DNA from: Microbacterium abyssi
GTDB taxonomy: Bacteria > Actinomycetota > Actinomycetes > Actinomycetales > Microbacteriaceae
Direction: 5' to 3'
Assembly: GCF_015277895.1 (NCBI RefSeq)
Contig: NZ_CP063815.1
Location: 124,001-188,000 of the forward strand
DNA: 64,000 nt
The notes beneath the pieces are model-generated. The model did not search any database. It had not been told where the DNA came from and saw only the letters and a list, made by a program, of their open reading frames with translations. Positions within the stretch are counted from its first letter, which is position 1. Each line of letters opens with the position of its first letter. Both the position numbers and the translations under genes were made by a program. Shown here piece after piece: positions 1-64,000 of this stretch.

Positions 1-192
1 GTCGTCGCTCATGCCCATACCCTAGGCCCAGGGTTACGTCGAGCGGCTCTGGTGTGACGATCCGGTACGGACGGCTGGCGAAACGGACGGATGCCGGTCG
101 GATCCGGGTGTTTCGCCAGCCAGGTGTGCGGATCACCAGCCATCTGGCGGGGGTCGACAGGCTCAGGGGTCGGCCGGGACCGGCCGACAGGC
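1..192. other. Left edge, no complete gene
   Basis: No complete gene is visible. On the minus strand an ATG at 12..10 (reading Met-Ser-Asp-Asp before the window ends) follows a TAGGGT box, so a gene running off the left edge may start here. Only four codons are visible, which cannot be tested. Confidence 0.3.
169..188 (-). terminator. GC-rich hairpin after the 46-aa membrane protein
   Basis: GTCGGCCGG pairs with CCGGCCGAC. The outer bases form a stable stem with a short loop, directly after the stop codon of the minus-strand small gene. It has no U-tract, as is common for actinobacterial terminators. Confidence 0.45.
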
Positions 193-333
193 CTAGCCGA
201 AGAGGAGGCTCAGCACGGTCGAGCCGCCGCCGACCAGGATGAGCGCGATGATCGTCACCCACGCGATCATGCGGATGCGACGGTTGCGGCGCTCACCGAG
301 GTCGCCGTAGTCCTCGCTCGGGTTGTCGCTCAT
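193..333 (-). CDS. Small single-pass membrane protein (46 aa)
   Basis: Reads MSDNPSEDYGDLGERRNRRI, then a hydrophobic helix of about 20 residues (roughly 23-45) ending in LLFG. It has a charged, Arg-rich cytoplasmic N-terminus and one membrane segment, so it is probably an inner-membrane peptide. An AGGAG ribosome-binding site lies about 7 nt upstream of the ATG. It sits downstream of purL on the same strand with a 139-bp gap. No enzymatic motif is visible and the function is unknown. Confidence 0.7.
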   Translation of the reverse strand: MSDNPSEDYGDLGERRNRRIRMIAWVTIIALILVGGGSTVLSLLFG

Positions 334-472
334 CTGCTGCTCCTGATCGTCTCGCTCGCCGCTTCGTGGTTGGCGGTTCGCGCTGCTGCTCCCTGGTTCG
401 CGCTGCTCAGATCTGTTGACGATGCAGAAACTTCAGCAGCGTCGACAGATATCGACAGCGCGAGCGGCGGGG

Positions 473-2803
473 TCAAGCCACCGGCTCCGCGACGGTCGGG
501 CCGAAGGCCGCGGGAAGCGTCGCCTGAGACACGGAGCGCAGCTCGGTTGCCGAGACCGTGAACAGCCCGGTCACCTCGAGGTCGGGCTCGGTGTCGGTCA
601 CGCCGATGCGCAGCACCGGGTAGCCGCGTCCCTCGCACAGGCCCTGGAACTTCACGTCCTCCTCGCGCGGCACGGTCACGATGACGCGCCCGGTCGACTC
701 CGAGAAGAGAGCGGATGCTGCATCCACCCCGTCGCGATCCATGAGCTCGGTCAGCCAGACGCGGGCGCCGACGCCGAAGCGCATGACACCCTCGGCGAGT
801 GCCTGGGCCAGGCCGCCCTCCGACACGTCGTGCGCCGAGGAGATCAACCACTCGTCGCGCGCGGCGGCGATGAGCCCGGCGAGGGTCCTCTCGCCGGCGA
901 GGTCGACCTTCGGAGGGACGCCACCGAGGTGGCCGTGCACGACGTCGGCCCACGCCGAACCCGAGAGCTCGGTCGCGGTGGTGCCGAGCAGGTAGATGTT
1001 CTGCCCCTCGTCCTGCCAGCCCGACGGGATGCGGCGCGAGACGTCGTCGATGATGCCGAGCACGCCGACCAGCGGAGTCGGGTGGATCGGGGTGTCACCG
1101 GTCTGGTTGTAGAAAGAGACGTTGCCCCCGGTGACCGGGGTGCCGAGTTCGTAGCATCCATCGGCGAGGCCGTCGACGGTCTGCCCGAACTGCCACATGA
1201 CCTCGGGGTTCTCCGGGCTGCCGAAGTTCAGGCAGTCGGTGATCGCGGTGGGCTCAGCCCCCGTGACGGCGACGTTCCGATAGGCCTCGGCGAGAGCCAG
1301 CTGGGCTCCCGCGTACGGGTCGAGCTGGCAGTAGCGTCCGTTGGCGTCGGTGGAGATCGCGAAGCCGAGACCGGACTCCTCGTCGACGCGGATCATGCCG
1401 GCGTCGTCGGGGAAGGCGAGGGCGGTGTTGCCGAGAACGTAGTAGTCGTACTGGTTGGTGATCCAGCGGGTGTCGGCGAGGTTCGGCGAGCCGACCAGCG
1501 CGAGGAACTGCTCGCGCAGCACGTCGCCGTCGTTCGACCGGGGCAGCAGCTCGGCGGCATCCGCCTGCAGCGCGTCGATCCACGTCGGGTAGGCGACCGG
1601 ACGGTCGTAGACCGGGCCGTCGACCGCGACCGTCGACGGGTCGACGTCGACGATGCGCTCGCCCTGCCAGTCGATGACGAAGCGGCCGTCGCCGGTGACC
1701 TCGCCGAGCACGGACGTCTCGACGTCCCACTTCTTCACGACCTCGAGGAACGCGTCGAGCTTCTCGGGAGCAACGATCGCCATCATGCGCTCCTGCGACT
1801 CCGACATGAGGATCTCTTCGGCGGTCAGCGAGGGGTCGCGCAGCAGCACGTTGTCGAGCGAGACGTGCATGCCGGAGTTTCCGTTGGCGGCGAGCTCGCT
1901 GGTCGCGCACGAGATGCCGGCAGCGCCGAGGTCCTGGATGGCTTCGACCAGCTCGCCGCGGTACAGCTCGAGACAGCACTCGATGAGCACCTTCTCGGCG
2001 AACGGGTCGCCGACCTGGACGGCGGGGCGCTTGGTCGGGCCGGTGCTGTCGAAGGAATCGGATGCCAGGATGCTGGCGCCGCCGATCCCGTCGCCGCCGG
2101 TGCGCGCGCCGAAGAGGACGACCTTGTTGCCGACGCCCTCGGCGTTCGCGAGCTTGAGGGCTTCGTGGCGCAGGACGCCCACGGCCAGAGCATTCACGAG
2201 AGGGTTGGCCTGGTACACGGAGTCGAAGACCGTCTCGCCGCCGATGTTCGGCAGGCCCAGGCAGTTGCCGTAGAACGAGATGCCGGCGGTGACGCCGTGC
2301 ACGACGCGGGCGGTGTCGGGGTGGTCGATCGCGCCGAAGCGGAGAGCATCCATCACGGCCACGGGCCGTGCGCCCATCGAGATGATGTCGCGGACGATGC
2401 CGCCGACGCCGGTGGCTGCGCCCTGGAACGGCTCGATGAAGCTCGGGTGGTTGTGCGACTCGGCCTTGAAGGTGACGGCCCAGCCCTCGCCGACGTCGAC
2501 GACGCCCGCGTTCTGGCCCATGCCGACCATGAGGCGTTCCTTCATCTCGTCGGACACCTTCTGGCCGAACCTTCTGAGGTAGTTCTTGCTGCTCTTGTAC
2601 GAGCAGTGCTCCGACCACATCACCGAGTACATGGCCAGTTCGCCCGAGGTGGGGCGGCGGCCGAGGATCTCGCGGATGCGGGCGTACTCGTCGTCCTTCA
2701 GCCCGAGGGCGCCGTAGGGCTGCTCCTTCTCGGGCGTCGCCTCGGCGTTGGAGACGGAGTCGGGGACGTGCTGACGAGCGGATGCTTCGGGGGCGGTGGT
2801 CAC
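473..2803 (-). CDS. purL: Phosphoribosylformylglycinamidine synthase subunit PurL
   Basis: Catalyses the ATP-dependent amidation of FGAR to FGAM in de novo purine synthesis, in the cytoplasm, together with PurS and PurQ (neither is in this window). At 776 aa it has the length of the small PurL type. The conserved [10 protein letters not shown] block with the catalytic His lies near residues 62-71. The nucleotide-binding stretch around [20 protein letters not shown] and the Gly-rich [12 protein letters not shown] follow. The C-terminal half repeats the AIRS-like fold ([21 protein letters not shown]). The start is GTG with GGAG upstream. A WYL-family regulator lies just upstream on the same strand but has no evident link to purine synthesis. 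Confidence 0.97.
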
Positions 2804-2842
2804 GCGCGCTCCAAGTGGCAGAAGAGGTGTGGCGGGGCGGTT

Positions 2843-3838
2843 TCAGTCTACTTGGGACCGGCGCCGACCGGTCTCGCCGGTCGGCCGGGGGCGTGCTGCG
2901 GCGGCGACTCGCTGGGCGAGCGCATCCGCCGCCGCGCGCAGCGGCTCGGGGCCGACGACCGTGAACGGGGCGTCGAAGCGTGCGACCGAGGCCAGCACTC
3001 CTGTCCACGACCAGGAGCCGACCGTGATGCGGCAGGAGTGCGCGTCGACGTCCTCGAGCGTCCCGTCGCCGATCCACGGCGCGACGTCACGGGCGGGAAG
3101 CGCGATCACGATTTCGCCGATGCAGGGCCAGCGGTCCTCGGCATCCGAGCCCTTCGCTCGTGCGGCGAGGTAGGTCTCGGCATCCGCCGCCGGCAGCGGG
3201 CGCGGCGTGAACGACGGGCCGGTCGGGACGCGGGGCGACATCCGATCGAGCCGGAACGTGCGCCAGTCGCCGGCCTCGAGATCCCAGGCGAGCAGGTACC
3301 AGCGGCCCTCGCGCACCACGACGGCATGCGGCTCAGTGCGCCGCGGCGGGCGGTCGTGGTTCGCGCCGTAGTCGAGCCGCAGCACGTGCCGGTCGCGCAC
3401 GGCTGCGCTGACGGCTTCGAGCACGGCCGGGGCGACGCTGATACTCACGTCTATCGCGGGGCCGGTGAAGCGGATGCCGTCGACCCGATGCCGCAAGCGG
3501 GAGGGCATCACCTGCCGCACGGTGGCCAGGGCGCGGTCGGCTCCCTCGGCGATGTCGACGCCGGTGGCGGATGCCGTCTGCAGCGCGACCGCGATCGCCA
3601 CGGCCTGCTCGTCATCGAACAGCAGCGGCGGCAGTTCGGAGCCCGCGGCCAGGCGGTAGCCGCCGTCGGGACCCTTGATCGCGCTGATGCGATACCCGAG
3701 CTCGCGCAGTCGGTCGACGTCGCGGCGCACGGTGCGCGGGCTCACGTCGAGCCGCTCGGCCAGCACGTGGCCAGGCCAGTCGCGCGGGGTCTGCAGCAGC
3801 GACAGCAGCGTGAGCATGCGCGACGAGCTTCCTGTCAT
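2843..3838 (-). CDS. YafY-type HTH and WYL-domain transcriptional regulator
   Basis: A cytoplasmic DNA-binding regulator of 331 aa. The N-terminal helix-turn-helix (about residues 8-60: LLSLLQTPRDWPGHVLAERL, then SPRTVRRDVDRL) is followed by a GPDGGYRLAAG wing. The WYL-type ligand-sensing domain starts near residue 130, with the conserved REGRWYLLAWDLEAGDWRTFRLDRM block, and a WCX-like C-terminal domain follows. It is divergent from the VOC gene at 3947. A perfect inverted repeat lies between the two starts (3856-3884), so it probably controls that gene and itself. The ATG at 3838 was chosen because upstream in-frame codons are poorly conserved and run into the operator. Confidence 0.9.
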   Translation of the reverse strand: MTGSSSRMLTLLSLLQTPRDWPGHVLAERLDVSPRTVRRDVDRLRELGYRISAIKGPDGGYRLAAGSELPPLLFDDEQAVAIAVALQTASATGVDIAEGADRALATVRQVMPSRLRHRVDGIRFTGPAIDVSISVAPAVLEAVSAAVRDRHVLRLDYGANHDRPPRRTEPHAVVVREGRWYLLAWDLEAGDWRTFRLDRMSPRVPTGPSFTPRPLPAADAETYLAARAKGSDAEDRWPCIGEIVIALPARDVAPWIGDGTLEDVDAHSCRITVGSWSWTGVLASVARFDAPFTVVGPEPLRAAADALAQRVAAAARPRPTGETGRRRSQVD

Positions 3839-3855
3839 GGCATCCAGTCTGCGCC

Positions 3856-3884
3856 CAGTAGAGGACTGAAACTGACCTCTACTG
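3856..3884. promoter_or_regulatory. Operator: CAGTAGAGG-N11-CCTCTACTG
   Basis: A perfect 9-bp inverted repeat with an 11-bp spacer lies between the divergent WYL regulator and VOC genes, 18 bp from the regulator start. The position and symmetry suggest the binding site of the adjacent regulator. Confidence 0.7.
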
Positions 3885-3946
3885 CTGTGATCGTGGTTCT
3901 CGACGGCAGTTCCGCCCGTCGACACGTTCCGCACCAGGAGAGAATC

Positions 3947-4405
3947 ATGACCCTCACGACCACCACCCACTTCAACTTCCGCGGCGTCGCCCGGCAGGCG
4001 CTCGAGTTCTACCAGTCCGTGTTCGGCGGCGATCTCACGATCGCCACGTACGGCGACTTCGGGATGCCGGCGGGCGTACCCGGTGCCGACAAGGTCGTCT
4101 TCGGCGCGCTCGCCGCGGCCGACGGCATCCGGTTGATGGCCTACGACATCCCGGGGCAGGACGACGCCGATCCCGCGGCGACCGCAGGCTCGACGCGGCG
4201 CGAGAACGGTGTGACGATCACCGATCGCACGTTCTTCCAGGCGCTCGACGGCGGCTCGATCGCGGAGGTCAGCGTCTATTGGGAGCGGCTGGCCGATGGG
4301 GCGGCGATCATCGAGCCGCTGGCGGCATCCGCCTGGTCGGCCGGCTTCGGCATGCTCACGGACCGCTTCGGCGTGACCTGGACGTTCACCGTGACCGCTG
4401 ATTAG
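3947..4405 (+). CDS. VOC family (PhnB/glyoxalase-like) protein
   Basis: A 152-aa protein of the vicinal-oxygen-chelate superfamily, close to the PhnB/YjdN subgroup. It reads FNFRGVARQALEFYQSVFGG near the N-terminus and ends GMLTDRFGVTWTFTV, both typical of that subgroup. The metal-ligand pattern is not obvious, as in many PhnB-like members, so enzymatic activity is uncertain. The start is an ATG preceded by AGGAGAG. It is divergent from and probably regulated by the WYL protein. A much longer open frame continues upstream on this strand, but that stretch is antisense to purL and is not a gene. Confidence 0.88.
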   Translation: MTLTTTTHFNFRGVARQALEFYQSVFGGDLTIATYGDFGMPAGVPGADKVVFGALAAADGIRLMAYDIPGQDDADPAATAGSTRRENGVTITDRTFFQALDGGSIAEVSVYWERLADGAAIIEPLAASAWSAGFGMLTDRFGVTWTFTVTAD

Positions 4406-4509
4406 TCGCGCCCCGGGAGGCGGCTGCGCGTCACGGACGGAAATGCGACGTGCGGCCGCACCGCGGCGGTCCTTAGATTGGTGGTTCCCCGCTGTGAAGG
4501 AGTTCCACC

Positions 4510-5736
4510 GTGTCCGAGATCCAGACGACGACCGCCGGCAGCCTGCCGCGTACCCGGGCGCTGCTCGACGCCAACGCGTCGCGCACGTTCGCCGAAGACG
4601 GCTTCACGCTCGAGTCGACGCCCGAGTTCGAGGCGCTGGTCGGCGAGGCCGTGGCCGACGTGGTCGAGCGTCAGCGCCGAGCGGGCATCACGCAGCCGGG
4701 CGACGGCGAGTTCGGCAAGGCGTCGTCGAGCTCTGTGGACTACGGCGCGTGGTGGGGCTACTCGTTCCAGCGGGTGAACGGCCTCTCGCTCACCGAGGTC
4801 AACGCGTTCAACGAGCCGGCGCGGCAGTCGTCGCCCGGGAACGTCGTGCTGACCAGCTTCCTCGACCGCCGCGACCGTCAGGCGTTCGCCGACGCCTACG
4901 CCGATCCGGAGGCCGGGATCGGCACCGGACGCAACGCGACGGCCTTCCCGACCACGACCGGTGCGATCTCGTACCGCGGTCAGGATGCCGTCGCCGCCGA
5001 CATCGCGCACCTTCGCGGTGCGCTGCGCGAGGGCGAGACCGGTTTCCTCACGGCGATCGCCCCCGGTTCGGCGGCGCGCGTGCGCAACGAGTACTACCCG
5101 AGCGACGAGGCGCATATCGAGGCGTGGGCCGACGTGCTGCGCGAGGAGTACCGCGCGATCACCGACGCCGGGCTGATCCTGCAGCTCGACGACCCCTCGC
5201 TCGCCGAGAACTGGGACCAGATCACTCCCGAACCGACCGTCGCCGAGTACCAGGAATTCACCCGCATCCGCGTCGAGGCCATCAACCGGGCGATCGAGGG
5301 TCTGCCGAAGGAGCAGGTGCGCCTGCACCTCTGTTGGGGCTCGTGGCACGGACCGCACTCCACCGACATCGAGGTGCGTCACATCCTCCCGGTCGTGCTG
5401 CAGGCGAAAGTCGGGTCGATCTCGTTCGAGGCGGCGAACGCCCGTCACGAGCACGAGTGGGCGCAGTGGGCGGATGCCGCAGCCTCCGGCCTCATCCCCG
5501 ACGACCTCGTGCTGGTGCCCGGAGTCGTCGGCCATTCCACGAACCTCATCGAGCACCCCGACCTGGTCGCGCAGCGGATCCAGCGCTACACGGACATCGT
5601 CGGTGCGGAGCGTGTGATCGCCTCGACCGACTGCGGCCTCGGCGGCCGCGTGCACCCCGACATCGCCTGGGCCAAGCTCGAGGCGCTCGGCGAGGGCGCG
5701 CGCCGGGCGGCACGGCCCGCGGCGGTCATCGCGTAG
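4510..5736 (+). CDS. MetE-like cobalamin-independent methionine synthase II family protein
   Basis: A 408-aa TIM-barrel protein related to the catalytic C-terminal half of MetE. The N-terminal TTTAGSLPRTRALL motif, GDGEFGK, the LHLCWGSWHG segment (candidate Zn ligands His and Cys) and the C-terminal STDCGLGGR (second Cys ligand) match the 5-methyltetrahydropteroyltriglutamate-homocysteine methyltransferase-like family. It lacks the N-terminal folate-binding half of full-length MetE (about 750 aa), so the methyl donor is unknown. The start is GTG at 4510 with GAAGGA about 8 nt upstream. Its 3' end overlaps the convergent bioY by 11 bp. Confidence 0.9.
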   Translation: MSEIQTTTAGSLPRTRALLDANASRTFAEDGFTLESTPEFEALVGEAVADVVERQRRAGITQPGDGEFGKASSSSVDYGAWWGYSFQRVNGLSLTEVNAFNEPARQSSPGNVVLTSFLDRRDRQAFADAYADPEAGIGTGRNATAFPTTTGAISYRGQDAVAADIAHLRGALREGETGFLTAIAPGSAARVRNEYYPSDEAHIEAWADVLREEYRAITDAGLILQLDDPSLAENWDQITPEPTVAEYQEFTRIRVEAINRAIEGLPKEQVRLHLCWGSWHGPHSTDIEVRHILPVVLQAKVGSISFEAANARHEHEWAQWADAAASGLIPDDLVLVPGVVGHSTNLIEHPDLVAQRIQRYTDIVGAERVIASTDCGLGGRVHPDIAWAKLEALGEGARRAARPAAVIA

Positions 5737-6352
5737 GGGGCGGGGGCGTCACCCCGGGCGTCCGATCGACCACGCGCCAGGTCGCGGGCAGCAGCGCCGA
5801 CATCGCGGCGATCTTGATCGCGTCGCCGATGAGGAACGGCACGACGCCGAGCGTCAGCGCCGTGACGAGGTCGACGCCGAGGAACGCCGCGAGCCACGGC
5901 ACGCCGCACGCGTAGATCGTCAGCGACCCTAGGGTCGCGAGTCCCAGCGTCGACCACACCGTGCGGTCCGAGCGACGGCGGGCCAGGATGCCGACGAGCA
6001 GAGTCGCGAGGACGTATCCGAGGATGTACCCGAACGACGAGAACGCCCAGCCGGACGAGCCGTTCGCGAACAGCGGCACTCCGACGATGCCGAGCGCGAG
6101 GTAGATGCCCGCACTGAGGCCGCCTCGGAGGGGCCCGAGCGCGGCGCCGGTGAGCAGCACGGCGAAGGTGGCGAGCGAGAGCGGTACTGGCGTCAACGGC
6201 AGCGGGATCGCGATGTACCCGGCGACGGTGATGAACGCCGTGCCGGCGAGCGTGAGGATCACGTCACGGACGCGGGCGCTGTTCCGCGAGTCAGCGCGGA
6301 TCAGGTCGGCGAGCACGGGGACGCGGTCGAGGTGGGCGGCGGATGCGGACAT
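5726..6352 (-). CDS. bioY: Biotin transporter substrate-binding membrane component BioY
   Basis: S component of the biotin ECF transporter, an integral membrane protein of 208 aa with about six hydrophobic helices. BioY hallmarks are visible: the helix around residues 40-60 followed by IPLPLTPVPLSLATFAVLL, then GAALGPLRGGLSAGIYLALG, VGVPLFANGSSGW and FSSFGYILGY. No bioM or bioN lies next to it, so it may work with a shared energising module or alone. It is divergent from a TetR regulator, with three phased operators between them, which suggests biotin-responsive repression. It overlaps the MetE-like gene by 11 bp at its 3' end. Confidence 0.95.
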   Translation of the reverse strand: MSASAAHLDRVPVLADLIRADSRNSARVRDVILTLAGTAFITVAGYIAIPLPLTPVPLSLATFAVLLTGAALGPLRGGLSAGIYLALGIVGVPLFANGSSGWAFSSFGYILGYVLATLLVGILARRRSDRTVWSTLGLATLGSLTIYACGVPWLAAFLGVDLVTALTLGVVPFLIGDAIKIAAMSALLPATWRVVDRTPGVTPPPPTR

Positions 6353-6371
6353 GGTTCTCCTCGGGCTTCTC

Positions 6372-6412
6372 GAACACTGTTCACCTGAACACCGTTCTAT
6401 AGAACGCTGTTC
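6372..6412. promoter_or_regulatory. Three tandem GAAC-N3-GTTC operators, 15-bp period
   Basis: GAACACTGTTC (6372-6382), GAACACCGTTC (6387-6397) and GAACGCTGTTC (6402-6412) recur at exactly 15-bp steps between bioY and its divergent TetR gene. They resemble the BioQ operator reported for other actinobacteria (TGAAC-N3-GTTAC). A TAGACT -10-like box (6415-6420 region) follows, right before the TetR start. Confidence 0.8.
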
Positions 6413-6426
6413 GGTAGACTAGCAGG

Positions 6427-7008
6427 ATGAACGCCACACCAGCATCCGCTCGCAATGACAAGGCGGCCGTCGTCGCTGCGGCCATGCGCGTGCTGGCGGA
6501 GAGCGGTCTGCCCGGACTCTCAATGCGCCGCATCGCCGACGAGCTCGACGTGCAGGTCAGCGCGCTGTACTGGCACTTCCCGAACAAGCAGGCGCTGCTC
6601 GCGGCCGTCAGCGCGCAGATCGTCGGCGCGGCCCCGGCGGCGACCGAAATGGATGCCATCGCGCGAGGCCTGCGCGATCGACTGCTCGCGCACCAGGACG
6701 GGGCCGAGATCGTCTCCAGCTCGCTGGCGCTCGGCCGGCTCGACCTCCCGGCCCGCACCGCCCTCGTGACTGCCGCCCGGGAGGCCGGGCTGACGGATGC
6801 CGGCGCCGAGGTCGCCGCCAACACGATCGTTCACTACGTGATCGGCTACACCTTCCACGAGCAGCAGTGGCTGCATGCGTCGGTCGTCGGCGCCGCCGAT
6901 GCGTCCGTCGACCTCGTCCCGGATCGCGCGGGCGAGCGTCGCGACGACTTCGACGCCGGACTCGCCATGGTCGTCGCAGGGGTTCGCGCGTCGGTCGCCG
7001 TCAACTGA
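6427..7008 (+). CDS. TetR family regulator, probable biotin regulator BioQ
   Basis: A 193-aa TetR/AcrR repressor. The N-terminal HTH (about residues 10-60) includes SMRRIADELDVQVSALYWHF and PNKQALLAAV. The C-terminal domain resembles TetR_C (ETMDA-like AREAGLTDAGAEVAANTIVHYVIGYTFHEQQ). Its position opposite bioY and the BioQ-like tandem operators in the gap support a biotin regulator. The binding specificity is inferred. The ATG lies only about 7-8 nt after a TAGACT -10-like box and lacks a clear ribosome-binding site, so the mRNA may be leaderless. Its 3' end overlaps the convergent DUF4188 gene by 8 bp. Confidence 0.88.
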   Translation: MNATPASARNDKAAVVAAAMRVLAESGLPGLSMRRIADELDVQVSALYWHFPNKQALLAAVSAQIVGAAPAATEMDAIARGLRDRLLAHQDGAEIVSSSLALGRLDLPARTALVTAAREAGLTDAGAEVAANTIVHYVIGYTFHEQQWLHASVVGAADASVDLVPDRAGERRDDFDAGLAMVVAGVRASVAVN

Positions 7009-7507
7009 TCTCGGCGGGCGAAGCCGCAGCGGTCCGTCCGTCGGCGAACCGCGCCTGCGCACGATCATGGCGCTTGCCGACCGCGACGTGTTCGGTGGCC
7101 TTCGCGAGCCCCATCGGCTTGGTTGCGACGTAGACGCTCTCGGCGCGCTCGGTGAGGAAGGTCTCGTGCCAGATGCCGACGGCGCCCGGAGCCTTGCGGG
7201 CGCGCTTGTTGAACGCGGTCCAGGCCGGGCGATGCTCCTGCAAAGGAGCGGATGCATAGGCGTAGAGCTTCTCGATCGATGACCAGTACTGCACGACGTA
7301 CGGGCCGCCGTCGCCGAACAGCAGCTGGTACCCGAGAAGGCCGGACTCCTTCTCCATGGACAGCTCGCGCAGCATCCGAGGCATCGCCACGAACGCCGGC
7401 ATCCAGAGATCCGGGCGCCACCAGCGGTTGATCTGCATGCCGATGTGGAAGACGACCAACTCGCCTTCGTGGTGGTGGGTCGAGCGGGCGTTGACGACTT
7501 TCGACAT
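7001..7507 (-). CDS. DUF4188 domain-containing protein
   Basis: A 168-aa cytoplasmic protein. FHIGMQINRWWRPDLWMPAF, GLLGYQLLFGDGGPYVVQYW and AWTAFNKRARKAPGAVGIWHET are typical of the DUF4188 family, which has a ferredoxin-like/monooxygenase-related fold with no settled activity. The start is the ATG at 7507, with a strong AGGAGGA site 6 nt upstream. A longer in-frame extension to 7534 runs into the operator region. It is divergent from a MerR regulator with two operators between them, suggesting an inducible response gene. Confidence 0.88.
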   Translation of the reverse strand: MSKVVNARSTHHHEGELVVFHIGMQINRWWRPDLWMPAFVAMPRMLRELSMEKESGLLGYQLLFGDGGPYVVQYWSSIEKLYAYASAPLQEHRPAWTAFNKRARKAPGAVGIWHETFLTERAESVYVATKPMGLAKATEHVAVGKRHDRAQARFADGRTAAASPAEIS

Positions 7508-7523
7508 GATGTCCTCCTGGCTA

Positions 7524-7560
7524 GATAGCGACACTATCCATAATGGATAGCGCTACTATC
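7524..7560. promoter_or_regulatory. Two GATAG-N5-CTATC operators, 22 bp apart
   Basis: GATAGCGACACTATC (7524-7538) and GATAGCGCTACTATC (7546-7560) are near-identical 15-bp dyads whose starts are 22 bp apart, about two helical turns. They sit between the divergent DUF4188 and MerR genes and are the likely MerR sites. Confidence 0.7.
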
Positions 7561-7577
7561 GAAGTCAAGAGGTGACG

Positions 7578-8189
7578 ATGAGAATTTCCGAGCTGTCGGC
7601 GCAGGCAGGCGTTCCGGTGCCGACGATCAAGTACTACCTGCGCGAGGGGCTGCTGCCCGAGGGTGAGCGCAGCGCACCGACGCAGGCGGCCTATGGCGAG
7701 GCGCATGTGGAACGGCTGCGTGTCATCCGCGCGCTGATCGCGGCGGGGGTCAGCATCGCCGAGACGCGGCGGGTGATCGCTGCGCTGGACGGCCCGCACG
7801 AAAGCGCGCACGCGCTGCTGGGCGCGGCGCACTCGGCGATCACTCCGGCGGCGGACGACTCGCTCGACCTCACCGCGGCGATGGAGGTCGTCGAGGGTCT
7901 CGGCTGGAAGCCAGGCATGTGCGACGACGCCGTGCTGCACGAGGTCGCGCGTGCGCTGCGGGGGCTCGAGAGCGCGGGCTTCGAGGTCCCGGCGGAGACG
8001 ATGCCGGTCTACCTCAAGAGCATGCGGGAGATCGCGGATGCCGAGATCGCCGGCGTTCCGACCGAATCCGCGGAGGCGGCCGTGCGATACGTCGTGCTCG
8101 GATCCGTGCTGGTCGAGCCGCTGCTGCTCGCGCTGCGACGAGTGGCGCAGCAGGTCGCGTCGGCCGAGAGGTTCGGCCCCCCGCCCTGA
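7578..8189 (+). CDS. MerR family transcriptional regulator
   Basis: A 203-aa regulator. The N-terminal MerR winged HTH reads RISELSAQAGVPVPTIKYYL then EGLLPEGERSAPTQAAYGE (residues about 3-45), followed by a coiled dimerisation helix. The roughly 110-residue C-terminal effector region shows no recognised ligand motif. The start is set at the ATG at 7578, 5 nt after AAGAGG; a GTG six bases earlier is the alternative. It is divergent from the DUF4188 gene, which is the likely target. Confidence 0.88.
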   Translation: MRISELSAQAGVPVPTIKYYLREGLLPEGERSAPTQAAYGEAHVERLRVIRALIAAGVSIAETRRVIAALDGPHESAHALLGAAHSAITPAADDSLDLTAAMEVVEGLGWKPGMCDDAVLHEVARALRGLESAGFEVPAETMPVYLKSMREIADAEIAGVPTESAEAAVRYVVLGSVLVEPLLLALRRVAQQVASAERFGPPP

Positions 8190-8276
8190 ACGGTCGGGCT
8201 GGACGCGTTCGACCGGGATGTCGTGGCGCTCTGCGGCGGCAGCGAGATTCTTGTCGAAGGTGAGGATATGCGAGGG
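8190..8276 (-). pseudogene. C-terminal remnant of a PIN-domain protein
   Basis: On the minus strand this gap reads HILTFDKNLAAAAERHDIPV. That resembles the end of PIN-domain (VapC-type) RNases, where a conserved Thr-x-Asp precedes a helix and a short strand. No start or catalytic N-terminal part is present, and the frame runs into the MerR gene. It is probably a decayed toxin fragment. The match rests on about 25 residues, so confidence is modest. Confidence 0.4.
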
Positions 8277-8290
8277 CTTACGCTGGAGGC

Positions 8291-8467
8291 GTGAACAAGA
8301 ACACCCTGTGGACCATCGTCGGCGTCGTGATCGCCGTGGTCATCGCGTGGGCCCTCGTGAGCGTCCTGTTCAGCGTGCTCTGGTTCATCGCCAAGCTCGC
8401 CGTGGTGATCGTCGTCGCGGTGGTTGTGTTCCTGGTGCTGCGCGGGGTCTTCAGCAAGCAGGAGTAG
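8291..8467 (+). CDS. Small two-helix membrane protein (58 aa)
   Basis: Reads VNKNTLWTIVGVVIAVVIAW, then two hydrophobic stretches (about residues 7-30 and 34-51), ending RGVFSKQE. The start is GTG with GGAGG immediately upstream; the 1-nt spacing is unusually tight, so start use or leaderless translation is uncertain. It is convergent with the SnoaL-like gene 3 bp downstream. Function unknown. Confidence 0.65.
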   Translation: MNKNTLWTIVGVVIAVVIAWALVSVLFSVLWFIAKLAVVIVVAVVVFLVLRGVFSKQE

Positions 8468-8470
8468 TCG

Positions 8471-8845
8471 TCACTTCGGGGCAGGGCGGGTTCCCGGCGG
8501 AGCCTGCTGCTCGACCTCAGTCCACACCTCGGTGAGCTGCACGATGAGACCGTCCCTCATGCGGGCGAAGCTCGCGCATTCGAAGTGCTGAGCGCCGGCG
8601 GCGTCGCGACCCGTGATGTGCGATCGGCACGCGGCTTCGGTCGGACCGGCGACGATCTCCTCGATCGTCAGATGCTCGAATCCGGGATAGTCGCGGTTGA
8701 AGCGGATCCACTCAGCGCGATCGAACGATTCTCCGGTGTGCACGAGCCGGCAGACGAAGTCCGGGTGCAGAAAGCCCTCGAGATCCTCCCATCGCATCTC
8801 GTCGATGGCGGTCATGACTCCTCGCAGCGCAGCTTCGGCATCCAT
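8471..8845 (-). CDS. SnoaL-like / NTF2-fold polyketide cyclase family protein
   Basis: A 124-aa cone-shaped alpha+beta (NTF2-like) protein: the N-terminal helix AALRGVMTAIDEMRWEDLEG, HPDFVCRLVHTGESFDRAEW, and a sheet ending FARMRDGLIVQLTEVWTEVE. This family ranges from small-molecule isomerases/cyclases to uncharacterised ligand binders, and the substrate cannot be read from the sequence. It is a single gene, convergent with the small membrane protein and divergent from the sugar ABC operon. Confidence 0.8.
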   Translation of the reverse strand: MDAEAALRGVMTAIDEMRWEDLEGFLHPDFVCRLVHTGESFDRAEWIRFNRDYPGFEHLTIEEIVAGPTEAACRSHITGRDAAGAQHFECASFARMRDGLIVQLTEVWTEVEQQAPPGTRPAPK

Positions 8846-8904
8846 GACGGCAGGCTACGCGCGGCTGCCGACAATCAGGTGTCCGCAGGAATCAGAGATT
8901 CGTA

Positions 8905-8937
8905 TTGACGTCTGGATCAGGACTGGTATCGTTACCA
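8905..8937 (+). promoter_or_regulatory. Promoter and LacI operator of the sugar ABC operon
   Basis: TTGACG (8905-8910), a 16-bp spacer and TATCGT (8927-8932) form a promoter. TGGTATCGTTACCA (8924-8937), a near-perfect LacI-type palindrome, covers the -10 box. The same operator occurs before the ROK kinase (15983-15998) and the LacI gene (17112-17125). Confidence 0.8.
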
Positions 8938-8958
8938 ACACCGATCGAGGAGGATCAC

Positions 8959-10251
8959 ATGGGACAGAGGCACACAGCATTGAAGAGGGTGGGCGGCTTC
9001 GGCGCCGCCCTTGTACTGGCCGTAGGACTCGCAGCCTGCGCACAGGGGTCGTCTTCAGGGGGCGGCGACTCGAGCGTCGTCACACTGAACGGCGACCGCG
9101 CAGACTTCACCGAGGCATACGCCATCGCGGGTGAGGCGCTCCAAGAATCAGCCGGTTTCGGGCTCGAGGCACGCAACGTGCCCTCCACCGAGAACTACCA
9201 GCAGATCGTGCGCTCTTCGCTGAAGACCGACAGCACCACCGATCTGGTCAAGTGGTGGAACGGGTACCGGCTGCAAGAGCTCGCGCGGTCCGGTGGGCTC
9301 GCGGACCTCAGCGATTCCTGGGACGCCGCCGTCGAGAAGGGGTGGGTGAACGAAGACACCCGCGACAGCTTCTCCTACGACGGCAAGGTGTACGGTCTTC
9401 CGATCTACAAGTCCTACTGGACGATCTTCTACAACAAGAAGGTGTTCGAAGAGGTCGGCATCGAGGTTCCCACGACGTGGGCGGAGTTCGAATCGAACAA
9501 TGACGCTCTCAAGGCAGCCGATGTCACGCCGCTGTTCGCCACTCAGCAGGCCGGTTGGACATCATTCATCTGGTACGCGGAGATCCTGTCGAAGCTCGAT
9601 CCGGACTTCTACCAGAAGCTCATGGACGGCGAGGCGAAGTACACCGACCCGACTTCCCGCAAGGCCATGGAGATCTGGTCCGACATGTATGCCAAGGGTT
9701 GGTTCACCTCGCCTGACACCGCCTGGGACAACGAGCCCTCGCTGTTCGCAGCGGGCACCGTCGCACAGGTCCCGATGGGATCGTGGCGAAACGGCCTCTT
9801 CGCAGACACGATGGACCAGGCCGACTACGGCGCCTATCTGCTGCCGGTTGTCGAAGAGGGCGTGCAGCCGTCGGTGATCGTGGAGTCCGGAGTCATCACC
9901 ATGGCCGAGAACGCACCGAACCCCGAAGGCGCGAAGGCCGTCATGGACAGCTGGTTGAGCCCTGAAGTGCAGCAGCCCTGGGCTGATGAGATCAAAGACA
10001 CCTCGGCGAATCCGATGGTCGGCACCGACGACCCCGTGCTCGGCTCGATCCTTGAGCAGGTCGAAGCCAGCGAGCCGGTCGAGCTGGTGCGCTATTGGGA
10101 GGCAGGTCCTCCCGCGCTGATCGAGAGCGGCGTGCAGTTCTTCGGCGCATTCATGGCGAACCCCACGCCGGAGAACATCGATCCGACTCTGCAGAAGCTG
10201 CAGAATCTCGCTGACACCGAGTGGGCGAATTGGAAGGCAGACGAGAAGTGA
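8959..10251 (+). CDS. CUT1 sugar ABC transporter substrate-binding lipoprotein
   Basis: An extracellular solute-binding protein of 430 aa, family 1. A signal peptide with lipobox LAAC (Cys near residue 30) anchors it to the outer face of the membrane, followed by a Ser/Gly linker. YGLPIYKSYWTIFYNKKVFE and the C-terminal WLSPEVQQPWADEI are typical of CUT1 binding proteins. The ATG at 8959 has a GAGGAGG site; an upstream TTG in the same frame falls in the -35 box and is not the start. It is the first gene of an operon with two permeases and an AGE-family isomerase. No ATPase is present, so it probably uses a shared MsiK-type ATPase. Confidence 0.93.
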   Translation: MGQRHTALKRVGGFGAALVLAVGLAACAQGSSSGGGDSSVVTLNGDRADFTEAYAIAGEALQESAGFGLEARNVPSTENYQQIVRSSLKTDSTTDLVKWWNGYRLQELARSGGLADLSDSWDAAVEKGWVNEDTRDSFSYDGKVYGLPIYKSYWTIFYNKKVFEEVGIEVPTTWAEFESNNDALKAADVTPLFATQQAGWTSFIWYAEILSKLDPDFYQKLMDGEAKYTDPTSRKAMEIWSDMYAKGWFTSPDTAWDNEPSLFAAGTVAQVPMGSWRNGLFADTMDQADYGAYLLPVVEEGVQPSVIVESGVITMAENAPNPEGAKAVMDSWLSPEVQQPWADEIKDTSANPMVGTDDPVLGSILEQVEASEPVELVRYWEAGPPALIESGVQFFGAFMANPTPENIDPTLQKLQNLADTEWANWKADEK

Positions 10252-11168
10252 CAGAAACCGTCACGACGGCGACGCTGACCGGGGCGCCCCGGTCAGCGCG
10301 CCGTCGCGCGGGATCGCACGGCGAGCGGGTTCGCAGCATCCCGTTTCTGATCCCGGCCGTCGCGCTGGTGGGGATCATGCTGCTCGTGCCGTTCGTCGCG
10401 ACCGTTTACCAGAGCCTGACGAACGATGACGGTTTCAATGCTGAGTTCATCGGGTTCGACAACTACGTCCGACTCTTCCGAGACCCGCTGTTCGGGCAAT
10501 CGCTGCTGAACACGGTGATGTGGACGGTCGGCACCCTGGTGCTGCCGGTCGGCATCGGCCTGCTGGTTGCCGTCTTCACATCGCAGATGAGGGGCGGAAA
10601 GTGGCTACGGCTAGCCTTCATCCTGCCCTACGCGCTCTCGGGTGCGGCAACTGCGGTGATCTGGGGATTCATTCTTCGCTCGGATGGTGCGCTGAATCAG
10701 GCCATTGCCTTCTTCGGAGGCAGCCCGGCGGCATCCGGCTGGCTGCTGGAGTGGCCGACGAACACAATCGTCATGATCCTTGCCAACACGTGGCAGGCGA
10801 CCGGAGTGGCCGTCATCCTCTTCCTCGTCGGGTTGCAGGCGATTCCTCCCGAGACGGTAGAGGCGGGAACGCTGGATGGTGCCACGGGCACCCGTCTGTT
10901 CTGGCACATCATCGTTCCGCAGTTGCGACCGGTCACCGTGGTCGTCATCGGCATGTCGATCGCCAACAGCCTGCGCGTGTTCGACATGATCTGGCTGCTT
11001 ACCAAGGGCGGACCCGGAGGCTCGTCGGAGACCCTCGCCGTGACCATGTACCGAGAGACATTCATCATCAGCGACTACGGATACGGCGCTGCGGTCGCCG
11101 TTGTGCTGTCCATCATCGTCGTCGGCGCATCCTGGGTGTACCTGCGACAGCAGCTGAAGGAGAGCTGA
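10248..11168 (+). CDS. Sugar ABC transporter permease (MalF type)
   Basis: A 306-aa inner-membrane permease with six predicted helices. Its start GTG overlaps the preceding stop (GTGA), showing translational coupling. The conserved EAA loop appears as ETVEAGTLDGATGTRLFWHI, followed by VPQLRP, the contact site for the ATPase. It pairs with the next permease to form the membrane channel of a CUT1 importer. Confidence 0.93.
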   Translation: MTETVTTATLTGAPRSARRRAGSHGERVRSIPFLIPAVALVGIMLLVPFVATVYQSLTNDDGFNAEFIGFDNYVRLFRDPLFGQSLLNTVMWTVGTLVLPVGIGLLVAVFTSQMRGGKWLRLAFILPYALSGAATAVIWGFILRSDGALNQAIAFFGGSPAASGWLLEWPTNTIVMILANTWQATGVAVILFLVGLQAIPPETVEAGTLDGATGTRLFWHIIVPQLRPVTVVVIGMSIANSLRVFDMIWLLTKGGPGGSSETLAVTMYRETFIISDYGYGAAVAVVLSIIVVGASWVYLRQQLKES

Positions 11169-11171
11169 GCC

Positions 11172-11981
11172 ATGGGCCGCCTCATCCGCAACATCGTCCT
11201 ATCGGCACTGGCGATCGTCTGGCTGGTGCCGGTCTACCTGCTGATCGTCAACGCGCTCACACCGATCTCGCAGTATCACGGAGAGCCACGCTGGTTCCCC
11301 GGCGGCTTCGCGATCGTGGAGAACATCGTCGCCGCGTGGAACCAATCCTCGCTGGGCCTCGGAATGCTCAACAGTCTGCTGTACGCGACCTGCTCCGCAT
11401 TGATCGCCGTGCTGGCTGCTGGACTCGCTGGATTCGCCGTCGTCGTGATGCCGGTCCGCCGGCCGACGGTGTGGTTCTGGCTGATCTATCTCGGCACGCT
11501 GCTTCCGTTGCAGATCTTCCTCGCACCGCTGTTCAAGGCCTATGTCGGGGCGAAGATGTACGACACGTCGATCGGCATGATCCTGATCTACGCCGCGATC
11601 TGCGTTCCGTTCGCGTTCTTCATCGTGCGCAACTACCTCACGACCATCCCGCCGGAGATCGCCGAGGCGGCGAAGCTGGACGGCGCGGGGTGGGGAAGGC
11701 TGTTCGCACAGATCCATCTGCCGCTGATCCGATCTTCGCTCTTCGCAGCCTTCATCTTCCAGTTCACCTGGGTGTGGAACGACCTGCTGTTCGGCATCAC
11801 TCTCACGACCAGTCCGGATCGACGTCCGGTGATGGCGGCCCTGGCCGAGATAAACGGCGGATTCGTGAACGTCGGCCCACCGGTCGTTCTGGCCGCCGCG
11901 CTGCTGGCTTCGCTGCCCACGGTGGTGTTGTTCCTGTCGTGCCAGAGATTCTTCGTGAGCAGTCTGCGCGCCTCTACTTGA
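11172..11981 (+). CDS. Sugar ABC transporter permease (MalG type)
   Basis: A 269-aa inner-membrane permease, six helices. The EAA motif reads EIAEAAKLDGAGWGRLFAQI then HLPL. It starts 3 bp after the first permease. Together with the binding protein at 8959 it forms a carbohydrate importer whose likely cargo, judged by the isomerase, kinase and phosphomannose isomerase around it, is mannose or a mannoside. Confidence 0.93.
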   Translation: MGRLIRNIVLSALAIVWLVPVYLLIVNALTPISQYHGEPRWFPGGFAIVENIVAAWNQSSLGLGMLNSLLYATCSALIAVLAAGLAGFAVVVMPVRRPTVWFWLIYLGTLLPLQIFLAPLFKAYVGAKMYDTSIGMILIYAAICVPFAFFIVRNYLTTIPPEIAEAAKLDGAGWGRLFAQIHLPLIRSSLFAAFIFQFTWVWNDLLFGITLTTSPDRRPVMAALAEINGGFVNVGPPVVLAAALLASLPTVVLFLSCQRFFVSSLRAST

Positions 11982-12009
11982 GCAGGTCACAGAGCTGGGA
12001 GGTCACATC

Positions 12010-13236
12010 ATGCGATGGCACGGCGACCCGAACTGGCTGATCGACGATCCTGAGCACCGATGGATGCTGTCGGGCGAGGCGGATCGTCTGCGGAGCTTCT
12101 TCGCCCAGCCATCCGGGTGGAAACGATACGGCTGGCGCGGATTCGACGGATCGGTTGACGCGGAACGACCGCTCGAACTTTACAGCGCCGCTCGGCTCGT
12201 CCACTGCTTCGGCATCGCGCGGATGCTGGGCGACGAGCAGGCAGGCGGCTGGGCCGCCGAGGGCGTGAGGCTGCTGCTTTCCGTGTTCATCGACCCGCGC
12301 GGTGGCTTCCTCGACATCGTGGCACCGGACGGTTCGCCGGTCTCTGGGCGGCGCAACGCCTACGGGCATGCGTTCGCCCTGCTCGCCGGCGCGACTGCGG
12401 TTCAGGCCGGCCTGCCCCGTGGGGCCGAGCTGCTCGGTCGCGCTCGAGAAGCGATCGACGAACTCTTCTGGGACGACGACGCCGGAGCCGCGGTCGACGA
12501 GGTCGATCCGCAGGGGCTTCCGGTGTCCGACTACCGGGGGCAGAACGCGAACATGCACCTGACCGAAGCGTTCCTCGCGTGCTTCGAGCTCACGGGAGAG
12601 GCCGAGTTCCTGAAGCGCGCGCGTCGACTCGCTGAGCGCTTCGTGATCACAGGCGCGGCGCCACGTGGATGGCGGGTGCCGGAGCACTACACCCGCGAAT
12701 GGGAAGTCGACGAGGAGTACGGACGCGAGCAGCCTCTCGATCAGTTCCGACCCTTCGGCGTGATGCCGGGGCACGCCCTCGAGTGGTCGCGATTGATCCT
12801 CGGCATCGCTGCCCACGATCCGAGCTTCGTCCGTGCTGACGAGGCCGCGCGCGGTCTGTTCACCCGTGCCGTGCAGGACGGGTGGGATGAGGACAACGGC
12901 GGTGTGCGCTACACCACGGACTTCCACGGCGCGGTCGTCGGGTCCGCGCGGATGCACTGGGTGATCGCAGAAGCGCTCGCAGCGTCCGTCTGGTTGGCGC
13001 GGACCACTGGCGACTCGGGGTACGCGGACTGGTACCGAAGGTTCTGGGACTGGACGAATCGGCACGTGATCGATCGCGTTGGCGGCTCGTGGTGGCACGA
13101 GCTCGACGCAGACAATCGTCCGGCATCACGCACGTGGCCGGGTAAGCCGGATCTCTACCACGCGTATCAGGCGGTGCTCAGCGCCCGTCTGCTGCGGCCG
13201 GCCGGGTTCGCGGCCGCAGCGCATCACGACCTGTGA
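12010..13236 (+). CDS. AGE family epimerase/isomerase, probable mannose isomerase (YihS-like)
   Basis: A 408-aa (alpha/alpha)6-barrel enzyme of the N-acylglucosamine 2-epimerase superfamily. Family blocks are visible: NAYGHAFALLA, QNANMHLTEAFLACFE, PEHYTREW, PGHALEWSRLIL, MHWVIAEALAA, WWHELD and KPDLYHAYQAVL. The His residues in PGHALEW and in YHAYQ are the expected catalytic pair. Closest in pattern to YihS/mannose isomerases, which interconvert mannose and fructose; N-acylglucosamine 2-epimerase and cellobiose 2-epimerase are alternatives. It is the last gene of the ABC operon, ending at a bidirectional hairpin. Confidence 0.88.
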   Translation: MRWHGDPNWLIDDPEHRWMLSGEADRLRSFFAQPSGWKRYGWRGFDGSVDAERPLELYSAARLVHCFGIARMLGDEQAGGWAAEGVRLLLSVFIDPRGGFLDIVAPDGSPVSGRRNAYGHAFALLAGATAVQAGLPRGAELLGRAREAIDELFWDDDAGAAVDEVDPQGLPVSDYRGQNANMHLTEAFLACFELTGEAEFLKRARRLAERFVITGAAPRGWRVPEHYTREWEVDEEYGREQPLDQFRPFGVMPGHALEWSRLILGIAAHDPSFVRADEAARGLFTRAVQDGWDEDNGGVRYTTDFHGAVVGSARMHWVIAEALAASVWLARTTGDSGYADWYRRFWDWTNRHVIDRVGGSWWHELDADNRPASRTWPGKPDLYHAYQAVLSARLLRPAGFAAAAHHDL

Positions 13237-13243
13237 GCCTTCG

Positions 13244-13266
13244 CTGAACCGGGGTCTCCGGTTCAG
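13244..13266. terminator. Bidirectional hairpin between converging genes
   Basis: CTGAACCGG-GGTCT-CCGGTTCAG is a perfect 9-bp stem with a 5-nt loop. It lies between the converging AGE-isomerase and mannose-6-phosphate isomerase genes and includes the stop codon of the latter. Confidence 0.8.
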
Positions 13267-15083
13267 TTGTCGCTCGTGCGTGATCCTCGCACGTAAGCCT
13301 TGATCGTCGCGAGGCGCTCGCTTCGCGTGCGCTCGGTGCGTTCGACGCGGTACGCCCCGACGGCGGCCGGGACGATGAACGTCTCGGCGTAGTGCACGAC
13401 GAACGGCTCGAACGCCCCGGTCGGGCTGACGATGCGAGCTTCGTCTCCCTCGACCAGGTTCAGCACGTTCACGGTTCCCTCGGTGTCGTGATCGGCGCCC
13501 TGGGCGAACCAGTGGCGTCGGGTCTCGATGAACTCGAGCTCGTGCAGGCCGGTGCGCTCTTCGACGACGTCGCCATCGGTTCGCAGCGTCTCGACCTGCT
13601 CGAGCAGGTGCTCGTTCACCCACTCGGTGTCGCGGTCCCACTGGATGTTCTTCACACCGTGGTCGAGATGCACAGGGCGAGGGATGCCGTCGAGCCCGAC
13701 CCGACCCCAGTCCCAGAGCTTGAACGTGAAGGTCGACGGGGTGGCCGAGATCTCGAGAACCATCGAGTTGGCGCCCGAGCAGTGGATCGTCCCCGCTGGG
13801 ATCGCGAAGTGGTCGTGCTTTCTGGCGGGGAAGGAGTTGATGTACTTCTCCGCGGGGAAGGGGGCGCCGCCCTCCTGCGCCGTGGTGAGGTCCTCGACCA
13901 TCTGCTGCCGGTCGATGCCGGTCTTGGTGCCGAGGAACACCACGGCGTCATCGTCGGCGTCGAGCAGGTAGTAGCTCTCGTCCTGCGTGTAGGCCATGCC
14001 GAACGTGTTGCGGATGTAGTCCTGGAGCGGATGCACCTGCAGGCTGAGGTTGCCGCCGCCCATGGTGTCGAGGAAGTCGAAGCGGATCGGGAAATCCGCA
14101 CCGAAGCGCGAGAAGTTCTTGGCGCCGAGCAGGTCGACCGGCTGCGCGAACACGAGGTCGATCGAAGGGATCTCGACGACGCCGCCGTCGCCCTCGAGCA
14201 GCAGAGAGTTCTCCTCCGGCACGCAGTCGAAGCACCAGGCGTAGTTGTCCTTCGCCGGATCGAGCCCGATGAGATTCTTCATCCACTGCCCGCCCCACAC
14301 TCCGGGGTCGAAGAACGGCACGACGCGGAACGGCCGCGCCGCGGCATCCTGTAGTGCCTGACGGAAGGCATCGCCGGTGATCATGCCCGCATCGGGGGAA
14401 TCGGGATGCGGAACGGTCGGCGCGATCGCGTTGCCGTCCACGACGAAATCGACCGTGTCGAAGAGCGTGCGCTTGTGGCGATCGGCGGTGCGCCACTCGA
14501 CGTAGAAGCCACGCTTGTACTTGCGGAGACTGTCTTCGCCGGCGTTGTCGGCGCGCCAGTTGGTGGCGCCGGCGCGCTGGCGCAGCTGAATCTCCCAGCG
14601 GGCCATGTCGACGAGCACCGTGGCGGGGTTCTCGAGTCGGTCTGCGAGCAGGGCGGCGCCCCAGCCGATGACGACCGTGGATGCCGCGACGCTCTGCGCC
14701 AGCTCGGAGAGGCGCTCCGAATCGTAGAAGTCGCCGAGCGCGAAGTGGCTCATGACGCCGAGCACGCGGTCGTCGGTGAGGTGCGGGGCGATGAGCTGCT
14801 CGACCTCGGCGCCCGGGCGGGCGGCATCCTCGACATTCACGATCGTCCAGTCGGGAAGCGCCTCCTGGATCTGCGCGCTGAGGGCCGGGATGTCGACGCC
14901 GGGGTAGGTGTCGACGAGGAGAACCGGTGTTGCGCCGCGCACGGCCGCATACTCGGCAGCGGCCTGCCAGCCGGCGGATCCGCGGAGAATGCGCTCGCCG
15001 CTGGGTAGCGGCACCGTGGGCTGGGTGTCGTAGCGGCCGCGTTCGGTGTGTCCCTCGTGCATGTCGCTGATCGGCGTGCTCAA
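13263..15083 (-). CDS. manA: Class I mannose-6-phosphate isomerase (long form)
   Basis: Interconverts mannose-6-phosphate and fructose-6-phosphate in the cytoplasm. The 606-aa protein has two parts. An N-terminal P-loop-like alpha/beta domain (about 1-190) matches the extension of long class I MPIs. The cupin catalytic domain has the metal ligands in GGGNLSLQVHPLQDYI (Gln, His), DESYYLLDA (Glu) and HDHFAIPAGTIHCSG (His). The start was chosen as TTG at 15083: it overlaps the ROK stop codon (TTGA) and has AGGAG 5 nt upstream. The alternative ATG at 15063 lacks this coupling. A longer open frame upstream is antisense-frame noise over the ROK gene. Confidence 0.92.
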   Translation of the reverse strand: MSTPISDMHEGHTERGRYDTQPTVPLPSGERILRGSAGWQAAAEYAAVRGATPVLLVDTYPGVDIPALSAQIQEALPDWTIVNVEDAARPGAEVEQLIAPHLTDDRVLGVMSHFALGDFYDSERLSELAQSVAASTVVIGWGAALLADRLENPATVLVDMARWEIQLRQRAGATNWRADNAGEDSLRKYKRGFYVEWRTADRHKRTLFDTVDFVVDGNAIAPTVPHPDSPDAGMITGDAFRQALQDAAARPFRVVPFFDPGVWGGQWMKNLIGLDPAKDNYAWCFDCVPEENSLLLEGDGGVVEIPSIDLVFAQPVDLLGAKNFSRFGADFPIRFDFLDTMGGGNLSLQVHPLQDYIRNTFGMAYTQDESYYLLDADDDAVVFLGTKTGIDRQQMVEDLTTAQEGGAPFPAEKYINSFPARKHDHFAIPAGTIHCSGANSMVLEISATPSTFTFKLWDWGRVGLDGIPRPVHLDHGVKNIQWDRDTEWVNEHLLEQVETLRTDGDVVEERTGLHELEFIETRRHWFAQGADHDTEGTVNVLNLVEGDEARIVSPTGAFEPFVVHYAETFIVPAAVGAYRVERTERTRSERLATIKAYVRGSRTSDN

Positions 15084-15958
15084 TGTGTCTCCTGGTCTTT
15101 CTCGGTGCGGGCGTGCGCGTGGCGGGCGAGCGTGCTCAGCCCGCGCGCGACGGAGTATTCGGGCTCTGGCGGCACGATGAAGCGGGGCGCGGTCATCGAC
15201 GGCCAGAGGTGTTCGCGGACGTAGGTCTCGATCGGCGTGCGGACGGCGTCGCCGGCGCGCAGGATGCCGCCGGAGAGGATGACGACCGTCGAGTCGTACA
15301 TGTGGCAGAGGGTGACGACGGTCGCGCTCCACACCTGCAGGAAGTGCTCGCGAGTCTCGGCGTGCTCGTCCGACGCGAACAGGTCCTTGACGGTGCCGTT
15401 TTTCAGCGCCCACGCACTCGCCAGCGCCTCCGCGCACCCGACGTTCCCACAGGGGCACACGGGCCCATGGATACCGGTCGTCACGTGCCCGCCGAGGATC
15501 CCGGCATGCCCGGTGACTCCGCGCAGCGCGACGCCGTCGATCATGGCGGCGGTGCCGATTCCCGTGCCGAGGGTGACGAGCACCGCGTCGCGCTCGCCGC
15601 CGGCGGATCCGGTGGACGTCTCGCCGATCAGCGCCGCGCGTGCGTCGTTCTCGATGGCCGCGGGGAGGCCGAGCCGGTCGCTCGCCCAGTCGTGCAGATC
15701 GAAGCCCTGGAGGAAGTCGTATTTGTCGTTGGCGTGCAGCATGCGTCCGGATGTCGGGTCGACGACGCCGGGAACGGCGATGCCGACGGCGATCGGGTGG
15801 CCTTCGACGCTCTCGATCAGTGCGCGGGATGCCGTGACAGCCGCGTCGAGATCGGCGGTGCCGCCCGTGACCGGAACGCGGTCGGATGCCAGAATGCCGA
15901 CGCCATCGATGATCGCGAGCTTGATCTCGGTGCCACCGAAGTCGATGCACAGCTCCAT
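15080..15958 (-). CDS. ROK family sugar kinase
   Basis: An ATP-dependent hexose kinase of 292 aa. The N-terminal phosphate loop is CIDFGGTEIKLAII. The catalytic region is ENDARAALIGE with the general-base Asp. The ATP site is LGTGIGTAAMIDG. The ROK zinc motif is CPCGNVGC (about residues 166-173) preceded by the His of GHAG. The expected substrate is mannose or fructose, given the isomerases around it. The ATG at 15958 sits 7 nt from AGGAG; a GTG six bases earlier is too close to that site. It is the first gene of a two-gene operon with manA, under a perfect LacI palindrome. Confidence 0.92.
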   Translation of the reverse strand: MELCIDFGGTEIKLAIIDGVGILASDRVPVTGGTADLDAAVTASRALIESVEGHPIAVGIAVPGVVDPTSGRMLHANDKYDFLQGFDLHDWASDRLGLPAAIENDARAALIGETSTGSAGGERDAVLVTLGTGIGTAAMIDGVALRGVTGHAGILGGHVTTGIHGPVCPCGNVGCAEALASAWALKNGTVKDLFASDEHAETREHFLQVWSATVVTLCHMYDSTVVILSGGILRAGDAVRTPIETYVREHLWPSMTAPRFIVPPEPEYSVARGLSTLARHAHARTEKDQETH

Positions 15959-15982
15959 CGCCACACTCCTGTTCTCTGGTAA

Positions 15983-16017
15983 TTGGTAACGTTACCAAGA
16001 GCCGATGAGAGTGTCAA
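15983..16017 (-). promoter_or_regulatory. Promoter and perfect LacI operator of the kinase-manA operon
   Basis: On the minus strand TTGACA (16017-16012), a 17-bp spacer and TAACGT (15994-15989) form a near-consensus promoter. The perfect 16-bp palindrome TTGGTAACGTTACCAA (15983-15998) covers the -10 box. Confidence 0.85.
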
Positions 16018-16071
16018 CATCTCGGCGGGTCGCAGGGCTGCCGGAGCGCCCCCGGCATCCCGCAGCGGCCA

Positions 16072-17091
16072 CTACCGCAGGTGCATCCGCAACTGCACCG
16101 GAAGCTCCACTTCGCGCACGGCGCCGGTGTCGTCACCGGCATCCAGTCGATCGAGAAGCAGCCGCGCAGCGGTCCTGCCGAGCTCTCTCGGGTCGTGGTC
16201 GATGACGCTGATCGGCACGGGCGAGAGCTCTGCGAGCTCGAAGTCATCGAAGCTCATCACCTCGGGGAACTCTGCCGCCGGCTTGAGTCCCGATGTGATC
16301 TGCTGGTTGATCTCCTTGAGCGCGCCGATGGCGTTGCGGTTGTTGGCGCAGAACACGGCGGTAGGCGGATTCGCCATGCGTAGCATGGCGCGGGTGGCTT
16401 CTCGCGCCTCGTCCACCGTCTGCTGTCCGACGGCGATCAGCGTCGGGTCGAGGGGGATGCCGCGGTCCTTCAGGGCTCGGATGAAGCCATCGTGGCGACG
16501 CTGGCCGGTGAAGATGGCCAGGGTGTTGCCGAGGTAGCCGATGCGGCTATGGCCTGCATCGATGAGTGCGGTGGCGCCCTGATGGGCCCCTTCTTCGTCG
16601 GCGAGCACGACGTTGTCGGCATCCAGTCCCTCGATGCGACGTGAGGCGAGGACGACCGGAACGCCCTGCTTCTGACTTTGGGCGAGATGGTCTGGCGCGG
16701 TGCTGGCCGGGACGACGATGAGCCCCTCGACGCGGCGGCCGAGGAAGTCGCTGACCAGCTCAGCCTCGCGATCCGCATCCTCCGATGTGTTGCCGAGCAG
16801 GATGCGTCGGCCGGTGAGTGCCGCTTCTTCTTCGACGCCCAGCGCGAAGGTGCTGTAGTACGGGTTCGCGATGTTGGTGATCGCGATGCCGATGAGTCCG
16901 CTCGAATGGCCAGGCCGGATGCTGCGCGCATTCTCGTTGCGGTGATACCCGAGCTCGGCGACTGCGGCGAGCACGCGCTCCTGCACATCAGGTTTGACGT
17001 TCACGCCGCCGGAGAGCGTGCGAGAGACGGTCATCGGGCTCACGCCGGCGTGCTGCGCGACCTCTTTGATGGTCGGGCGGTGTGCGGCCAT
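16072..17091 (-). CDS. LacI family transcriptional repressor of the sugar locus
   Basis: A 339-aa LacI-family regulator. The N-terminal HTH and hinge read TIKEVAQHAGVSPMTVSRTL (residues about 7-26), then YHRNENARSIRPGHSSGLIG. The C-terminal periplasmic-binding-protein-like effector domain follows (NPYYSTFALGVEEEAALTGR; GYLGNTLAIFTGQRRHDGF; VMSFDDFELAEL). The ATG at 17091 has GGAGGGAGG upstream. A copy of the TGGTAACGTT operator lies just before it (17112-17125), so it probably represses itself, the ABC operon and the kinase-manA operon. Confidence 0.92.
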   Translation of the reverse strand: MAAHRPTIKEVAQHAGVSPMTVSRTLSGGVNVKPDVQERVLAAVAELGYHRNENARSIRPGHSSGLIGIAITNIANPYYSTFALGVEEEAALTGRRILLGNTSEDADREAELVSDFLGRRVEGLIVVPASTAPDHLAQSQKQGVPVVLASRRIEGLDADNVVLADEEGAHQGATALIDAGHSRIGYLGNTLAIFTGQRRHDGFIRALKDRGIPLDPTLIAVGQQTVDEAREATRAMLRMANPPTAVFCANNRNAIGALKEINQQITSGLKPAAEFPEVMSFDDFELAELSPVPISVIDHDPRELGRTAARLLLDRLDAGDDTGAVREVELPVQLRMHLR

Positions 17092-17111
17092 GCCCAGCCT
17101 CCCTCCGATGT

Positions 17112-17125
17112 AGGGAACGTTACCA
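17112..17125 (-). promoter_or_regulatory. LacI operator before the LacI gene
   Basis: AGGGAACGTTACCA, read on the minus strand as TGGTAACGTTCCCT, has one good and one weaker half-site. It is located 21 bp upstream of the LacI start codon, which suggests weak autoregulation. Confidence 0.65.
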
Positions 17126-17175
17126 GTCACCAGGAGCCTGAGTGCCCGACCATCCGAGGGGTCTACCCTGGCGGC

Positions 17176-17694
17176 ATGAATACGGACGCTCAGACTCCTG
17201 ACCGCGACGACGATTCTGCAGGGAGCGCTCTGGACAGGGACTTCCTGCAGCAGTCGGTGAAACTTGCTCTCGAGAATGTCGCCGACGGCGGCGGCCCGTT
17301 CGGCGCGGTGGTCGTGCGCGACGGCGAGGTCATCGGCACCGGTCAGAACAGGGTGACGCGCGACCACGACCCCAGCGCGCACGCCGAAATCGTGGCGCTT
17401 CGCGCGGCCGGGCAGCAGATTGGTGACTTCTCGATGGAGGGCGCCACACTGTACTCGTCATGTGAGCCGTGCCCGATGTGCATGGCCGCCGCCCTTTGGG
17501 CACGCGTCGATCGCGTCGTCTACGCCGCCGATCGTCATGATGCCGCTGACGGCGGTTTCGATGACCTTGCTTTCTATCGGATGTTCGAAGCCGAGCGCTC
17601 CGAATGGGCGGTGCCGGTGGAGGCGATGCCCCTCGCCGAAGCGACGGCGCCGTTCGAGCGGTGGTTGAGCACGGCGGACCGCACCGAATACTGA
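17176..17694 (+). CDS. Nucleoside deaminase, guanine-deaminase (GuaD)-like
   Basis: A 172-aa zinc-dependent deaminase of the CDA fold. The zinc motifs are HAEIVAL (residues 69-75) and EPCPMC (97-102), with the catalytic Glu in HAE. RVVYAADRHDAADGGFDDLAFYRM matches the guanine-deaminase subgroup of bacterial CDA proteins. The N-terminal roughly 18 residues are an acidic tail. Likely role: guanine to xanthine plus ammonia in purine salvage. A tRNA adenosine deaminase is less likely from the GFDD segment. The ATG at 17176 was chosen; a longer open frame upstream is antisense to the LacI gene. Confidence 0.88.
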   Translation: MNTDAQTPDRDDDSAGSALDRDFLQQSVKLALENVADGGGPFGAVVVRDGEVIGTGQNRVTRDHDPSAHAEIVALRAAGQQIGDFSMEGATLYSSCEPCPMCMAAALWARVDRVVYAADRHDAADGGFDDLAFYRMFEAERSEWAVPVEAMPLAEATAPFERWLSTADRTEY

Positions 17695-17716
17695 CGCCGG
17701 GGCCGGACTCCCGGCG
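17695..17716 (+). terminator. Hairpin after the deaminase gene
   Basis: CGCCGGG pairs with CCCGGCG around an 8-nt loop. It starts at the first base after the deaminase stop codon. Confidence 0.45.
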
Positions 17717-17809
17717 GGAGGGGGCGCGAAGTGTCGCCAAATCGCGCGTGAAGCGAACGTTTGCGACCCCTGCCCCGCCCACGGACCCCGCGCCGCGCCC
17801 ACCCCGGCC

Positions 17810-19483
17810 TTACGGCCGCGTGTCGTCGTGGTGCACGACGCGGCTCAGCTCGATGACGCCGCCGGCCAGCTCCCAGTAGTGCAGCCGCCGCGCTCCCGGA
17901 GCGTTCTGCTCGATCGACGACCGCCAGCAGCGCGCGCCGTCCGACCGCACGACGTACGGGTCATCGCCGCCCTCACCCGAGCGCAGCCGGTGCAGCTCGC
18001 GCGCCGGGATCTCGCGGTCGCGCCCGGTGATGGCATCCACGCAGGCGCGCACGGCCTTGCTCAGCTGGTTCTCGTCGAGCGCGTCCAGCGAGTCGATGAA
18101 CGCGGGGCCGAACGAGAACTCGCGCAGCGGCCACCGTTCCCGCTCACCGGGTGCGGTGCGATTGCCCCAGGTGCGTTCGATCTCTATCCGGATGCCGTCC
18201 GCCGTCGGATCCACGTGCGCCCGCTCGGCCGCCCGACGCGCGTCACGCAGCGCCCGCCCGGCTTCGCGACGATCCTGCGAGGCATCGGCCAGCCGCGCTT
18301 CGACCTTCGCGCGCTCGGCCCGCTCGTCGGCCAGGCCGGCGCGCAGCTGCTCGTTCTCCGTCCGCAGGCTCTCCAGCTCCGACGCGTCGGGAGCCGACCG
18401 TCCGCCTCGCGCGACGAGGTTGGTGAGTGCGAGGATGTCGCGCCTCGCCGCCGCCACCTCGCTCGACAGCTCGTTCAGATCGTGCCGGATAGCGGAGTCG
18501 TCGCCGGGCGACACCCGAGGCTCGGATGCCGGCACCGCCGCCTCCGCCACAACCGGCGCCACGGCATCCGGCGCGGAGGCACCGGCCGAACGCCCCTCAC
18601 TCAACCACGGAGCTCCGCCGGCGACGAGCGCGAGCGGCGGGGTGAGTGCGGCATCCGGCTCGACGTCCTCGCAGCTGAGCGCGACCTCGGCGCCCGCATC
18701 GCGATGCACCCGCACGCGGATGACGTCGCCGACGTGCAGCAGCTCGCTGACCGGCCCCTCATCCACGTCGACATCGCGGCGCCTCAGCACAACCGAGACG
18801 CGCGGATGCAGCTGCACGGTCGCGCGCAGCTCGGTCACCTTCACGACGAGCGCGAGCGTCTGGGAGCCGTCGGCGAAGACCGAGAGGTCGGGCGCGAGCG
18901 GCTCGGGGTGCAGCTCGAGTTCGTCGAGGACGCCGGTGACCGGCCCGCCCTCGACGAGAGCCGCGATCAGCGGGATGTCGGGCGGCAGCAGCGCGCCGGT
19001 GGCCGTCACGGTCGTGCCGTCGTCGAGGCGGACGATCGCGACGGTCCCGTCGGCGACGAAGCCCCGCACGGTGCCGCTCGCGCGGCGGATGCTGGACGCG
19101 GGAGCCGACTCGACCGTGCGCCGGCCGGTCTGACCCATCGCATCCTCTATGAGATCGTCGGCGTCGGAGTGGCCAGGGAAGCGGAGCTGCGAGCGGGTCC
19201 ATTCCGGCGCCTCACCGAAGTCGGGCGGATACGAGCGCGCGGCACCGCCGAACGCGTGCGTCTTCGGCGGCAGCAGGTGCTCGAGGTCGTGGCTGGCCGA
19301 GTCGGTCTCGATCGTGACGACCTCGGCGATCCCGTCGAGCTCCGTGCGCAGCCGCGCCAGATCGAAGTGGAACAGCCCGTCGGCGTCGGCCGACACGAGT
19401 ACGAGCGGACGCTCGCGGCGCCCGAGGATGCGCGTCGCGAGCGCTTCGACCTCGGCAGCGGTGCGGACGTCGGCGAGGCTCAT
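17810..19483 (-). CDS. Uncharacterised 557-aa protein with coiled coil
   Basis: Not recognised as a named family. An N-terminal alpha/beta-looking domain (1-95) includes ERPLVLVSADADG and HAFGGAARSYPPDFG. A beta-rich middle (130-290) looks like small barrels (GTVRGFVADGTVAIVRLDDG; LHVGDVIRVRVHRDAGAEVA, S1/OB-like). An Ala/Pro-rich linker precedes a long charged coiled coil (about 350-440, heptad-rich Glu/Ala/Arg). The C-terminal domain (450-557) ends RRLHYWELAGGVIELSRVVH then HDD. There is no signal peptide or membrane helix, so it is cytoplasmic. It is a single gene, divergent from a membrane protein. The layout suggests a nucleic-acid-binding or scaffold role; that is inference only. Confidence 0.8.
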   Translation of the reverse strand: MSLADVRTAAEVEALATRILGRRERPLVLVSADADGLFHFDLARLRTELDGIAEVVTIETDSASHDLEHLLPPKTHAFGGAARSYPPDFGEAPEWTRSQLRFPGHSDADDLIEDAMGQTGRRTVESAPASSIRRASGTVRGFVADGTVAIVRLDDGTTVTATGALLPPDIPLIAALVEGGPVTGVLDELELHPEPLAPDLSVFADGSQTLALVVKVTELRATVQLHPRVSVVLRRRDVDVDEGPVSELLHVGDVIRVRVHRDAGAEVALSCEDVEPDAALTPPLALVAGGAPWLSEGRSAGASAPDAVAPVVAEAAVPASEPRVSPGDDSAIRHDLNELSSEVAAARRDILALTNLVARGGRSAPDASELESLRTENEQLRAGLADERAERAKVEARLADASQDRREAGRALRDARRAAERAHVDPTADGIRIEIERTWGNRTAPGERERWPLREFSFGPAFIDSLDALDENQLSKAVRACVDAITGRDREIPARELHRLRSGEGGDDPYVVRSDGARCWRSSIEQNAPGARRLHYWELAGGVIELSRVVHHDDTRP

Positions 19484-19568
19484 GGGTGCGAGTGTAGGCG
19501 AGGCATCCGACGATCGATCCGGGGCGCGGCGCGGACTCGAGAGCGCCGTCGTCTGCCACTCTCAAGGA

Positions 19569-20510
19569 ATGGAATCTGAGACCACCCCGGTGTCCGGGCG
19601 AGCGCCCGCGTGGCCGTCGCTGCTGATCGGCGTCGCATCCGCCGCCGTCATGCTGTTCCCGTCGTGGGTGGGCGGTGGCCGTCTGCCGCTGCAGAACCTG
19701 TGGCACGTGCAGACCATGCCGGACGACATGCCGTTCGCGCTGCTCCCAGTGAGCCAGTACTACGCGATCAACATCTTCGTCATGCTGCTGCTCGGTGGCG
19801 TCGTCGCGGGTCTCGTGGTGCGCGTCGTCCGACGGAATCGGATGCTGCGCACCGGCGCCGCCGCGCTCGGCGTGCTGCTCGTGCACCTGGTCGTCACCGT
19901 GCAGGCGTTCGCGGTCGTCGGCGCCGGGCACGGCATCTGGGAAGGCTCGGCCGGCGGCCGCGAGATGCTGTACTTCGCCGGGATGCTGGGCGGGGTGATC
20001 GCCGGCATCCTGCTCGCGCAGCTCGGCCTGTGGCTGACCTCGCGCGCGTCGGTGACCCCCGTAGCGCTGGGAATCGTGCTCGCCGCGGTGCCGTTCGCGA
20101 ATTGGATCGGCACCGCGATCACCGCTTTCACGACGTACATGGGCTACCCGCAGTTCGTCGCCGAGATCCTGCGCTGGCTGCCCGCGGTCATCGTGGGTGT
20201 GACGCTCGCGTGGTGCGGTGTGCGTCCGCTCGTGCGGCTGATCGTATGGGTGGTCGGGGCGCTCGCCGTGTGGATCGTCCCGGCGCTGTTCACGGCGATC
20301 ATGTACGCGCTCGGGTCGCGGGTGTTCCAGGGTGATCTGGAAGTGATGTCGGAGGCGGCGGCGCAGATCTTCCCGCAGGCGGTGGCCGTGCTGTGGCAGC
20401 CGGCCGTGGTCGCGCTCGTCATCGGTGCGGTCGGCGTCGTAGTGCGGATGCTGGTGACACGAGTGCGTTCACAGCCTCACGCGCGCAGCAACCCCGCCGC
20501 GGCCGAATGA
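19569..20510 (+). CDS. Polytopic membrane protein of unknown function
   Basis: A 313-aa protein with about seven to eight hydrophobic helices (for example SLLIGVASAAVMLFPSW; INIFVMLLLGGVVAGLVVRV; LGVLLVHLVVTVQAFAVVGA; ALAVWIVPALFTAIMYAL) and a short basic cytoplasmic tail. No transporter or enzyme signature is visible. The ATG at 19569 touches AAGGA with almost no spacing, so translation may begin slightly differently. It is divergent from the 557-aa unknown gene and convergent with the PPOX-fold gene. Confidence 0.75.
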   Translation: MESETTPVSGRAPAWPSLLIGVASAAVMLFPSWVGGGRLPLQNLWHVQTMPDDMPFALLPVSQYYAINIFVMLLLGGVVAGLVVRVVRRNRMLRTGAAALGVLLVHLVVTVQAFAVVGAGHGIWEGSAGGREMLYFAGMLGGVIAGILLAQLGLWLTSRASVTPVALGIVLAAVPFANWIGTAITAFTTYMGYPQFVAEILRWLPAVIVGVTLAWCGVRPLVRLIVWVVGALAVWIVPALFTAIMYALGSRVFQGDLEVMSEAAAQIFPQAVAVLWQPAVVALVIGAVGVVVRMLVTRVRSQPHARSNPAAAE

Positions 20511-20517
20511 CGCCGGC

Positions 20518-21003
20518 TCAGAGATCGACCTTGCCGCTTTCGCCGCCGTCGTAGCGATCGCCGGTGATCTTCGACTTCACGAAACTGAACGCCGTCGCGA
20601 TCTTGCCGCCCGGGGTGTCCCAGTACTCGGCCGAATCCGCGGTGAACTTGAGCACGCCGACAGCGGGGTCGCTCGGGCCATCGGGGAACCATGCCTCGAC
20701 CACCGGATTCCACAGCTCCTCGATCTTCGCGCGGTCTTCGACGAGTCGTGCCGTGCCGGAGAGCGACACCCATGCGTCGTTCGAACTCAGCGAGACGTTG
20801 GCGTGAGAGTCGGCAGCGAGATCTCTGATCGGCGAGGAGGTCTTCGAGACGAGGAACCACAGGTCGCCGTCGAATTCCGCCTCCTGCACGGTGAGCGGGT
20901 GCGCGACGAGCGAGCCGTCGGGGCGGTGGGTGACGAACATTGCGAATCGGAATTTCTTCACGAGTTCTGCGACCTTCGTGCGATCGTCGGTGGAGTCAGT
21001 CAT
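20518..21003 (-). CDS. Pyridoxamine 5'-phosphate oxidase family (general stress protein 26-like)
   Basis: A 161-aa split-barrel flavin-binding-fold protein. FRFAMFVTHRPDGSLVAHPL, FDGDLWFLVSKTSSPIRDLA and ANVSLSSNDAWVSLSGTARL match general-stress-protein-26 (PPOX-like) members, which bind FMN or F420. The reaction is unknown. The ATG at 21003 was chosen because it lies after a purine-rich AAAGGTGA stretch and begins where family similarity begins. Upstream in-frame codons are out of character. Confidence 0.88.
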   Translation of the reverse strand: MTDSTDDRTKVAELVKKFRFAMFVTHRPDGSLVAHPLTVQEAEFDGDLWFLVSKTSSPIRDLAADSHANVSLSSNDAWVSLSGTARLVEDRAKIEELWNPVVEAWFPDGPSDPAVGVLKFTADSAEYWDTPGGKIATAFSFVKSKITGDRYDGGESGKVDL

Positions 21004-21205
21004 GGCGTTCACCTTTCTCTTCCGTTCCATCTGTCGCGGCCAACGATGCGCTCTTTCCGCGCTCGCGGGAAAGGGGTTGAAAGCGAAGCGTGCGCGGGTT
21101 ACGGGCTCCATGGTCGCTACTCGCGATCTTCCGTCTCGGCAAGGGTCTCCTACCCACGAGGCAGATGTCGTACAAAGGACTCTGCGACAGATGGGAGGCC
21201 CGGAC

Positions 21206-21433
21206 ATGGCCGCAGGAGACATCGAGACGTTCCATCAGAACGGCACCTGGTTCAACCGGATCGAGGGCGAGTCGCGCACGCTCGGTGCGGGCTACGAGAA
21301 CCGTGAGGATGCTGTCGCAGCGGGCCGTGAGGCAGCCGTCGCCCGCCAGGTCGAGCACTCCGTGAAGAGCGAGGAAGGCCCGTCGGACGATTACAGCCCC
21401 TACGGAACCAATCCGCGCGACCGGATCGGCTGA
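21206..21433 (+). CDS. DUF2188 domain-containing protein (75 aa)
   Basis: A small cytoplasmic protein. NGTWFNRIEGESRTLGAGYE, followed by NREDAVAAGREAAVARQVEH, is the DUF2188 pattern (a short sheet, then a helix with an x-A-x-x-x-G/A-R core). The C-terminus is Ser/Asp/Pro-rich and ends NPRDRIG. GGGAGG lies 7 nt before the ATG. It precedes the BKACE gene by 13 bp and may be co-transcribed with it. Function unknown. Confidence 0.82.
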   Translation: MAAGDIETFHQNGTWFNRIEGESRTLGAGYENREDAVAAGREAAVARQVEHSVKSEEGPSDDYSPYGTNPRDRIG

Positions 21434-21446
21434 CAGAAGCGCCGTC

Positions 21447-22169
21447 ATGTTGATCCAGGCGTGCGTCAACGGAGTTCGAGACGTCACAGAGCATCATCGG
21501 CTCAGCGCCGACGAGCACGTCGTTGCGACCGAGGCGGCTCGCGCAGTCGCGGTCGGTGCAGGGGCGATCCACGTGCACGCGAAGGATGCCGAGGGGCGCG
21601 ACAGTCTCGACGGTGTCGATGTCGCGCGGTGGCTCACCGCGGTGCGGAGTGCGTGCCCCGGCATCCCGATCGGCGTGACGACCGGAGCGTGGGCGGCGCC
21701 GGACCTCGAGGAGCGGCTCGCCGCGATCGCCGCATGGACGGAGCTGCCGGACTTCGCGTCGGTGAACTGGCACGAGGACGGTGCTGACGACGTGGCTGCC
21801 CTGCTGCTGAGCCGGGGCGTCGATGTCGAGGCCGGACTCTGGGATGCCGAGGGAGCAGAGGCGTGGTCGCGCTCTCCCGTGCGGGGTGAGTGCCAGCGGG
21901 TGATGGTCGAGCTGCCGGACATCCCCGTCGCGATGGTGCGCAGCGAGGCGCAGGATCTGGCCGCTCGGGTCAGACGAGTGGAGCAGGCCGTGCCCATCCT
22001 GCTTCACGGCGAGGACCTTTCGACCTGGGCCGCGTTCGATCTCGCCGTGGAGCACGGATGGGACACCCGCATCGGGTTGGAGGACTGCCTCACATTGCCC
22101 GACGGAAGGCACGCGTCTGGCAACGCCGCGCTGGTTCGGGCGGCGGTGGAGAGAATCCCCGTGCGGTGA
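21447..22169 (+). CDS. BKACE (3-keto-5-aminohexanoate cleavage enzyme, DUF849) family protein
   Basis: A 240-aa TIM-barrel protein. The N-terminal IQACVNGVR, the HVHAKD metal-binding pair (His42 and His44), GIPIGVTTGAW, DFASVNWHEDGAD and the C-terminal RIGLED block match the beta-keto acid cleavage enzyme family, which condenses a beta-keto acid with acetyl-CoA. It is shorter than typical members (about 270-310 aa). The specific beta-keto acid cannot be deduced. It follows the DUF2188 gene and is convergent with an unknown pair. Confidence 0.85.
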   Translation: MLIQACVNGVRDVTEHHRLSADEHVVATEAARAVAVGAGAIHVHAKDAEGRDSLDGVDVARWLTAVRSACPGIPIGVTTGAWAAPDLEERLAAIAAWTELPDFASVNWHEDGADDVAALLLSRGVDVEAGLWDAEGAEAWSRSPVRGECQRVMVELPDIPVAMVRSEAQDLAARVRRVEQAVPILLHGEDLSTWAAFDLAVEHGWDTRIGLEDCLTLPDGRHASGNAALVRAAVERIPVR

Positions 22170-22236
22170 GACTGTGCTTCGTTCCCGCACCGATCAGGCG
22201 CGCCCTGTCGTGTGCCTCGAAACGGCGGCGGACGGC

Positions 22237-22632
22237 TCAGAACGCGTAGGCGACTTGGTGCAAACCGTGCTGCGCGGTCGCCTGCTCTGAGGCCGACACG
22301 CTGACGGTGACGGGCGTATCGTGAAGCTTCAAGAACTCCACGTACATCGCCATCGACGTCGCCTCGTGCACCTGCTGGATCGGTGCAATGTCATGAGCGC
22401 CAGACCCGTTGATGAACTCGATCAGTGCGAGCCAGTCGGGAAACGCGACAAAGACGTTGGCTCGGCCGCCGAATGCTTCGACGCGCTCGAAGACGGTGTT
22501 CAGGTCGTCGTCCGGAAGCGCGACGACGACCGGTCGCGTACCGTCCTCAGCGAGGACTGGAAGAGGCTGAATCGTGGACCGGCGGGCGACGGTCTTCATC
22601 ACACGACGAGTTGCGATGTTGCGCGCATCCAT
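22237..22632 (-). CDS. Hypothetical protein, second gene of a coupled pair
   Basis: A 131-aa soluble protein with no recognised domain. Features seen: a basic N-terminus (NIATRRVMKTVARRS) and alternating strand/helix character (RPVVVALPDDDLNTVFERVE; ANVFVAFPDWLALIEFINGS). Its ATG overlaps the stop of the preceding gene (TGATG), so it is translationally coupled to it. Nothing in the context tells its role. Confidence 0.6.
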   Translation of the reverse strand: MDARNIATRRVMKTVARRSTIQPLPVLAEDGTRPVVVALPDDDLNTVFERVEAFGGRANVFVAFPDWLALIEFINGSGAHDIAPIQQVHEATSMAMYVEFLKLHDTPVTVSVSASEQATAQHGLHQVAYAF

Positions 22633-23045
22633 CAGTGTCCACCCCCGCAGTTCCGATCGTGGCGATCCTGTACCAGGTCGTATCCCCGGTCGAAACATTC
22701 TTGCACGTCGACATGGGAGTACAAGGGGCGCAGGTTCCGCGCATCGTTCGACTTACGATGGCCGGTCACGTGCTCGTGAAAGTGTCCGTGCCCGGTATCA
22801 CAGGAGTACTGCTCTTCCCACGTCTCCAAGTCAACCTTCTTCGCCCACACAATCGCGAAATAGACCAGCGCGAAGTTGGAGGACACAAGGCGCTGCACGA
22901 TGCGGCATCCGCACACGAGGTCCGTCGGATACGTCTCCTCGAGGAGGGCGAGATCGTTCGGCGCCTCGTAGAGGCTGAACTCGGTCTTCGCCCGATTGGC
23001 GCGCGCACGCTTCGCGTTGTGCATCCGCTCTTGTTTTCGGGCCAT
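22632..23045 (-). CDS. Hypothetical protein, first gene of a coupled pair
   Basis: A 137-aa protein with a very basic N-terminus (ARKQERMHNAKRARANRAKT) and five cysteines plus many histidines in the C-terminal part (LVCGCRIVQ; CDTGHGHFHEHVTGH; ECFDRGYD; RNCGGGH). That would suit metal binding, but no known zinc-finger spacing is met. The ATG at 23045 precedes the basic segment; a longer frame upstream is less likely. It overlaps the following gene by TGATG. Not recognised. Confidence 0.6.
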   Translation of the reverse strand: MARKQERMHNAKRARANRAKTEFSLYEAPNDLALLEETYPTDLVCGCRIVQRLVSSNFALVYFAIVWAKKVDLETWEEQYSCDTGHGHFHEHVTGHRKSNDARNLRPLYSHVDVQECFDRGYDLVQDRHDRNCGGGH

Positions 23046-23119
23046 GCCGGGAGCGTATCGACTGCTTCGGACGTCGAGATCAGGCTCAGCGCTTGCGGGC
23101 TTCACGGATTGAGCGCGCT

Positions 23120-24121
23120 CTACTGCACCGACCACCCACCATCACTCGCGAGCACCGCTCCGTTGATGTTCACAGCGTCGTCGCTCAGCAGGAACGTGAT
23201 CGACGCGGCGAGGTGCTCGGCCGTGGCGACGGTCGGGATCGCCTGCTGGAACGGCGCGAGGCGCGCGGAGCCGGCCTCGGACATGTTCGGGGGCATCGGG
23301 ATGCCGGTGGCCACACCACCTGGAGCGACGGAGTTCACGCGGATGCCCTTCGGCCCGTACATGAACGCCGCGGACTTCGTGACTCCGATGATGCCGTGCT
23401 TGCTAGCCGTGTAGGCGTTGCCCGACGCGTTGCCGCGCAGGCCCGCTTCGCTCGCGACGTTGAGGATCGCGCCGCGGCCGGCGGCTTCCATGACCGGGAG
23501 AACCGCGCGCATGAGCTTGAACGGAGCGGTGAGGTTGATCGCGATGACGCGGTCCCACACGGCATCCGTCGTCTCGCCGGCGGGCGAGAAGTCGTCGTTG
23601 ATTCCGGCGACGTTGGCGAGGCCGTCGATGCGGTCGCCGGCTGCGGCGAGCACGGCGTCGATCGCGTCCTGCTTGGTGAGGTCGCCGGCGACGGCAGTGA
23701 TGTCGACATCCGGGAGTTCGGCCTTGAAGGCGTCGAGCTTGTCGGCGGCGATGTCGGAGGCGATCACGCGGCCGCCTTCGCGGGCGATGCGGGATGCCGT
23801 GGCCTTGCCGATTCCGGATGCCGCGCCCGTGACGATCACGGTCTTGCCGGCGAAGCGTCCGGCGGTGATCTGCTCGGTCCAGCCTGTTGCTGCGGCCTTT
23901 TCGAGGATCTCGCCGCCGTTCGCGGCGCGGACTAGGTCGTCGACGACCGACTGCGGCATCGCGCCCTGGCTCAGGGTGACGAGCTGCTGCAGCGGCAGGC
24001 CGAGAACCGGGGTGAGGGATTCGGGGTCGGCGCCGGACTGCGCGAGGAGCCCGCGGACGAGGTCGCCGCCCGTCGGGTCGTTCAACCATTCGCCGATGGT
24101 GGAGTGTGCGGTCAGTGCCAT
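23120..24121 (-). CDS. SDR family oxidoreductase with N-terminal helical extension
   Basis: A 333-aa NAD(P)-dependent short-chain dehydrogenase. The Rossmann motif TGAASGIGKA lies near residue 99, NVAG at about 170, the catalytic Ser in NVASEAG, and YTASK as the Tyr-x-x-x-Lys pair. The first roughly 90 residues are an extra helical module (STIGEWLNDPTGGDLVRGLL...) absent from classical 250-aa SDRs. It resembles modules seen at the ends of some actinobacterial GH3 glucosidases (from memory). The substrate is unknown. AGGAGG lies before the ATG at 24121. It is divergent from a TetR regulator that probably controls it. Confidence 0.88.
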   Translation of the reverse strand: MALTAHSTIGEWLNDPTGGDLVRGLLAQSGADPESLTPVLGLPLQQLVTLSQGAMPQSVVDDLVRAANGGEILEKAAATGWTEQITAGRFAGKTVIVTGAASGIGKATASRIAREGGRVIASDIAADKLDAFKAELPDVDITAVAGDLTKQDAIDAVLAAAGDRIDGLANVAGINDDFSPAGETTDAVWDRVIAINLTAPFKLMRAVLPVMEAAGRGAILNVASEAGLRGNASGNAYTASKHGIIGVTKSAAFMYGPKGIRVNSVAPGGVATGIPMPPNMSEAGSARLAPFQQAIPTVATAEHLAASITFLLSDDAVNINGAVLASDGGWSVQ

Positions 24122-24144
24122 GATTCCTCCTGAGGTCGTATTCC

Positions 24145-24181
24145 GTATAACGCAACGCACCGTCTACTTATTGCATCGTAC
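24145..24181. promoter_or_regulatory. Possible TetR operator, imperfect inverted repeat
   Basis: GTATAACGCAA (24145-24155) and TTGCATCGTAC (24171-24181) match as inverted half-sites at 8 of 11 positions, in the 78-bp gap between the divergent SDR and TetR genes. Confidence 0.4.
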
Positions 24182-24199
24182 GCCCGATAACCTGGATCC

Positions 24200-24769
24200 G
24201 TGCCTCGTCCTCGCAGCGAAAAAGCCCGCCAGTCGGTTCTGGCGGCGATGCGTGCCGCGCTCGCGTCGGACGGATACGCGTCGGTGACCATCGAGGGTCT
24301 CGCCGCCGAGGCCGAGGTGTCGAAGCAGACGATCTACCGCTGGTGGTCGTCGAAGGCCGCGATCCTCGGGGAGGCGCTGCTGGAGGGTTCGCTGCCGACA
24401 CCTTCCTTACCCGTGACGGATGACTTGGGTGCCGACCTGCGCGCCTGGTTCGCGGCGATGTCCGCCCAGGCCGGCAATGGCGCCAGCGTGGAACTCGCGC
24501 GGGCGCTGATCGCGGTGACCGCGACGGATGCCGAGCTCGGCGCCGCCCTGAACAAGAGGCTCGCCGACCCGATCGTGGAGCAGATCGTCGCGCGGCTTAC
24601 GGTCGCAAAGAATGCGGGGCAGGTCCGCGAAGACGTGGATGCTGCGGCCGTCGCAGATCAGTTCATCGCGATGTCGTCCTACGCGGCGCTGCTGGGGCGG
24701 CCGTTGGATGAGGGGCGGCTGGATGCTTTGGTGGAGGTGCTGATGCGGGGGATCGGCGCTGGCGGCTGA
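24200..24769 (+). CDS. TetR family transcriptional regulator
   Basis: A 189-aa regulator with the N-terminal HTH YASVTIEGLAAEAEVSKQTI then YRWWSSKAAILGEAL (about residues 25-60) and a TetR_C-like ligand domain ending in an Arg/Leu-rich helix. The start is GTG at 24200 and the context is possibly leaderless. It is divergent from the SDR gene, which is its likely target. It is the last chromosomal-backbone gene before the island junction at 24.8 kb. Confidence 0.88.
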   Translation: MPRPRSEKARQSVLAAMRAALASDGYASVTIEGLAAEAEVSKQTIYRWWSSKAAILGEALLEGSLPTPSLPVTDDLGADLRAWFAAMSAQAGNGASVELARALIAVTATDAELGAALNKRLADPIVEQIVARLTVAKNAGQVREDVDAAAVADQFIAMSSYAALLGRPLDEGRLDALVEVLMRGIGAGG

Positions 24770-24802
24770 GGGTCCGAGGTGAGCGGCTCGGCGTGAGCAA
24801 TT

Positions 24803-24839
24803 GCGGTGACAGTGGGTTCAAATCCCACCGTCACCGCCA
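24803..24839 (+). other. tRNA-Ser 3'-end fragment, probable att site
   Basis: A T-arm GTGGG-TTCAAAT-CCCAC (24812-24828), acceptor 3' strand CGTCACC (24829-24835), discriminator G and CCA (24837-24839) form the exact end of a bacterial tRNA-Ser gene. No D, anticodon or variable arm exists upstream. Instead GCGGTGAC lies directly before the T-arm and can pair with GTCACCGC. This is either a tRNA-derived attachment site at the island edge or an internally deleted tRNA. Confidence 0.75.
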
Positions 24840-24843
24840 AAAT

Positions 24844-24888
24844 GAAAGCCCCGATTCTCCTAGAAAGCACTGGGAAGTCGGGGCTTTC
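24844..24888 (+). terminator. Hairpin downstream of the tRNA fragment
   Basis: GAAAGCCCCGA pairs perfectly with TCGGGGCTTTC (11 bp) around a 23-nt loop. The position 4 nt after the CCA end is that of a tRNA terminator. Confidence 0.65.
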
Positions 24889-24980
24889 GTCATGTCCGGG
24901 AACGGGCCGCGGTAATGCAGCGGTAACAGAATTCTGGAGAGGCTCATCGCAGATGAGCCGCGTTCTGGAAGGATCGAGCC

Positions 24981-25436
24981 ATGTCCGCCCCCTCTACAGC
25001 CGATGTGTTCTGGTCTTCCCACCCGATGCTCATGACGGCAGGTGAAGTCGCGCGGTTCCTTGACCGGACCGAGGTGACCGTCGTGTCGCTCGCACGGAAG
25101 CACGAGATCGGGGCGTACAAGGTGGCGGGAAAGTGGCTGATCGCACCGATCGACCTTCGTGGCTTCGCCGCCGGAGATGCGCGTGCGATGAAGTCCGACC
25201 TGCGCCTCGTGATCGAGCCGGCGCCCGAGTTCACAGGAGATGTCGGCGGTGCGCTGTCTCATCTGCCAGAGCGGTTGTCCGCGAGTGCGGTGGCGGAGGT
25301 GTTGCGCGTCGAGGTCGCAAGGCTGAGTGGCCTCGGGCTCGTCGCCGGTCCAGACGGGAACATCGAACAGGAAGGTGTCGTGGCATACCTCCGTTCTGTG
25401 TCGAATTTCGGGCCGCACTACTCGGACGCTTCCTGA
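24981..25436 (+). CDS. HTH (excisionase/MerR-like) DNA-binding protein of the island
   Basis: A 151-aa protein. LMTAGEVARFLDRTEVTVVS, LARKHEIGAYKVAGKWLIAP and IDLRGF follow the winged HTH pattern of excisionase/MerR-like proteins (HTH_17). The C-terminal half could hold a second small HTH (SASAVAEVLRVEVARLSGLG). The ATG at 24981 follows GGAAGGA. It is the first gene of the island, before the methyltransferase genes, so a regulator of the restriction locus or an excision factor are the two options. No integrase gene lies next to it. Confidence 0.7.
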   Translation: MSAPSTADVFWSSHPMLMTAGEVARFLDRTEVTVVSLARKHEIGAYKVAGKWLIAPIDLRGFAAGDARAMKSDLRLVIEPAPEFTGDVGGALSHLPERLSASAVAEVLRVEVARLSGLGLVAGPDGNIEQEGVVAYLRSVSNFGPHYSDAS

Positions 25437-25548
25437 CGCCAACGCGCACAGCAGGCCACGAGTGCCAACGCATACTCCAGTGCGACAGCGCCACGCTCAC
25501 TCGCAGTGTCGGCTGCATACGCCAGAATGAGTTATGCGGAAGGTGATG

Positions 25549-26148
25549 ATGACGGGAACCACAATGATCGAGCCGCGGCACATCAAGTCTCGGGAGCGGG
25601 TGCGCGACCTTGGTGAGGTCTATACGCAGCCGCGTGAGGTGAATGCGATGCTCGATCTCATCCCCGATGCCTTCACCGACATCGACACGCGCTTCCTCGA
25701 ACCCGCAGCCGGCGATGGCAACTTCCTCGTCGCGATCCTGGGACGGAAGATTGCAGCGATCGACGAAGTGAAGCACGGCGGGAGCGTGTACTGGTATGAG
25801 TTCGCCCTGCTTCGTTGTCTCGCCTCGATCTATGGGATCGACATCAGTGATGAGAACATCGACGAGGCTCGCGAACGGATGAGCGCGGTCATGGACGCGG
25901 CACGTGTCTTCCGGGGCGAACCCGCGACCGCGGGCTTCGACGGCGCCGTCGCCGCGATCCTCGCAACGAACATCGTCGTGGGCGACTCGCTGAATGGGGC
26001 GGATCAGATCGTCTTCGTCGAGTACACGCCGCTCCCGGGAGAACACTTCCAGCGTGTGCGATCGGAACTCGAAACTCCCGCGATGGACCTGTTCTATGAG
26101 CCTCCAGCCGCATTGCCGACGATCCACTACTCGGAGCTCGGCGCATGA
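25549..26148 (+). CDS. Small N6-adenine-type DNA methyltransferase subunit
   Basis: An island gene of about 199 aa. KSRERVRDLGEVYTQPREVN, EPAAGDGNFLVAIL (SAM motif I, Asp-x-Gly-x-x) and IYGIDISDENIDEARERM (motif II-like acidic loop) show the SAM-binding half of a class I DNA methyltransferase. It has no NPPY motif, as in the small subunits that precede Eco57I-type methylases in related restriction loci; they contribute the cofactor side. The ATG at 25549 was picked because GGAAGG lies 5 nt upstream; ATGs at 25534 and 25564 are alternatives. Confidence 0.8.
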   Translation: MTGTTMIEPRHIKSRERVRDLGEVYTQPREVNAMLDLIPDAFTDIDTRFLEPAAGDGNFLVAILGRKIAAIDEVKHGGSVYWYEFALLRCLASIYGIDISDENIDEARERMSAVMDAARVFRGEPATAGFDGAVAAILATNIVVGDSLNGADQIVFVEYTPLPGEHFQRVRSELETPAMDLFYEPPAALPTIHYSELGA

Positions 26149-26167
26149 TCGCCGGGCCTGTCGCAGC

Positions 26168-26728
26168 ATGAATGCGCCAAGCGATGCGCATGTTCCCGAC
26201 GTGCTGGAGACGCTCGCTCAGCTGCCGAACGACGATGTCTATACCCCGCCGAAGGTCGTCGACGCGATGCTCGACACCTTGCCCAAGCACGTCTGGGCAG
26301 AGCCCACCTACCGGTGGTTGGACCCTGCCACGAAGTCGGGTATCTACCTGCGTGAGGCTTTCCGGCGGCTCATGGCTGGCCTCGTCGAGTGGGAGCCGGA
26401 CGGAACCAAGCGCCGCGAGCACATCCTCAAGAACATGCTGTTCGGCGCTGCCACGACGCAGATCAACGGCGAGGTTGCCCGCCGCTCTCTCTACCAGACA
26501 AAGAACGCGACGGGCACGGAGATCGAAGACGTCTCCCTACTCGACCTCGTGATCAGCTTTGATCAGCCCGACGGCAACGTCCCCTTCGTCGATACCGAAC
26601 ATACTTTCAGAGGTGAGGGAACCAACCGGCGCTGCATCTGGTGCGGCGCGCCCGAGGCGCTAGTTCGTGAGAGCCGTGAGCAGTTCGCCTACTCGTTTGT
26701 GCACCACTCAACTATCGCGACAAGATGA
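26168..26728 (+). pseudogene. N-terminal fragment of an Eco57I-type DNA methylase
   Basis: A 186-residue reading frame. DVYTPPKVVDAMLDTLPKHV, LDPATKSGIYLREAFRRLMA, KNMLFGAATTQINGEVARRS and the zinc-finger-like RCIWCGAPEALVR are the N-terminal signature of the methylase subunit of Eco57I-like restriction loci. In intact homologues the sequence continues through EQFAYSFIH into a stretch containing the catalytic NPPY motif. Here the frame stops after 'HHSTIATR'. The following gene resumes the homologous protein in another frame (26725), so the middle segment is missing and the gene is broken. Confidence 0.8.
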
Positions 26729-27615
26729 TCAACGACCGTCGTCTCGCGAAGCTGGTAGACAACCCCAAGCTCTTCGACGTGTTCCCGGGTGTCGAAATCA
26801 AGGGCGGTGTGTCCTACTTTCTGTGGGACCGCGAGCACAACGGTGACTGCGAGTTCTCGACTCGCATCGACGGCCGTGTCGTCTCCACCGCGACCCGTGA
26901 CCTTCGCGAGGGGCACGGAGTCGTGATCCGCGACAACGTTGCGTCGGCACTCGTGCACAACGTGACGAAACACTCGAACGGGAGCGTCGAGGAGTGGTTT
27001 TATCCATCTCTTGCTTTCAACCAGGAGTGGCGGACTAACTACCGTGGCGAGAGCGACAGCCACTTCGCGGGGTCCGTCCCGCTCATCCACAACAGCGGCG
27101 TCGGTTACGTGTCGCCCGAGAACTTCGAGCGCAACCTGGACCTCGTCAACAAATGGAAGGTGCTGATTCCCAAGGCGAGCGACGGGCACGGCCGTGAGGT
27201 GTCGTACGTGATCGGGGAGCCGATCGCTCTGGCGCCGGGTTCGGTCTGTACGCAGTCGTACTATGTGGCTGGCGCGTTCGATTCCCGCGACGAGTGCGAG
27301 CATTACGCGCAGTACCTCTGCACCAAATTCGCTCGGTTCCTAGTGCTCCAGAGGAAGGCGACTCAGGACATCACATCAGAGAGGTTTCGCTTCGTGCCGG
27401 CCCTGCCCATGGATGCGCTCTGGAGCGACGAACGTCTCTACGCTCATTTTGGCTTAACAGACGCTGAAGCTGCCTACATCGATGCGAGCATCCACCCGCG
27501 GGAACCTGTCTTCTCGCTCGACTCCGCTATCCCAGCATCCCATCTTGCGGGAGGAAGCAAGCACCGCGCTGGCGACGTTGCTGTCGAATCCGACGATGAA
27601 GGTGATGACGAGTGA
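26725..27615 (+). pseudogene. C-terminal fragment of the Eco57I-type DNA methylase
   Basis: A 296-residue frame beginning MINDRRLAKLVDNPKLFDVF then PGVEIKGGVSYFLWDREHNG. That matches the part of intact methylases just after the NPPY and MIIPSRWF region. It continues through PLIHNSGVGYVSPENFERNL and DSRDECEHYAQYLCTKFARF to a normal family C-terminus (GLTDAEAAYIDASI). The apparent ATG is an internal Met, not a natural start; the residues before it in frame (YRDK) still fit the family. It overlaps the next gene by GTGA. It might be translated as a stable DNA-recognition fragment, but it cannot methylate. Confidence 0.8.
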
Positions 27616-29816
27616 AGACCGACGTCGTAAAGCCTAAGGACGTCTTCTACAACCCGACGCGCCTTGTCGTACCGCTCTTCCAGCGTCCCTACGTTTGGTC
27701 GAAGGAAACGCAGTGGAGCCCGCTCTGGCAGGACATAGTTCGGCTGATCGAGGTGATCTCTCAGCACAACCAGACTGCGACGCACTTCCTGGGGGCGATC
27801 GTCATCCAGCAGGTGCCAACGACTCTCGGCGCCCTGCCCACCTGGAATGTCATCGATGGTCAGCAGCGCCTCACGACGTTGCAACTGCTACTCGACGCGC
27901 TGCACGCAGAGCTCGAACGTCGAGGGTGGGCGCAGTTGGCCGGCCAGATTCTGCCGCTCGTTGAGAATCCGTCCGACTATCGCGACGACGAGAACGATCG
28001 CTACAAACTGTGGCCGACTAATCGCGACCGCGACGGGTTTACCTCGGTGATGTCGGCTCCGACACCGGTCGATTACTCCGCACTCGTCAAGTCCCGACTT
28101 GGTGACGCGCACGAGTTCTTCGCGGAGTCGATCGCTGGTTGGCTCGGGGACGATAACGCGGCTGAACGGCGAGCACGGATGCTCGTGGCCACCGTCATGG
28201 ATCGGCTGGAGATCGCGAGCATCCGTCTTGATGCGAATGAAGACGCACAGGCGATCTTCGAGACGCTCAACGCGCGGGGCACGCCTTTGTCGGCCGCTGA
28301 CCTAATCAAAAACTTCGTGTTCCAGAATCTCGCAGGGACACCACATGACGCCGAGCAGGCCTACCTGAACTATTGGGCCGAGTTCGAGACGCCTTGGTGG
28401 GAGAAGGAGATCACGACCGGGCGCATCAAGAATTCACGCGCGTCGCTGTTCCTGTGGCAGTGGCTCACCGCCCGCACCCTCATCGACTTCCCGATTCGTG
28501 AGGTGTTCACGCAGTTCAAGCACTATGTGAACACCGTCGCGAAGGACATCGGCGTGCTGCTTCCACACATTAAGGCTGCGGCCGACCGGTATCGGTCGAT
28601 CATCGAGGGCTCCGAGAACGTCAACGGCCAGCTCAGCCGACCGGAGTTGTTCAGCTACCGTGTCGGGACGCTCGACTCTGAGATCGCCCGTCCGCTGCTC
28701 ATCTGGCTCGACGAGCCGGAACAGGCGTCGGTCCCCGTTGCTGATCGGGAGCGCATTCTCGAGATTCTTGAGAGCTGGTTCGTCCGCCGCGCGCTGGTCA
28801 AGGCGCCCTCACAAGGTTCGAACCGGTTCATCATCGACCTGATGCAGCATCTCAGCACGCAGCCGCACGACGCGCTCCCTGACGCGACCGAGGCATACCT
28901 CGTCGCCAATCACACAGCCGTTGGATACTGGCCGGGCGACGCCGAAGTCAGGGAAGCGTTGACCGGAGCGACAACGTACTGGAAGTATCTGCGGGGCCGC
29001 CTGCGCATGGTTCTCGAAGCGCTTGAGGACGCGAAACGCGGGTACCCGAGCGGGAAGCAGCTCGCGATGGGACCGGTCGTCCGAAGCAAGGGCACCATCG
29101 AACATCTGATGCCGCAGGGATGGCGCAAGCACTGGCCCGCTGAGCTGACCGACGAGCAAGAGGCTGCACGAGACCGCATTGTCCAGCAGCTCGGAAACCT
29201 CACCCTGGTCACCCAGAAGTTGAACAGCAAGATCAACAATGGGCCGTGGCATTCAAAGCGAGAGCACTTCCTCAACCATGACGATGTGTTGATCACGAAG
29301 GATGCGATGAACCTTGCGCCGAAGAGCTGGGGCGAGACGGCGATCGAGCAGCGCACCGCGATGCTCATCGATCAGATTCTTGATATCTGGCAAGCGCCGG
29401 CGGGGCACGTTGGTCTCGGGGGAGGCGCCACCGTCGCGCCGGCGACTTCTGTGACCGTCGACATCGCGCAGCTGGTCTCGTCGGGCTGGCTGGAGGTCGG
29501 CAGTGAGCTAACAACCCGGCACCCGAGATCGATGCACGCGGGTGTGCGTGCATCGGTGGCTCAGGACGGGCGCATCTTCATCGGCGACGTGGCATACGCA
29601 ACGCCGTCCGCGGCGGCAGTGGCGGTGACCGAAACCGACACGAACGGCTGGTGGTGGTGGGTGGTTGCCGCCACCGGAAAGTCGCTTCAGGATCTCCGAG
29701 CTGAGTACCTGGCGAGCGTCGGCGAGGCCGACGCGGATGTCGTAGACGAGGTCTCCGACGACGTTCATGCACTCGACGCGGACGACCCTGAGCCGGCCGA
29801 GGAAGACACCGCGTGA
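27612..29816 (+). CDS. GmrSD-like nuclease: DUF262-DUF1524 with C-terminal RAMA domain
   Basis: A 734-aa cytoplasmic protein of the island. The DUF262 (ParB/Srx-like) domain is marked by VPLFQRPYVW (20-29) and DGQQRLTTLQ (82-91). FETLNARGTPLSAADLIKNF follows. The DUF1524 HNH-type nuclease centres on EHLMPQGW (about 497-504) and NLTLVTQKLNSKINNGPW (about 529). The C-terminus (about 617-690) has the RAMA pattern: LVSSGWLEVGSEL ... ASVAQDGRIFIGDVAYATPS ... NGWWWWVV. The tail is acidic. The family includes modification-dependent (type IV) restriction enzymes, and RAMA is predicted to sense modified DNA. The start GTG overlaps the previous stop, and the end overlaps the helicase gene (GTGA), so the three genes are coupled. 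Confidence 0.9.
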   Translation: MKTDVVKPKDVFYNPTRLVVPLFQRPYVWSKETQWSPLWQDIVRLIEVISQHNQTATHFLGAIVIQQVPTTLGALPTWNVIDGQQRLTTLQLLLDALHAELERRGWAQLAGQILPLVENPSDYRDDENDRYKLWPTNRDRDGFTSVMSAPTPVDYSALVKSRLGDAHEFFAESIAGWLGDDNAAERRARMLVATVMDRLEIASIRLDANEDAQAIFETLNARGTPLSAADLIKNFVFQNLAGTPHDAEQAYLNYWAEFETPWWEKEITTGRIKNSRASLFLWQWLTARTLIDFPIREVFTQFKHYVNTVAKDIGVLLPHIKAAADRYRSIIEGSENVNGQLSRPELFSYRVGTLDSEIARPLLIWLDEPEQASVPVADRERILEILESWFVRRALVKAPSQGSNRFIIDLMQHLSTQPHDALPDATEAYLVANHTAVGYWPGDAEVREALTGATTYWKYLRGRLRMVLEALEDAKRGYPSGKQLAMGPVVRSKGTIEHLMPQGWRKHWPAELTDEQEAARDRIVQQLGNLTLVTQKLNSKINNGPWHSKREHFLNHDDVLITKDAMNLAPKSWGETAIEQRTAMLIDQILDIWQAPAGHVGLGGGATVAPATSVTVDIAQLVSSGWLEVGSELTTRHPRSMHAGVRASVAQDGRIFIGDVAYATPSAAAVAVTETDTNGWWWWVVAATGKSLQDLRAEYLASVGEADADVVDEVSDDVHALDADDPEPAEEDTA

Positions 29817-32257
29817 CCAAGTACATCTATGCCTATACGCATGCTGGAAACGCGAAGCCGTGGACTCGGCCGAGTGGGCAGGTAGGGGACACCTGGATCA
29901 AGGTCGGCGAGACCGTCAATCCGGGAATCGACCGCGTTCGCCAGCAGGTGGGAACTGCATTCCCAGGTCTTCATGGCGTCCAGATCCTCTTCCATTCCGA
30001 GCCCGCGCTACGTGCTGACGGCACCGAATTCAGCGACCGTGGTGTGCACCGTGTCCTGCGGAATGCAGGAATCGTTAATCCGGGCGGCGAGTGGTTCGAG
30101 GCGACTGAGGCTGAGGTCTGGGCAGCGATCAGATCGCTGCAGCGCGGGCTTCCGTTTGACCCGACACGTGTCCAGGACTTTGAGCCGCGGCCCGAGCAGA
30201 GACGTGCCGTCGAGCTCACGGCGGCGTTCTTTCGCGCGCACGGGACGCCAGAACTCGCAAGCGCACCGAAGTTCTTGTGGAACGCGAAGATGCGTTTCGG
30301 AAAGACCTTCACGACCTATCAGCTCGCGAAGGAGATGGGCTGGACTAAGCTGCTCATCCTCACCTACAAGCCTGCGGTGCGAAGCGCATGGCGCGACGAC
30401 CTGTTGGGTCACGTCGACTTCATCGACTGGCAATACGTCGACCGCGACACCCCGCCTTACGAAGCGGATGCGCTGGTCGACAGTGGACGGCCAACCGCTT
30501 GGTTCGCGTCTTTCCAGGACGTCATTGGCCGCGACGCGAACGGCAAGCCCAAACCTCGAAACGAGACGCTCCATATCGTGGATTGGGACTGCATCGTCAT
30601 CGACGAGTTCCACTTCGGCGCCTCGACCGCAGCAGCCCGGGAAGTCTACGACCCGCAGGACAGCGCGGAGGCAGCGCTGGCGCAGCTCTTCGAGAGGGCA
30701 TCGGACGAGTCGAGCGACACGGACGCCGACGTCGTGCCAGAGCTCGACTACGGGCTGAAGACGAAGTACCATCTTCACCTGTCCGGCACGCCGTTCAAGG
30801 CCATCACCAATGGCGACTACGACGACTCTGAGGTATTCAACTGGACGTACATCGATGAGCAGCGCGCGAAGTCAGAATGGAACCCCAAAGCAGGACGCAA
30901 TCCGTATGCGGAGTTGCCCCAGATGCGTATGTACACGTACGCGATGGGGGCGCCAACGGGCGACTGGGTCGATGGCGGCGAGTTTAATGGGTTCGACCTG
31001 AACACCTACTTCAAGGCGAAGCGAGTGGCGGGTGCCTATGAGTTCGAGAAGCCGGACTACGTGGCATCATTCCTGGACCTCATCCGTGGGAAGAAGGCGC
31101 TACCCGAGCGGATCGAGGACGGGGACGATGCAGATGCACAGTTCCCCTACGAGGCCGCTGAGTTCAAGGAGGCGGTGAAGCACTCGGTCTGGTACATGCC
31201 CGACGTTGCCGCCTGCGAGGCAATGGCAGCTCAATTGCGCGCAGACCCGTTCTTCTCCACATTCGAGATCTACGTCGCTGCCGGCGCGAAGGCGAGGATC
31301 GGGGCGCTGGCCCTTCCGCCGTTGCAGGCGGCGATACGACGTGCGGATGAGACCGGAAAATCGGGGTCGATCACGCTCTCGTGCGGAAAGCTGATGACAG
31401 GCGTGACCGTCCCCGAGTGGTCATCAATATTCATGCTTCGCTCGCTGAAAGCTCCCGAGTCCTACTTCCAGGCGGCGTTCCGGGTCCAGTCGCCATGGAA
31501 GGTCGACGGCGAGATCAAAAAGCAAACCGCCTACGTGTTCGAGTTCGACCCGAACAGGGCTCTATCGCTCATCGCTCTGTACGGGACGGAACTCGCGAAC
31601 AACTCTGCCGACAAGAAGGCAACGCAGGCGTCGGTGCTGGGCGAGTTGATCAACTTCCTCCCGATCTTCGCGATCGATGGTGGCCGGATGGAGCAGCTCG
31701 ATGTGCAAGCAATCCTCGACTGGGCGCACGGTGGCATCGGTGCAAACGCCCTCGCGCGACGCTGGAAGTCGACGGACCTGTACAACCTCAATGGGGTCAC
31801 GATGGACCGACTCCTTCATGACGCGGACCTCATCGCAGAGTTGGAGCAGATCGAGGACTTCCGGAGCATTCGGGAGGAGGCCGAAAAGATCGTCACCGCG
31901 TCGAAGAAGCTTGCCACCGTCAAGCGCGACGGCGGGGGCGCGAAGGAGCAGCGCCCACACAAGAAGGCGATCGCGGATCAGCGTAAGGACATCCGAGCCA
32001 AACTGAAGAAGGTTTCGGCGAAGGTCTTGATCTTCATGTACCTCACCGACTTCCGCGAGGAGCGGCTGAAGCACGTCATCGAGTCACTCGATACCGAACT
32101 CTTCCTCCGCTCGACGGGGCTCTCGCTCGAGTCGTACGGCAAGCTCACGGAGATCGGCGTCATCGATGTCGGCAACATGACCGACGCCATCCAGAAGTTC
32201 CGCTACTTCGAGAAGAAGAGCATCGAGGCGCTGGTTGGATTGGATCGTGATGCCTGA
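29813..32257 (+). CDS. GIY-YIG / DEAD-box restriction helicase-nuclease
   Basis: An 814-aa predicted restriction subunit. The N-terminal T5orf172/GIY-YIG-like domain (1-100) has YIYAYTHAG, IKVGETVNPGIDRVRQQ and EFSDRGVHRVL (nuclease Tyr, Arg and Glu candidates). The SF2 helicase core follows: Walker A NAKMRFGKTFTT (about 157-168), DEFHFG (motif II, about 262), HLSGTPFKAI (motif III, about 323) and SYFQAAFRVQSPW (motif VI region, about 551). A Lys-rich helical C-terminus completes it. It resembles the R subunit partner of Eco57I-like methylases. All helicase motifs are intact. Its start overlaps the DUF262 gene by 4 bp. Confidence 0.9.
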   Translation: MTKYIYAYTHAGNAKPWTRPSGQVGDTWIKVGETVNPGIDRVRQQVGTAFPGLHGVQILFHSEPALRADGTEFSDRGVHRVLRNAGIVNPGGEWFEATEAEVWAAIRSLQRGLPFDPTRVQDFEPRPEQRRAVELTAAFFRAHGTPELASAPKFLWNAKMRFGKTFTTYQLAKEMGWTKLLILTYKPAVRSAWRDDLLGHVDFIDWQYVDRDTPPYEADALVDSGRPTAWFASFQDVIGRDANGKPKPRNETLHIVDWDCIVIDEFHFGASTAAAREVYDPQDSAEAALAQLFERASDESSDTDADVVPELDYGLKTKYHLHLSGTPFKAITNGDYDDSEVFNWTYIDEQRAKSEWNPKAGRNPYAELPQMRMYTYAMGAPTGDWVDGGEFNGFDLNTYFKAKRVAGAYEFEKPDYVASFLDLIRGKKALPERIEDGDDADAQFPYEAAEFKEAVKHSVWYMPDVAACEAMAAQLRADPFFSTFEIYVAAGAKARIGALALPPLQAAIRRADETGKSGSITLSCGKLMTGVTVPEWSSIFMLRSLKAPESYFQAAFRVQSPWKVDGEIKKQTAYVFEFDPNRALSLIALYGTELANNSADKKATQASVLGELINFLPIFAIDGGRMEQLDVQAILDWAHGGIGANALARRWKSTDLYNLNGVTMDRLLHDADLIAELEQIEDFRSIREEAEKIVTASKKLATVKRDGGGAKEQRPHKKAIADQRKDIRAKLKKVSAKVLIFMYLTDFREERLKHVIESLDTELFLRSTGLSLESYGKLTEIGVIDVGNMTDAIQKFRYFEKKSIEALVGLDRDA

Positions 32258-32307
32258 ACGATTGCGCCCTCAGCGGACCCAGCGTCGAGGCCGTTAGGGA
32301 CGAGCAC

Positions 32308-33048
32308 ATGCATCCAGATTGGTTCGATTGGCTCAGCCTTGCGGTGACCGTGCTTGCGGCGGTTGTGCCGGCGTGGCTCGCCATCGCCCTGTGGCGGTCG
32401 GATCGTCAGAGTTCAATCCGCGAACGCCGCAGCGCGGCGACGCGCGAGTTCACGCACCTCCTCGCAACAGGCGACCCAGTTCTTGTGCGTTTCCGTGACC
32501 TTGGATACTTCGCCGAGACGATGGGTCGAGGTTCTAGTCCGCTCCTGCAACTGATTCATCGCTACATGGAGTGGGACCGGGATGAAGAGCGCGAGGAGGA
32601 GCGCCAGGTCAAGGGCGGCGAGATTCAGAAGTCGCGTGAACCGCGATTGGACTTGTCGGTTGATGCCAACACCGCGATCTTGCGCTGGAACCGTGACGCT
32701 GACTACCGGGCTGACCTCACCGAAGTCGTTCTTGCCAACGGTGAGATTTTCCCTGCCGAAGAGGACAACCGAATCATCTCTCCGACCACTCGTCGAGCCG
32801 CCGAGGATGAGATCCTGAGCGACCCCCGTGAGTACCGTGAGTGGCTGGCGGGAACGAGGCTTGCACCGGGCCGCATCCGTCGTCGTCGGCTGCTTGAGCG
32901 GCTGCGCTTCTGGCCCACGGGCACCGTGGTGCTCACGGAGCCGCTCAATCCGGCTGCGACCAAGGACTACCTTGACAACGACGAGATCGACGGCGACGAA
33001 TGGCTGCGCGAGCGCTCGACAGTTCCGCCCGAAGAGCGCGACTGGTAG
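32308..33048 (+). CDS. Membrane-anchored hypothetical protein of the island
   Basis: A 246-aa protein with one N-terminal membrane helix (LSLAVTVLAAVVPAWLAIAL, residues 10-29), then a charged helix (RSDRQSSIRERRSAATREFT) and a highly charged soluble part (EWDRDEEREEERQ). The C-terminus is acidic. It starts 50 bp after the helicase gene and may belong to the same operon. Not recognised. A membrane-tethered accessory of the defence locus is possible but unsupported beyond position. Confidence 0.65.
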   Translation: MHPDWFDWLSLAVTVLAAVVPAWLAIALWRSDRQSSIRERRSAATREFTHLLATGDPVLVRFRDLGYFAETMGRGSSPLLQLIHRYMEWDRDEEREEERQVKGGEIQKSREPRLDLSVDANTAILRWNRDADYRADLTEVVLANGEIFPAEEDNRIISPTTRRAAEDEILSDPREYREWLAGTRLAPGRIRRRRLLERLRFWPTGTVVLTEPLNPAATKDYLDNDEIDGDEWLRERSTVPPEERDW

Positions 33049-33581
33049 CGGCGCTACCTCGTCCAGAGCGGCAGTTCGTTCCAACCTTTGGGGAACCCCA
33101 TGGTGTTCTCAAGAGTCATGCCGCCCACGGTTCCGAGCTTGTTCGCCTGTGTCGCAAGGGCTGACCACGCCCAAGTGCTTGAGGGGTTCGAACCCACGTG
33201 TCGTGCGCAGCCTTCCCCTCGCAGGTGCGCTCTCGCGTGTCGGATCATTCCGATCCGATGCGATGCCGAGCAGGTGTTGCGCGACGAGTAGGCACAGCAA
33301 CTCAACATCGTTGAGTGCAGGTTTGCGCCCTGCACGATGATCCCGCGTGAACCCGATCGCGGGCAGGATGCGGTCATCGAGACAGGCCTCGAATCGCAAT
33401 ATCGGGTGGCTCTGAACCGCAATATTTAGTGGCCCTCAGACCTCCAAATACGCACACCGTCGCGCCGCCGAGTTGAGGGTTCGGGCTGGTCGCTTCGTCG
33501 GCACGGGGGATTCGAGCGGAAGCCACGCGCGAGACTGTTGCGCCAGCCGTCGCGCTCTTTGCGACGGCTGGCGCCCCCTAT
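33049..33581. other. Intergenic wreckage at the right side of the island
   Basis: No intact gene. It contains the frameshifted IS982 transposase fragment (33215-33399). A minus-strand stretch at 33060-33150 reads MGFPKGW, a phrase common near the end of DNA methyltransferases. A short copy of a sequence found again at 36223 also lies here. Confidence 0.55.
33215..33399 (-). mobile_element. Degenerate IS982-family transposase fragment
   Basis: On the minus strand AGRKPALNDVELLCLLVAQH then LLGIASDR is the N-terminal signature of IS982-type transposases. The continuation IRHARAHLRG appears in the next frame, showing a frameshift. No DDE domain or terminal repeats are visible, so this is a dead remnant. 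Confidence 0.65.
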
Positions 33582-34775
33582 TCATCCGCAACTGACCACG
33601 GCGTACGGGCCGGTCGATGTGTTTGTCTTCCGCAGCTCTCCGTTGACGTAGATGTTGCACGTGATGTTCGAGCCGTTCATCGTCTGCGCGTTGAAGTTCC
33701 GATAGTCCGACTCGGTCTCCCAGGTCTTCTTCCAGGGTAGTTGCGCGTCTGTTGCCTGGCTGATGTCGAAGGTGCCCGGCGCAAACCAGGTGATCGTTGC
33801 CCGAGTCCCGTCGCCGACGACCTCGTATGCGACAGTGGGCGGAACTAGGGTGAGTTCGATCGCCTTCGCGGGGTCGGCGATCGTTCCTGCGGCCGGGCTC
33901 TGCTTCATCACCCGGTGTGTGCCGTACGCTGACCCGTCCACGCTGAAGTCGGCGTCCTTCAGGATCGTGACTGCATTCCCTTCAGTCTCGCCAACGACAT
34001 CAGGGACCTTGACGCCCCACTTCAGCTGCACGCTCGAGCCGATCGGCAGTTGCCCGTCTGCTGGGGCTGGATCCATCGTTCGAACGAGTATGGCGCCTGC
34101 CGCGTGGGTGAACGGCATGGATGAGAACCCGGCGGCGAGTCCGACTGATTCGAGCTCCGTTTTCGCCTCGTCGAAGGGCATCCCAACGACCTCGGGTACA
34201 TCCACAAGCGGGGTGTCGAGGACGACTTCGAGCATCGTCCCGGCGTGGACTGTCGCGCCGGCCGCGGGCGTTTGCGAGAGAATCGTCCAGTCTCCGTAGC
34301 CCGAAAGCTGCCGAATCAGCTCGTTCTCAGACCTCAGGTCGAGGTGCGCCTCGAGGGCGCGATCGCGTGCCGCATCAAAAGCTAGACCGACCACATCAGG
34401 CGCGGATGTTTCCGCAAGCTCAATTGCGATGACGAGAGCCGTTCCGGGACGAACCCGCTCGTCCGGCGTGAGGGACTGTCGCGTCACCTCGCAGAAGTCC
34501 GACAGCGGGGGTTCTATCGTGCACTCCACGTCCGAAGCAGCATCGTCGCTCTCGTATTCGAGCCCCGCGTCGGTGATCGCTTCCAGGGCTTCCGCACGGG
34601 CTTGGCCTACGACGTCCGGAACGGCCACCCTGTCAAGACTGTCGACTACTATGATCGCGGCGACGACTGCCAGGACCAGCGCGACGAGCCCACCGAGCGC
34701 GAAGTAGTGAACTCGCCGTGGCGGCCAGAACCGGCCCCAGAACGTGCGGTTAACTCGATCCTCGACGATCGTCAC
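33582..34775 (-). CDS. Membrane-anchored PASTA-repeat protein
   Basis: A 397-aa protein: a short cytoplasmic tail (DRVNRTFWGRFWPPRRVHYF), one membrane helix (residues about 26-47: LGGLVALVLAVVAAIIVVDS) and an extracytoplasmic part with four PASTA-like repeats. These are marked by VPDVVGQARAEALEAI, APDVVGLAFDAARDRA, VPEVVGMPFDEAKTEL and VPDVVGETEGNAVTIL. The C-terminal domain (about 315-397: YEVVGDGTRATITWFAPGTF ... NITCNIYVNGEL) looks MmpS-like. PASTA repeats normally bind muropeptides in kinases or penicillin-binding proteins, but neither is fused here. The GTG at 34775 was chosen for its GGGGGAGG site 5 nt upstream. It has no kinase neighbour. Confidence 0.85.
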   Translation of the reverse strand: MTIVEDRVNRTFWGRFWPPRRVHYFALGGLVALVLAVVAAIIVVDSLDRVAVPDVVGQARAEALEAITDAGLEYESDDAASDVECTIEPPLSDFCEVTRQSLTPDERVRPGTALVIAIELAETSAPDVVGLAFDAARDRALEAHLDLRSENELIRQLSGYGDWTILSQTPAAGATVHAGTMLEVVLDTPLVDVPEVVGMPFDEAKTELESVGLAAGFSSMPFTHAAGAILVRTMDPAPADGQLPIGSSVQLKWGVKVPDVVGETEGNAVTILKDADFSVDGSAYGTHRVMKQSPAAGTIADPAKAIELTLVPPTVAYEVVGDGTRATITWFAPGTFDISQATDAQLPWKKTWETESDYRNFNAQTMNGSNITCNIYVNGELRKTNTSTGPYAVVSCG

Positions 34776-35184
34776 GTGCGCCTCCCCCAGCGACGGCTCC
34801 AACGGTTCTTCAGGAGCGCGATGAACGGCAACGGGCCGGCGCACCTGCCATGAGCTTAGCCAACGATCGACAGGCCGTTGGCGCCCCGCCCCCTTCCTGC
34901 GCGGACGCCCCGTGCAGGAAGGGGCCCCCAGGAGCCCTCAAGCACACGTAGCCAGCCGTGAGGTCGCGCAGCACGGTGCCGCACTGCTGAAGTGTCACTC
35001 GGCGTGATTGCCCACTCGCCTGCAAGAGACGGGTTCTTACGCATCCACCCAGCGGCGACGAACTCAGAGCTGGCAGACCGTCAGTTTGTAGCATCCCTGG
35101 GCAAGCTTCTTGTGTTGAGCTCTGACTCGAGGTGCAGGGGGAGTCGCGTGCCGGACACGCCAACGGGATTGGGATGCGAACGCA
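34776..35184. other. Intergenic region without recognisable gene
   Basis: I see no gene with plausible start, ribosome-binding site and codon bias. The stretch holds a strong hairpin (34890-34924) that is not directly behind any gene, so a lost or very small transcription unit may once have ended here. Confidence 0.5.
34890..34924. terminator. Orphan hairpin
   Basis: CCCCTTCCTGC and GCAGGAAGGGG form a perfect 11-bp stem with a 13-nt loop, 115 bp upstream of the PASTA gene start and far from any stop codon. The shape is that of a terminator, but no gene end is adjacent. Confidence 0.5.
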
Positions 35185-35219
35185 AACGGGGGTTCGGGCA
35201 ACTGGCCCGGACCCCCGTT
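35185..35219 (-). terminator. Hairpin after the DUF4352-like gene
   Basis: AACGGGGGTTCGGG pairs with CCCGGACCCCCGTT (one G-T pair) around a 7-nt loop, 13 bp after the stop of the minus-strand gene at 35233. Confidence 0.8.
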
Positions 35220-35232
35220 CACGTATAGAGCC

Positions 35233-36081
35233 TTACGGCTGAACGAAGACCTCGTCAGCGAACATCCCGGGGCTTACCCGGATCAGCGCGGTCTCACCGT
35301 CCGGCACGAGGAAGGCCTCTGAGCCCGTCGCCGATGCGCCGTTGTAAAGCTCGTCCATGCCGAAGCCGTCTTCGAGAATGACGATGTTGTCGTAGCTGTT
35401 AACGACGTTCCCTGCGCTCGTGACGAACGCGACGCTGGCCTCGGCGGCCAGCCCCGACTCGTCACCCGTGTAGGTGACGGTGTAGTTGACGACTTCGTAG
35501 TGCGAACCCGCGGGAGCAGGGTCGTTGAAGCCGTTGGCGGCAACGGCAGCAGCACCGTCGACCGTGTGGCTGTTCACGACGACGGTCCAGTCCGATGAAC
35601 TGATCTGAGAGCCGAGCGGGTACGGGTTCTCACGCGTGCCCTCGGCCGCAGCATCCGCCGGCTCTTCCTCGGCAGCAGCCTCGGCATCCTCGTCGGCGGG
35701 CTGCGAGACCACGGTGTCGCCGCTGCCGAACTCCTCGTCGAACGCCTCGCTCGCCGCATTGGCGACCACGGCGAAGAAGACCACGAAGCCGACGATCGTG
35801 CCGATGACGGAGAGGACCAGGCCGACGACGCCCATCCACTTGCGGTCGCCCTTGAGGAACAGCGAAACGATGCTGATCACGAAGGCGATCGGCAGCAGGA
35901 TCCAGCCGATGATCAGCGCGCCCGGCACGCACGCGAAGACGAATCCGACGGCTGCGGTGATGAGCGCGATGAGCGCCAGGACGTTCGTCTTCTTCGGTGT
36001 GGTTGCCGGCGCGTCAGCCGGCGGCATCGAGGGAGGCATCGGCTGCGACGACGGCGCAGCGGGAGGGGTGGGTACGGACAT
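35233..36081 (-). CDS. Membrane protein with C-terminal DUF4352-like extracytoplasmic domain
   Basis: A 282-aa protein. The N-terminus is Pro-rich (residues 1-28), then come three hydrophobic helices (NVLALIALITAAVGFVFACV; PGALIIGWILLPIAFVISIV; GVVGLVLSVIGTIVGFVVFF), an acidic Ala/Glu linker (about 115-150), and a beta-sandwich domain (NPYPLGSQISSSDWTVVVNS ... GSHYEVVNYTVTYTGDESG) that matches DUF4352/telokin-like domains of surface lipoproteins. It is probably displayed outside the membrane. Function unknown. It has its own promoter region and a terminator. Confidence 0.85.
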   Translation of the reverse strand: MSVPTPPAAPSSQPMPPSMPPADAPATTPKKTNVLALIALITAAVGFVFACVPGALIIGWILLPIAFVISIVSLFLKGDRKWMGVVGLVLSVIGTIVGFVVFFAVVANAASEAFDEEFGSGDTVVSQPADEDAEAAAEEEPADAAAEGTRENPYPLGSQISSSDWTVVVNSHTVDGAAAVAANGFNDPAPAGSHYEVVNYTVTYTGDESGLAAEASVAFVTSAGNVVNSYDNIVILEDGFGMDELYNGASATGSEAFLVPDGETALIRVSPGMFADEVFVQP

Positions 36082-36384
36082 GTGATTCCTTCAGGAGTGT
36101 GCGCGGAGCACCGGCCTGCCCCACGACGGATGCCGTAGGGCGCGCAGGTTCGCACGCACTCAGATGCTGCTCTGAATCAGGGTATGAATCGGGAGCGCGG
36201 GTAAGGCTCCGTGGTTCGTGCGGACCGGCTTGGAATCACAGTATCGAAAGGTGGGGACATTGGTTGCGCCCCACGTTCGTGGATCAATCCCAGCGACCAT
36301 CATCAACGTGGCCATCACTTCCTGCTGCATGATCGGCTCATCCAGAATCGCATGCGGAACGCCACCGCGAACTAGGCTCAACCC
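36082..36384. other. Divergent intergenic region
   Basis: It lies between the DUF4352-like gene and the gene at 36385. It holds a diverged copy (36223-36246) of a sequence at 33381-33404; both read TGLESQYR on the plus strand. A TAGGCT box (36373-36378) lies just before the GTG at 36385. Nothing else is recognised. Confidence 0.5.
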
Positions 36385-37224
36385 GTGCCCTGGAGAACCG
36401 TCGAACTGCGCGTCGACCGCGACAGCGTCGCGATGGGCGATGACGTCGAGTCCCACGCGAGAACAGTGACCGTCCCACGCGGGACGCCGTTGAGCGTTGC
36501 GATCGAGCAGTCTTCACCTGAGATCAGAGCCCGAGGCTGGTCGTGGGTCGCGGTCGTGGACCGCGAGGTCGTTGCCGTCTGGTCCGTCGATCACGGAGCA
36601 CAACTGCTCGTCCAAGACCGCAAGCTCACTCGCGGCCCGGTCGACATCCACTTCCGGTACTTCGTTCAGATCGACCCCGGCTGGCTCTTCGATCGCCTGG
36701 CGCAGGGCGCTGCGGCCAACCGCCGCGAACTCGAAGCGGAGTACGCGCCGATCGCGCGCGAGAGGTACCTAGCCGAACTGCGTCGCCGCGAGCGCGTGAT
36801 CGATGCCCGACTGCTGAGCGCCGAGTGTATCGAGGCTATTCAGCACCTCGGGGCCGTCATCACTCTGCATGCCGACGTCGCCTGCGACTTCACCCACGCC
36901 GGCGACGCCTGGGCGGTGCGCCGCGCCGACACGATGCTCCAGGTGTTCGTCGGCGGCGGGGCGCCGTTCGCGTCGATTCGACCGCACGCCCTCGGTGAAG
37001 CGTGGCTCGTCGGAACCCTCGGCGCCTCCGCGCGCATCGCGGCGGGTCTGCCAGACCTGCCCGACGTCGACCCCCTGCCGGGCCTGGAACTCACCCAGCA
37101 CGGTGGGCGCTGGATGTCACACGGAGCGACGGTCGTGCAAGTCAGAACAGAACTCGCGGCCCGCGTCGCGAGACTCGTCTTCGGGCGTTCAGTCGCTGAG
37201 GTGCGGGCACTTCTCGAGGTCTGA
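36385..37224 (+). CDS. Hypothetical protein (279 aa)
   Basis: Not recognised. A soluble protein with an N-terminal beta-rich part (VELRVDRDSVAMGDDVESHA; RGWSWVAVVDREVVAVWSVD) and a helical middle (FDRLAQGAAANRRELEAEYA then PIARERYLAELRRRERVIDA). In the C-terminal half ACDFTHAGDAWAVRRADTML and GRWMSHGATVVQVRTELAAR could be a small alpha/beta fold. GTG start; a TAGGCT -10-like box 6 nt upstream suggests leaderless mRNA. It converges with the SDR gene 34 bp downstream. Confidence 0.65.
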   Translation: MPWRTVELRVDRDSVAMGDDVESHARTVTVPRGTPLSVAIEQSSPEIRARGWSWVAVVDREVVAVWSVDHGAQLLVQDRKLTRGPVDIHFRYFVQIDPGWLFDRLAQGAAANRRELEAEYAPIARERYLAELRRRERVIDARLLSAECIEAIQHLGAVITLHADVACDFTHAGDAWAVRRADTMLQVFVGGGAPFASIRPHALGEAWLVGTLGASARIAAGLPDLPDVDPLPGLELTQHGGRWMSHGATVVQVRTELAARVARLVFGRSVAEVRALLEV

Positions 37225-37258
37225 ACCCGTTACCCGACGTCCCCGAGTCCACCACCGC

Positions 37259-38011
37259 TCACGGAGCCGTGTATCCACCATCCACGAGGTGGTAGCTGCC
37301 GGTGATGAAGCTTGCGGCGTCGCTCGCAAGGAAGACGATGAGGTTCGCGACCTCGTCGGCCTGCCCGAGCCGGCCGATCGGATGCTTCGACACGAGGAAC
37401 TCTCTCGCCTCAGCATCCATCTGCGCCAGCAGAGGAGTGTCGATGAAGCCGGGACCGACCGAGTTCACACGCACGCCCTGCGCCGAGTACTCCAGCGCGG
37501 CCGTCTTGGTCATTCCGACGACGCCGTGCTTCGCCGCGACGTACGCGGGGGAGGTGGCGAAGCCGACGCTGCCCAGGATCGACGCGACGTTCACCACAGA
37601 TCCACCGCCGTTGTCGAGGATCGAGGGGATCTGCGCCTTCATGTTGCGGAACACCGCGTTCAGGTTGATCGCGATGACCTTGTCCCAGTCATCGTCCCCG
37701 TACTCGGCAGTCGGGGCGGCCGCGCCGCCGATGCCGGCATTGTTCACGCCGATGCGCAGAGGGGCAAGGCTGTTCGCCTGCTCGATGGATGACGCGATCC
37801 ACTTGGTGTCGGTCGCGTCGCCCGGGGATGCCTCGGCGACACCACCTGCGGCGCGAATCTCGTCGACCACCGACTGGGCCGCCTCGGCGTTCAGGTCGTT
37901 CACGACCACGGATGCGCCGTTCTGCGCCAGCAGCAGCGCGGTGGACTTGCCGATGCCGCTCCCTGCTCCGGTGACGATCGCCGATCGGTCTGAAACGTCG
38001 TATTGCGCCAT
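37259..38011 (-). CDS. SDR family NAD(P)-dependent oxidoreductase
   Basis: A classical 250-aa short-chain dehydrogenase. TGAGSGIGKS (cofactor Gly-rich loop), VNNAGIGG, the active-site Ser in NVASILGSVGF, YVAAKHG (Tyr-x-x-x-Lys), VNSVGPGFIDTPLL and the C-terminal ITGSYHLVDGGYTAP are all present. The substrate cannot be assigned. GGAGGGAG precedes the ATG at 38011. It lies downstream of the GH2 glycosidase but is separated by a strong terminator, so it probably has its own promoter. Confidence 0.92.
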   Translation of the reverse strand: MAQYDVSDRSAIVTGAGSGIGKSTALLLAQNGASVVVNDLNAEAAQSVVDEIRAAGGVAEASPGDATDTKWIASSIEQANSLAPLRIGVNNAGIGGAAAPTAEYGDDDWDKVIAINLNAVFRNMKAQIPSILDNGGGSVVNVASILGSVGFATSPAYVAAKHGVVGMTKTAALEYSAQGVRVNSVGPGFIDTPLLAQMDAEAREFLVSKHPIGRLGQADEVANLIVFLASDAASFITGSYHLVDGGYTAP

Positions 38012-38122
38012 GACGACTCCCTCCAGGGCGAGCACTGCACCGGGAGAGCTTCTCGGTCGGTCCGCCCTCCTCGACCATACGTCGCGTGCGCATTCGTCGC
38101 CGTGGCCTTGACATTGACGGGT

Positions 38123-38160
38123 GCGGCCGTCGGCCGTCGCCGTGATCTGCCGACGGCCGC
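38123..38160 (-). terminator. Terminator of the GH2/ABC operon
   Basis: GCGGCCGTCGGC and GCCGACGGCCGC form a perfect 12-bp stem, 5 bp after the GH2 stop codon (minus strand). Confidence 0.85.
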
Positions 38161-38165
38161 CCCTT

Positions 38166-40277
38166 CTACCGCTCTTCCGGCTGCTCCGCCCCGACGAACT
38201 CGCCCTCGCGCGCACCACGACGGTTCGGGGCTTCGACCTCGGCGGCATCCAGGAAGGCCCGCGCCACAACGGCGCCCGCAGCATCCGTCGCCCAGATCAC
38301 GAACCGGCCGGCACCGTCGCGCGCGGGCACGCCGAGCGGCACAGCATCCGACAGCGCGAACGGGGCGACCTCGAAACGAGACGTCGACGCGAACCCGGCC
38401 GAGGGCAGGGCGTCCGTCGGTGCACCGGCCGGCACCCACGCGCCGTGCACTGCGACCGACACGGTCGAGCGCCCGTGGTGCGAGACGTGCACGTCGAGGT
38501 CGAACGCGGACACCGGCAGCGCCAGATCGGCGCCGGCCCGGGAAGGAACTAGATCGAGCACGAGCACGGTCTCGGCGTTCACGTCGGCCGGGACGCATCC
38601 GCCCCAGTCCTTCGTCCGCCGATCCTCGGTCAGCAGCCCGGCGCACTCGTGCTCGACATCCGAGAACTCGGTGTACACGTACCCGGAGTAGCGGTCGTGG
38701 CGACGCAGCTCCTGCGTCTCCCACCGCAGGTGCCACGCCCGCTCGAGGCTTGTGAACCCCTCGCCGTACTCGCTGTTCAGGATCGGCACCCCGGTACGCG
38801 GGAACGACGCCGACCCGTAGAACGACTTGTCGACGGTGAAGTCCGGGCCCAGACGCACGGGGAAAGTCTCGCGCTCACCGGAGGCCAGGTCCTCCACCGC
38901 CTGCTTCCACGTCGCGAGGTCAGGCTCGTAGTAGTGCCAGTCGACGAGGTCGCTCTTCACGTGCGACCAGCCGGAGTTCTCCACGATGGGCCTCGTGTCG
39001 TCGAGCGCGCGCAACAGGCCATAGGCCCGCACTGCGGCCTCGGCGCGAGCGGCGCTGCCCGGGATGTCCCAGTCCAGGCCCCACTCCTCGTTGTACAAGC
39101 CCCAGATGACGATGCTCGGGTGGTTGCCGTCACGCTCGACCATCGCGGGCAGCTGCGCCTCGAACGCGGCGGCGGCCTCCGACGAGAAGCGACTCGGACA
39201 CGCGGGCTCCGCCCACACGAGCATGCCGGTGACATCGGCCTCCTGCAGCCAGATCGGGTCCTCGAACTTCAGGTGCTTGCGCACGAGGTTGTAACCGAGC
39301 TCACGAGCCAGCGCGATATCCCGGCGCAGCGCCTCGGCATCGGGCGCCGTGAGACCGGTGTCGGGCCAGTACCCCTGGTCGAGCACGCCGCGCACGTACA
39401 GCCGCGACCCGTTCAGCACGAGCTCCTCGCCGCGCGTCTCGATCCGCCGCAGGCCGGTCGTCGCGATGACGCGGTCCGCGAGCTCGCCGTCGCCCACCGT
39501 GATCTCGACGCGGTACAGGTGCGGATCCTCCGGCGACCACAACCGCGGCTCGGCGAACTCGATGCGACCGGAGGCGTGCCCCGTAGCATCCGAGACCAGC
39601 TCGACCGCGACCCCGTCGACGAGAGCCCGCACGACCGTGCCGCCCACCTCATCGCCCGCCAGCCCGACAGAGATGTCGATACCGGTCAGGCTGTCGCCGC
39701 GCAGCGCGACAGTACGTGCGTAGGTGCGCCCTCGCGCTTCCAGCCAGACCGACTGCCAGATGCCCGAGGTCGGCGTGAACGAGACGCCGTCGTAGTCGTC
39801 GCGAGGGATCGACCGCTGCTTGCCGTGCGCGATCGCGCGCTTGTCGGCCGGGGCCTCCACCTCGACCTCGAGCTCGGACGCGACGCCGGAAACGACGAAG
39901 TCGGTGACGTCGAACTCGAACGACTCGTAGCCGCCGACGTGCTCGCCGATCGTCGTGCCGTCGATGCGCACCACGGCACGGTGGTGAACGGCGCCGAAGC
40001 TCAGCACGACACGGCGACCCGTCCACTCGACCGGAACGACGACCTGCCGACGATAGACCCCGCGCTCGAGCCACGTGCGGCGGATGCCCGACGCCTCGCT
40101 CTCCCAGGCGAACGGCACCGTGATGTCCGACCGGATGCCGTCGGCCTCGAAGTCCCAGCGGCCGTTGAGCGTCAGCCAGCGCTCCGAGCGGTCGCGGTCG
40201 GGCCGCGGGTACTCGGGCCGGGGGGCGGCTCCGGTCTCAGAGGAGACGAGGGCCTGGTCGGTGATGGAGAGTGACAC
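38166..40277 (-). CDS. Glycoside hydrolase family 2 protein
   Basis: A 703-aa retaining glycosidase with no signal peptide, so intracellular. Domain order: sugar-binding jelly roll (about 30-190, RPDRDRSERWLTLNGRWDFE), immunoglobulin-like domain (about 190-285) and TIM barrel (285-590). The acid/base Glu is in WGLYNEEWG (about 395) and the nucleophile Glu in NSEYGEGF (about 499). A C-terminal beta domain follows. GH2 covers beta-galactosidase, beta-mannosidase and beta-glucuronidase activities, and the sequence alone does not decide. It starts with GTG 2 bp after the permease stop, so it is the last gene of the ABC operon and cleaves the imported saccharide. Confidence 0.92.
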   Translation of the reverse strand: MSLSITDQALVSSETGAAPRPEYPRPDRDRSERWLTLNGRWDFEADGIRSDITVPFAWESEASGIRRTWLERGVYRRQVVVPVEWTGRRVVLSFGAVHHRAVVRIDGTTIGEHVGGYESFEFDVTDFVVSGVASELEVEVEAPADKRAIAHGKQRSIPRDDYDGVSFTPTSGIWQSVWLEARGRTYARTVALRGDSLTGIDISVGLAGDEVGGTVVRALVDGVAVELVSDATGHASGRIEFAEPRLWSPEDPHLYRVEITVGDGELADRVIATTGLRRIETRGEELVLNGSRLYVRGVLDQGYWPDTGLTAPDAEALRRDIALARELGYNLVRKHLKFEDPIWLQEADVTGMLVWAEPACPSRFSSEAAAAFEAQLPAMVERDGNHPSIVIWGLYNEEWGLDWDIPGSAARAEAAVRAYGLLRALDDTRPIVENSGWSHVKSDLVDWHYYEPDLATWKQAVEDLASGERETFPVRLGPDFTVDKSFYGSASFPRTGVPILNSEYGEGFTSLERAWHLRWETQELRRHDRYSGYVYTEFSDVEHECAGLLTEDRRTKDWGGCVPADVNAETVLVLDLVPSRAGADLALPVSAFDLDVHVSHHGRSTVSVAVHGAWVPAGAPTDALPSAGFASTSRFEVAPFALSDAVPLGVPARDGAGRFVIWATDAAGAVVARAFLDAAEVEAPNRRGAREGEFVGAEQPEER

Positions 40278-40279
40278 GT

Positions 40280-41191
40280 TCAGCCTTTCACGCTGCCGGC
40301 GAGGATGCCGTTGATGAAGTGACGCTGGAGCACGATGAAGAGCACCAGCAGGGGAATGAGGGCGATGGAACTCGCCGCGAGGAGCTCGCCGGTGACCGTC
40401 GCGTAGTCCGCGCCGATCCGGTTGCCGGTGATGTTCTGCGCGAGCGTGGACAGCACGACCTGCAGAGTCGCCATCTGCTCGGAGCTGGCCACGATCACCG
40501 GCCAGACGAAGTCGTTGTAAATGTTCATGATCGTCAGGACCGCGAGACCGGCGAGGCCCGGGCGGATGACGGGCACGATCACGCGCCAGAAGATGCCGAA
40601 CTCGCTGCAGCCGTCGACGCGGGCGGCATCGAGCAGCTCGTCGGGGACGGCGCTGATCACCTGCCGCATCCAGAAGATCGCGAACGCGTCGATCGCTCCG
40701 GGCAGGATCAGTGCCTGGTACGTGTTGACCCAGCCGAGCGCCTTCATCTCGAGCAGCAGCGGGATGATCAGCACGATCGTCGGCAGCATCAGCGTGATGA
40801 GCACTGTGCCGAAGATCAGGTTCTTGCCGACGAAGCTGTACTTCGCGAAGGCGAAGGCGGCCAGCGGCGCGAAGAACAGCGTGATGCCGCCCTTCACGAC
40901 GAGCACAATCCCGGTGTTGAGGAACCCGTGAGCGATCGGCACGTCCTGGAACATCGCGGTGAAGTTCTCGAGCGTGAAGGTGCTCGGGTCGAATCCGAGC
41001 GGGTCGCGGATGATGTCGTTCGGCTGCTTGAAAGACGACACGATCGCCCAGGCGACCGGCGCGAGGAACGCGACCAGCAGGATCATCAGGAAGACGTGCG
41101 ATCCGATTCGCAGGCTCGGACGGCGCGTGATTCGGGTTCGAGGGGCGGATGCCGCGGCATCCGTCTCGGGGCGGATCAAGGTATCGGTCAT
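40280..41191 (-). CDS. CUT1 sugar ABC permease (MalG type)
   Basis: A 303-aa inner-membrane protein with six helices. The EAA-loop region is ELLDAARVDGCSEFGIFWRV then IVPVIRPGLAG. A roughly 25-residue cytoplasmic N-tail precedes the first helix. The ATG at 41191 lies 2 bp after the upstream permease stop. A longer open frame upstream on this strand is a shadow over the first permease gene. It forms an importer with the genes at 41194 and 42152. Confidence 0.93.
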   Translation of the reverse strand: MTDTLIRPETDAAASAPRTRITRRPSLRIGSHVFLMILLVAFLAPVAWAIVSSFKQPNDIIRDPLGFDPSTFTLENFTAMFQDVPIAHGFLNTGIVLVVKGGITLFFAPLAAFAFAKYSFVGKNLIFGTVLITLMLPTIVLIIPLLLEMKALGWVNTYQALILPGAIDAFAIFWMRQVISAVPDELLDAARVDGCSEFGIFWRVIVPVIRPGLAGLAVLTIMNIYNDFVWPVIVASSEQMATLQVVLSTLAQNITGNRIGADYATVTGELLAASSIALIPLLVLFIVLQRHFINGILAGSVKG

Positions 41192-41193
41192 GA

Positions 41194-42138
41194 TCAGTCC
41201 TTCGCTCTCAGCATCCGGACGAAGAACAGCGAGAGCACCATCACGAGGATCACGAGCAGGAACGAGTTCGCCGCTCCCGTGCCGAGGTCGCCGCGCGTGA
41301 TGTGGTTGTAGAGGTAGTAGCCCGCCGTGGTCGTGGAGTTGTACGGACCGCCCTGAGTGACGACGAACGGCTCGGCGAACATCTGGAACACGGCGAGCGT
41401 CTGCAGCACCACCGCGAACATGATGGTGCGGCGCAGCAGCGGCACGGTGATGCTCCACAGCTGCCGGAGCCGCGATGCGCCGTCGAGTTCTGCCGCCTCG
41501 TACATCGAGTTGTCGATCGACTGCAGGCCCGACAGCAGGATGATGACGATGAATCCCGTCGTCTTCCACAGGAACAGCAGCGCGAGTGTCGGCTTCGCCC
41601 ACGCGCTCGTCGTGAGCCAGCCGATGTCGGAGATGCCGAACATGCCGAGGAACGCGTTGATCGCACCGTACTGCTGATCGAACAGCACCACCCAGATCTG
41701 GGCGACGGCGACGAGCGGGGTGACGAACGGCACGATGAACGCGACGCGGTAGAGGCCGCGCAGCTTGAGCTTCGCCGAGTTCAGCAGCACCGCGACGATG
41801 ATCGACAGGACGATCTGGATCGGGACGATCAGCAGCCACAGGATGGCCGAGTTGCCCAGCGAGCTCCAGAACGCCTCGCTCGTCAGCAGGTAGGTGTAGT
41901 TGCCCCAGCCCACCCACTCCGCGGCCCCGGATCCGCGCCAGTTCGTGAAGCTCAGCCGCGCCGTGAAGATCAGCGGGTAGACGCTGAACGCGACGAAGAT
42001 CACGAGGAACGGCAGGACGAAGAGGTACGGCGCGGAGCGCCGCCTGAACTTCGCCATGCTGTTCCGGCGCGTGACGCCGGGGGATGCGTCACGGCCTGGG
42101 CGCGGTGGCGCCGCGGAGGGGAGGGTGGAGGTCGTCAT
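41194..42138 (-). CDS. CUT1 sugar ABC permease (MalF type)
   Basis: A 314-aa inner-membrane protein. The N-terminal Ser/Pro/Arg-rich tail (1-35) is followed by six helices (PYLFVLPFLVIFVAFSVYPL onward). The EAA motif is MYEAAELDGASRLRQLWSIT then VPLLRR. It lies between the binding protein and the second permease. No ATPase gene is present in this operon either. Confidence 0.93.
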   Translation of the reverse strand: MTTSTLPSAAPPRPGRDASPGVTRRNSMAKFRRRSAPYLFVLPFLVIFVAFSVYPLIFTARLSFTNWRGSGAAEWVGWGNYTYLLTSEAFWSSLGNSAILWLLIVPIQIVLSIIVAVLLNSAKLKLRGLYRVAFIVPFVTPLVAVAQIWVVLFDQQYGAINAFLGMFGISDIGWLTTSAWAKPTLALLFLWKTTGFIVIILLSGLQSIDNSMYEAAELDGASRLRQLWSITVPLLRRTIMFAVVLQTLAVFQMFAEPFVVTQGGPYNSTTTAGYYLYNHITRGDLGTGAANSFLLVILVMVLSLFFVRMLRAKD

Positions 42139-42151
42139 CGTGGGGAGTCCG

Positions 42152-43516
42152 TCACTGCCTGTCGATGAGGTTGGTCTGGATCGCCTCGGTCGAGCTGCTG
42201 ATGACCTCGGCGGGAGTCAGATCGCCGTCCAGCATCTTCTGGATGTCGTTGCCGAGGTAGTCGACGGCGCCGTTCCACCAGGACGGGATCGAGGTGCCGC
42301 TCGGGATCTCGGCACCGGCCGTCGTCGCGACCTCCCAGAGGTCCTGTCCGCCGAGGGCTTCGAGGGGCTGGAAGAGAGGCTTCGCCGGATCGGCCGCGGG
42401 GAGGTAGGCGGGGATCGACGTGTTCAGCCCGGTCGGGTAGATCTCGTTCTCACCCCAGACCGCGCTGTAGCCGGCCTCGTCGTACATGAGGAACTCGTAG
42501 AACAGCCAGGCCAGTTCGGAGTTCTCGCCCTTGGGGAGGACGAACGACGAGCCGCCCATCGCACCGCTGCGGGCTCCGCCGTCCTCCCACGCCGGGAGCT
42601 CCATCGCGCGCCAGTCTCCGCTGGTCTCGGGGAGCAGCTGCTGGGGTGCGAAGTCGTACCAGATCGCCCACGGGTAGAAGACCTGGTTGCCGTTCTCGAG
42701 CTCTGCGATATCGGTCGGGCTCAGGTACTCGGCGCGCGTTCCGAGGCCCTCGGACTGCACGGTGTCGAGGAAGGTCAGGATCTGCTCGTACTCCGGGCTG
42801 TCCAGGCGCAACTCGCCGTCGGCATCCGCGATCGACGTTCCGAGCTGGCTCGCGTACATCTCGAGCTGGAGCTGCCCGAGGAACGCGCTCTGCTCGAGGT
42901 GGATCGGGTGCGACTCGGGGTTCGCCTCCTGGTAGGCGCGGGCGGCGTCGAGCAGGTCGTCGTAGGTCTCGATCGCCGTGGCGTCCACGCCGGCCGACTC
43001 GAGCGCCGCGGCGTTGTAGAACAGCAGGCCGGGATTGAGATCGTACGGAACGCCGTAGATGCCGTCGCCGACCGTGGTCGCGTCGATCTTCTGAGGCGCG
43101 ATGTCGTCGGCGTAGGGGGCGAGGACGTCGGTGAGATCCCACAGGTGATCGGCGAAGCCGCCGACCAGTGCGTCGTCGAGGAACACGCCGTCCGGAACGT
43201 CGGTGCCGGTGATGAGCGTGTTCTGCAGCTTGGCGTTGATGTCGACGGCTTCGTGGTTGACCTTGATGCCGGGGTACTTCTCGTTGAAGTCGTCGATCAC
43301 GGCGTCGAAGACCTCGTACAGGTCGCCGGAGCGGTCCCAGATGGTGATCTCGCCCTCGGGCTGCTCGGCCGTGGGCGCCTGGAGGCGATCGGCTGCCGCC
43401 TCGTCGCCGGCACCGGCCGTGATGTCGGGACCGCAGGCGGTCAGAGCCAGCGCGGTGACGGCGGTGGCGCCGACGGCGGCCAGGCGCAGGCCGGGCCGTT
43501 TCGGGTTGCTGTTCAT
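42152..43516 (-). CDS. CUT1 sugar ABC substrate-binding lipoprotein
   Basis: A 454-aa family-1 extracellular binding protein. A signal peptide with lipobox LTAC (Cys near residue 28) makes it a lipoprotein. EITIWDRSGDLYEVFDAVID, GVPYDLNPGLLFYNAAALES and MGGSSFVLPKGENSELAWLF are family-typical. AAGGAG lies before the ATG at 43516. It is the first gene of the operon, reading away from the divergent LacI gene, with two TTTGC-type operators in between. Its 5' leader contains a 15-bp direct repeat. Confidence 0.93.
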   Translation of the reverse strand: MNSNPKRPGLRLAAVGATAVTALALTACGPDITAGAGDEAAADRLQAPTAEQPEGEITIWDRSGDLYEVFDAVIDDFNEKYPGIKVNHEAVDINAKLQNTLITGTDVPDGVFLDDALVGGFADHLWDLTDVLAPYADDIAPQKIDATTVGDGIYGVPYDLNPGLLFYNAAALESAGVDATAIETYDDLLDAARAYQEANPESHPIHLEQSAFLGQLQLEMYASQLGTSIADADGELRLDSPEYEQILTFLDTVQSEGLGTRAEYLSPTDIAELENGNQVFYPWAIWYDFAPQQLLPETSGDWRAMELPAWEDGGARSGAMGGSSFVLPKGENSELAWLFYEFLMYDEAGYSAVWGENEIYPTGLNTSIPAYLPAADPAKPLFQPLEALGGQDLWEVATTAGAEIPSGTSIPSWWNGAVDYLGNDIQKMLDGDLTPAEVISSSTEAIQTNLIDRQ

Positions 43517-43525
43517 GAACACTCC

Positions 43526-43564
43526 TTTGTGTTGTGGTGCAGGGTCGGGTTTGTGTTGTGGTGC
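43526..43564. repeat. 15-bp direct repeat in the binding-protein leader
   Basis: TTTGTGTTGTGGTGC occurs at 43526-43540 and again at 43550-43564 (24-bp period), within the 5' leader of the binding-protein mRNA. Confidence 0.8.
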
Positions 43565-43586
43565 CGGGTGCGGTGCAGGGACGTTG

Positions 43587-43633
43587 TTTGCCAACGTATG
43601 CAAACTGTAACCCAACTTTGCACACGTTGCAAA
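43587..43633. promoter_or_regulatory. Two LacI-type operators and the divergent promoter region
   Basis: TTTGCCAACGTATGCAAA (43587-43604) and TTTGCACACGTTGCAAA (43617-43633) share TTTGC/GCAAA ends and an ACGT core. On the minus strand TTGCAA, 17 bp and TACAGT can serve as the binding-protein promoter between and over these sites. TAGGAT (43637-43642) precedes the LacI start by 6 bp. Confidence 0.75.
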
Positions 43634-43648
43634 CGATAGGATGCTGTC

Positions 43649-44671
43649 ATGCCGGCCACACTTCGCGACGTCGCAGAGCGCGCACAGGTGTCGATGCGCA
43701 CCGTCTCGAACGTCGTGAGCGGATATACGCACGTGAGCGAACGGATGCGGACGAAGGTGCTTGCCGCGATCGAGGAGCTCGACTACCGGCCCAACCCCGT
43801 AGCGCGGACGCTGCGCACCGGTCGCACCGGGATGCTGGCACTCGTCGTGCCCGAGATCGACGTGCCGTACTTCAGCGAGCTCGCGCGGGACGTGATCGAG
43901 GCCGCCGCCGAGGTCGGGTACCGCGTGATGATCGACCAGACCGGGCACGATCACGAGCGCGAGCGGCAGCTGCTGACGGGCGAGGATCGGACGATGCTCT
44001 TCGATGGGCTGCTGTTCAGCCCGCTCGTGACCAAGTCGGAGCTATTGGATATGCACGGCTCGTCGCGCGTGCCGCTGATCCTCCTCGGCGAGCACGACTT
44101 CGACGGCCGCTACGACCACGTCGCGATCGACAACGTCGCAGCCGCTCGGGATGCTGTCGGCCATCTCATTGCGTCCGGGCGCGAGCGGATCGCGGCCATC
44201 GGGTCGCAGCCTCTCGAGGAGTACGCCACCCCGCTACAGCGCTCGGCCGGATACGAAGCGGCGCTCGCGGATGCGGGGATAACCGTTCACGCGGACTACG
44301 TCACGACCGCCGCGCACTACAGCCGCACCGAGGGTTACGCCGCGGCGCGTGCGCTGCTCGAACTCGACCCGCGCCCCGACGCCATCTTCTGCTTCTCGGA
44401 CCTGCTCGCGATCGGTGCGATGCGTGCGGTGTTCGATGCAGGATTGAGCGTGCCGGAGGACGTCGCAGTCATCGGCATCGACGACGTCGAGGAGGGGCGG
44501 TTCGCGCGCCCATCACTCAGCACGATCTCGCTGGACACGACCTTCATCGCACGGGAATCCGTGCGTCGGATCATCGAGCGGATCGAGGATCCGGAGCTTT
44601 CCGCGACCGAGATCGTCGCCCCGCACAAGCTCGTCGTGCGGGAGAGCACCGCGGTGTCTCCAGAATCCTGA
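43649..44671 (+). CDS. LacI family transcriptional regulator
   Basis: A 340-aa regulator. HTH: TLRDVAERAQVSMRTVSNVV (residues 4-23), then the hinge YRPNPVARTLRTGRTGMLAL. The effector domain has VPYFSELARDVIEAAAEVGY, AIDNVAAARDAVGHLIASG and AVIGIDDVEEGRFARPSLST. It is divergent from the binding-protein gene with two matching operators between, so it probably represses the GH2/ABC operon and itself. The ATG lies close to a TAGGAT box, so the mRNA may be leaderless. Confidence 0.92.
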   Translation: MPATLRDVAERAQVSMRTVSNVVSGYTHVSERMRTKVLAAIEELDYRPNPVARTLRTGRTGMLALVVPEIDVPYFSELARDVIEAAAEVGYRVMIDQTGHDHERERQLLTGEDRTMLFDGLLFSPLVTKSELLDMHGSSRVPLILLGEHDFDGRYDHVAIDNVAAARDAVGHLIASGRERIAAIGSQPLEEYATPLQRSAGYEAALADAGITVHADYVTTAAHYSRTEGYAAARALLELDPRPDAIFCFSDLLAIGAMRAVFDAGLSVPEDVAVIGIDDVEEGRFARPSLSTISLDTTFIARESVRRIIERIEDPELSATEIVAPHKLVVRESTAVSPES

Positions 44672-44848
44672 CCGGCCACGCACCTCACGCCGCGAACTTC
44701 GACACCAAGCCGACGATGGAGTGCCGTCTACCCGACGCCGGGCTGTCACGCTCTCGCTTGCGTGGGTAGAAAGATTCGATTTTGATGCGCTTGCGTGGAG
44801 ATCGCGTCGAAGTCGGGCGCCTGATTTTGGTGTGTTCAGTCGAGAATA

Positions 44849-44864
44849 TCGAATAAAACTTCGA
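44849..44864 (+). promoter_or_regulatory. LexA/SOS-box-like palindrome before the HNH gene
   Basis: TCGAATAAAACTTCGA has the 16-bp size and the TCGAA/TTCGA ends of the actinobacterial SOS box (TCGAAC-N4-GTTCGA), with one symmetric change in each half. It is extended by TA on both sides to a 20-bp dyad, 31 bp before the start codon, in an unusually AT-rich stretch. Confidence 0.55.
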
Positions 44865-44895
44865 TAAAGTGACAGCATTGCGGTAGCATGAGGAT

Positions 44896-46239
44896 ATGCC
44901 AAAGCTGACTGGTCTGCACGAGGCGATCTCTCGCCTCGATGAGGTGTGGGCGGATGCCGGCGACTCGAACGATCTTTCGCGGGAGCAGCTGATCGCGGCC
45001 AATGAGGCGATCGGAATATTGCAGCGTCGTGTGGACGCTCTGCATGTGGAGGTTGCAGCGGGCATCGCGAGCGAGTCGCGCACCGAGTTGGGCGCGGACT
45101 CTTTGGCGAAGCAGCAGGGATTCCGTACGCCGGCGAAGTTGATCGCAGCGGCTACGGGCGTCTCGACGGGTGACGCCATTCGCCTGATCAAGGTGGGCGA
45201 GGCGACGGCGACGCGCACCGATCTGCTCGGTGCTCGGTTGCCCGCGAAGTATCCGCTGGTGAGTGAGGCGTTGTCGACCGGATCTCTCAGCGCGCAGGCA
45301 GCAGCATTGATCACCGCAGTGCTGGAGAGGTGCCGCATCGCCGCTGGACCGCTGCGGACGTCCGAAGGCGAGCAGCTGCTGGTCGACGCTGCTCCGGGGC
45401 TCGCGCTCGATGAGGTGCGCCGACTCGTGGTGCGAATCGAGGCGTGGCTCGATCCTGATGGCGTCGAGCCACGCCTCGACGAAGAGCGCGGCAAGCGTTC
45501 GCTGACTTTCTATGAGCGCAATGGCCGCCTGCATCTCGACGGGAGCTTCGACGTCGAGACCGGTGCGCCGATCGTCGCTGCGCTCCGCGGGTATGTGAGC
45601 GCCTCGTTCGCGTCGCGGGAGGACTCCCCCGATCAGGATGCTCCGGATGCCGACCATCGCTCGATCGCGATGCTGCAAGCTGACGCGCTCGCGCTGTTCT
45701 GTGCGCATGTGCTGGGCTGCAAGAGTGAGAAGCTTCCGTTGGCAGGGGCGACTGTTGTCGTCAGGATGAACGTCAGCGACCTGGAGTCCGCCAAGGGAAC
45801 GGCGACGATCGACGGCATCGACCAGCCGATCAGCGCGGCAGCCGCCCGCCGGATGGCGGCCGACGGCGGCGTGATCCCCTGCGTTCTCGGGGGAGACAGC
45901 GAGATTCTCGATTGGGGCCGCAAGAAGCGCTTCTTCACCAAGGCGCAGCGTCTCGCTCTCGTAGAACGCGACGGCGGATGCGCGATGTGCTACCTGCCAC
46001 CCGAGATGGTCAGAGCGCACCATTTGCGATGGTGGAAACGGCATCACGGTCGAACCGATCTCTCCAACGGAATACTCCTGTGTGAGAGCTGTCACCATCG
46101 CATCCATGACAACGGCTGGGACATCCACATCGATGGCACCGGCGTGAACGCGCGGGTCTGGTTCATTCCGCCCGCTCACGTCGATCCTGCCCGCATGCCC
46201 AGACTCGGTGGGCGCGCACGCTTCGATGTTGCCGCCTGA
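44896..46239 (+). CDS. DUF222 / HNH endonuclease domain protein (13E12 type)
   Basis: A 447-aa protein. The helical DUF222 region spans about residues 30-330. The C-terminal HNH domain (about 355-410) has the zinc-binding CAMC and CESCHHRIHDNGW, with the catalytic His in VRAHHLRWW and NGILLC in between. Such 13E12-type proteins are multicopy and common in actinobacteria, and some are DNA-damage inducible. Their biological role is unsettled. Upstream lies an SOS-box-like palindrome. It is a single gene, convergent with the ABC ATPase gene. Confidence 0.9.
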   Translation: MPKLTGLHEAISRLDEVWADAGDSNDLSREQLIAANEAIGILQRRVDALHVEVAAGIASESRTELGADSLAKQQGFRTPAKLIAAATGVSTGDAIRLIKVGEATATRTDLLGARLPAKYPLVSEALSTGSLSAQAAALITAVLERCRIAAGPLRTSEGEQLLVDAAPGLALDEVRRLVVRIEAWLDPDGVEPRLDEERGKRSLTFYERNGRLHLDGSFDVETGAPIVAALRGYVSASFASREDSPDQDAPDADHRSIAMLQADALALFCAHVLGCKSEKLPLAGATVVVRMNVSDLESAKGTATIDGIDQPISAAAARRMAADGGVIPCVLGGDSEILDWGRKKRFFTKAQRLALVERDGGCAMCYLPPEMVRAHHLRWWKRHHGRTDLSNGILLCESCHHRIHDNGWDIHIDGTGVNARVWFIPPAHVDPARMPRLGGRARFDVAA

Positions 46240-46261
46240 CGGCAGCGGTGTGACCTGAGTC

Positions 46262-48046
46262 CTAAGCCGTGAAAGCCGGCACGGCCTCGATCAGCATCCG
46301 CGTGTACTCCTCCTGCGGATCCGTGAAGATCTGCGCGGCATCCGCGCACTCGACGAGCTTTCCGTTCTTGAGCACCGCGACCCGGTCGGCGGTCTCGGCC
46401 ACGACGCCGAGGTCGTGCGTGATGAAGAGATAGCTGAGCTCGCGCTGTCGCTGCAGGTCGTCCAACAGCTTCAGGATCTGCGCCTGCACCGAGACGTCGA
46501 GCGCCGACACGGCCTCGTCGAGCACGATGAACTCAGGGTCGAGCGCGAGCGCGCGAGCGATCGCCACGCGCTGCCGCTGCCCGCCCGACAGCTCGTCGGG
46601 GTAGCGGTCCAGCATCCCGTCGGGAAGCGCGACCTGCTCCGACAGCTCGACAGCGCGCTTCGACCGTGAGCCCCGGTCTCCTTCGCCGAACGATAGTAGC
46701 GGCTCGGTGATGAGCTGCTCGATCGTCATGCGCGGGTTCAGCGAGTCGAACGGGCTCTGGTAGACCATCTGGAACCGCCGCCGCAGCTGCCGCAGCTTCT
46801 CGCCCTTGGTGTGCGTGATGTCCTCACCGGCGAACGAGATCGCACCCGTCGTCGGCTCGTCCAGGCGCAGTACGAGTCGTGCCAGCGTGCTCTTGCCCGA
46901 CCCCGACTCGCCCACGACCGCCAGTGTCTCACCGCGCCGCACCTCGAGCGATACAGCATCCACGGCGGTCAACGAACGGCGCCCGCCCTCGCCCTTGGGC
47001 AGCGGAAAGACCTTCGTCAGATCAGTCACCTGCACGATCGGCTCGCCGTCGAACTCGATCCGGGCCTGCGTGGCTGCCGTGCGCCGCTCATGCGCACTCA
47101 GACGCGGAGCGGCGGCGATGAGCTTGCGCGTGTACTCGTGCGTCGGTGCGGTCATCACCTGCGCCGCCGGGCCGGAATCCACGATCTCGCCCTGCTTCAT
47201 GACGACGACCCGGTCGGCTCGCTCGGCGGCCATGCCCAGGTCATGGGTGATGAGCAGGATCGCCGTACCGAGCTCGCGCGTGAGGTGCGCGAGATGGTCG
47301 AGGATCTGCTTCTGGACGGTGACGTCGAGCGCACTGGTCGGCTCGTCCGCGATGACCAGGCTCGGCTGCGCGGCCAGCGCTCCTGCGATCAGCGCACGCT
47401 GCTTCATGCCGCCGGAGAACTGATGCGGATACTGCTTCGCCCGCTCGGCCGGATAGGTCAGCCCGGCCATCTCGAGCAGCTCGACCGCTCGATCCTCAGC
47501 GTCGTGCTTCGACGCGAGGCCGTGCACGAGCAGCGGCTCCGCCACCTGCACGCCCACTTTCCGCACCGGGTTCAGCGACAGCGCCGGGTCCTGCGGAACC
47601 AGCCCCATCAGCCGGCCCCGGATGCTGCGCCACCGGCGCTCGCTCAGCGGAAGAAGATCCTCGCCATCGAGTTCGACCCGGCCGCCGGTGATCTCGGCGT
47701 TCGGCGCGAGAAGGTTCATGATCGCCTGCGCGACAGTGCTCTTGCCCGACCCGGATTCGCCCACGATCGCTACGACCTCGCCGCGCTTCACGCTCAGGCT
47801 CACGCCCCGAACCGCGTCGACCTCGCGGTCGCCGATCCGGTACGCGACGCGCAGATCCTCGACGCGCAGGATGTCGTCCTGCACGCGGTCGTCCTGCACC
47901 GGGTCACCCTGTACTACCGGGTCACCCTGTACTGCGCGATCAGACGATGGATGCTGCGCGGCAGCCTCCTCACCCGGAGCGGGTTCGACCGACCCGGCCT
48001 GTCGAGCGGGTTCATCGACGGTCGCGGCGACGTCGTCCTGCAGCAT
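46262..48046 (-). CDS. Fused dipeptide/Opp-type ABC transporter ATPase
   Basis: A 594-aa protein with two ATPase domains in one chain (DppD-DppF type), on the cytoplasmic face. Domain 1 (about 60-310): Walker A GESGSGKS, signature FSGGMKQR, Walker B LVIADEP. Domain 2 (about 345-590): Walker A GESGSGKS, signature LSGGQRQR, Walker B FIVLDEA (Glu kept, Pro replaced by Ala). A Pro/Asp/Gln-rich N-terminal tail contains a short repeat (VQGDP twice, VQDD twice). GAGGAGG precedes the ATG at 48046. The only matching permeases in the window are at 52236-54186, about 4 kb away, so it likely powers that aldarate-linked importer. Confidence 0.92.
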
Positions 48047-48140
48047 GCGTCCTCCTCGTCGAGCACGTTGGTCTTCATCGAGCACTGATCATGTTCTCGT
48101 TCACGCTATGCGGGCGGATTCATCCTGATCAAGACCTACA

Positions 48141-48160
48141 TGCGCATTGGGCAATGCGCA
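48141..48160. promoter_or_regulatory. Perfect 20-bp palindrome between LysR and ATPase genes
   Basis: TGCGCATTGGGCAATGCGCA consists of two 9-bp arms around GG. It lies 95 bp before the ATPase start and 12 bp after the LysR stop. A related TGCGCAT half-site occurs at 49105-49111. It is a candidate regulator site; a transcription attenuator is the alternative. Confidence 0.6.
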
Positions 48161-48171
48161 CGCTGCATGGA

Positions 48172-49080
48172 TCACTCGTCTCCGTCCACCTCTTCGACCA
48201 GGCTCAGCAGTCGTTCGACGAGAGGATTGGGCGACTCGGAGTTCCATGCGATGTCGAGCTCGACGCTGTTCACCCGCGACGACGGATCAGCCTCGCTGAT
48301 CGGGAGCAGAGTCACCGTGTCGGGAGCGATGCGCGCGGCCGACTCCGGCACCAGCGTGAACCCGAGCCCGGCACTCACCAGTGCCAGCAGCGCGGGCACC
48401 TGCCCGGCGTACTGCACGATGTGCGGGTGCACCCCGCTCGCGACGAACATCGACAGCAGCAGGTCATGGAAGTACCGTGCGACGCTCGGCGAGTACATCA
48501 GCAGCTGCTCGTCCTTCAGGTCGATGAGCTTCAGCGGCCCTTCGCGCTGCGCCAGATCGGAGTCGCTCGGCACCGCCACCGCGAGCCGCTCGCGGAACAC
48601 AGGCCGACTGCTGATCTGCTGCCGCGCGAGCAGCGGCCGCATCAGGCCGACGTCGACCGTGCCCTTCTCGAGCTCCTCCATCTGATCGAGCGACACGAGC
48701 TCACGCAGCAGCAGCGTGACACCCGGGAGTTCGGCAGCCGCGCGCCGCAGCAGGTCGGGCACGACGGCCTGGCCCGCCATCGCCGTGTACGCGATCGTGA
48801 TGGTGCCAGCGGCGCCCTGCCCGACTGAGCGCACATCCGCGACCGCCTTGGCGGCGAGGTCGATGAGCCGGCGAGCGTTCGGCAGCAGCGCCCGCCCGGC
48901 CTGGGTGAGCGCGACCCGGCGGCTGGTGCGATCGAACAGCCGTGTGCCCAGCTCGCGCTCGAGCTGCTGGATCTGGCGACTCAGCGGCGGCTGCGTCATC
49001 TTCAGGCGCGTCGCCGCCGCTCCGAAGTGCAGCTCCTCCGCGACGGCGATGAAGCATTCGAGTTGCACCAGTGAGATCAT
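48172..49080 (-). CDS. LysR family transcriptional regulator
   Basis: A 302-aa regulator. The N-terminal winged HTH reads LVQLECFIAVAEELHFGAAA then TRLKMTQPPLSRQIQQLERE (residues 4-44). The effector-binding domain starts near 90 (GTITIAYTAMAGQAVVPDLL). The ATG at 49080 follows AGGAG. It is divergent from the enolase-superfamily gene at 49188 and is the only regulator inside the aldarate region, so it is the candidate activator. The inducer is probably an aldarate or its breakdown product; this is inferred from neighbours only. Confidence 0.92.
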   Translation of the reverse strand: MISLVQLECFIAVAEELHFGAAATRLKMTQPPLSRQIQQLERELGTRLFDRTSRRVALTQAGRALLPNARRLIDLAAKAVADVRSVGQGAAGTITIAYTAMAGQAVVPDLLRRAAAELPGVTLLLRELVSLDQMEELEKGTVDVGLMRPLLARQQISSRPVFRERLAVAVPSDSDLAQREGPLKLIDLKDEQLLMYSPSVARYFHDLLLSMFVASGVHPHIVQYAGQVPALLALVSAGLGFTLVPESAARIAPDTVTLLPISEADPSSRVNSVELDIAWNSESPNPLVERLLSLVEEVDGDE

Positions 49081-49111
49081 CGATCCACTCCTGATATCAG
49101 TCAGTGCGCAT

Positions 49112-49146
49112 TTTGGTTTGTCCGCGCATCCGTCCCACCATAGTCT
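49112..49146 (+). promoter_or_regulatory. Aldarate regulon motif and -10 box (first copy)
   Basis: TTTGGTTTGTCCGCGCATC (49112-49130), then 10 bp, then TAGTCT (49141-49146). It is nearly identical to the element at 57053-57087, including the spacing. Confidence 0.7.
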
Positions 49147-49187
49147 CGGGGGCATCCCGACGCACCGAATCCACCAACGGAGGCGCG

Positions 49188-50501
49188 ATGCCTGAAGAGA
49201 TCCTGCTGTCCGTCCCTGCCGCCACCCGGCTGCCGGAGAACGCCGTGCGGTCGATCCGCATCACCCCCGTCGCGTTCCAGGACCCGCCGCTGCTCAACAC
49301 CGTCGGCGTGCACGAGCCGCTCGCGCTCCGCGCCATCGTGCAGGTGACCACCGAGTCCGGAGTGCTCGGGCTCGGTGAGACCTATGGAGACTCCGCGCAC
49401 CTTCAGCGCCTGCGGGTCGCTGCTGACGCCGTGCTCGGCTGCGACGCGTTCGCCGGCAACGACCTGCGGGCGCGGGTCGAGCGCAGCCTCGCCGGTGACG
49501 GCATCCAGGGCGGTCACGGCATGTCGGGCATGGTGACCCGCACGAGCACTGGCGACCGCGTGCTCTCGCCCTTCGACGTCGCGGCCATCGACATCCGCGG
49601 GAAGCTGCTCGGGATGCCGGCCAGCGAACTGCTCGGCGGGCGCGTGCGGGATGCCGTGCCCTTCAGTGGATACCTCTTCTACAAGTGGGCGGGCCACCCG
49701 GACGCAGCATCCGATCAATGGGGCGAGGCACTGACGCCTGCGGGCATCGTCACGCAGGCCCAGCACATCGTAGACGGGTACGGATTCACCGCTCTCAAGC
49801 TCAAGGCCGGCGTGCTGCCGCCCGACGAGGAGATCGCCGCGATCCTCGCGCTGCGCGAGGCGTTCCCGGATCACCCGCTGCGCATCGACCCGAACGGCGC
49901 CTGGACCGTTGAGACCTCGCTGCGCGTCGCCGACGCGCTGAAGGACGTGCTCGAATACCTCGAAGACCCCACCCCGGGGCTCGAGGGCATGGCCGAGGTC
50001 CGCAAGGGCACCGACCTGCCGCTCGCGACGAACATGTGCGTGGTCGCGTTCTCGCACATCGCGGATGCCGTGCGCCTCGGCTCGATCGACATCGTGCTGT
50101 CGGATCACCACTTCTGGGGCGGTCTGGAACGCTCGCGCCTGCTCGCCGGGTTCGCCGAGACTCTCGGGTGGGGCCTTTCGATGCACTCGAACTCCCACCT
50201 CGGCATCAGCCTGGCCGCGATGACGCATCTCGCCGCCGCGACCCCCGGTGTCGGCTACGCCTGCGACACCCACTGGCCATGGAAGCGAGAGGACGAGGAC
50301 GTCATCGCGCCCGGGGTGCTGTCGTTCACGGACGGCGCCGTCGCCGTGCCCACCGCACCGGGACTCGGCGTCGAGCTCGACCCTGACGCACTCGAGCGGC
50401 TGCACCGCCAGTACGTCGATGGCGGCATCCGCGAACGCGACGACACCGGGTACATGCAGCGCGTCGATTCCGGATTCGTGCTTGAAAGCCCGCGCTGGTG
50501 A
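49188..50501 (+). CDS. Enolase-superfamily sugar-acid dehydratase (glucarate dehydratase-like)
   Basis: A 437-aa cytoplasmic enzyme. N-terminal capping domain, then a barrel with the LKLKAG Lys-x-Lys base, metal ligands in RIDPNGAW (Asp), LEDPTPG (Glu) and the ATNM strand, and HSNSHLGIS with the His base. This fits the glucarate dehydratase subgroup. It is a clear paralogue of the gene at 59699, but the substrate loops differ (long HGMSGMVTRTSTGDRVLSPF insert), so it may act on another aldarate or on a stereoisomer. AACGGAGG precedes the ATG. It is followed with GTGA overlap by a D-2-hydroxyacid dehydrogenase. Confidence 0.88.
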   Translation: MPEEILLSVPAATRLPENAVRSIRITPVAFQDPPLLNTVGVHEPLALRAIVQVTTESGVLGLGETYGDSAHLQRLRVAADAVLGCDAFAGNDLRARVERSLAGDGIQGGHGMSGMVTRTSTGDRVLSPFDVAAIDIRGKLLGMPASELLGGRVRDAVPFSGYLFYKWAGHPDAASDQWGEALTPAGIVTQAQHIVDGYGFTALKLKAGVLPPDEEIAAILALREAFPDHPLRIDPNGAWTVETSLRVADALKDVLEYLEDPTPGLEGMAEVRKGTDLPLATNMCVVAFSHIADAVRLGSIDIVLSDHHFWGGLERSRLLAGFAETLGWGLSMHSNSHLGISLAAMTHLAAATPGVGYACDTHWPWKREDEDVIAPGVLSFTDGAVAVPTAPGLGVELDPDALERLHRQYVDGGIRERDDTGYMQRVDSGFVLESPRW

Positions 50502-51481
50502 CTGCTCCGCTGCGGATCGCCGTCACCGACCCGATCATCTCCGCCTTCGCCGACGACCTGCGCCGCACCGAGCGGGAGCACGAGTGGACGTTCGCGGATG
50601 CTGCCGACCCGGCATCCGTCCGAGCGGCCATCGACGGCGCCGATGTGGTCGTGTGCTCACGGCTCACCGCCGACGACATGAACGGAGGCGGGCATGTACG
50701 CCTCGTGCACTCGATAGGCGCCGGCGTCGACCGTATCGATCTCGCGCAGCTCCCCGCGGGGGCAGCCCTCTGCAACACCGGCCACCATGGTTTCGCGATC
50801 GCCGAGCACGTGCTGATGACCGCGCTCATGCTGCGTCGCCGGGCGATCGAGGCCGATGCGCAGATGCGCGGCGGCGAATGGCGCACGATCGCCACGGCGC
50901 CCGGAACCCCGTACCACCGCACCCTCGACGGAAGCACGCTCGGCCTGATCGGCTACGGCGAGATCGGCCGCTCGGTCGCCCAGCTCGCGAAGGCGTTCGG
51001 CATGCGCGTGATCGCGATGCGCCGTCATCCCGACGCCGCGGGCCCCGGGAGCGAACTGCTCGACCGGGTGTACGGCGAGCATCAGCTGCATCCGTTGCTC
51101 GGCGAGAGCGACGTGGTGGTCGTCACAGCACCCCTCACCGAGAGCACCCGCGGGCTGATCGATGCCGAGGCGCTGTCGCACCTGCATCCCGAAACCCTGA
51201 TCATCAATGTCGCCCGCGGTCCGATCATCGACGAGGATGCGCTGTACAGCGCGCTCGCTGACGGCCGAATCGGGGGAGCGGCGATCGACGTGTGGTGGGA
51301 TGCTCCGCAGGGCACCGAGGCTCCTCCGGTCGTGCACCGCTTCGCGGCGCTCGACCGCGTCGTGCTCACGCCGCACTACTCGGGCCACGCGCGGGAGGTC
51401 TTCATCGCGCGGGCCGCTGACATCGCCAGGAACATCGACCTGCTCGACGCCGGGCTGCCGCTGGAGCGGCAGGTGCGCTGA
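50498..51481 (+). CDS. D-2-hydroxyacid dehydrogenase (NAD-dependent)
   Basis: A 327-aa enzyme. NAD-binding GLIGYGEIGRSVAQLAKAFG (about 150-169), the catalytic Arg in INVARGPIIDEDAL, and the His of LTPHYSGH in the usual C-terminal position. The N-terminal substrate domain carries HSIGAGVDRID. Coupled to the dehydratase (GTGA overlap), so it may reduce a keto acid made downstream of it. The true substrate is unknown. It converges with the TauE-like gene. Confidence 0.9.
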   Translation: MTAPLRIAVTDPIISAFADDLRRTEREHEWTFADAADPASVRAAIDGADVVVCSRLTADDMNGGGHVRLVHSIGAGVDRIDLAQLPAGAALCNTGHHGFAIAEHVLMTALMLRRRAIEADAQMRGGEWRTIATAPGTPYHRTLDGSTLGLIGYGEIGRSVAQLAKAFGMRVIAMRRHPDAAGPGSELLDRVYGEHQLHPLLGESDVVVVTAPLTESTRGLIDAEALSHLHPETLIINVARGPIIDEDALYSALADGRIGGAAIDVWWDAPQGTEAPPVVHRFAALDRVVLTPHYSGHAREVFIARAADIARNIDLLDAGLPLERQVR

Positions 51482-51513
51482 CCGCGCTCGCCGCCGCGGC
51501 ATCCTGATTCGGA

Positions 51514-52239
51514 TCAGCCCAGCCCGGCGAGACGGGTGACGATCAGCGTCAGCGCGCCGAGAGCCGAAGCGCCGAGCGCGATCGCGCGCGTGCGACGGCG
51601 ATTCAGGAACCGGTTCACGAAGCGCGACAGCACGACGCCGGCAACGGCGAACGGCGTCATCCACGCGGCCGTGACGAGGGCGTGCGGCGGCACCACACCC
51701 CACAGGAACAGCGCGACCAGTGACAGCGACGAGCCGACGAGGAAGAACGCCGACATCGTGCCGCGCAACCGTGGCCCCTCGGCTGCCTGCCAGACGATCG
51801 CCATCGGGGCACCGCCGACCGAGGTGGTCGTGCCCATGATCCCCGACATCGCCCCCGCGAACGCCTGAGTGGTCCGGGTCACCCGCGGCCGCCAGCCGCG
51901 CAGCGAGACGACCACGCCCAGGAGCACGACCGCGGCGACCGCCCATGACAGAACGGCCGTCGACATGATCGTGAGCAGGCCCGCGCCCACGACGCTGCCG
52001 GGAACTCTGCCGGCAAGCGCCCAGCCGGCACCGCGGAGGTCGAGTGATGCGCGATCGAGGATGACGACGATCAGAGTCACGATCATCGCGAGCACGATCA
52101 CGAGCACCGGCAGCAGAGTGGCGTCGATGAGGGCGATGAACGGGGCCGCCAGCATCCCCATGCCGAACCCGATCGAGCCCTGTAGGCAGGCGGCGGCGAG
52201 GATGACGAGCGCGAGCAGCGCGAACTGAAGGGGTATCAC
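51514..52239 (-). CDS. TauE/SafE (TSUP) family membrane permease
   Basis: A 241-aa protein with about eight hydrophobic helices. The family core AACLQGSIGFGMGMLAAPFI near the N-terminus and its second-half repeat GAMSGIMGTTTSVGGAPMAI are visible. TSUP proteins move sulfite, sulfoacetate or other small organic anions. Here it is coupled to the Dpp-type permeases (GTG start overlapping the stop as GTGA) and sits among sugar-acid genes, so an organic-acid anion is the likely cargo. Longer frames upstream are shadows of the permease gene. Confidence 0.85.
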   Translation of the reverse strand: MIPLQFALLALVILAAACLQGSIGFGMGMLAAPFIALIDATLLPVLVIVLAMIVTLIVVILDRASLDLRGAGWALAGRVPGSVVGAGLLTIMSTAVLSWAVAAVVLLGVVVSLRGWRPRVTRTTQAFAGAMSGIMGTTTSVGGAPMAIVWQAAEGPRLRGTMSAFFLVGSSLSLVALFLWGVVPPHALVTAAWMTPFAVAGVVLSRFVNRFLNRRRTRAIALGASALGALTLIVTRLAGLG

Positions 52240-53204
52240 CGACGGGGGACGACGGAGCCGATCAGCCGACGCCGCTTCCTGGTCTGCAGGCGCCAGCGCT
52301 GCCCCGGGTCGGTCGCCAGGCGCAGCCAGGCGGCGAGCACGTTCGCGGAGACGGTGGTGATCACGATCGCGAGACCGGGGAGCACCGACTGCCACCATGC
52401 CTCGGCGAGGTACTGGCGCCCCTGAGCGACCATGAGACCCCAGCTGACGTCCGGCGGCTGGATGCCGATGCCGAGGAAGCTCAGCGACGACTCGGCGAGC
52501 ATCACGTAGCAGAACTCGAGCGTCGCGAGCGTGACCAGGGTCGGGAGCACGTTCGGGACGATGTGCCGGAACACGATCGCGCCCTGCTTGGCGCCGAAGT
52601 TCGTCGCGGCGTCCACGAACATGCGCGAGCGCAGCTCGGCCGCATCCGCCCGCGCGGTGCGCAGGTACAGCGGGATGCGGGTGATCGCGAGGACCAGGAC
52701 GATGTTCGCCGCGCTCGGGTTGAACACGTACAGGATCACGACGGCGAGCAGCAGCGATGGGAAGCTCATGATCACATCGGCGATCCGCATCGAGACCGAC
52801 TCGCGCCAGCCGCGATGGAAGCCGGCCCACATGCCCCAGATCGAACCCACGACGGCCGAGACGAGCACAGCGGCCGCGGCCACGCCCAGCGTCGTGCCGG
52901 CAGCGGCGATGATGCGGGCGAGCAGGCTGCGGCCCAGCGAATCGCTGCCGAGGATGTACTCCCATCCGAGCTGCATGCTGAACGGCGGCATGTTGCGGGC
53001 GCCGAGATCCTGACGCTGCGCGAGCTCGCCGAACACCGGCGGACCCACGATCGCGGTGAGGACGATGAAGGCCAGGACGATCGCGGCCACGGTCGCGACC
53101 TTGTCCTTCAGCAGCAGCTGCCAGAGGTTCAGCCGACCCGAGGCGCGGTTCTTGCGCGTCTGGTGGGTGAGGACGGTGACGGTGGATGCGGAGTCTTCAG
53201 ACAT
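52236..53204 (-). CDS. Dipeptide-type ABC permease (DppC-like)
   Basis: A 322-aa inner-membrane protein. Cytoplasmic N-tail (1-35), helices from about 38, GSDSLGRSLLARII (typical of DppC/OppC), the EAA-type loop FVDAATNFGAKQGAIVFRHI then VPNVLPTLV, and a C-terminal basic tail. The start overlaps the end of the preceding permease by 8 bp. It forms a heteromeric channel with the gene at 53197. Confidence 0.92.
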   Translation of the reverse strand: MSEDSASTVTVLTHQTRKNRASGRLNLWQLLLKDKVATVAAIVLAFIVLTAIVGPPVFGELAQRQDLGARNMPPFSMQLGWEYILGSDSLGRSLLARIIAAAGTTLGVAAAAVLVSAVVGSIWGMWAGFHRGWRESVSMRIADVIMSFPSLLLAVVILYVFNPSAANIVLVLAITRIPLYLRTARADAAELRSRMFVDAATNFGAKQGAIVFRHIVPNVLPTLVTLATLEFCYVMLAESSLSFLGIGIQPPDVSWGLMVAQGRQYLAEAWWQSVLPGLAIVITTVSANVLAAWLRLATDPGQRWRLQTRKRRRLIGSVVPRR

Positions 53205-54186
53205 TGGTCAGCTCCTCTGCCTTCGTGTCGGAGATCACGCCGGGGCCCTTGCGACGAGCGCGGGCTCCGGAGGTCGGCCGCACTCGCGGATCGAGCAGCG
53301 CGTAGCCGAGGTCGATGATGATGTTCAGGGCGAAGATCGCCAGCGCCGTGAGGAGCACGGCGGCCTGCAGGACGGCGAAGTCGCGCTGCAGGATCGAGTC
53401 GATCATGAGCTTGCCGATGCCGGGCCAGCCGAAGATCGACTCGACGACGACCGCGCCGTTGATGAGACCGACAGTGAGGTCACCGGCCACGGTGAGGGCG
53501 GGAGCGGCGGCGTTGCGCAGCGCGTGCTTGCTGACGATGTGCATCTCGCCGGCACCGCGACTGCGGGCGACCTTGATGTACGGCTGGCCCAGGACCGTCA
53601 CCATCGAACCGCGGACCACCTGGGCGAGGACGCCCACCGGCCGCAGCATCAGCGTCGCGACGGGCAGGATCCACACGAGCGCGCCGGAGGTGCCGGAGGT
53701 GGGCAGCCAGCCGAGAGTGATCGCGAAGATCCAGATACCGAGGATCGCGACCCAGAAGTCCGGGACACTCGCCGCGGTCATCGAGAAGAAGCTCACGATG
53801 CGGTCTGCGACGCCGTTCGGCTTCAGCGAGGCCCAGCTGCCGAGGATCACGGCGATGATGATCGCCAGGACCATGGTCACCGCAGCGAGCTGCAGGGTGG
53901 CGGGGAAGGCGCGCAGCGCCATCTCGGCGGCCGGCTCCCCGGTGCGCAGCGACTCACCGAAGTCGAGCCGCAGTACACCGAGGAAGTAGTCGCCCATCTG
54001 CTCCCAGATCGGCTTGTCGAAGCCGTTGCGGGCGGCGAAGTCCGCGCGCATCTGATCCGTCGCGTTCAGCGGCAGGTACAGCTTGGACGGATCGCCGGTG
54101 AGACGGGCGAGCACGAAGACACCCAGTACGACTGCGATCAGCGGCAATGCGCTCTGCAGGATCCGTCTTCTCAGGTAGGTCCACAT
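53197..54186 (-). CDS. Dipeptide-type ABC permease (DppB-like)
   Basis: A 329-aa inner-membrane protein. YLRRRILQSALPLIAVVLGV is the N-terminal DppB-type first helix, and LRLDFGESLRTGEPAAEM follows in the first outer loop. The EAA-like loop is IKVARSRGAGEMHIVSKHAL then RNAAAP. It lies 29 bp downstream of the binding-protein gene (minus strand). Confidence 0.92.
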   Translation of the reverse strand: MWTYLRRRILQSALPLIAVVLGVFVLARLTGDPSKLYLPLNATDQMRADFAARNGFDKPIWEQMGDYFLGVLRLDFGESLRTGEPAAEMALRAFPATLQLAAVTMVLAIIIAVILGSWASLKPNGVADRIVSFFSMTAASVPDFWVAILGIWIFAITLGWLPTSGTSGALVWILPVATLMLRPVGVLAQVVRGSMVTVLGQPYIKVARSRGAGEMHIVSKHALRNAAAPALTVAGDLTVGLINGAVVVESIFGWPGIGKLMIDSILQRDFAVLQAAVLLTALAIFALNIIIDLGYALLDPRVRPTSGARARRKGPGVISDTKAEELTNV

Positions 54187-54215
54187 GTTCGCCCGCCTCT
54201 CTCAACGCTCGCGGG

Positions 54216-55787
54216 TCAGCCCGCGAGCGTCACTTCCTTGATCCGCAGCTCGTCGCCGGTGGACGAGTTCGGCTCGTAGTTCACCCGGTCGGACAGACCC
54301 AGCATGACGGTCTGGTGCGCGATCGGGGCGAGAGCGACGACGTTTTCACGCTCGTACGCGAACACCTCTTCGTACGCGGCCTGGCGCTCGTCGCCGGTGA
54401 GCAGGCGCGCCTCGCCGATGAGTTCGTCCAGACCCGGGTCGCCGAATTCCGCCTGGGCTCCGCCGGTGAGCATGTACTGCTCGACGGTGAACTGCGCGTC
54501 GCCGGCCTGGTTGCCGTGCTGGATCAGCATCGAGATCGGGCCCTCATCGGTCACGAACGGGCTCAGCTGATACTGCAGGTGCTGAGTGGTGTCGACCATG
54601 CGGAGGTCGACGTTCAAGCCGATAGCCGCGAGCTGCTCGCGGAGCACTTCACCGAGCTCGCTGACCTTCGGGAACTGCGCGGTGCGCACAGGCATGACGA
54701 TCTTCGTGTCGACCGGAACGCCGTCGGCCCTGGCCTCCTCGACGAGCGACTTCGCCTCCTCGGGGTCGTACGGCCAAGGCTCGAGCTCGGAGTTGAACCC
54801 GACGATGCCCTCGGGGATCAGCTGGGCCGCGACCTTGTCGCCGTCGGGGTACAGCGACGACACGATGCCCTCGCGGTCGATGGCGTAGTTGATCGCCTGG
54901 CGGATGCGGATGTCATCCAGAGGAGCGGTCTCGCCTGAGAATCGCAGGGCGATCGTCTCGTTGTTCGGGTAGCTGACGCCCATGTCGTCGATGCCGTCCT
55001 CGGCGCTGAGGCCCAGGGCGATGTCGGCCTCGCCGCTGGTGATCATCGCCGCGCGGACCGTGCCCTCCGAGCGCCACTGGTACTCGACCGTGGCGAACTG
55101 CGGCGCGTCGCCCCAGTAGTCCTCATTGCGCTCGAGGGTGAGCTTCGTGCCGGCCTGCCATTCACCGATCGAGTACGGGCCGGTGCCGATCGGCTCGCGC
55201 ACGAATTCCTCGTTGGACGTCTCGGGGGAGACGATCTCGATGAACGAGAGCTTCAGCGGGAGGATCGGGTCGGGATTCGGCGTGGTGACCGTGAGCGTCG
55301 TGGCGTCCGTGGCCTCGACCTCGAGGTCGTCGTCGCCGAAGATGTACCCCTCGACGTTGCAGCCGAGGTCTCGGTTGACGGCGCGATCGATGGAGTAGGC
55401 GGCCGCCTCGGCGTCGAAGGGCGTGCCGTCCTGGAAGGTGACGTCGTCGCGGACGCTGAAGGTCCACTCGGTGTCGCCGGTCTGCTCCCACTCGGTGGCG
55501 AGCAGGGGCTCGAGATCACCGGTGGACGGGTTGCGCTCGACGAGCGGCTCGGTGACCGTGCTGCGGACGACCACACCCGTCGAGGTGAGGTTCGCGTCGC
55601 AGGCCTCGAGGGTGGGCGGCTCCTGAGTGAGCACGACACGGAGGGTCTCATCGGTTCCGCCGCCGCCGTCGCCTCCTTGCGGGTCGGAGTTCGCGACAGA
55701 GCACGAGGCGAGAAGTGCGATCGACGCGATGCCGGCTGTGACGGCGGCTGCTCGGGTGCCTCTGCGTCGAGGGGAAGAAAGCTTCAT
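54216..55787 (-). CDS. Family 5 ABC substrate-binding lipoprotein
   Basis: A 523-aa extracellular binding protein of the dipeptide/nickel (SBP_bac_5) type. Signal peptide with lipobox LASC (Cys near residue 29), then a Gly-rich linker, VLTQEPPTLEACDANLTSTG, FSVRDDVTFQDGTPFDAEAA, GTGPYSIGEWQAGTKLTLER and IRQAINYAIDREGI. In peptide importers this family binds peptides, but the gene neighbours here are aldarate catabolism. GGAGGA precedes the ATG at 55787. First gene of the operon binding protein-DppB-DppC-TauE. Confidence 0.92.
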   Translation of the reverse strand: MKLSSPRRRGTRAAAVTAGIASIALLASCSVANSDPQGGDGGGGTDETLRVVLTQEPPTLEACDANLTSTGVVVRSTVTEPLVERNPSTGDLEPLLATEWEQTGDTEWTFSVRDDVTFQDGTPFDAEAAAYSIDRAVNRDLGCNVEGYIFGDDDLEVEATDATTLTVTTPNPDPILPLKLSFIEIVSPETSNEEFVREPIGTGPYSIGEWQAGTKLTLERNEDYWGDAPQFATVEYQWRSEGTVRAAMITSGEADIALGLSAEDGIDDMGVSYPNNETIALRFSGETAPLDDIRIRQAINYAIDREGIVSSLYPDGDKVAAQLIPEGIVGFNSELEPWPYDPEEAKSLVEEARADGVPVDTKIVMPVRTAQFPKVSELGEVLREQLAAIGLNVDLRMVDTTQHLQYQLSPFVTDEGPISMLIQHGNQAGDAQFTVEQYMLTGGAQAEFGDPGLDELIGEARLLTGDERQAAYEEVFAYERENVVALAPIAHQTVMLGLSDRVNYEPNSSTGDELRIKEVTLAG

Positions 55788-56046
55788 CGGGTTCCTCCAG
55801 ATAGGGATGGCTGAGGCCCACTGTGGCTCTCGGCTTGTTGCGAATGTCGCAGAGCGCTTCACGAGCGTCAACCGATTCGCCGCATGGATCTGTCGCGGAC
55901 CCCGGCCCTCAGAGCCGGGTGGCGTTCAGCGGCCGCAACGCGATCCGCGGGATTCCGCCACTCTCCCCCCATGGATACAGCAGGCGCATCAATCCATGCA
56001 AGTTCGCTTTTGGACGTGCATCGTTCGCCCGCCGTAGTCTCGCGCC

Positions 56047-57024
56047 ATGACGAACATCCCCGATCCCGCTTCCCCGGTCGACCCCGGCACGATCGCCCAG
56101 GCCGGCCCGCTTCTCGCATCACTCGAGCAGATCCTGCAGGACGAGCACTCCGTGGTGCGCCTCCCCGACGACGTCGCCGCTCTCGATCCGGCGGATGCCG
56201 CGAAGGTTCGCGCCGTCGTCACGAGCGGTCGCGTCGGTGTTCCGACCGACCTCATGGCGGCGCTGCCGAACCTCGAGATCGTGACGAACTTCGGGGTGGG
56301 ATACGACACCACCGACGTCGCGCAGGCGGCGGCTCGCGGCATCCAGGTCACGAACACGCCGGACGTGCTCACCGACTGCGTCGCCGACACCGCGCTCGGA
56401 CTCATGCTCGATGTGTTCCGCCGGTTCGGAGCATCCGAGAGATTCCTGCGCGACGGGAAGTGGGAGTCGGGTGGATTCCCGCTGACGCGACGCTTCTCGG
56501 GCAGCACGGTCGGCGTTCTCGGCCTCGGTCGCATCGGCCAGGCGATCGCGCGACGCGCTGCCGCCTTCGACACGACGATCGTGTACACGACCCGGCGTCC
56601 CGTCGAGGGCGTGCCGTGGGAGCACGTGGCGTCCGCCGTCGAACTCGCGCGGCGATCGGACGTCCTCGTCGTCGCCGTGCCCGGAGGGCCGTCGACCGTG
56701 AATCTCGTGGATGCCGAGGTGCTCCGCGCGCTCGGACCGGACGGTTTCCTGGTGAACATCGCTCGCGGCACGGTGGTCGACGAGGATGCCCTGATCGAAG
56801 CTCTGGAGGCGGGCGAGATCGCCGGGGCCGGGCTCGACGTGTTCGCGAACGAGCCGAATGTCCCCGAGCGGCTGATCCGCGATGACGTAACCCTGCTGCC
56901 CCATGTCGGAAGTGGCACCCAAGAGACCCGTCAGGACATGCGGGACCTCACGCTGGCGAACCTGCGGGCGTATCTCGCCGGCGAGCAGCTGCCCACGCCC
57001 GTCCCTGAGACGTCCGGAGTTTGA
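56047..57024 (+). CDS. 2-hydroxyacid dehydrogenase (hydroxypyruvate reductase-like)
   Basis: A 325-aa NAD(P)-dependent enzyme. Substrate-domain motif TNFGVGYDTTDVAQAAARGI, cofactor loop VGVLGLGRIGQAIARRAAAF, catalytic NIARGTVVDEDALIEAL (Arg), Glu in FANEPNVP, and LLPHVGSGT (His). Closest in pattern to hydroxypyruvate/glyoxylate reductases. A TAGTCT box (56035-56040) lies 6 bp before the ATG. This is the second such dehydrogenase in the region (see 50498). It is divergent from the binding-protein gene and followed 115 bp later by the KDG dehydratase operon. Confidence 0.9.
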   Translation: MTNIPDPASPVDPGTIAQAGPLLASLEQILQDEHSVVRLPDDVAALDPADAAKVRAVVTSGRVGVPTDLMAALPNLEIVTNFGVGYDTTDVAQAAARGIQVTNTPDVLTDCVADTALGLMLDVFRRFGASERFLRDGKWESGGFPLTRRFSGSTVGVLGLGRIGQAIARRAAAFDTTIVYTTRRPVEGVPWEHVASAVELARRSDVLVVAVPGGPSTVNLVDAEVLRALGPDGFLVNIARGTVVDEDALIEALEAGEIAGAGLDVFANEPNVPERLIRDDVTLLPHVGSGTQETRQDMRDLTLANLRAYLAGEQLPTPVPETSGV

Positions 57025-57052
57025 TGCACGCACTGTATTGATCTATCCACCA

Positions 57053-57087
57053 TTTGGTTTGTAAGCGCATCGTTTCGCGCATAGCGT
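57053..57087 (+). promoter_or_regulatory. Aldarate regulon motif and -10 box (second copy)
   Basis: TTTGGTTTGTAAGCGCATC (57053-57071), then 10 bp, then TAGCGT (57082-57087). It matches the 49112 element at 17 of 19 motif positions with identical spacing. It drives the three-gene glucarate operon. Confidence 0.7.
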
Positions 57088-57139
57088 GACGATTGTCCAG
57101 ATCCGCGCCGGACCCCGGCGAGAACCCCAGGAGTGCACC

Positions 57140-58075
57140 GTGGCACGATTCACGCCCACCGAACTGGCCGACCACCTCCGCGATGGTCTCCTCTCCTTCC
57201 CCGCAACGGCGTTCACGCCCGAGCTCGACTTCGACGAGAAGCGCTACCGCGAGCACGTGGAGTGGCAGGCCGGCTACGACGTCGCCGGTCTCTTCGCCGC
57301 GGGTGGCACCGGCGAGGGTTTCAGCCTCGACCCGGCCGAGGCCGCAGCTGTCGTCCGCGCGGCGGTGGAGTCGTCGCGGCCGGAGGTGCCGGTGCTCGCA
57401 TCAGCCGGCGGCTGGACCCGCAACGCGATCGCGAACGCTCGCGCCGCCGAGGAGGCGGGCGCCGAGGGCGTCCTCGTGCTGCCGCCGTACCTGACGGAGT
57501 GCGACCAGGCAGGTCTCGTCGAGCACGTCTCGGCGATCGCCGCCGCCACGAGTCTCGCGATCATCGTCTACAACCGTGGCAACGCGATCTACTCGGCCGA
57601 GACCATGGCCACGCTCGCCGCGCGGCACGAGAACGTGATCGGGTTCAAGGATGCGACCGGGGACATCGAGCACCTGGCATCCGTCTACGTCCGCAACGGC
57701 GAGCGGCTGTTCTACCTCGGCGGTCTGCCGACCGCGGAGACCTACGCCCTGCCGCTGCTGCAGATGGGCATGAGCACGTACTCGTCGGCGATGTTCAACT
57801 TCGTGCCCGAGTTCGCGCTCGACTTCTACCGCGACGTCCGGGCGCAGGATCGCGCCGCCGTCACCGAGAAGCTCGGCCGGTTCGTGCTGCCCTACCTCGC
57901 GATCCGCGACCGCGGCCGCGGGTATGGTGTGTCCATCATCAAGGCCGGGCTCCGGGTGACCGGACGTGGTGTCGGACCGGTGCGTCCGCCCCTGCACGAT
58001 CTGTCGGAGCAGGACGACGCCGACCTCGCCGCCCTGATCGAGCGCGCCGGATTGCGCGTATCCGTTCCTGCCTGA
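57140..58075 (+). CDS. kdgD: 5-dehydro-4-deoxyglucarate dehydratase
   Basis: Converts 5-keto-4-deoxy-D-glucarate to 2,5-dioxopentanoate plus CO2 and water. A 311-aa member of the DHDPS/NAL superfamily: N-terminal SFPATAFTPELDFDEKRYRE, GLFAAGGTGEGFSLDP, the Tyr of SLAIIVYNRGN, the Schiff-base Lys of VIGFKDATGDIEHL, and the C-terminal GYGVSIIKAGLRVTGRGVGP typical of this enzyme rather than of DapA. GTG start with CAGGAG 6 nt upstream. First gene of the operon with the dioxovalerate dehydrogenase and the glucarate dehydratase. Confidence 0.93.
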   Translation: MARFTPTELADHLRDGLLSFPATAFTPELDFDEKRYREHVEWQAGYDVAGLFAAGGTGEGFSLDPAEAAAVVRAAVESSRPEVPVLASAGGWTRNAIANARAAEEAGAEGVLVLPPYLTECDQAGLVEHVSAIAAATSLAIIVYNRGNAIYSAETMATLAARHENVIGFKDATGDIEHLASVYVRNGERLFYLGGLPTAETYALPLLQMGMSTYSSAMFNFVPEFALDFYRDVRAQDRAAVTEKLGRFVLPYLAIRDRGRGYGVSIIKAGLRVTGRGVGPVRPPLHDLSEQDDADLAALIERAGLRVSVPA

Positions 58076-58115
58076 CCCGTCCCCGCTGGACTCTCGACCG
58101 CAAGGAGTGTGTGAC

Positions 58116-59702
58116 ATGACCGCCGCCGTTCTCACCGGGCATTCATCGATCGCCGGACGTTCCGTTCCGGGCAACGGCGCGCCGCTGCACGCGATCGCAC
58201 CCGCCACCGACGAGAAGCTCGATCCGCCGTACTCGCAGATCGACGTCGAGCAGCTTCGTGAGGCGACGGCGGCGGCGAACGACGCGTTCGAGTCGTTCTC
58301 GCGCCTCGCTCCCGAGGCTCATGCCGCCTTCCTCGAGACGGTCGCCGACGAGATCGACGCGCTCGGCGACGCGCTGATCGAGCGGGCGATGCAGGAGACC
58401 GGGCTGCCGCAGGCGCGGATCCTCGGCGAGCGGGCGCGCACGACCGGACAGCTGCGGCTGTTCGCCTCGGTCGTCCGCGCCGGCCTGCATCGCGGAGTGC
58501 GGATCGACCCTGCGCAGCCGGAGCGCACGCCGGTGCCGCGTCTCGACATCCGTCAGCGAAAGATTCCGCTCGGGCCGGTCGCCGTGTTCGGGGCATCGAA
58601 CTTCCCGCTCGCGTTCTCGACGGCCGGGGGAGACACGGCATCTGCGCTCGCCGCAGGCTGCCCGGTCGTGTTCAAGGCGCACAGCTCGCACCCGGGCACG
58701 AGTGAGCTCGTCGCCTCGGCGATCGCTCGCGCCATCGATGCGCACGACCTGCACCCCGGGGTGTTCTCGCACATCTTCGGCCCCGGCCGCAGCGTCGGTC
58801 AGGCGCTCGTCGCCGATCCCGGCATCCATGCTGTCGGATTCACCGGGTCGCGAGAGGGCGGTCTCGCGCTCGTGCGCACGGCGCAGGAGCGGCCGGTGCC
58901 GATCCCCGTGTACGCCGAGATGAGCTCGGTGAACCCGGTCTTCATCCTTCCCGGTGCGCTGGAAGGCGACATCGAGGCACTTGCCGCGGGGTATGTGCAG
59001 AGCGCGACCGGATCGAGCGGGCAGCTGTGCACGCAGCCCGGGATCGTGTTCGTTCCGCGCGGAGAGCAGGGGGAATCGTTCCTGCTGGCTGTCGGGGCGG
59101 CAGTGAAGGGCGCGTCCGGACAGACCATGCTGTCACCGAGCATCGCCGGCGCATGGCGCGACGGCGTCGAGACGCGGGATGCCAACGCCGAGGTGCTCGC
59201 GCGCGGATCCGACGGCGAGGGCCCGCACGCGCCGGCGCCCGTGATCCACTCCGCGGAGATCGCGGAGTTCGAGGAGAACCATGTGCTGCACGAGGAGATC
59301 TTCGGAGCCGCGTCGCTGGTCGTCCGCTACGGCGATGCAGCGGAGCTGGTCGAGGCGGCATCGAGGCTTGAGGGTCAGCTGACGGCGACTTTGCAGCTCT
59401 CGCCCGATGACAACGAGCTCGCGGCGGCGCTGCTGCCGGTGCTCGAGCGCAAGGTCGGCCGGATTCTCGCGAACGGCTGGCCCACCGGGGTCGAGGTCGG
59501 GCACGCGATGGTGCACGGCGGTCCCTTCCCGGCAACGAGCGACTCGCGCACGACGAGCGTCGGAACGCTCGCGATCGAGCGGTTCTTGCGTCCGGTCGCG
59601 TATCAGAACCTTCCGGACGAGCTGCTGCCCGAGGCGCTGCGCGACGCGAACCCGTGGCAGTTGCCGCGTCTCGTCGACGGCCGGTTCGAGGCATCGGAAT
59701 GA
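58116..59702 (+). CDS. 2,5-dioxovalerate (alpha-ketoglutarate semialdehyde) dehydrogenase
   Basis: Oxidises 2,5-dioxopentanoate to 2-oxoglutarate, feeding the TCA cycle. A 528-aa aldehyde dehydrogenase: [48 protein letters not shown], general-base Glu in [15 protein letters not shown], and nucleophile Cys in [11 protein letters not shown]. This FGASNFP...SSVNP pattern is characteristic of the ketoglutarate-semialdehyde subgroup. AAGGAG lies 8 nt before the ATG at 58116; a GTG nine bases upstream overlaps that site and is not used. It overlaps the next gene by ATGA. Confidence 0.93.
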
Positions 59703-61027
59703 GCGCTGTTCCCACGATCGAACGGGTCGAGGTCGTGCCGGTCGCCGGCCACGACTCCATGCTGCTCAACCTCTCGGGTGCTCATGCGCCGTTCTTCACG
59801 CGGAACATCGTCATCGCGACCGACTCGGATGGACGCGAAGGGCTGGGTGAGGTTCCGGGAGGCGAGGCGATCAGGGCAACGATCGCCGAGGCCGGGGAAC
59901 TGCTCGGGGGAGAGCCGGTCAGCAGGTACCGCTCGCTGCTGCGGATGATCGCGACGCGGTTCGCCGACCGCGACGCTTCGGGCCGCGGGCTGCAGACGTT
60001 CGACCTGCGTACGACCGTCCACGCCGTCACCGGAATCGAGTCGGCGCTGCTCGACCTGCATGCTCAGCACCTGGGCGTGCCGGTCGCGGAGCTGCTCGGC
60101 GACGGCCAGCAGCGCGACAGCGTGCCGATGCTGGGTTACCTGTTCTTCGTGGGCGACGCCGACCGCACCGACCTGCCCTACCTGCGTGAAAGCGGCGACG
60201 CCGGCTCGTGGGAGAGCGTGCGTCGTGAGGAGGCGATGACGGCCGAGGGCGTCGTGCGTCTGGCCGAGGCTGCGCAGAAGCGGTACGGCTTCGCCGACTT
60301 CAAGCTCAAGGGCGGCGTGCTCGACGGCAAGGTCGAAGCCGACGTGGTCACCGCTCTCGCGCAGCGGTTCCCGGAGGCGCGGATCACGCTCGACCCGAAC
60401 GGTGCGTGGCTGCTGGAGGATGCTGTGCGCATCGGCCGTCGTCTTCGCGACGTGCTGGCGTACGCCGAGGATCCGTGCGGCGCGGAGGGTCGGTTCTCGG
60501 GACGCGAGGTGATGGCCGAGTTCCGTCGGCGCACCGGGCTGCGCACCGCGACGAACATGATCGCGACGGACTGGCGCGAGATGGCGCATGCCATCCGATC
60601 GGATGCCGTCGACATCCCGCTCGCCGATCCGCACTTCTGGACCATGGCGGGTTCGGTGCGGGTCGCGCAGCTGTGCAACGACTTCGATCTCACCTGGGGC
60701 TCGCACTCGAACAACCACTTCGACATCTCGCTGGCGATGTTCACGCAGGTGGGGGCCGCGGCTCCCGGCGAGATCACGGCTCTCGACACGCACTGGATCT
60801 GGCAGGACGGGCAGCAGCTGACCGTCGATGCGCCGCAGATCCGCGACGGCGCGGTGCGTGTGCCCGACCGTCCCGGGCTCGGTGTGACCGTCGATCGCGC
60901 TCGGCTCGCCGAGGCGCACGAGCTGTACGTCGAACACGGGCTCGGGGCGCGCGACGACGCGATCGGGATGCAGTACCTCGTGAAGGACTGGGTCTTCGAC
61001 AGCAAGCGGGCGTGCCTGGTGCGCTGA
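59699..61027 (+). CDS. gudD: Glucarate dehydratase
   Basis: Removes water from D-glucarate (and often L-idarate) to give 5-keto-4-deoxyglucarate. A 442-aa enolase-superfamily enzyme: [13 protein letters not shown] (Lys-x-Lys), TLDPNGAW (Asp ligand), YAEDPCG (Glu ligand), [11 protein letters not shown] (Asn/metal side), ADPHFWT and [20 protein letters not shown] (catalytic His), all as in GudD. It starts at ATG overlapping the previous stop (ATGA) and is the last gene of the three-gene operon, which therefore encodes the full glucarate to 2-oxoglutarate route. Confidence 0.94.
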
Positions 61028-61237
61028 CTACTCCTCGGGCTCCCATCGCAGCAGGTCCCCCGGCTGGCACTCCAGCACCTCGCACAGGGCATCGAGAGTC
61101 GTGAAGCGCACGGCCTTCGCGCGGCCGTTCTTCAGCACCGCGAGGTTCGTCGGCGTGATGCCGATGCGGTCGGCGAGCTCGCCGACGGCCATCTTGCGGC
61201 GGGCGAGCATGACGTCGATGTCGACGATGACGGGCAT
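61028..61237 (-). CDS. XRE family HTH regulator (YozG-like, 69 aa)
   Basis: A small Cro/C1-type repressor: DIDVMLARRKMAVGELADRI, then GITPTNLAVLKNGRAKAVRF and TTLDALCEVLECQPGDLL, a complete five-helix HTH. It usually pairs with a DUF2975 membrane protein, which is the upstream gene here (TGATG overlap). It directly abuts the gudD stop codon, convergent. Confidence 0.93.
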   Translation of the reverse strand: MPVIVDIDVMLARRKMAVGELADRIGITPTNLAVLKNGRAKAVRFTTLDALCEVLECQPGDLLRWEPEE

Positions 61238-61722
61238 CAGATCACCTCGCCGAGCTCGGTGCGCAGCTTCTGCGCCTCGTTCTCGCGCTCGATGGCCTGG
61301 CGCAGCAGCGCCTTCATCACGAACACCAGCAATGCCATGCCGCCGAGCACCAGCGCGGCTCCGCACACGAGCCCCACGACTCCGGGTGCGATGTCCGTCG
61401 GCGCGAGCACGAACGCGAACGTCAGTGCCAGAAGGGCGGCAGCCCCGATCGCACCGATGATCACGTCGACGTAGCGGAACGACGACTCCTGGAAGATAGA
61501 TCCGCGCCGCACCTTGGTCAGCAGCATCCATACGCACACGGCGAAGACCTGCATCGTCAGCACGCCCAGAATCACGACCACGACGAAGCTCACGCGGAAC
61601 CACATCGGGGCACCGTCGAGGTCGATCCACATCAGCGGAGCGATCACCGTCTGCACCACCAGTGAACCCAGTAGCGCCAGTGCGATCACTACGCGCAGGA
61701 TCACGATCGTCGTTCGTCCCAT
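61237..61722 (-). CDS. DUF2975 family membrane protein
   Basis: A 161-aa protein with four hydrophobic helices (about residues 9-35, 43-68, 88-108, 117-140) and a charged cytoplasmic C-terminal helix (QAIERENEAQKLRTELGEVI). The RGSIFQESSFRYVDVI segment between helices 2 and 3 is typical of DUF2975. It is translationally coupled to the XRE regulator, a frequent two-gene arrangement thought to be a membrane-associated regulatory pair. Its function is not known. Confidence 0.88.
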   Translation of the reverse strand: MGRTTIVILRVVIALALLGSLVVQTVIAPLMWIDLDGAPMWFRVSFVVVVILGVLTMQVFAVCVWMLLTKVRRGSIFQESSFRYVDVIIGAIGAAALLALTFAFVLAPTDIAPGVVGLVCGAALVLGGMALLVFVMKALLRQAIERENEAQKLRTELGEVI

Positions 61723-61861
61723 GACGACATCCTCTCATCGAATTACAGGCATAATCTATCGTTAATCGTTCGATTTCGGAAACTGCTCGACCGATTGCCC
61801 AGAAGCGTCGCTGCGGCGGGAATGGCGTTCGGAGCGTGGTGCGCCTCGTACGATCGTTCAT

Positions 61862-63076
61862 ATGGCTTCTTCTGCTCTCGTCGAGAGACCCCTGCGCCGC
61901 GCGCGCGTCGGCGTCGCCCTGCTGTTCCTCACCAACGGGGCGCTGTTCGCCAACATCCTGCCGCGCTACCCCGAGATCAAGGACGCGCTCGGGCTGGATG
62001 CCGCCACCTACGGCCTCGCGATCGCCGCCTTCCCCGCCGGCGCGATCGTCGCGGGCCTCGCGGCCGCGATGTTCATCCGTCGATTCGGCTCGGCACGGGT
62101 CGCGGTCGCCGGAACCATCATCACCAGCCTCGGCATCCTCGCCGCCGGCTTCTCTCCGTCGGTGATCCTGTTCGCTCTGGGCCTGTTCCTCGGAGGGGCA
62201 GCGGATGCCATCACCGACGTCGCCCAGAATGCGCACGCGCTGCGCGTTCAGCGCGGCTTCGGACGCTCGATCATCAACTCCTTCCACGCGATCTGGTCGA
62301 TCGGCGCGGTACTCGGGGGATCGATGGCGGCTGCGGCGATCGCAGTCGCTCTGCCCCTCGGCATCCACTTGATCATCTCCGCCGTCATCTTCGGCACCGT
62401 GTCGCTCATCGCGCTGCACCTGTGCCTGCCGGGCCGCGACGACCGCACCGAAGAGGACGCGATCGCCGATGGCGAGGAGATCGGCGGCGCGCTGCAGCGC
62501 ATCACGGCGAAGACGGTCATCATCATCGTCGCGCTGGTTCTGATCTCGATCGCCGGTGCGCTCGTCGAGGATGCCGGGATGTCGTGGGCGACCCTCTACC
62601 TCGCCACCTCGCTCGACGCCCCCGCAGCGCTCGCCGCCACCGGCTACATCGCCCTCGTGGGCGCACAGTTCGTCGGACGCATCGTCGGTGACGGCCTCAC
62701 CGACCGGTTCGGCCAGCGCGTCGTGGCGATCACGGGCGGGTTGATCACGTCCGTCGGCATGGGTCTCGCGCTCGCGTTCCCGTCGATCCCCGGCACGATC
62801 CTCGGGTTCGCGGCCGCCGGCTACGGCGTCGCCACCCTCATCCCCGCCGCCATGCACGTCGCCGATGAGCTGCCGGGACTCAAGCACGGCGCCGGCCTCA
62901 CGATCGTGTCGTGGCTGCTGCGCCTCGGATTCCTGTTCTCCCCTCCCATCGTCGGGCTCGTCGCCGACAACGCCGGGCTGCGGACCGGCCTGCTCGTCGT
63001 GCCGATCGCGGGCGTCGTGGCGGTGTTGTGCGCGTGGGCGCTGACGGGGCGGCCGAAACGCAATGTGCAACTCTAG
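61862..63076 (+). CDS. MFS transporter
   Basis: A 404-aa major-facilitator protein with 12 predicted helices. The first half starts LRRARVGVALLFLTNGALFA and has NILPRYPEIKDALGLDAATY. The loop 2-3 region is FIRRFGSARVAVAG. A charged central loop (RDDRTEEDAIADGEEIGG, about 200-217) separates the halves, and loop 8-9 reads DGLTDRFGQRVVAI. It belongs to the YbjJ/fucose-permease-like group, where efflux and sugar uptake both occur. The substrate is not evident. Its stop codon lies inside an ArsR operator of the next genes. Confidence 0.9.
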   Translation: MASSALVERPLRRARVGVALLFLTNGALFANILPRYPEIKDALGLDAATYGLAIAAFPAGAIVAGLAAAMFIRRFGSARVAVAGTIITSLGILAAGFSPSVILFALGLFLGGAADAITDVAQNAHALRVQRGFGRSIINSFHAIWSIGAVLGGSMAAAAIAVALPLGIHLIISAVIFGTVSLIALHLCLPGRDDRTEEDAIADGEEIGGALQRITAKTVIIIVALVLISIAGALVEDAGMSWATLYLATSLDAPAALAATGYIALVGAQFVGRIVGDGLTDRFGQRVVAITGGLITSVGMGLALAFPSIPGTILGFAAAGYGVATLIPAAMHVADELPGLKHGAGLTIVSWLLRLGFLFSPPIVGLVADNAGLRTGLLVVPIAGVVAVLCAWALTGRPKRNVQL

Positions 63077-63115
63077 GGTTGCGCTCAGGCTCCGATAGTG
63101 CAATCCTGGGGTTGC
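63067..63115 (+). promoter_or_regulatory. Two ArsR-type operators, 33 bp apart
   Basis: GCAACTCTAGGGTTGC (63067-63082) and GCAATCCTGGGGTTGC (63100-63115) are related 16-bp dyads spaced 33 bp, upstream of the SRPBCC-ArsR operon. The first overlaps the stop codon of the MFS gene. Confidence 0.75.
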
Positions 63116-63160
63116 AGATGACCACCCGGTCGTCGCATACTCGATTCAGGAGGTTCACTC

Positions 63161-63667
63161 ATGGTCAGCACGACTCAGAACCCGGCAGCCGTCGTCGATG
63201 AGGACACGTTCTCGATCCGCCGAACGATCCGGGTCGCCGCATCCATCGACAAGGTCTGGCAGGTGGTCGCAGAGCCCGCGCACATCTCGCGATGGTTCGG
63301 TCGCACCGAGCTCAATGGCACCGGCGTCGGAGCCACCGGGACGGTGACGTTCCCCGATACGGAACCGTTCTCGCTGCGCGTCGAGGCCCGCGAGGAGCGG
63401 CGACTCATCGCCTATCGCTGGAACAACGACGATGCCTACCGTGACGCCCACGGTGGCTCCGTCGGCGATCACGCCGACCCTCTCGCGGAGGATCGCACGA
63501 CGGTGTTCACCTTCACTCTGGAAGAGGTCGACGGCGGCACGCAGCTCACGGTCGTCGAGGCCGGATTCGAGCACACATCCGACCCGGCCGTGAACCTCGA
63601 GAGCCACCGCACCGGCTGGACCGAAGAGCTCGACAAGCTCGTCGTGCTGCTCGAGAGTGCGGCATGA
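63161..63667 (+). CDS. SRPBCC (AHSA1-like) domain protein
   Basis: A 168-aa START/SRPBCC-fold protein. FSIRRTIRVAASIDKVWQVV, EPAHISRWFG, SLRVEAREERRLIAYRW, TVFTFTLEEVDGGTQLTVVE and GWTEELDKLVVLL match the activator-of-Hsp90-homology-1-like group, which commonly pairs with an ArsR regulator. AGGAGG precedes the ATG. It overlaps the ArsR gene by ATGA. A ligand-binding or toxin-response role is known only by association. Confidence 0.92.
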   Translation: MVSTTQNPAAVVDEDTFSIRRTIRVAASIDKVWQVVAEPAHISRWFGRTELNGTGVGATGTVTFPDTEPFSLRVEAREERRLIAYRWNNDDAYRDAHGGSVGDHADPLAEDRTTVFTFTLEEVDGGTQLTVVEAGFEHTSDPAVNLESHRTGWTEELDKLVVLLESAA

Positions 63668-63981
63668 CAGCCGCCACACTCGCCCCCATGTTCGCGGCAC
63701 TCGCCGACGAGACGCGGTGGAGCATTCTGGTGGCGCTCGGCGAGGGGGATGCTTCGGCATCCGCCCTCGCCGGGCAGCTGCCCGTCTCTCGTCAGGCCAT
63801 CGCGAAGCACCTCGCCGTGCTCCAGGAGGTGGGGCTCGTCGAGCCGGTGCCGGCGGGGCGCGAGGTGCGGTTCCGGGTGGTCGGCGCGTCTCTGAGCGCG
63901 ACGGCTCGGCGGCTCGATGAGATCGGCCGCGAGTGGGATCGCCGTCTCGCCGCGATCAAGGAGATCGCGGAGGGGCTTTAA
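63664..63981 (+). CDS. ArsR family transcriptional regulator
   Basis: A 105-aa winged-helix repressor: FAALADETRWSILVALGEGD, SASALAGQLPVSRQAIAKHL and AVLQEVGLVEPVPAGREVRF (HTH residues about 30-70). It has no metal-binding Cys pair, so it is not a metal sensor of the classical kind. It is coupled to the SRPBCC gene (ATGA overlap) and likely represses the operon through the two operators at 63067-63115. Confidence 0.93.
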   Translation: MTAATLAPMFAALADETRWSILVALGEGDASASALAGQLPVSRQAIAKHLAVLQEVGLVEPVPAGREVRFRVVGASLSATARRLDEIGREWDRRLAAIKEIAEGL

Positions 63982-64000
63982 ACCTTCGCGGCGTCCGCGT

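Follow-up and report, generated by a model that had tools for sequence, protein, structure and literature searches.

A broken copy of a widespread restriction-modification operon in Microbacterium abyssi, with the NPPY segment missing from its methylase

How can restriction genes stay open when the methylase encoded beside them has lost part of its core? The question is raised by one locus in the window, as we call the whole stretch of 64,000 nucleotides from Microbacterium abyssi (contig NZ_CP063815.1) that was analysed here. Five tightly packed frames lie there on the + strand: M1 (25534..26148), a small SAM-binding methyltransferase subunit that has no NPPY and matches the PADLOC model MTase_II at 1.3e-8; M2N (26168..26728), the N-terminal piece of an Eco57I-type methylase, ending in a frameshift stop; M2C (26725..27615), the C-terminal half of the methylase, with the presumed target-recognition part; GMR (27612..29816), which by Pfam consists of GmrSD_N, GmrSD_C (a His-Me nuclease) and RAMA; and HEL (29813..32257), with a T5orf172/GIY-YIG-like N-terminus and an SF2 helicase/translocase. 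Overlaps of 4 bp join M2N to M2C at 26725, M2C to GMR at 27612 and GMR to HEL at 29813. An earlier sequence-only reading had given these frames and the overlaps from 26725 on, and the frames that we re-derived were as stated there. The M1 frame begins at 25534, and position 25549 is a later in-frame ATG. Upstream, a HTH_17/excisionase-like protein (24981..25436, + strand; PF12728, 5.7e-8) is a possible regulator; a 77% identical counterpart adjoins the operon of Microbacterium oryzae ZSM5 (L033), on the other side and on the other strand. Among the PADLOC models, those for Type II/IIG methylases match M1, M2C and, weakly, M2N (E 0.008), and one IIG model of 1359 positions matches M2C as well as HEL. 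The sole match of M1 in a sequence search against the PDB was a designed protein, at 0.01. Assignment to the MADS system was rejected, as its matches were weak and the NCBIfam MADS1 match, to the HTH gene, fell below the cut-off. The operon occurs once in the genome.

A deletion in M2, together with a change of frame, was confirmed by comparison with intact relatives. Relatives were sought with M2N and M2C, linked by X, as the query; 7998 candidates were scored and gave 1164 matches, and the best 120 of these were examined, including the window's own M2C and hence 119 others. All 119 carry NPPY at the place missing from the window, a motif that we take to be catalytic. In each of the 118 relatives longer than 520 aa, the distance from a conserved His to the conserved Met at which M2C starts is 72, 73 or 77 residues (52, 26 and 40 proteins, respectively), while in the window the same His and Met are 20 nt apart. 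The net loss lies between 26710 and 26725 (junction 26711..26724, + strand) and amounts to 196 nt against the 555-aa relative P0001, 199 against L033 and 211 against L034, none of which is a multiple of three. M2N corresponds to residues 13-190 of P0001 (84% identity) and M2C to residues 255-555 (88%), the closest M2 relative among the matches listed being 88% identical. The sequence-only reading had reported the missing NPPY segment and the frame shift, and both stand; the gap that it put at 70-90 residues is slightly smaller, at 65-70, and of the N- and C-terminal "thirds" that it described, the two pieces are real but the C piece is about half of the protein.

Neither M2N nor M2C matched any Pfam family. 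Their descent from an intact PF07669 methylase is evident from P0001, which carries PF07669 and resembles the two pieces at its ends; the NPPY and core strands that characterize Eco57I-type methylases are absent in the window. In the structure model of P0001 (mean pLDDT 77.6), the lost part holds the strands 202-205 and 237-242 and the helices 223-232 and 244-248, and the best structural matches of the model are the adenine methylases CamA, BrxX and M.TaqI; among PDB sequences P0001 had no match at E 0.01. Catalysis by the M2 remnant is not credible. No copy of the segment was found elsewhere in the genome, where P0001 matches only the two known pieces, by its residues 13-190 and 255-555. Nor was a form of M2 naturally devoid of NPPY found: the motif is present in all 119 listed relatives and in every M2 that covers the place among 117 fetched loci. 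As to a deletion through direct repeats, when the alignments with L033, L034, L035 and L114 were inspected by eye, the two edges resembled each other imperfectly at best, and a repeat scan of 24700-33500 reported no repeat at the deletion site.

What the window carries is a damaged version of a restriction-modification operon that is widespread but little studied. This operon consists of the SAM-binding subunit M1, the NPPY methylase M2, which presumably also recognises the target, and a GIY-YIG-like/SF2-helicase protein. A scan with HEL as the query gave 352 relatives, of which the 80 best were retained; they come from Actinomycetota, Bacteroidota, Fibrobacterota, Clostridia, Chloroflexi, Treponema and others. 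A piece of M2 lies upstream of HEL in 74 of the 80 loci and M1 in 61; in five of the six loci without M2, HEL is within approximately 510 bases of a contig end. M. oryzae ZSM5 has the same order as the window, M1-M2-GMR-HEL, with M2 intact. In a variant, L160, a portion of M2N finds its match within the frame of the helicase, and a gene of its own, of 345 aa, holds NPPY and the C part. M2 was surveyed in the 117 fetched loci, in which some genomes appear twice: it is complete in one frame in 80, partial at the edges in 13, absent in six, and interrupted by a frame change or an in-match stop in 18, where the stops were not inspected one by one. NPPY is found in all complete and all interrupted copies (98/98) and in 6 of the 13 partial ones, the other seven of which begin past it.

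HEL itself combines a motor with what may be a nuclease domain. Its match to PF10544 (T5orf172) has an E value of 0.02, below the cut-off, and the same family is precomputed in 12 of 120 listed proteins; the candidate GIY-YIG residues Y6, Y8, K30, G32, R41 and E93 are all kept. The best fold matches of the HEL model (mean pLDDT 80.7) are SNF2-type motors, with the Type ISP enzyme LlaBIII at rank 5 and HsdR at rank 46, and no GIY-YIG structure is among the 50 matches listed. HEL matched no PDB sequence at E 0.01, and Pfam detected none of the Type ISP hallmarks (Mrr nuclease, coupler, Type_ISP_C) in HEL, M2N or M2C.

GMR has the features of the GmrSD family, a DUF262 domain with DGQQR and a His-Me nuclease C-domain above the cut-off (PF03235, 3.7e-36; PF07510, 3.3e-24); its RAMA domain matches PF18755 at 1.7e-14. 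D82, G83, H498, N529 and N538 are invariant among its relatives and kept in the window, and the protein also matches the SspE models. Among 366 genomes of the window's genus, taken from collections holding one genome per species, 34 have GMR matches, with E values up to 1e-60. We read the neighbourhoods of the 13 with at least 63% identity, the window among them. The order M1-M2-GMR-HEL is found in the window and G118, M1-GMR-M2-HEL in G276, G155 and G017, and M1-M2-HEL-x-GMR in G250; in G362 and G241 GMR is beside a variant M1/HEL/M2 set. It precedes a Type ISP enzyme in G316 and a Type I set in G044, and it is near an HsdM-like gene in G028 (in G044 and G028 the neighbours were identified by eye from frame starts), while no R-M gene was recognised beside it in G244 and G105. 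GMR is an optional passenger of several R-M types, in agreement with the GmrSD-family enzymes published in Type I and BREX loci (PMC11411939; PMC4619093, where fusions to DUF4357 are noted as well). Attack on modified DNA by GMR would agree with what is known of the GmrSD family, and the protein may stay usable in the window; the function of RAMA as a 6mA reader is disputed in the literature (PMC9963953).

The surviving genes show no sign of decay. None of the conserved columns is violated in M2N (0/46 at 99% or more) or in M2C (0/55), and M2 without the junction has 0 of 101 columns changed at conservation of at least 99% and 1 of 126 at 97%, a test of low power given that the relatives themselves average just 0.2-0.3 such changes per part. 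In HEL, none of 194 columns conserved at 98% is broken (mean of 114 relatives, 1.1), and in GMR none of 52 columns invariant in 25 relatives, each represented by the longest frame at its locus (L124-L148). Wholesale decay is not seen in M2, with the reservation on power just given, nor in HEL and GMR. The dN/dS values against L033 are 0.055 for GMR, 0.087 for HEL and 0.14-0.19 for M1, M2N, M2C and the HTH gene, with dS mostly above 1, and they reflect mainly the time before the deletion. As no decay is seen in the rest of M2, GMR and HEL, the loss is either recent or an assembly error.

The reading that we consider probable is that a five-gene restriction operon suffered a recent chance deletion of about 200 bp, by which methylation and restriction were lost together, with GMR perhaps still working. 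M1 and M2 would methylate and recognise the target of a three-gene, ATP-dependent R-M system in which HEL supplies the GIY-YIG-like nuclease and the DNA motor, and GMR would be an embedded, Type IV-like GmrSD-RAMA nuclease. The deletion would have removed the catalytic core of M2 and shifted its frame, so that M1-M2 no longer methylates. If the complex is Type I/ISP-like, HEL would require M1-M2 to find its DNA target, restriction would be lost along with M2, and the cell would be unharmed. GMR would act independently on modified foreign DNA. This dependence of restriction on the methylase complex is suggested by target recognition, which presumably resides in M2C, and by the operon order that ties HEL to M2; coupling of motor and M2 is favoured by the 74 of 80 loci with M2 upstream and by the M2N part within the helicase frame of L160. 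The sequence-only reading had concluded that modification is lost while the nuclease genes stay open. The remnant is indeed no working methylase and both frames are open, and its view of the consequences is partly supported: among its options for the open nucleases (no need for self-methylation, silence, or protection by another methylase) the dependent-subunit reading, in which HEL needs M1-M2 and which we hold most likely here, was lacking.

Besides the NPPY motif of the 119 listed relatives, the intact M2 of M. oryzae ZSM5 and the lack of a second copy, the deletion reading draws on other Microbacterium genomes, where loss of M2 seems to be tolerated. M2C matches were found in 40 of the 366 (the window and 12 weak matches included), and 28 of these are strong (E below 1e-20), two being cut by contig ends. 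M2 is frame-broken in four of the 28, counting the window; in the other three, G189, G107 and G155, the frame changes near residues 211-271, directly behind NPPY, so that M2 falls into two pieces. G189 and G107 have a HEL that is uninterrupted from end to end; G155 has a split HEL as well, M1 and GMR each being in one frame, and G048 has an unbroken M2 with a helicase divided between two frames. If the breaks in G189 and G107 are real, loss of M2 beside an open helicase is tolerated. G189, G107, G155 and G048 are multi-contig drafts, and the frame breaks may be sequencing errors. Published precedents point the same way: in PaeR7I, once the methylase gene had been deleted, the remaining nuclease was inactive and did no harm (PMC3488263), a precedent for safe loss of a methylase, and in V. 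cholerae the protection by an embedded GmrSD pair is reported to be independent of HsdR restriction (PMC11411939). Against the deletion reading, at the locus L111 the 10 kb before HEL contain no M1 and no M2, and TgvAB alone protects 10-100 fold less than the whole cluster (PMC11411939). Likewise, SspE shares the DUF262-DUF1524 make-up of GMR and reportedly stops growth when its modification partner is missing (PMC12707154), and since GMR matches the SspE models, a free GMR need not be harmless.

The strongest competitor, though an unlikely one, is that the loss is unreal, M2 being whole in the strain and the gap an error of assembly or sequencing. In its favour, the remaining parts of M2 are pristine, and frameshifted methylase genes beside restriction genes have turned out before to be sequencing errors (PMC3488263). 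On the other side, the genome is one contig of 3.27 Mb, 100% complete, and no repeat lies at the site in the scan of 24700-33500. A loss of about 200 bp is also unlike the usual small indel error.

The open downstream genes and the ATGA coupling also count against the deletion reading, as they could mean that the M2 pieces are still used. Quite improbable, in our judgement, is a restriction system that gave up methylation but retained target recognition, in which M2N and M2C, co-translated by stop-restart, assemble with M1 into a methylation-dead reader that steers the GIY-YIG-like motor or GMR to foreign DNA, self-protection being achieved otherwise and the repeated breakage of M2 being a switch of mode. 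Slightly less probable still is the retention of M2N and M2C as a methylation-dead recognition platform, translated by stop and restart and guiding HEL or GMR, to which the ATGA coupling, the undecayed state of both pieces and the natural split of M2 near the same point in L160 would lend some weight. The pieces lack core strands, judging by the P0001 model, and none of the 119 listed relatives lacks NPPY; the M2C restart is a conserved Met codon inside the ATGA overlap, so the ATGA comes with that codon and selection for it is unnecessary.

We give as little credit to the idea that HEL is still an active nuclease, the host being safe through another methylase that covers its sites, or through absence of the sites. 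The genome also encodes, by a search with two Pfam families, a Type ISP enzyme, a Type III-like methylase/helicase pair and another N6/N4 methylase, but the presumed target-recognition part is in the broken M2 and there is no sign that HEL works alone. Just as doubtful is that M2 is a switched gene in the genus, with phase-variable-like breaks after NPPY, and the window an off form fixed by a larger deletion: the frame changes near residues 211-271 in G189, G155 and G107 would fit, as would the G-rich stretch noticed by eye where the frame breaks in G189 and in G155, but no array turned up at the breaks when L008, L021 and the window operon were scanned for tandem repeats, on which ground phase-variable repeats were rejected, the loss in the window is not slippage, and G-rich indels are a common sequencing error too.

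Provided that the loss is real, nature has here knocked out the methylase of an M1-M2-helicase system that is widespread but little studied, and if the genes are also expressed, the helicase and the RAMA-GmrSD nuclease would appear to be non-lethal without cognate methylation, which would tell a Type I-like reliance on the methylase complex apart from nucleases that act freely. The recurrent breakage of M2 in the genus, if confirmed, could be tested in several strains. Apart from this, one GmrSD-RAMA family adjoins several R-M types within a single genus.

The sequence-only reading had suggested that the arrangement may be an undescribed system, which is half right. The operon is a widespread R-M operon; a search of the literature, including few subscription journals, returned no paper on the exact M1-M2-helicase gene set, and DnmA-YeeB-YeeC, similar in parts, is the nearest published operon found. 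It has an N6-adenine methylase, an SF2 helicase and a T5orf172/GIY-YIG protein in one operon (PMC9973331). Likened by parts, intact relatives of the window copy have all three kinds, but GIY-YIG is a separate protein there, whereas here the GIY-YIG-like part is one with the helicase. No second SAM-binding subunit comparable to M1 is named in the accessible part of that source, which describes a working methylase with restriction as the part that was lost; the B. subtilis copy is called a relic, and a V. crassostreae copy is reported to affect sensitivity to some phages (PMC9973331). The Type ISP enzymes LlaGI and LlaBIII unite nuclease, DNA translocase, gamma-type methylase and C-terminal target recognition (PMC3874165), and the HEL model matches LlaBIII, but they are described as single polypeptides with an Mrr-like nuclease, unlike the separate genes and the GIY-YIG-like part here. 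The genome's own Type ISP enzyme lies outside the operon. CglI/NgoAVII have three genes as well and a DEAD-family ATPase needed for cleavage, but a PLD nuclease and another methylase layout (PMC4267653). TgvAB in the V. cholerae Type I operon and BrxU in BREX are, like GMR, GmrSD-family Type IV enzymes embedded in a locus (PMC11411939); TgvAB is described as needing two proteins, whereas GMR is one protein with RAMA. Closest in situation are the solitary restriction enzymes beside methylase pseudogenes, of which 74 genes were reported from a REBASE catalogue (PMC3488263); what sets the present locus apart is its GIY-YIG-like helicase as the motor and the GmrSD gene within it. Situations of this sort were already known, and the breakage of M2 is an accident of a familiar type that probably happened recently and probably does the cell no harm.

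The methylase M2, an Eco57I-type NPPY enzyme, is divided between two frames in three further genomes of the window's genus (presumably Microbacterium), each time with the break just past NPPY: G189 (locus L166, 4210-5840), G107 (L167, 4237-5891) and G155 (L116, 8780-10388). The break falls at a G-rich stretch in two of these three genomes (G189 and G155), and an open helicase lies beside the split M2 in G189 and G107. Two-frame copies of M2 were also seen in MAG loci L036 (8392-10001) and L109 (1540-2483), and in G048 it is the helicase that occupies two frames, next to a whole M2 (L168, 5217-7645); the split frames of L036, L109 and L168 are either broken copies or sequencing errors.

The window's own genome encodes further restriction-modification genes, namely a Type ISP enzyme of 1629 aa (L153, 4654-9543) and a Type III-like N6/N4 methylase of 677 aa with a ResIII helicase of 870 aa (L155, 3068-7710). 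The segment 24800-24840 of the window holds a 27-bp exact match to the 3′ end of tRNA-Ser (cga), whose sole further copy lies within the full gene (contig C1, 2748674-2748700); the copy in the window is possibly what remains of an attachment site bordering the defence island.

The helicase and methylase genes are arranged differently in some relatives. For the helicase relative of Hespellia stercorisuis (L111, 9953-13501), which is followed by a 209-aa gene, neither M2 nor M1, the small SAM-binding methyltransferase subunit, was found within 10 kb upstream. Variant systems at L160 (4867-9849) and L157 (8804-13893) combine M1 with a helicase of 1099-1110 aa and a 345-350 aa gene that begins shortly upstream of NPPY, and the helicase frame of L160 contains a match to part of the M2 N-terminus. 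In three genomes of the window's genus (L115, L116 and L117) the GmrSD-RAMA nuclease gene is placed between M1 and M2 rather than between M2 and the helicase.
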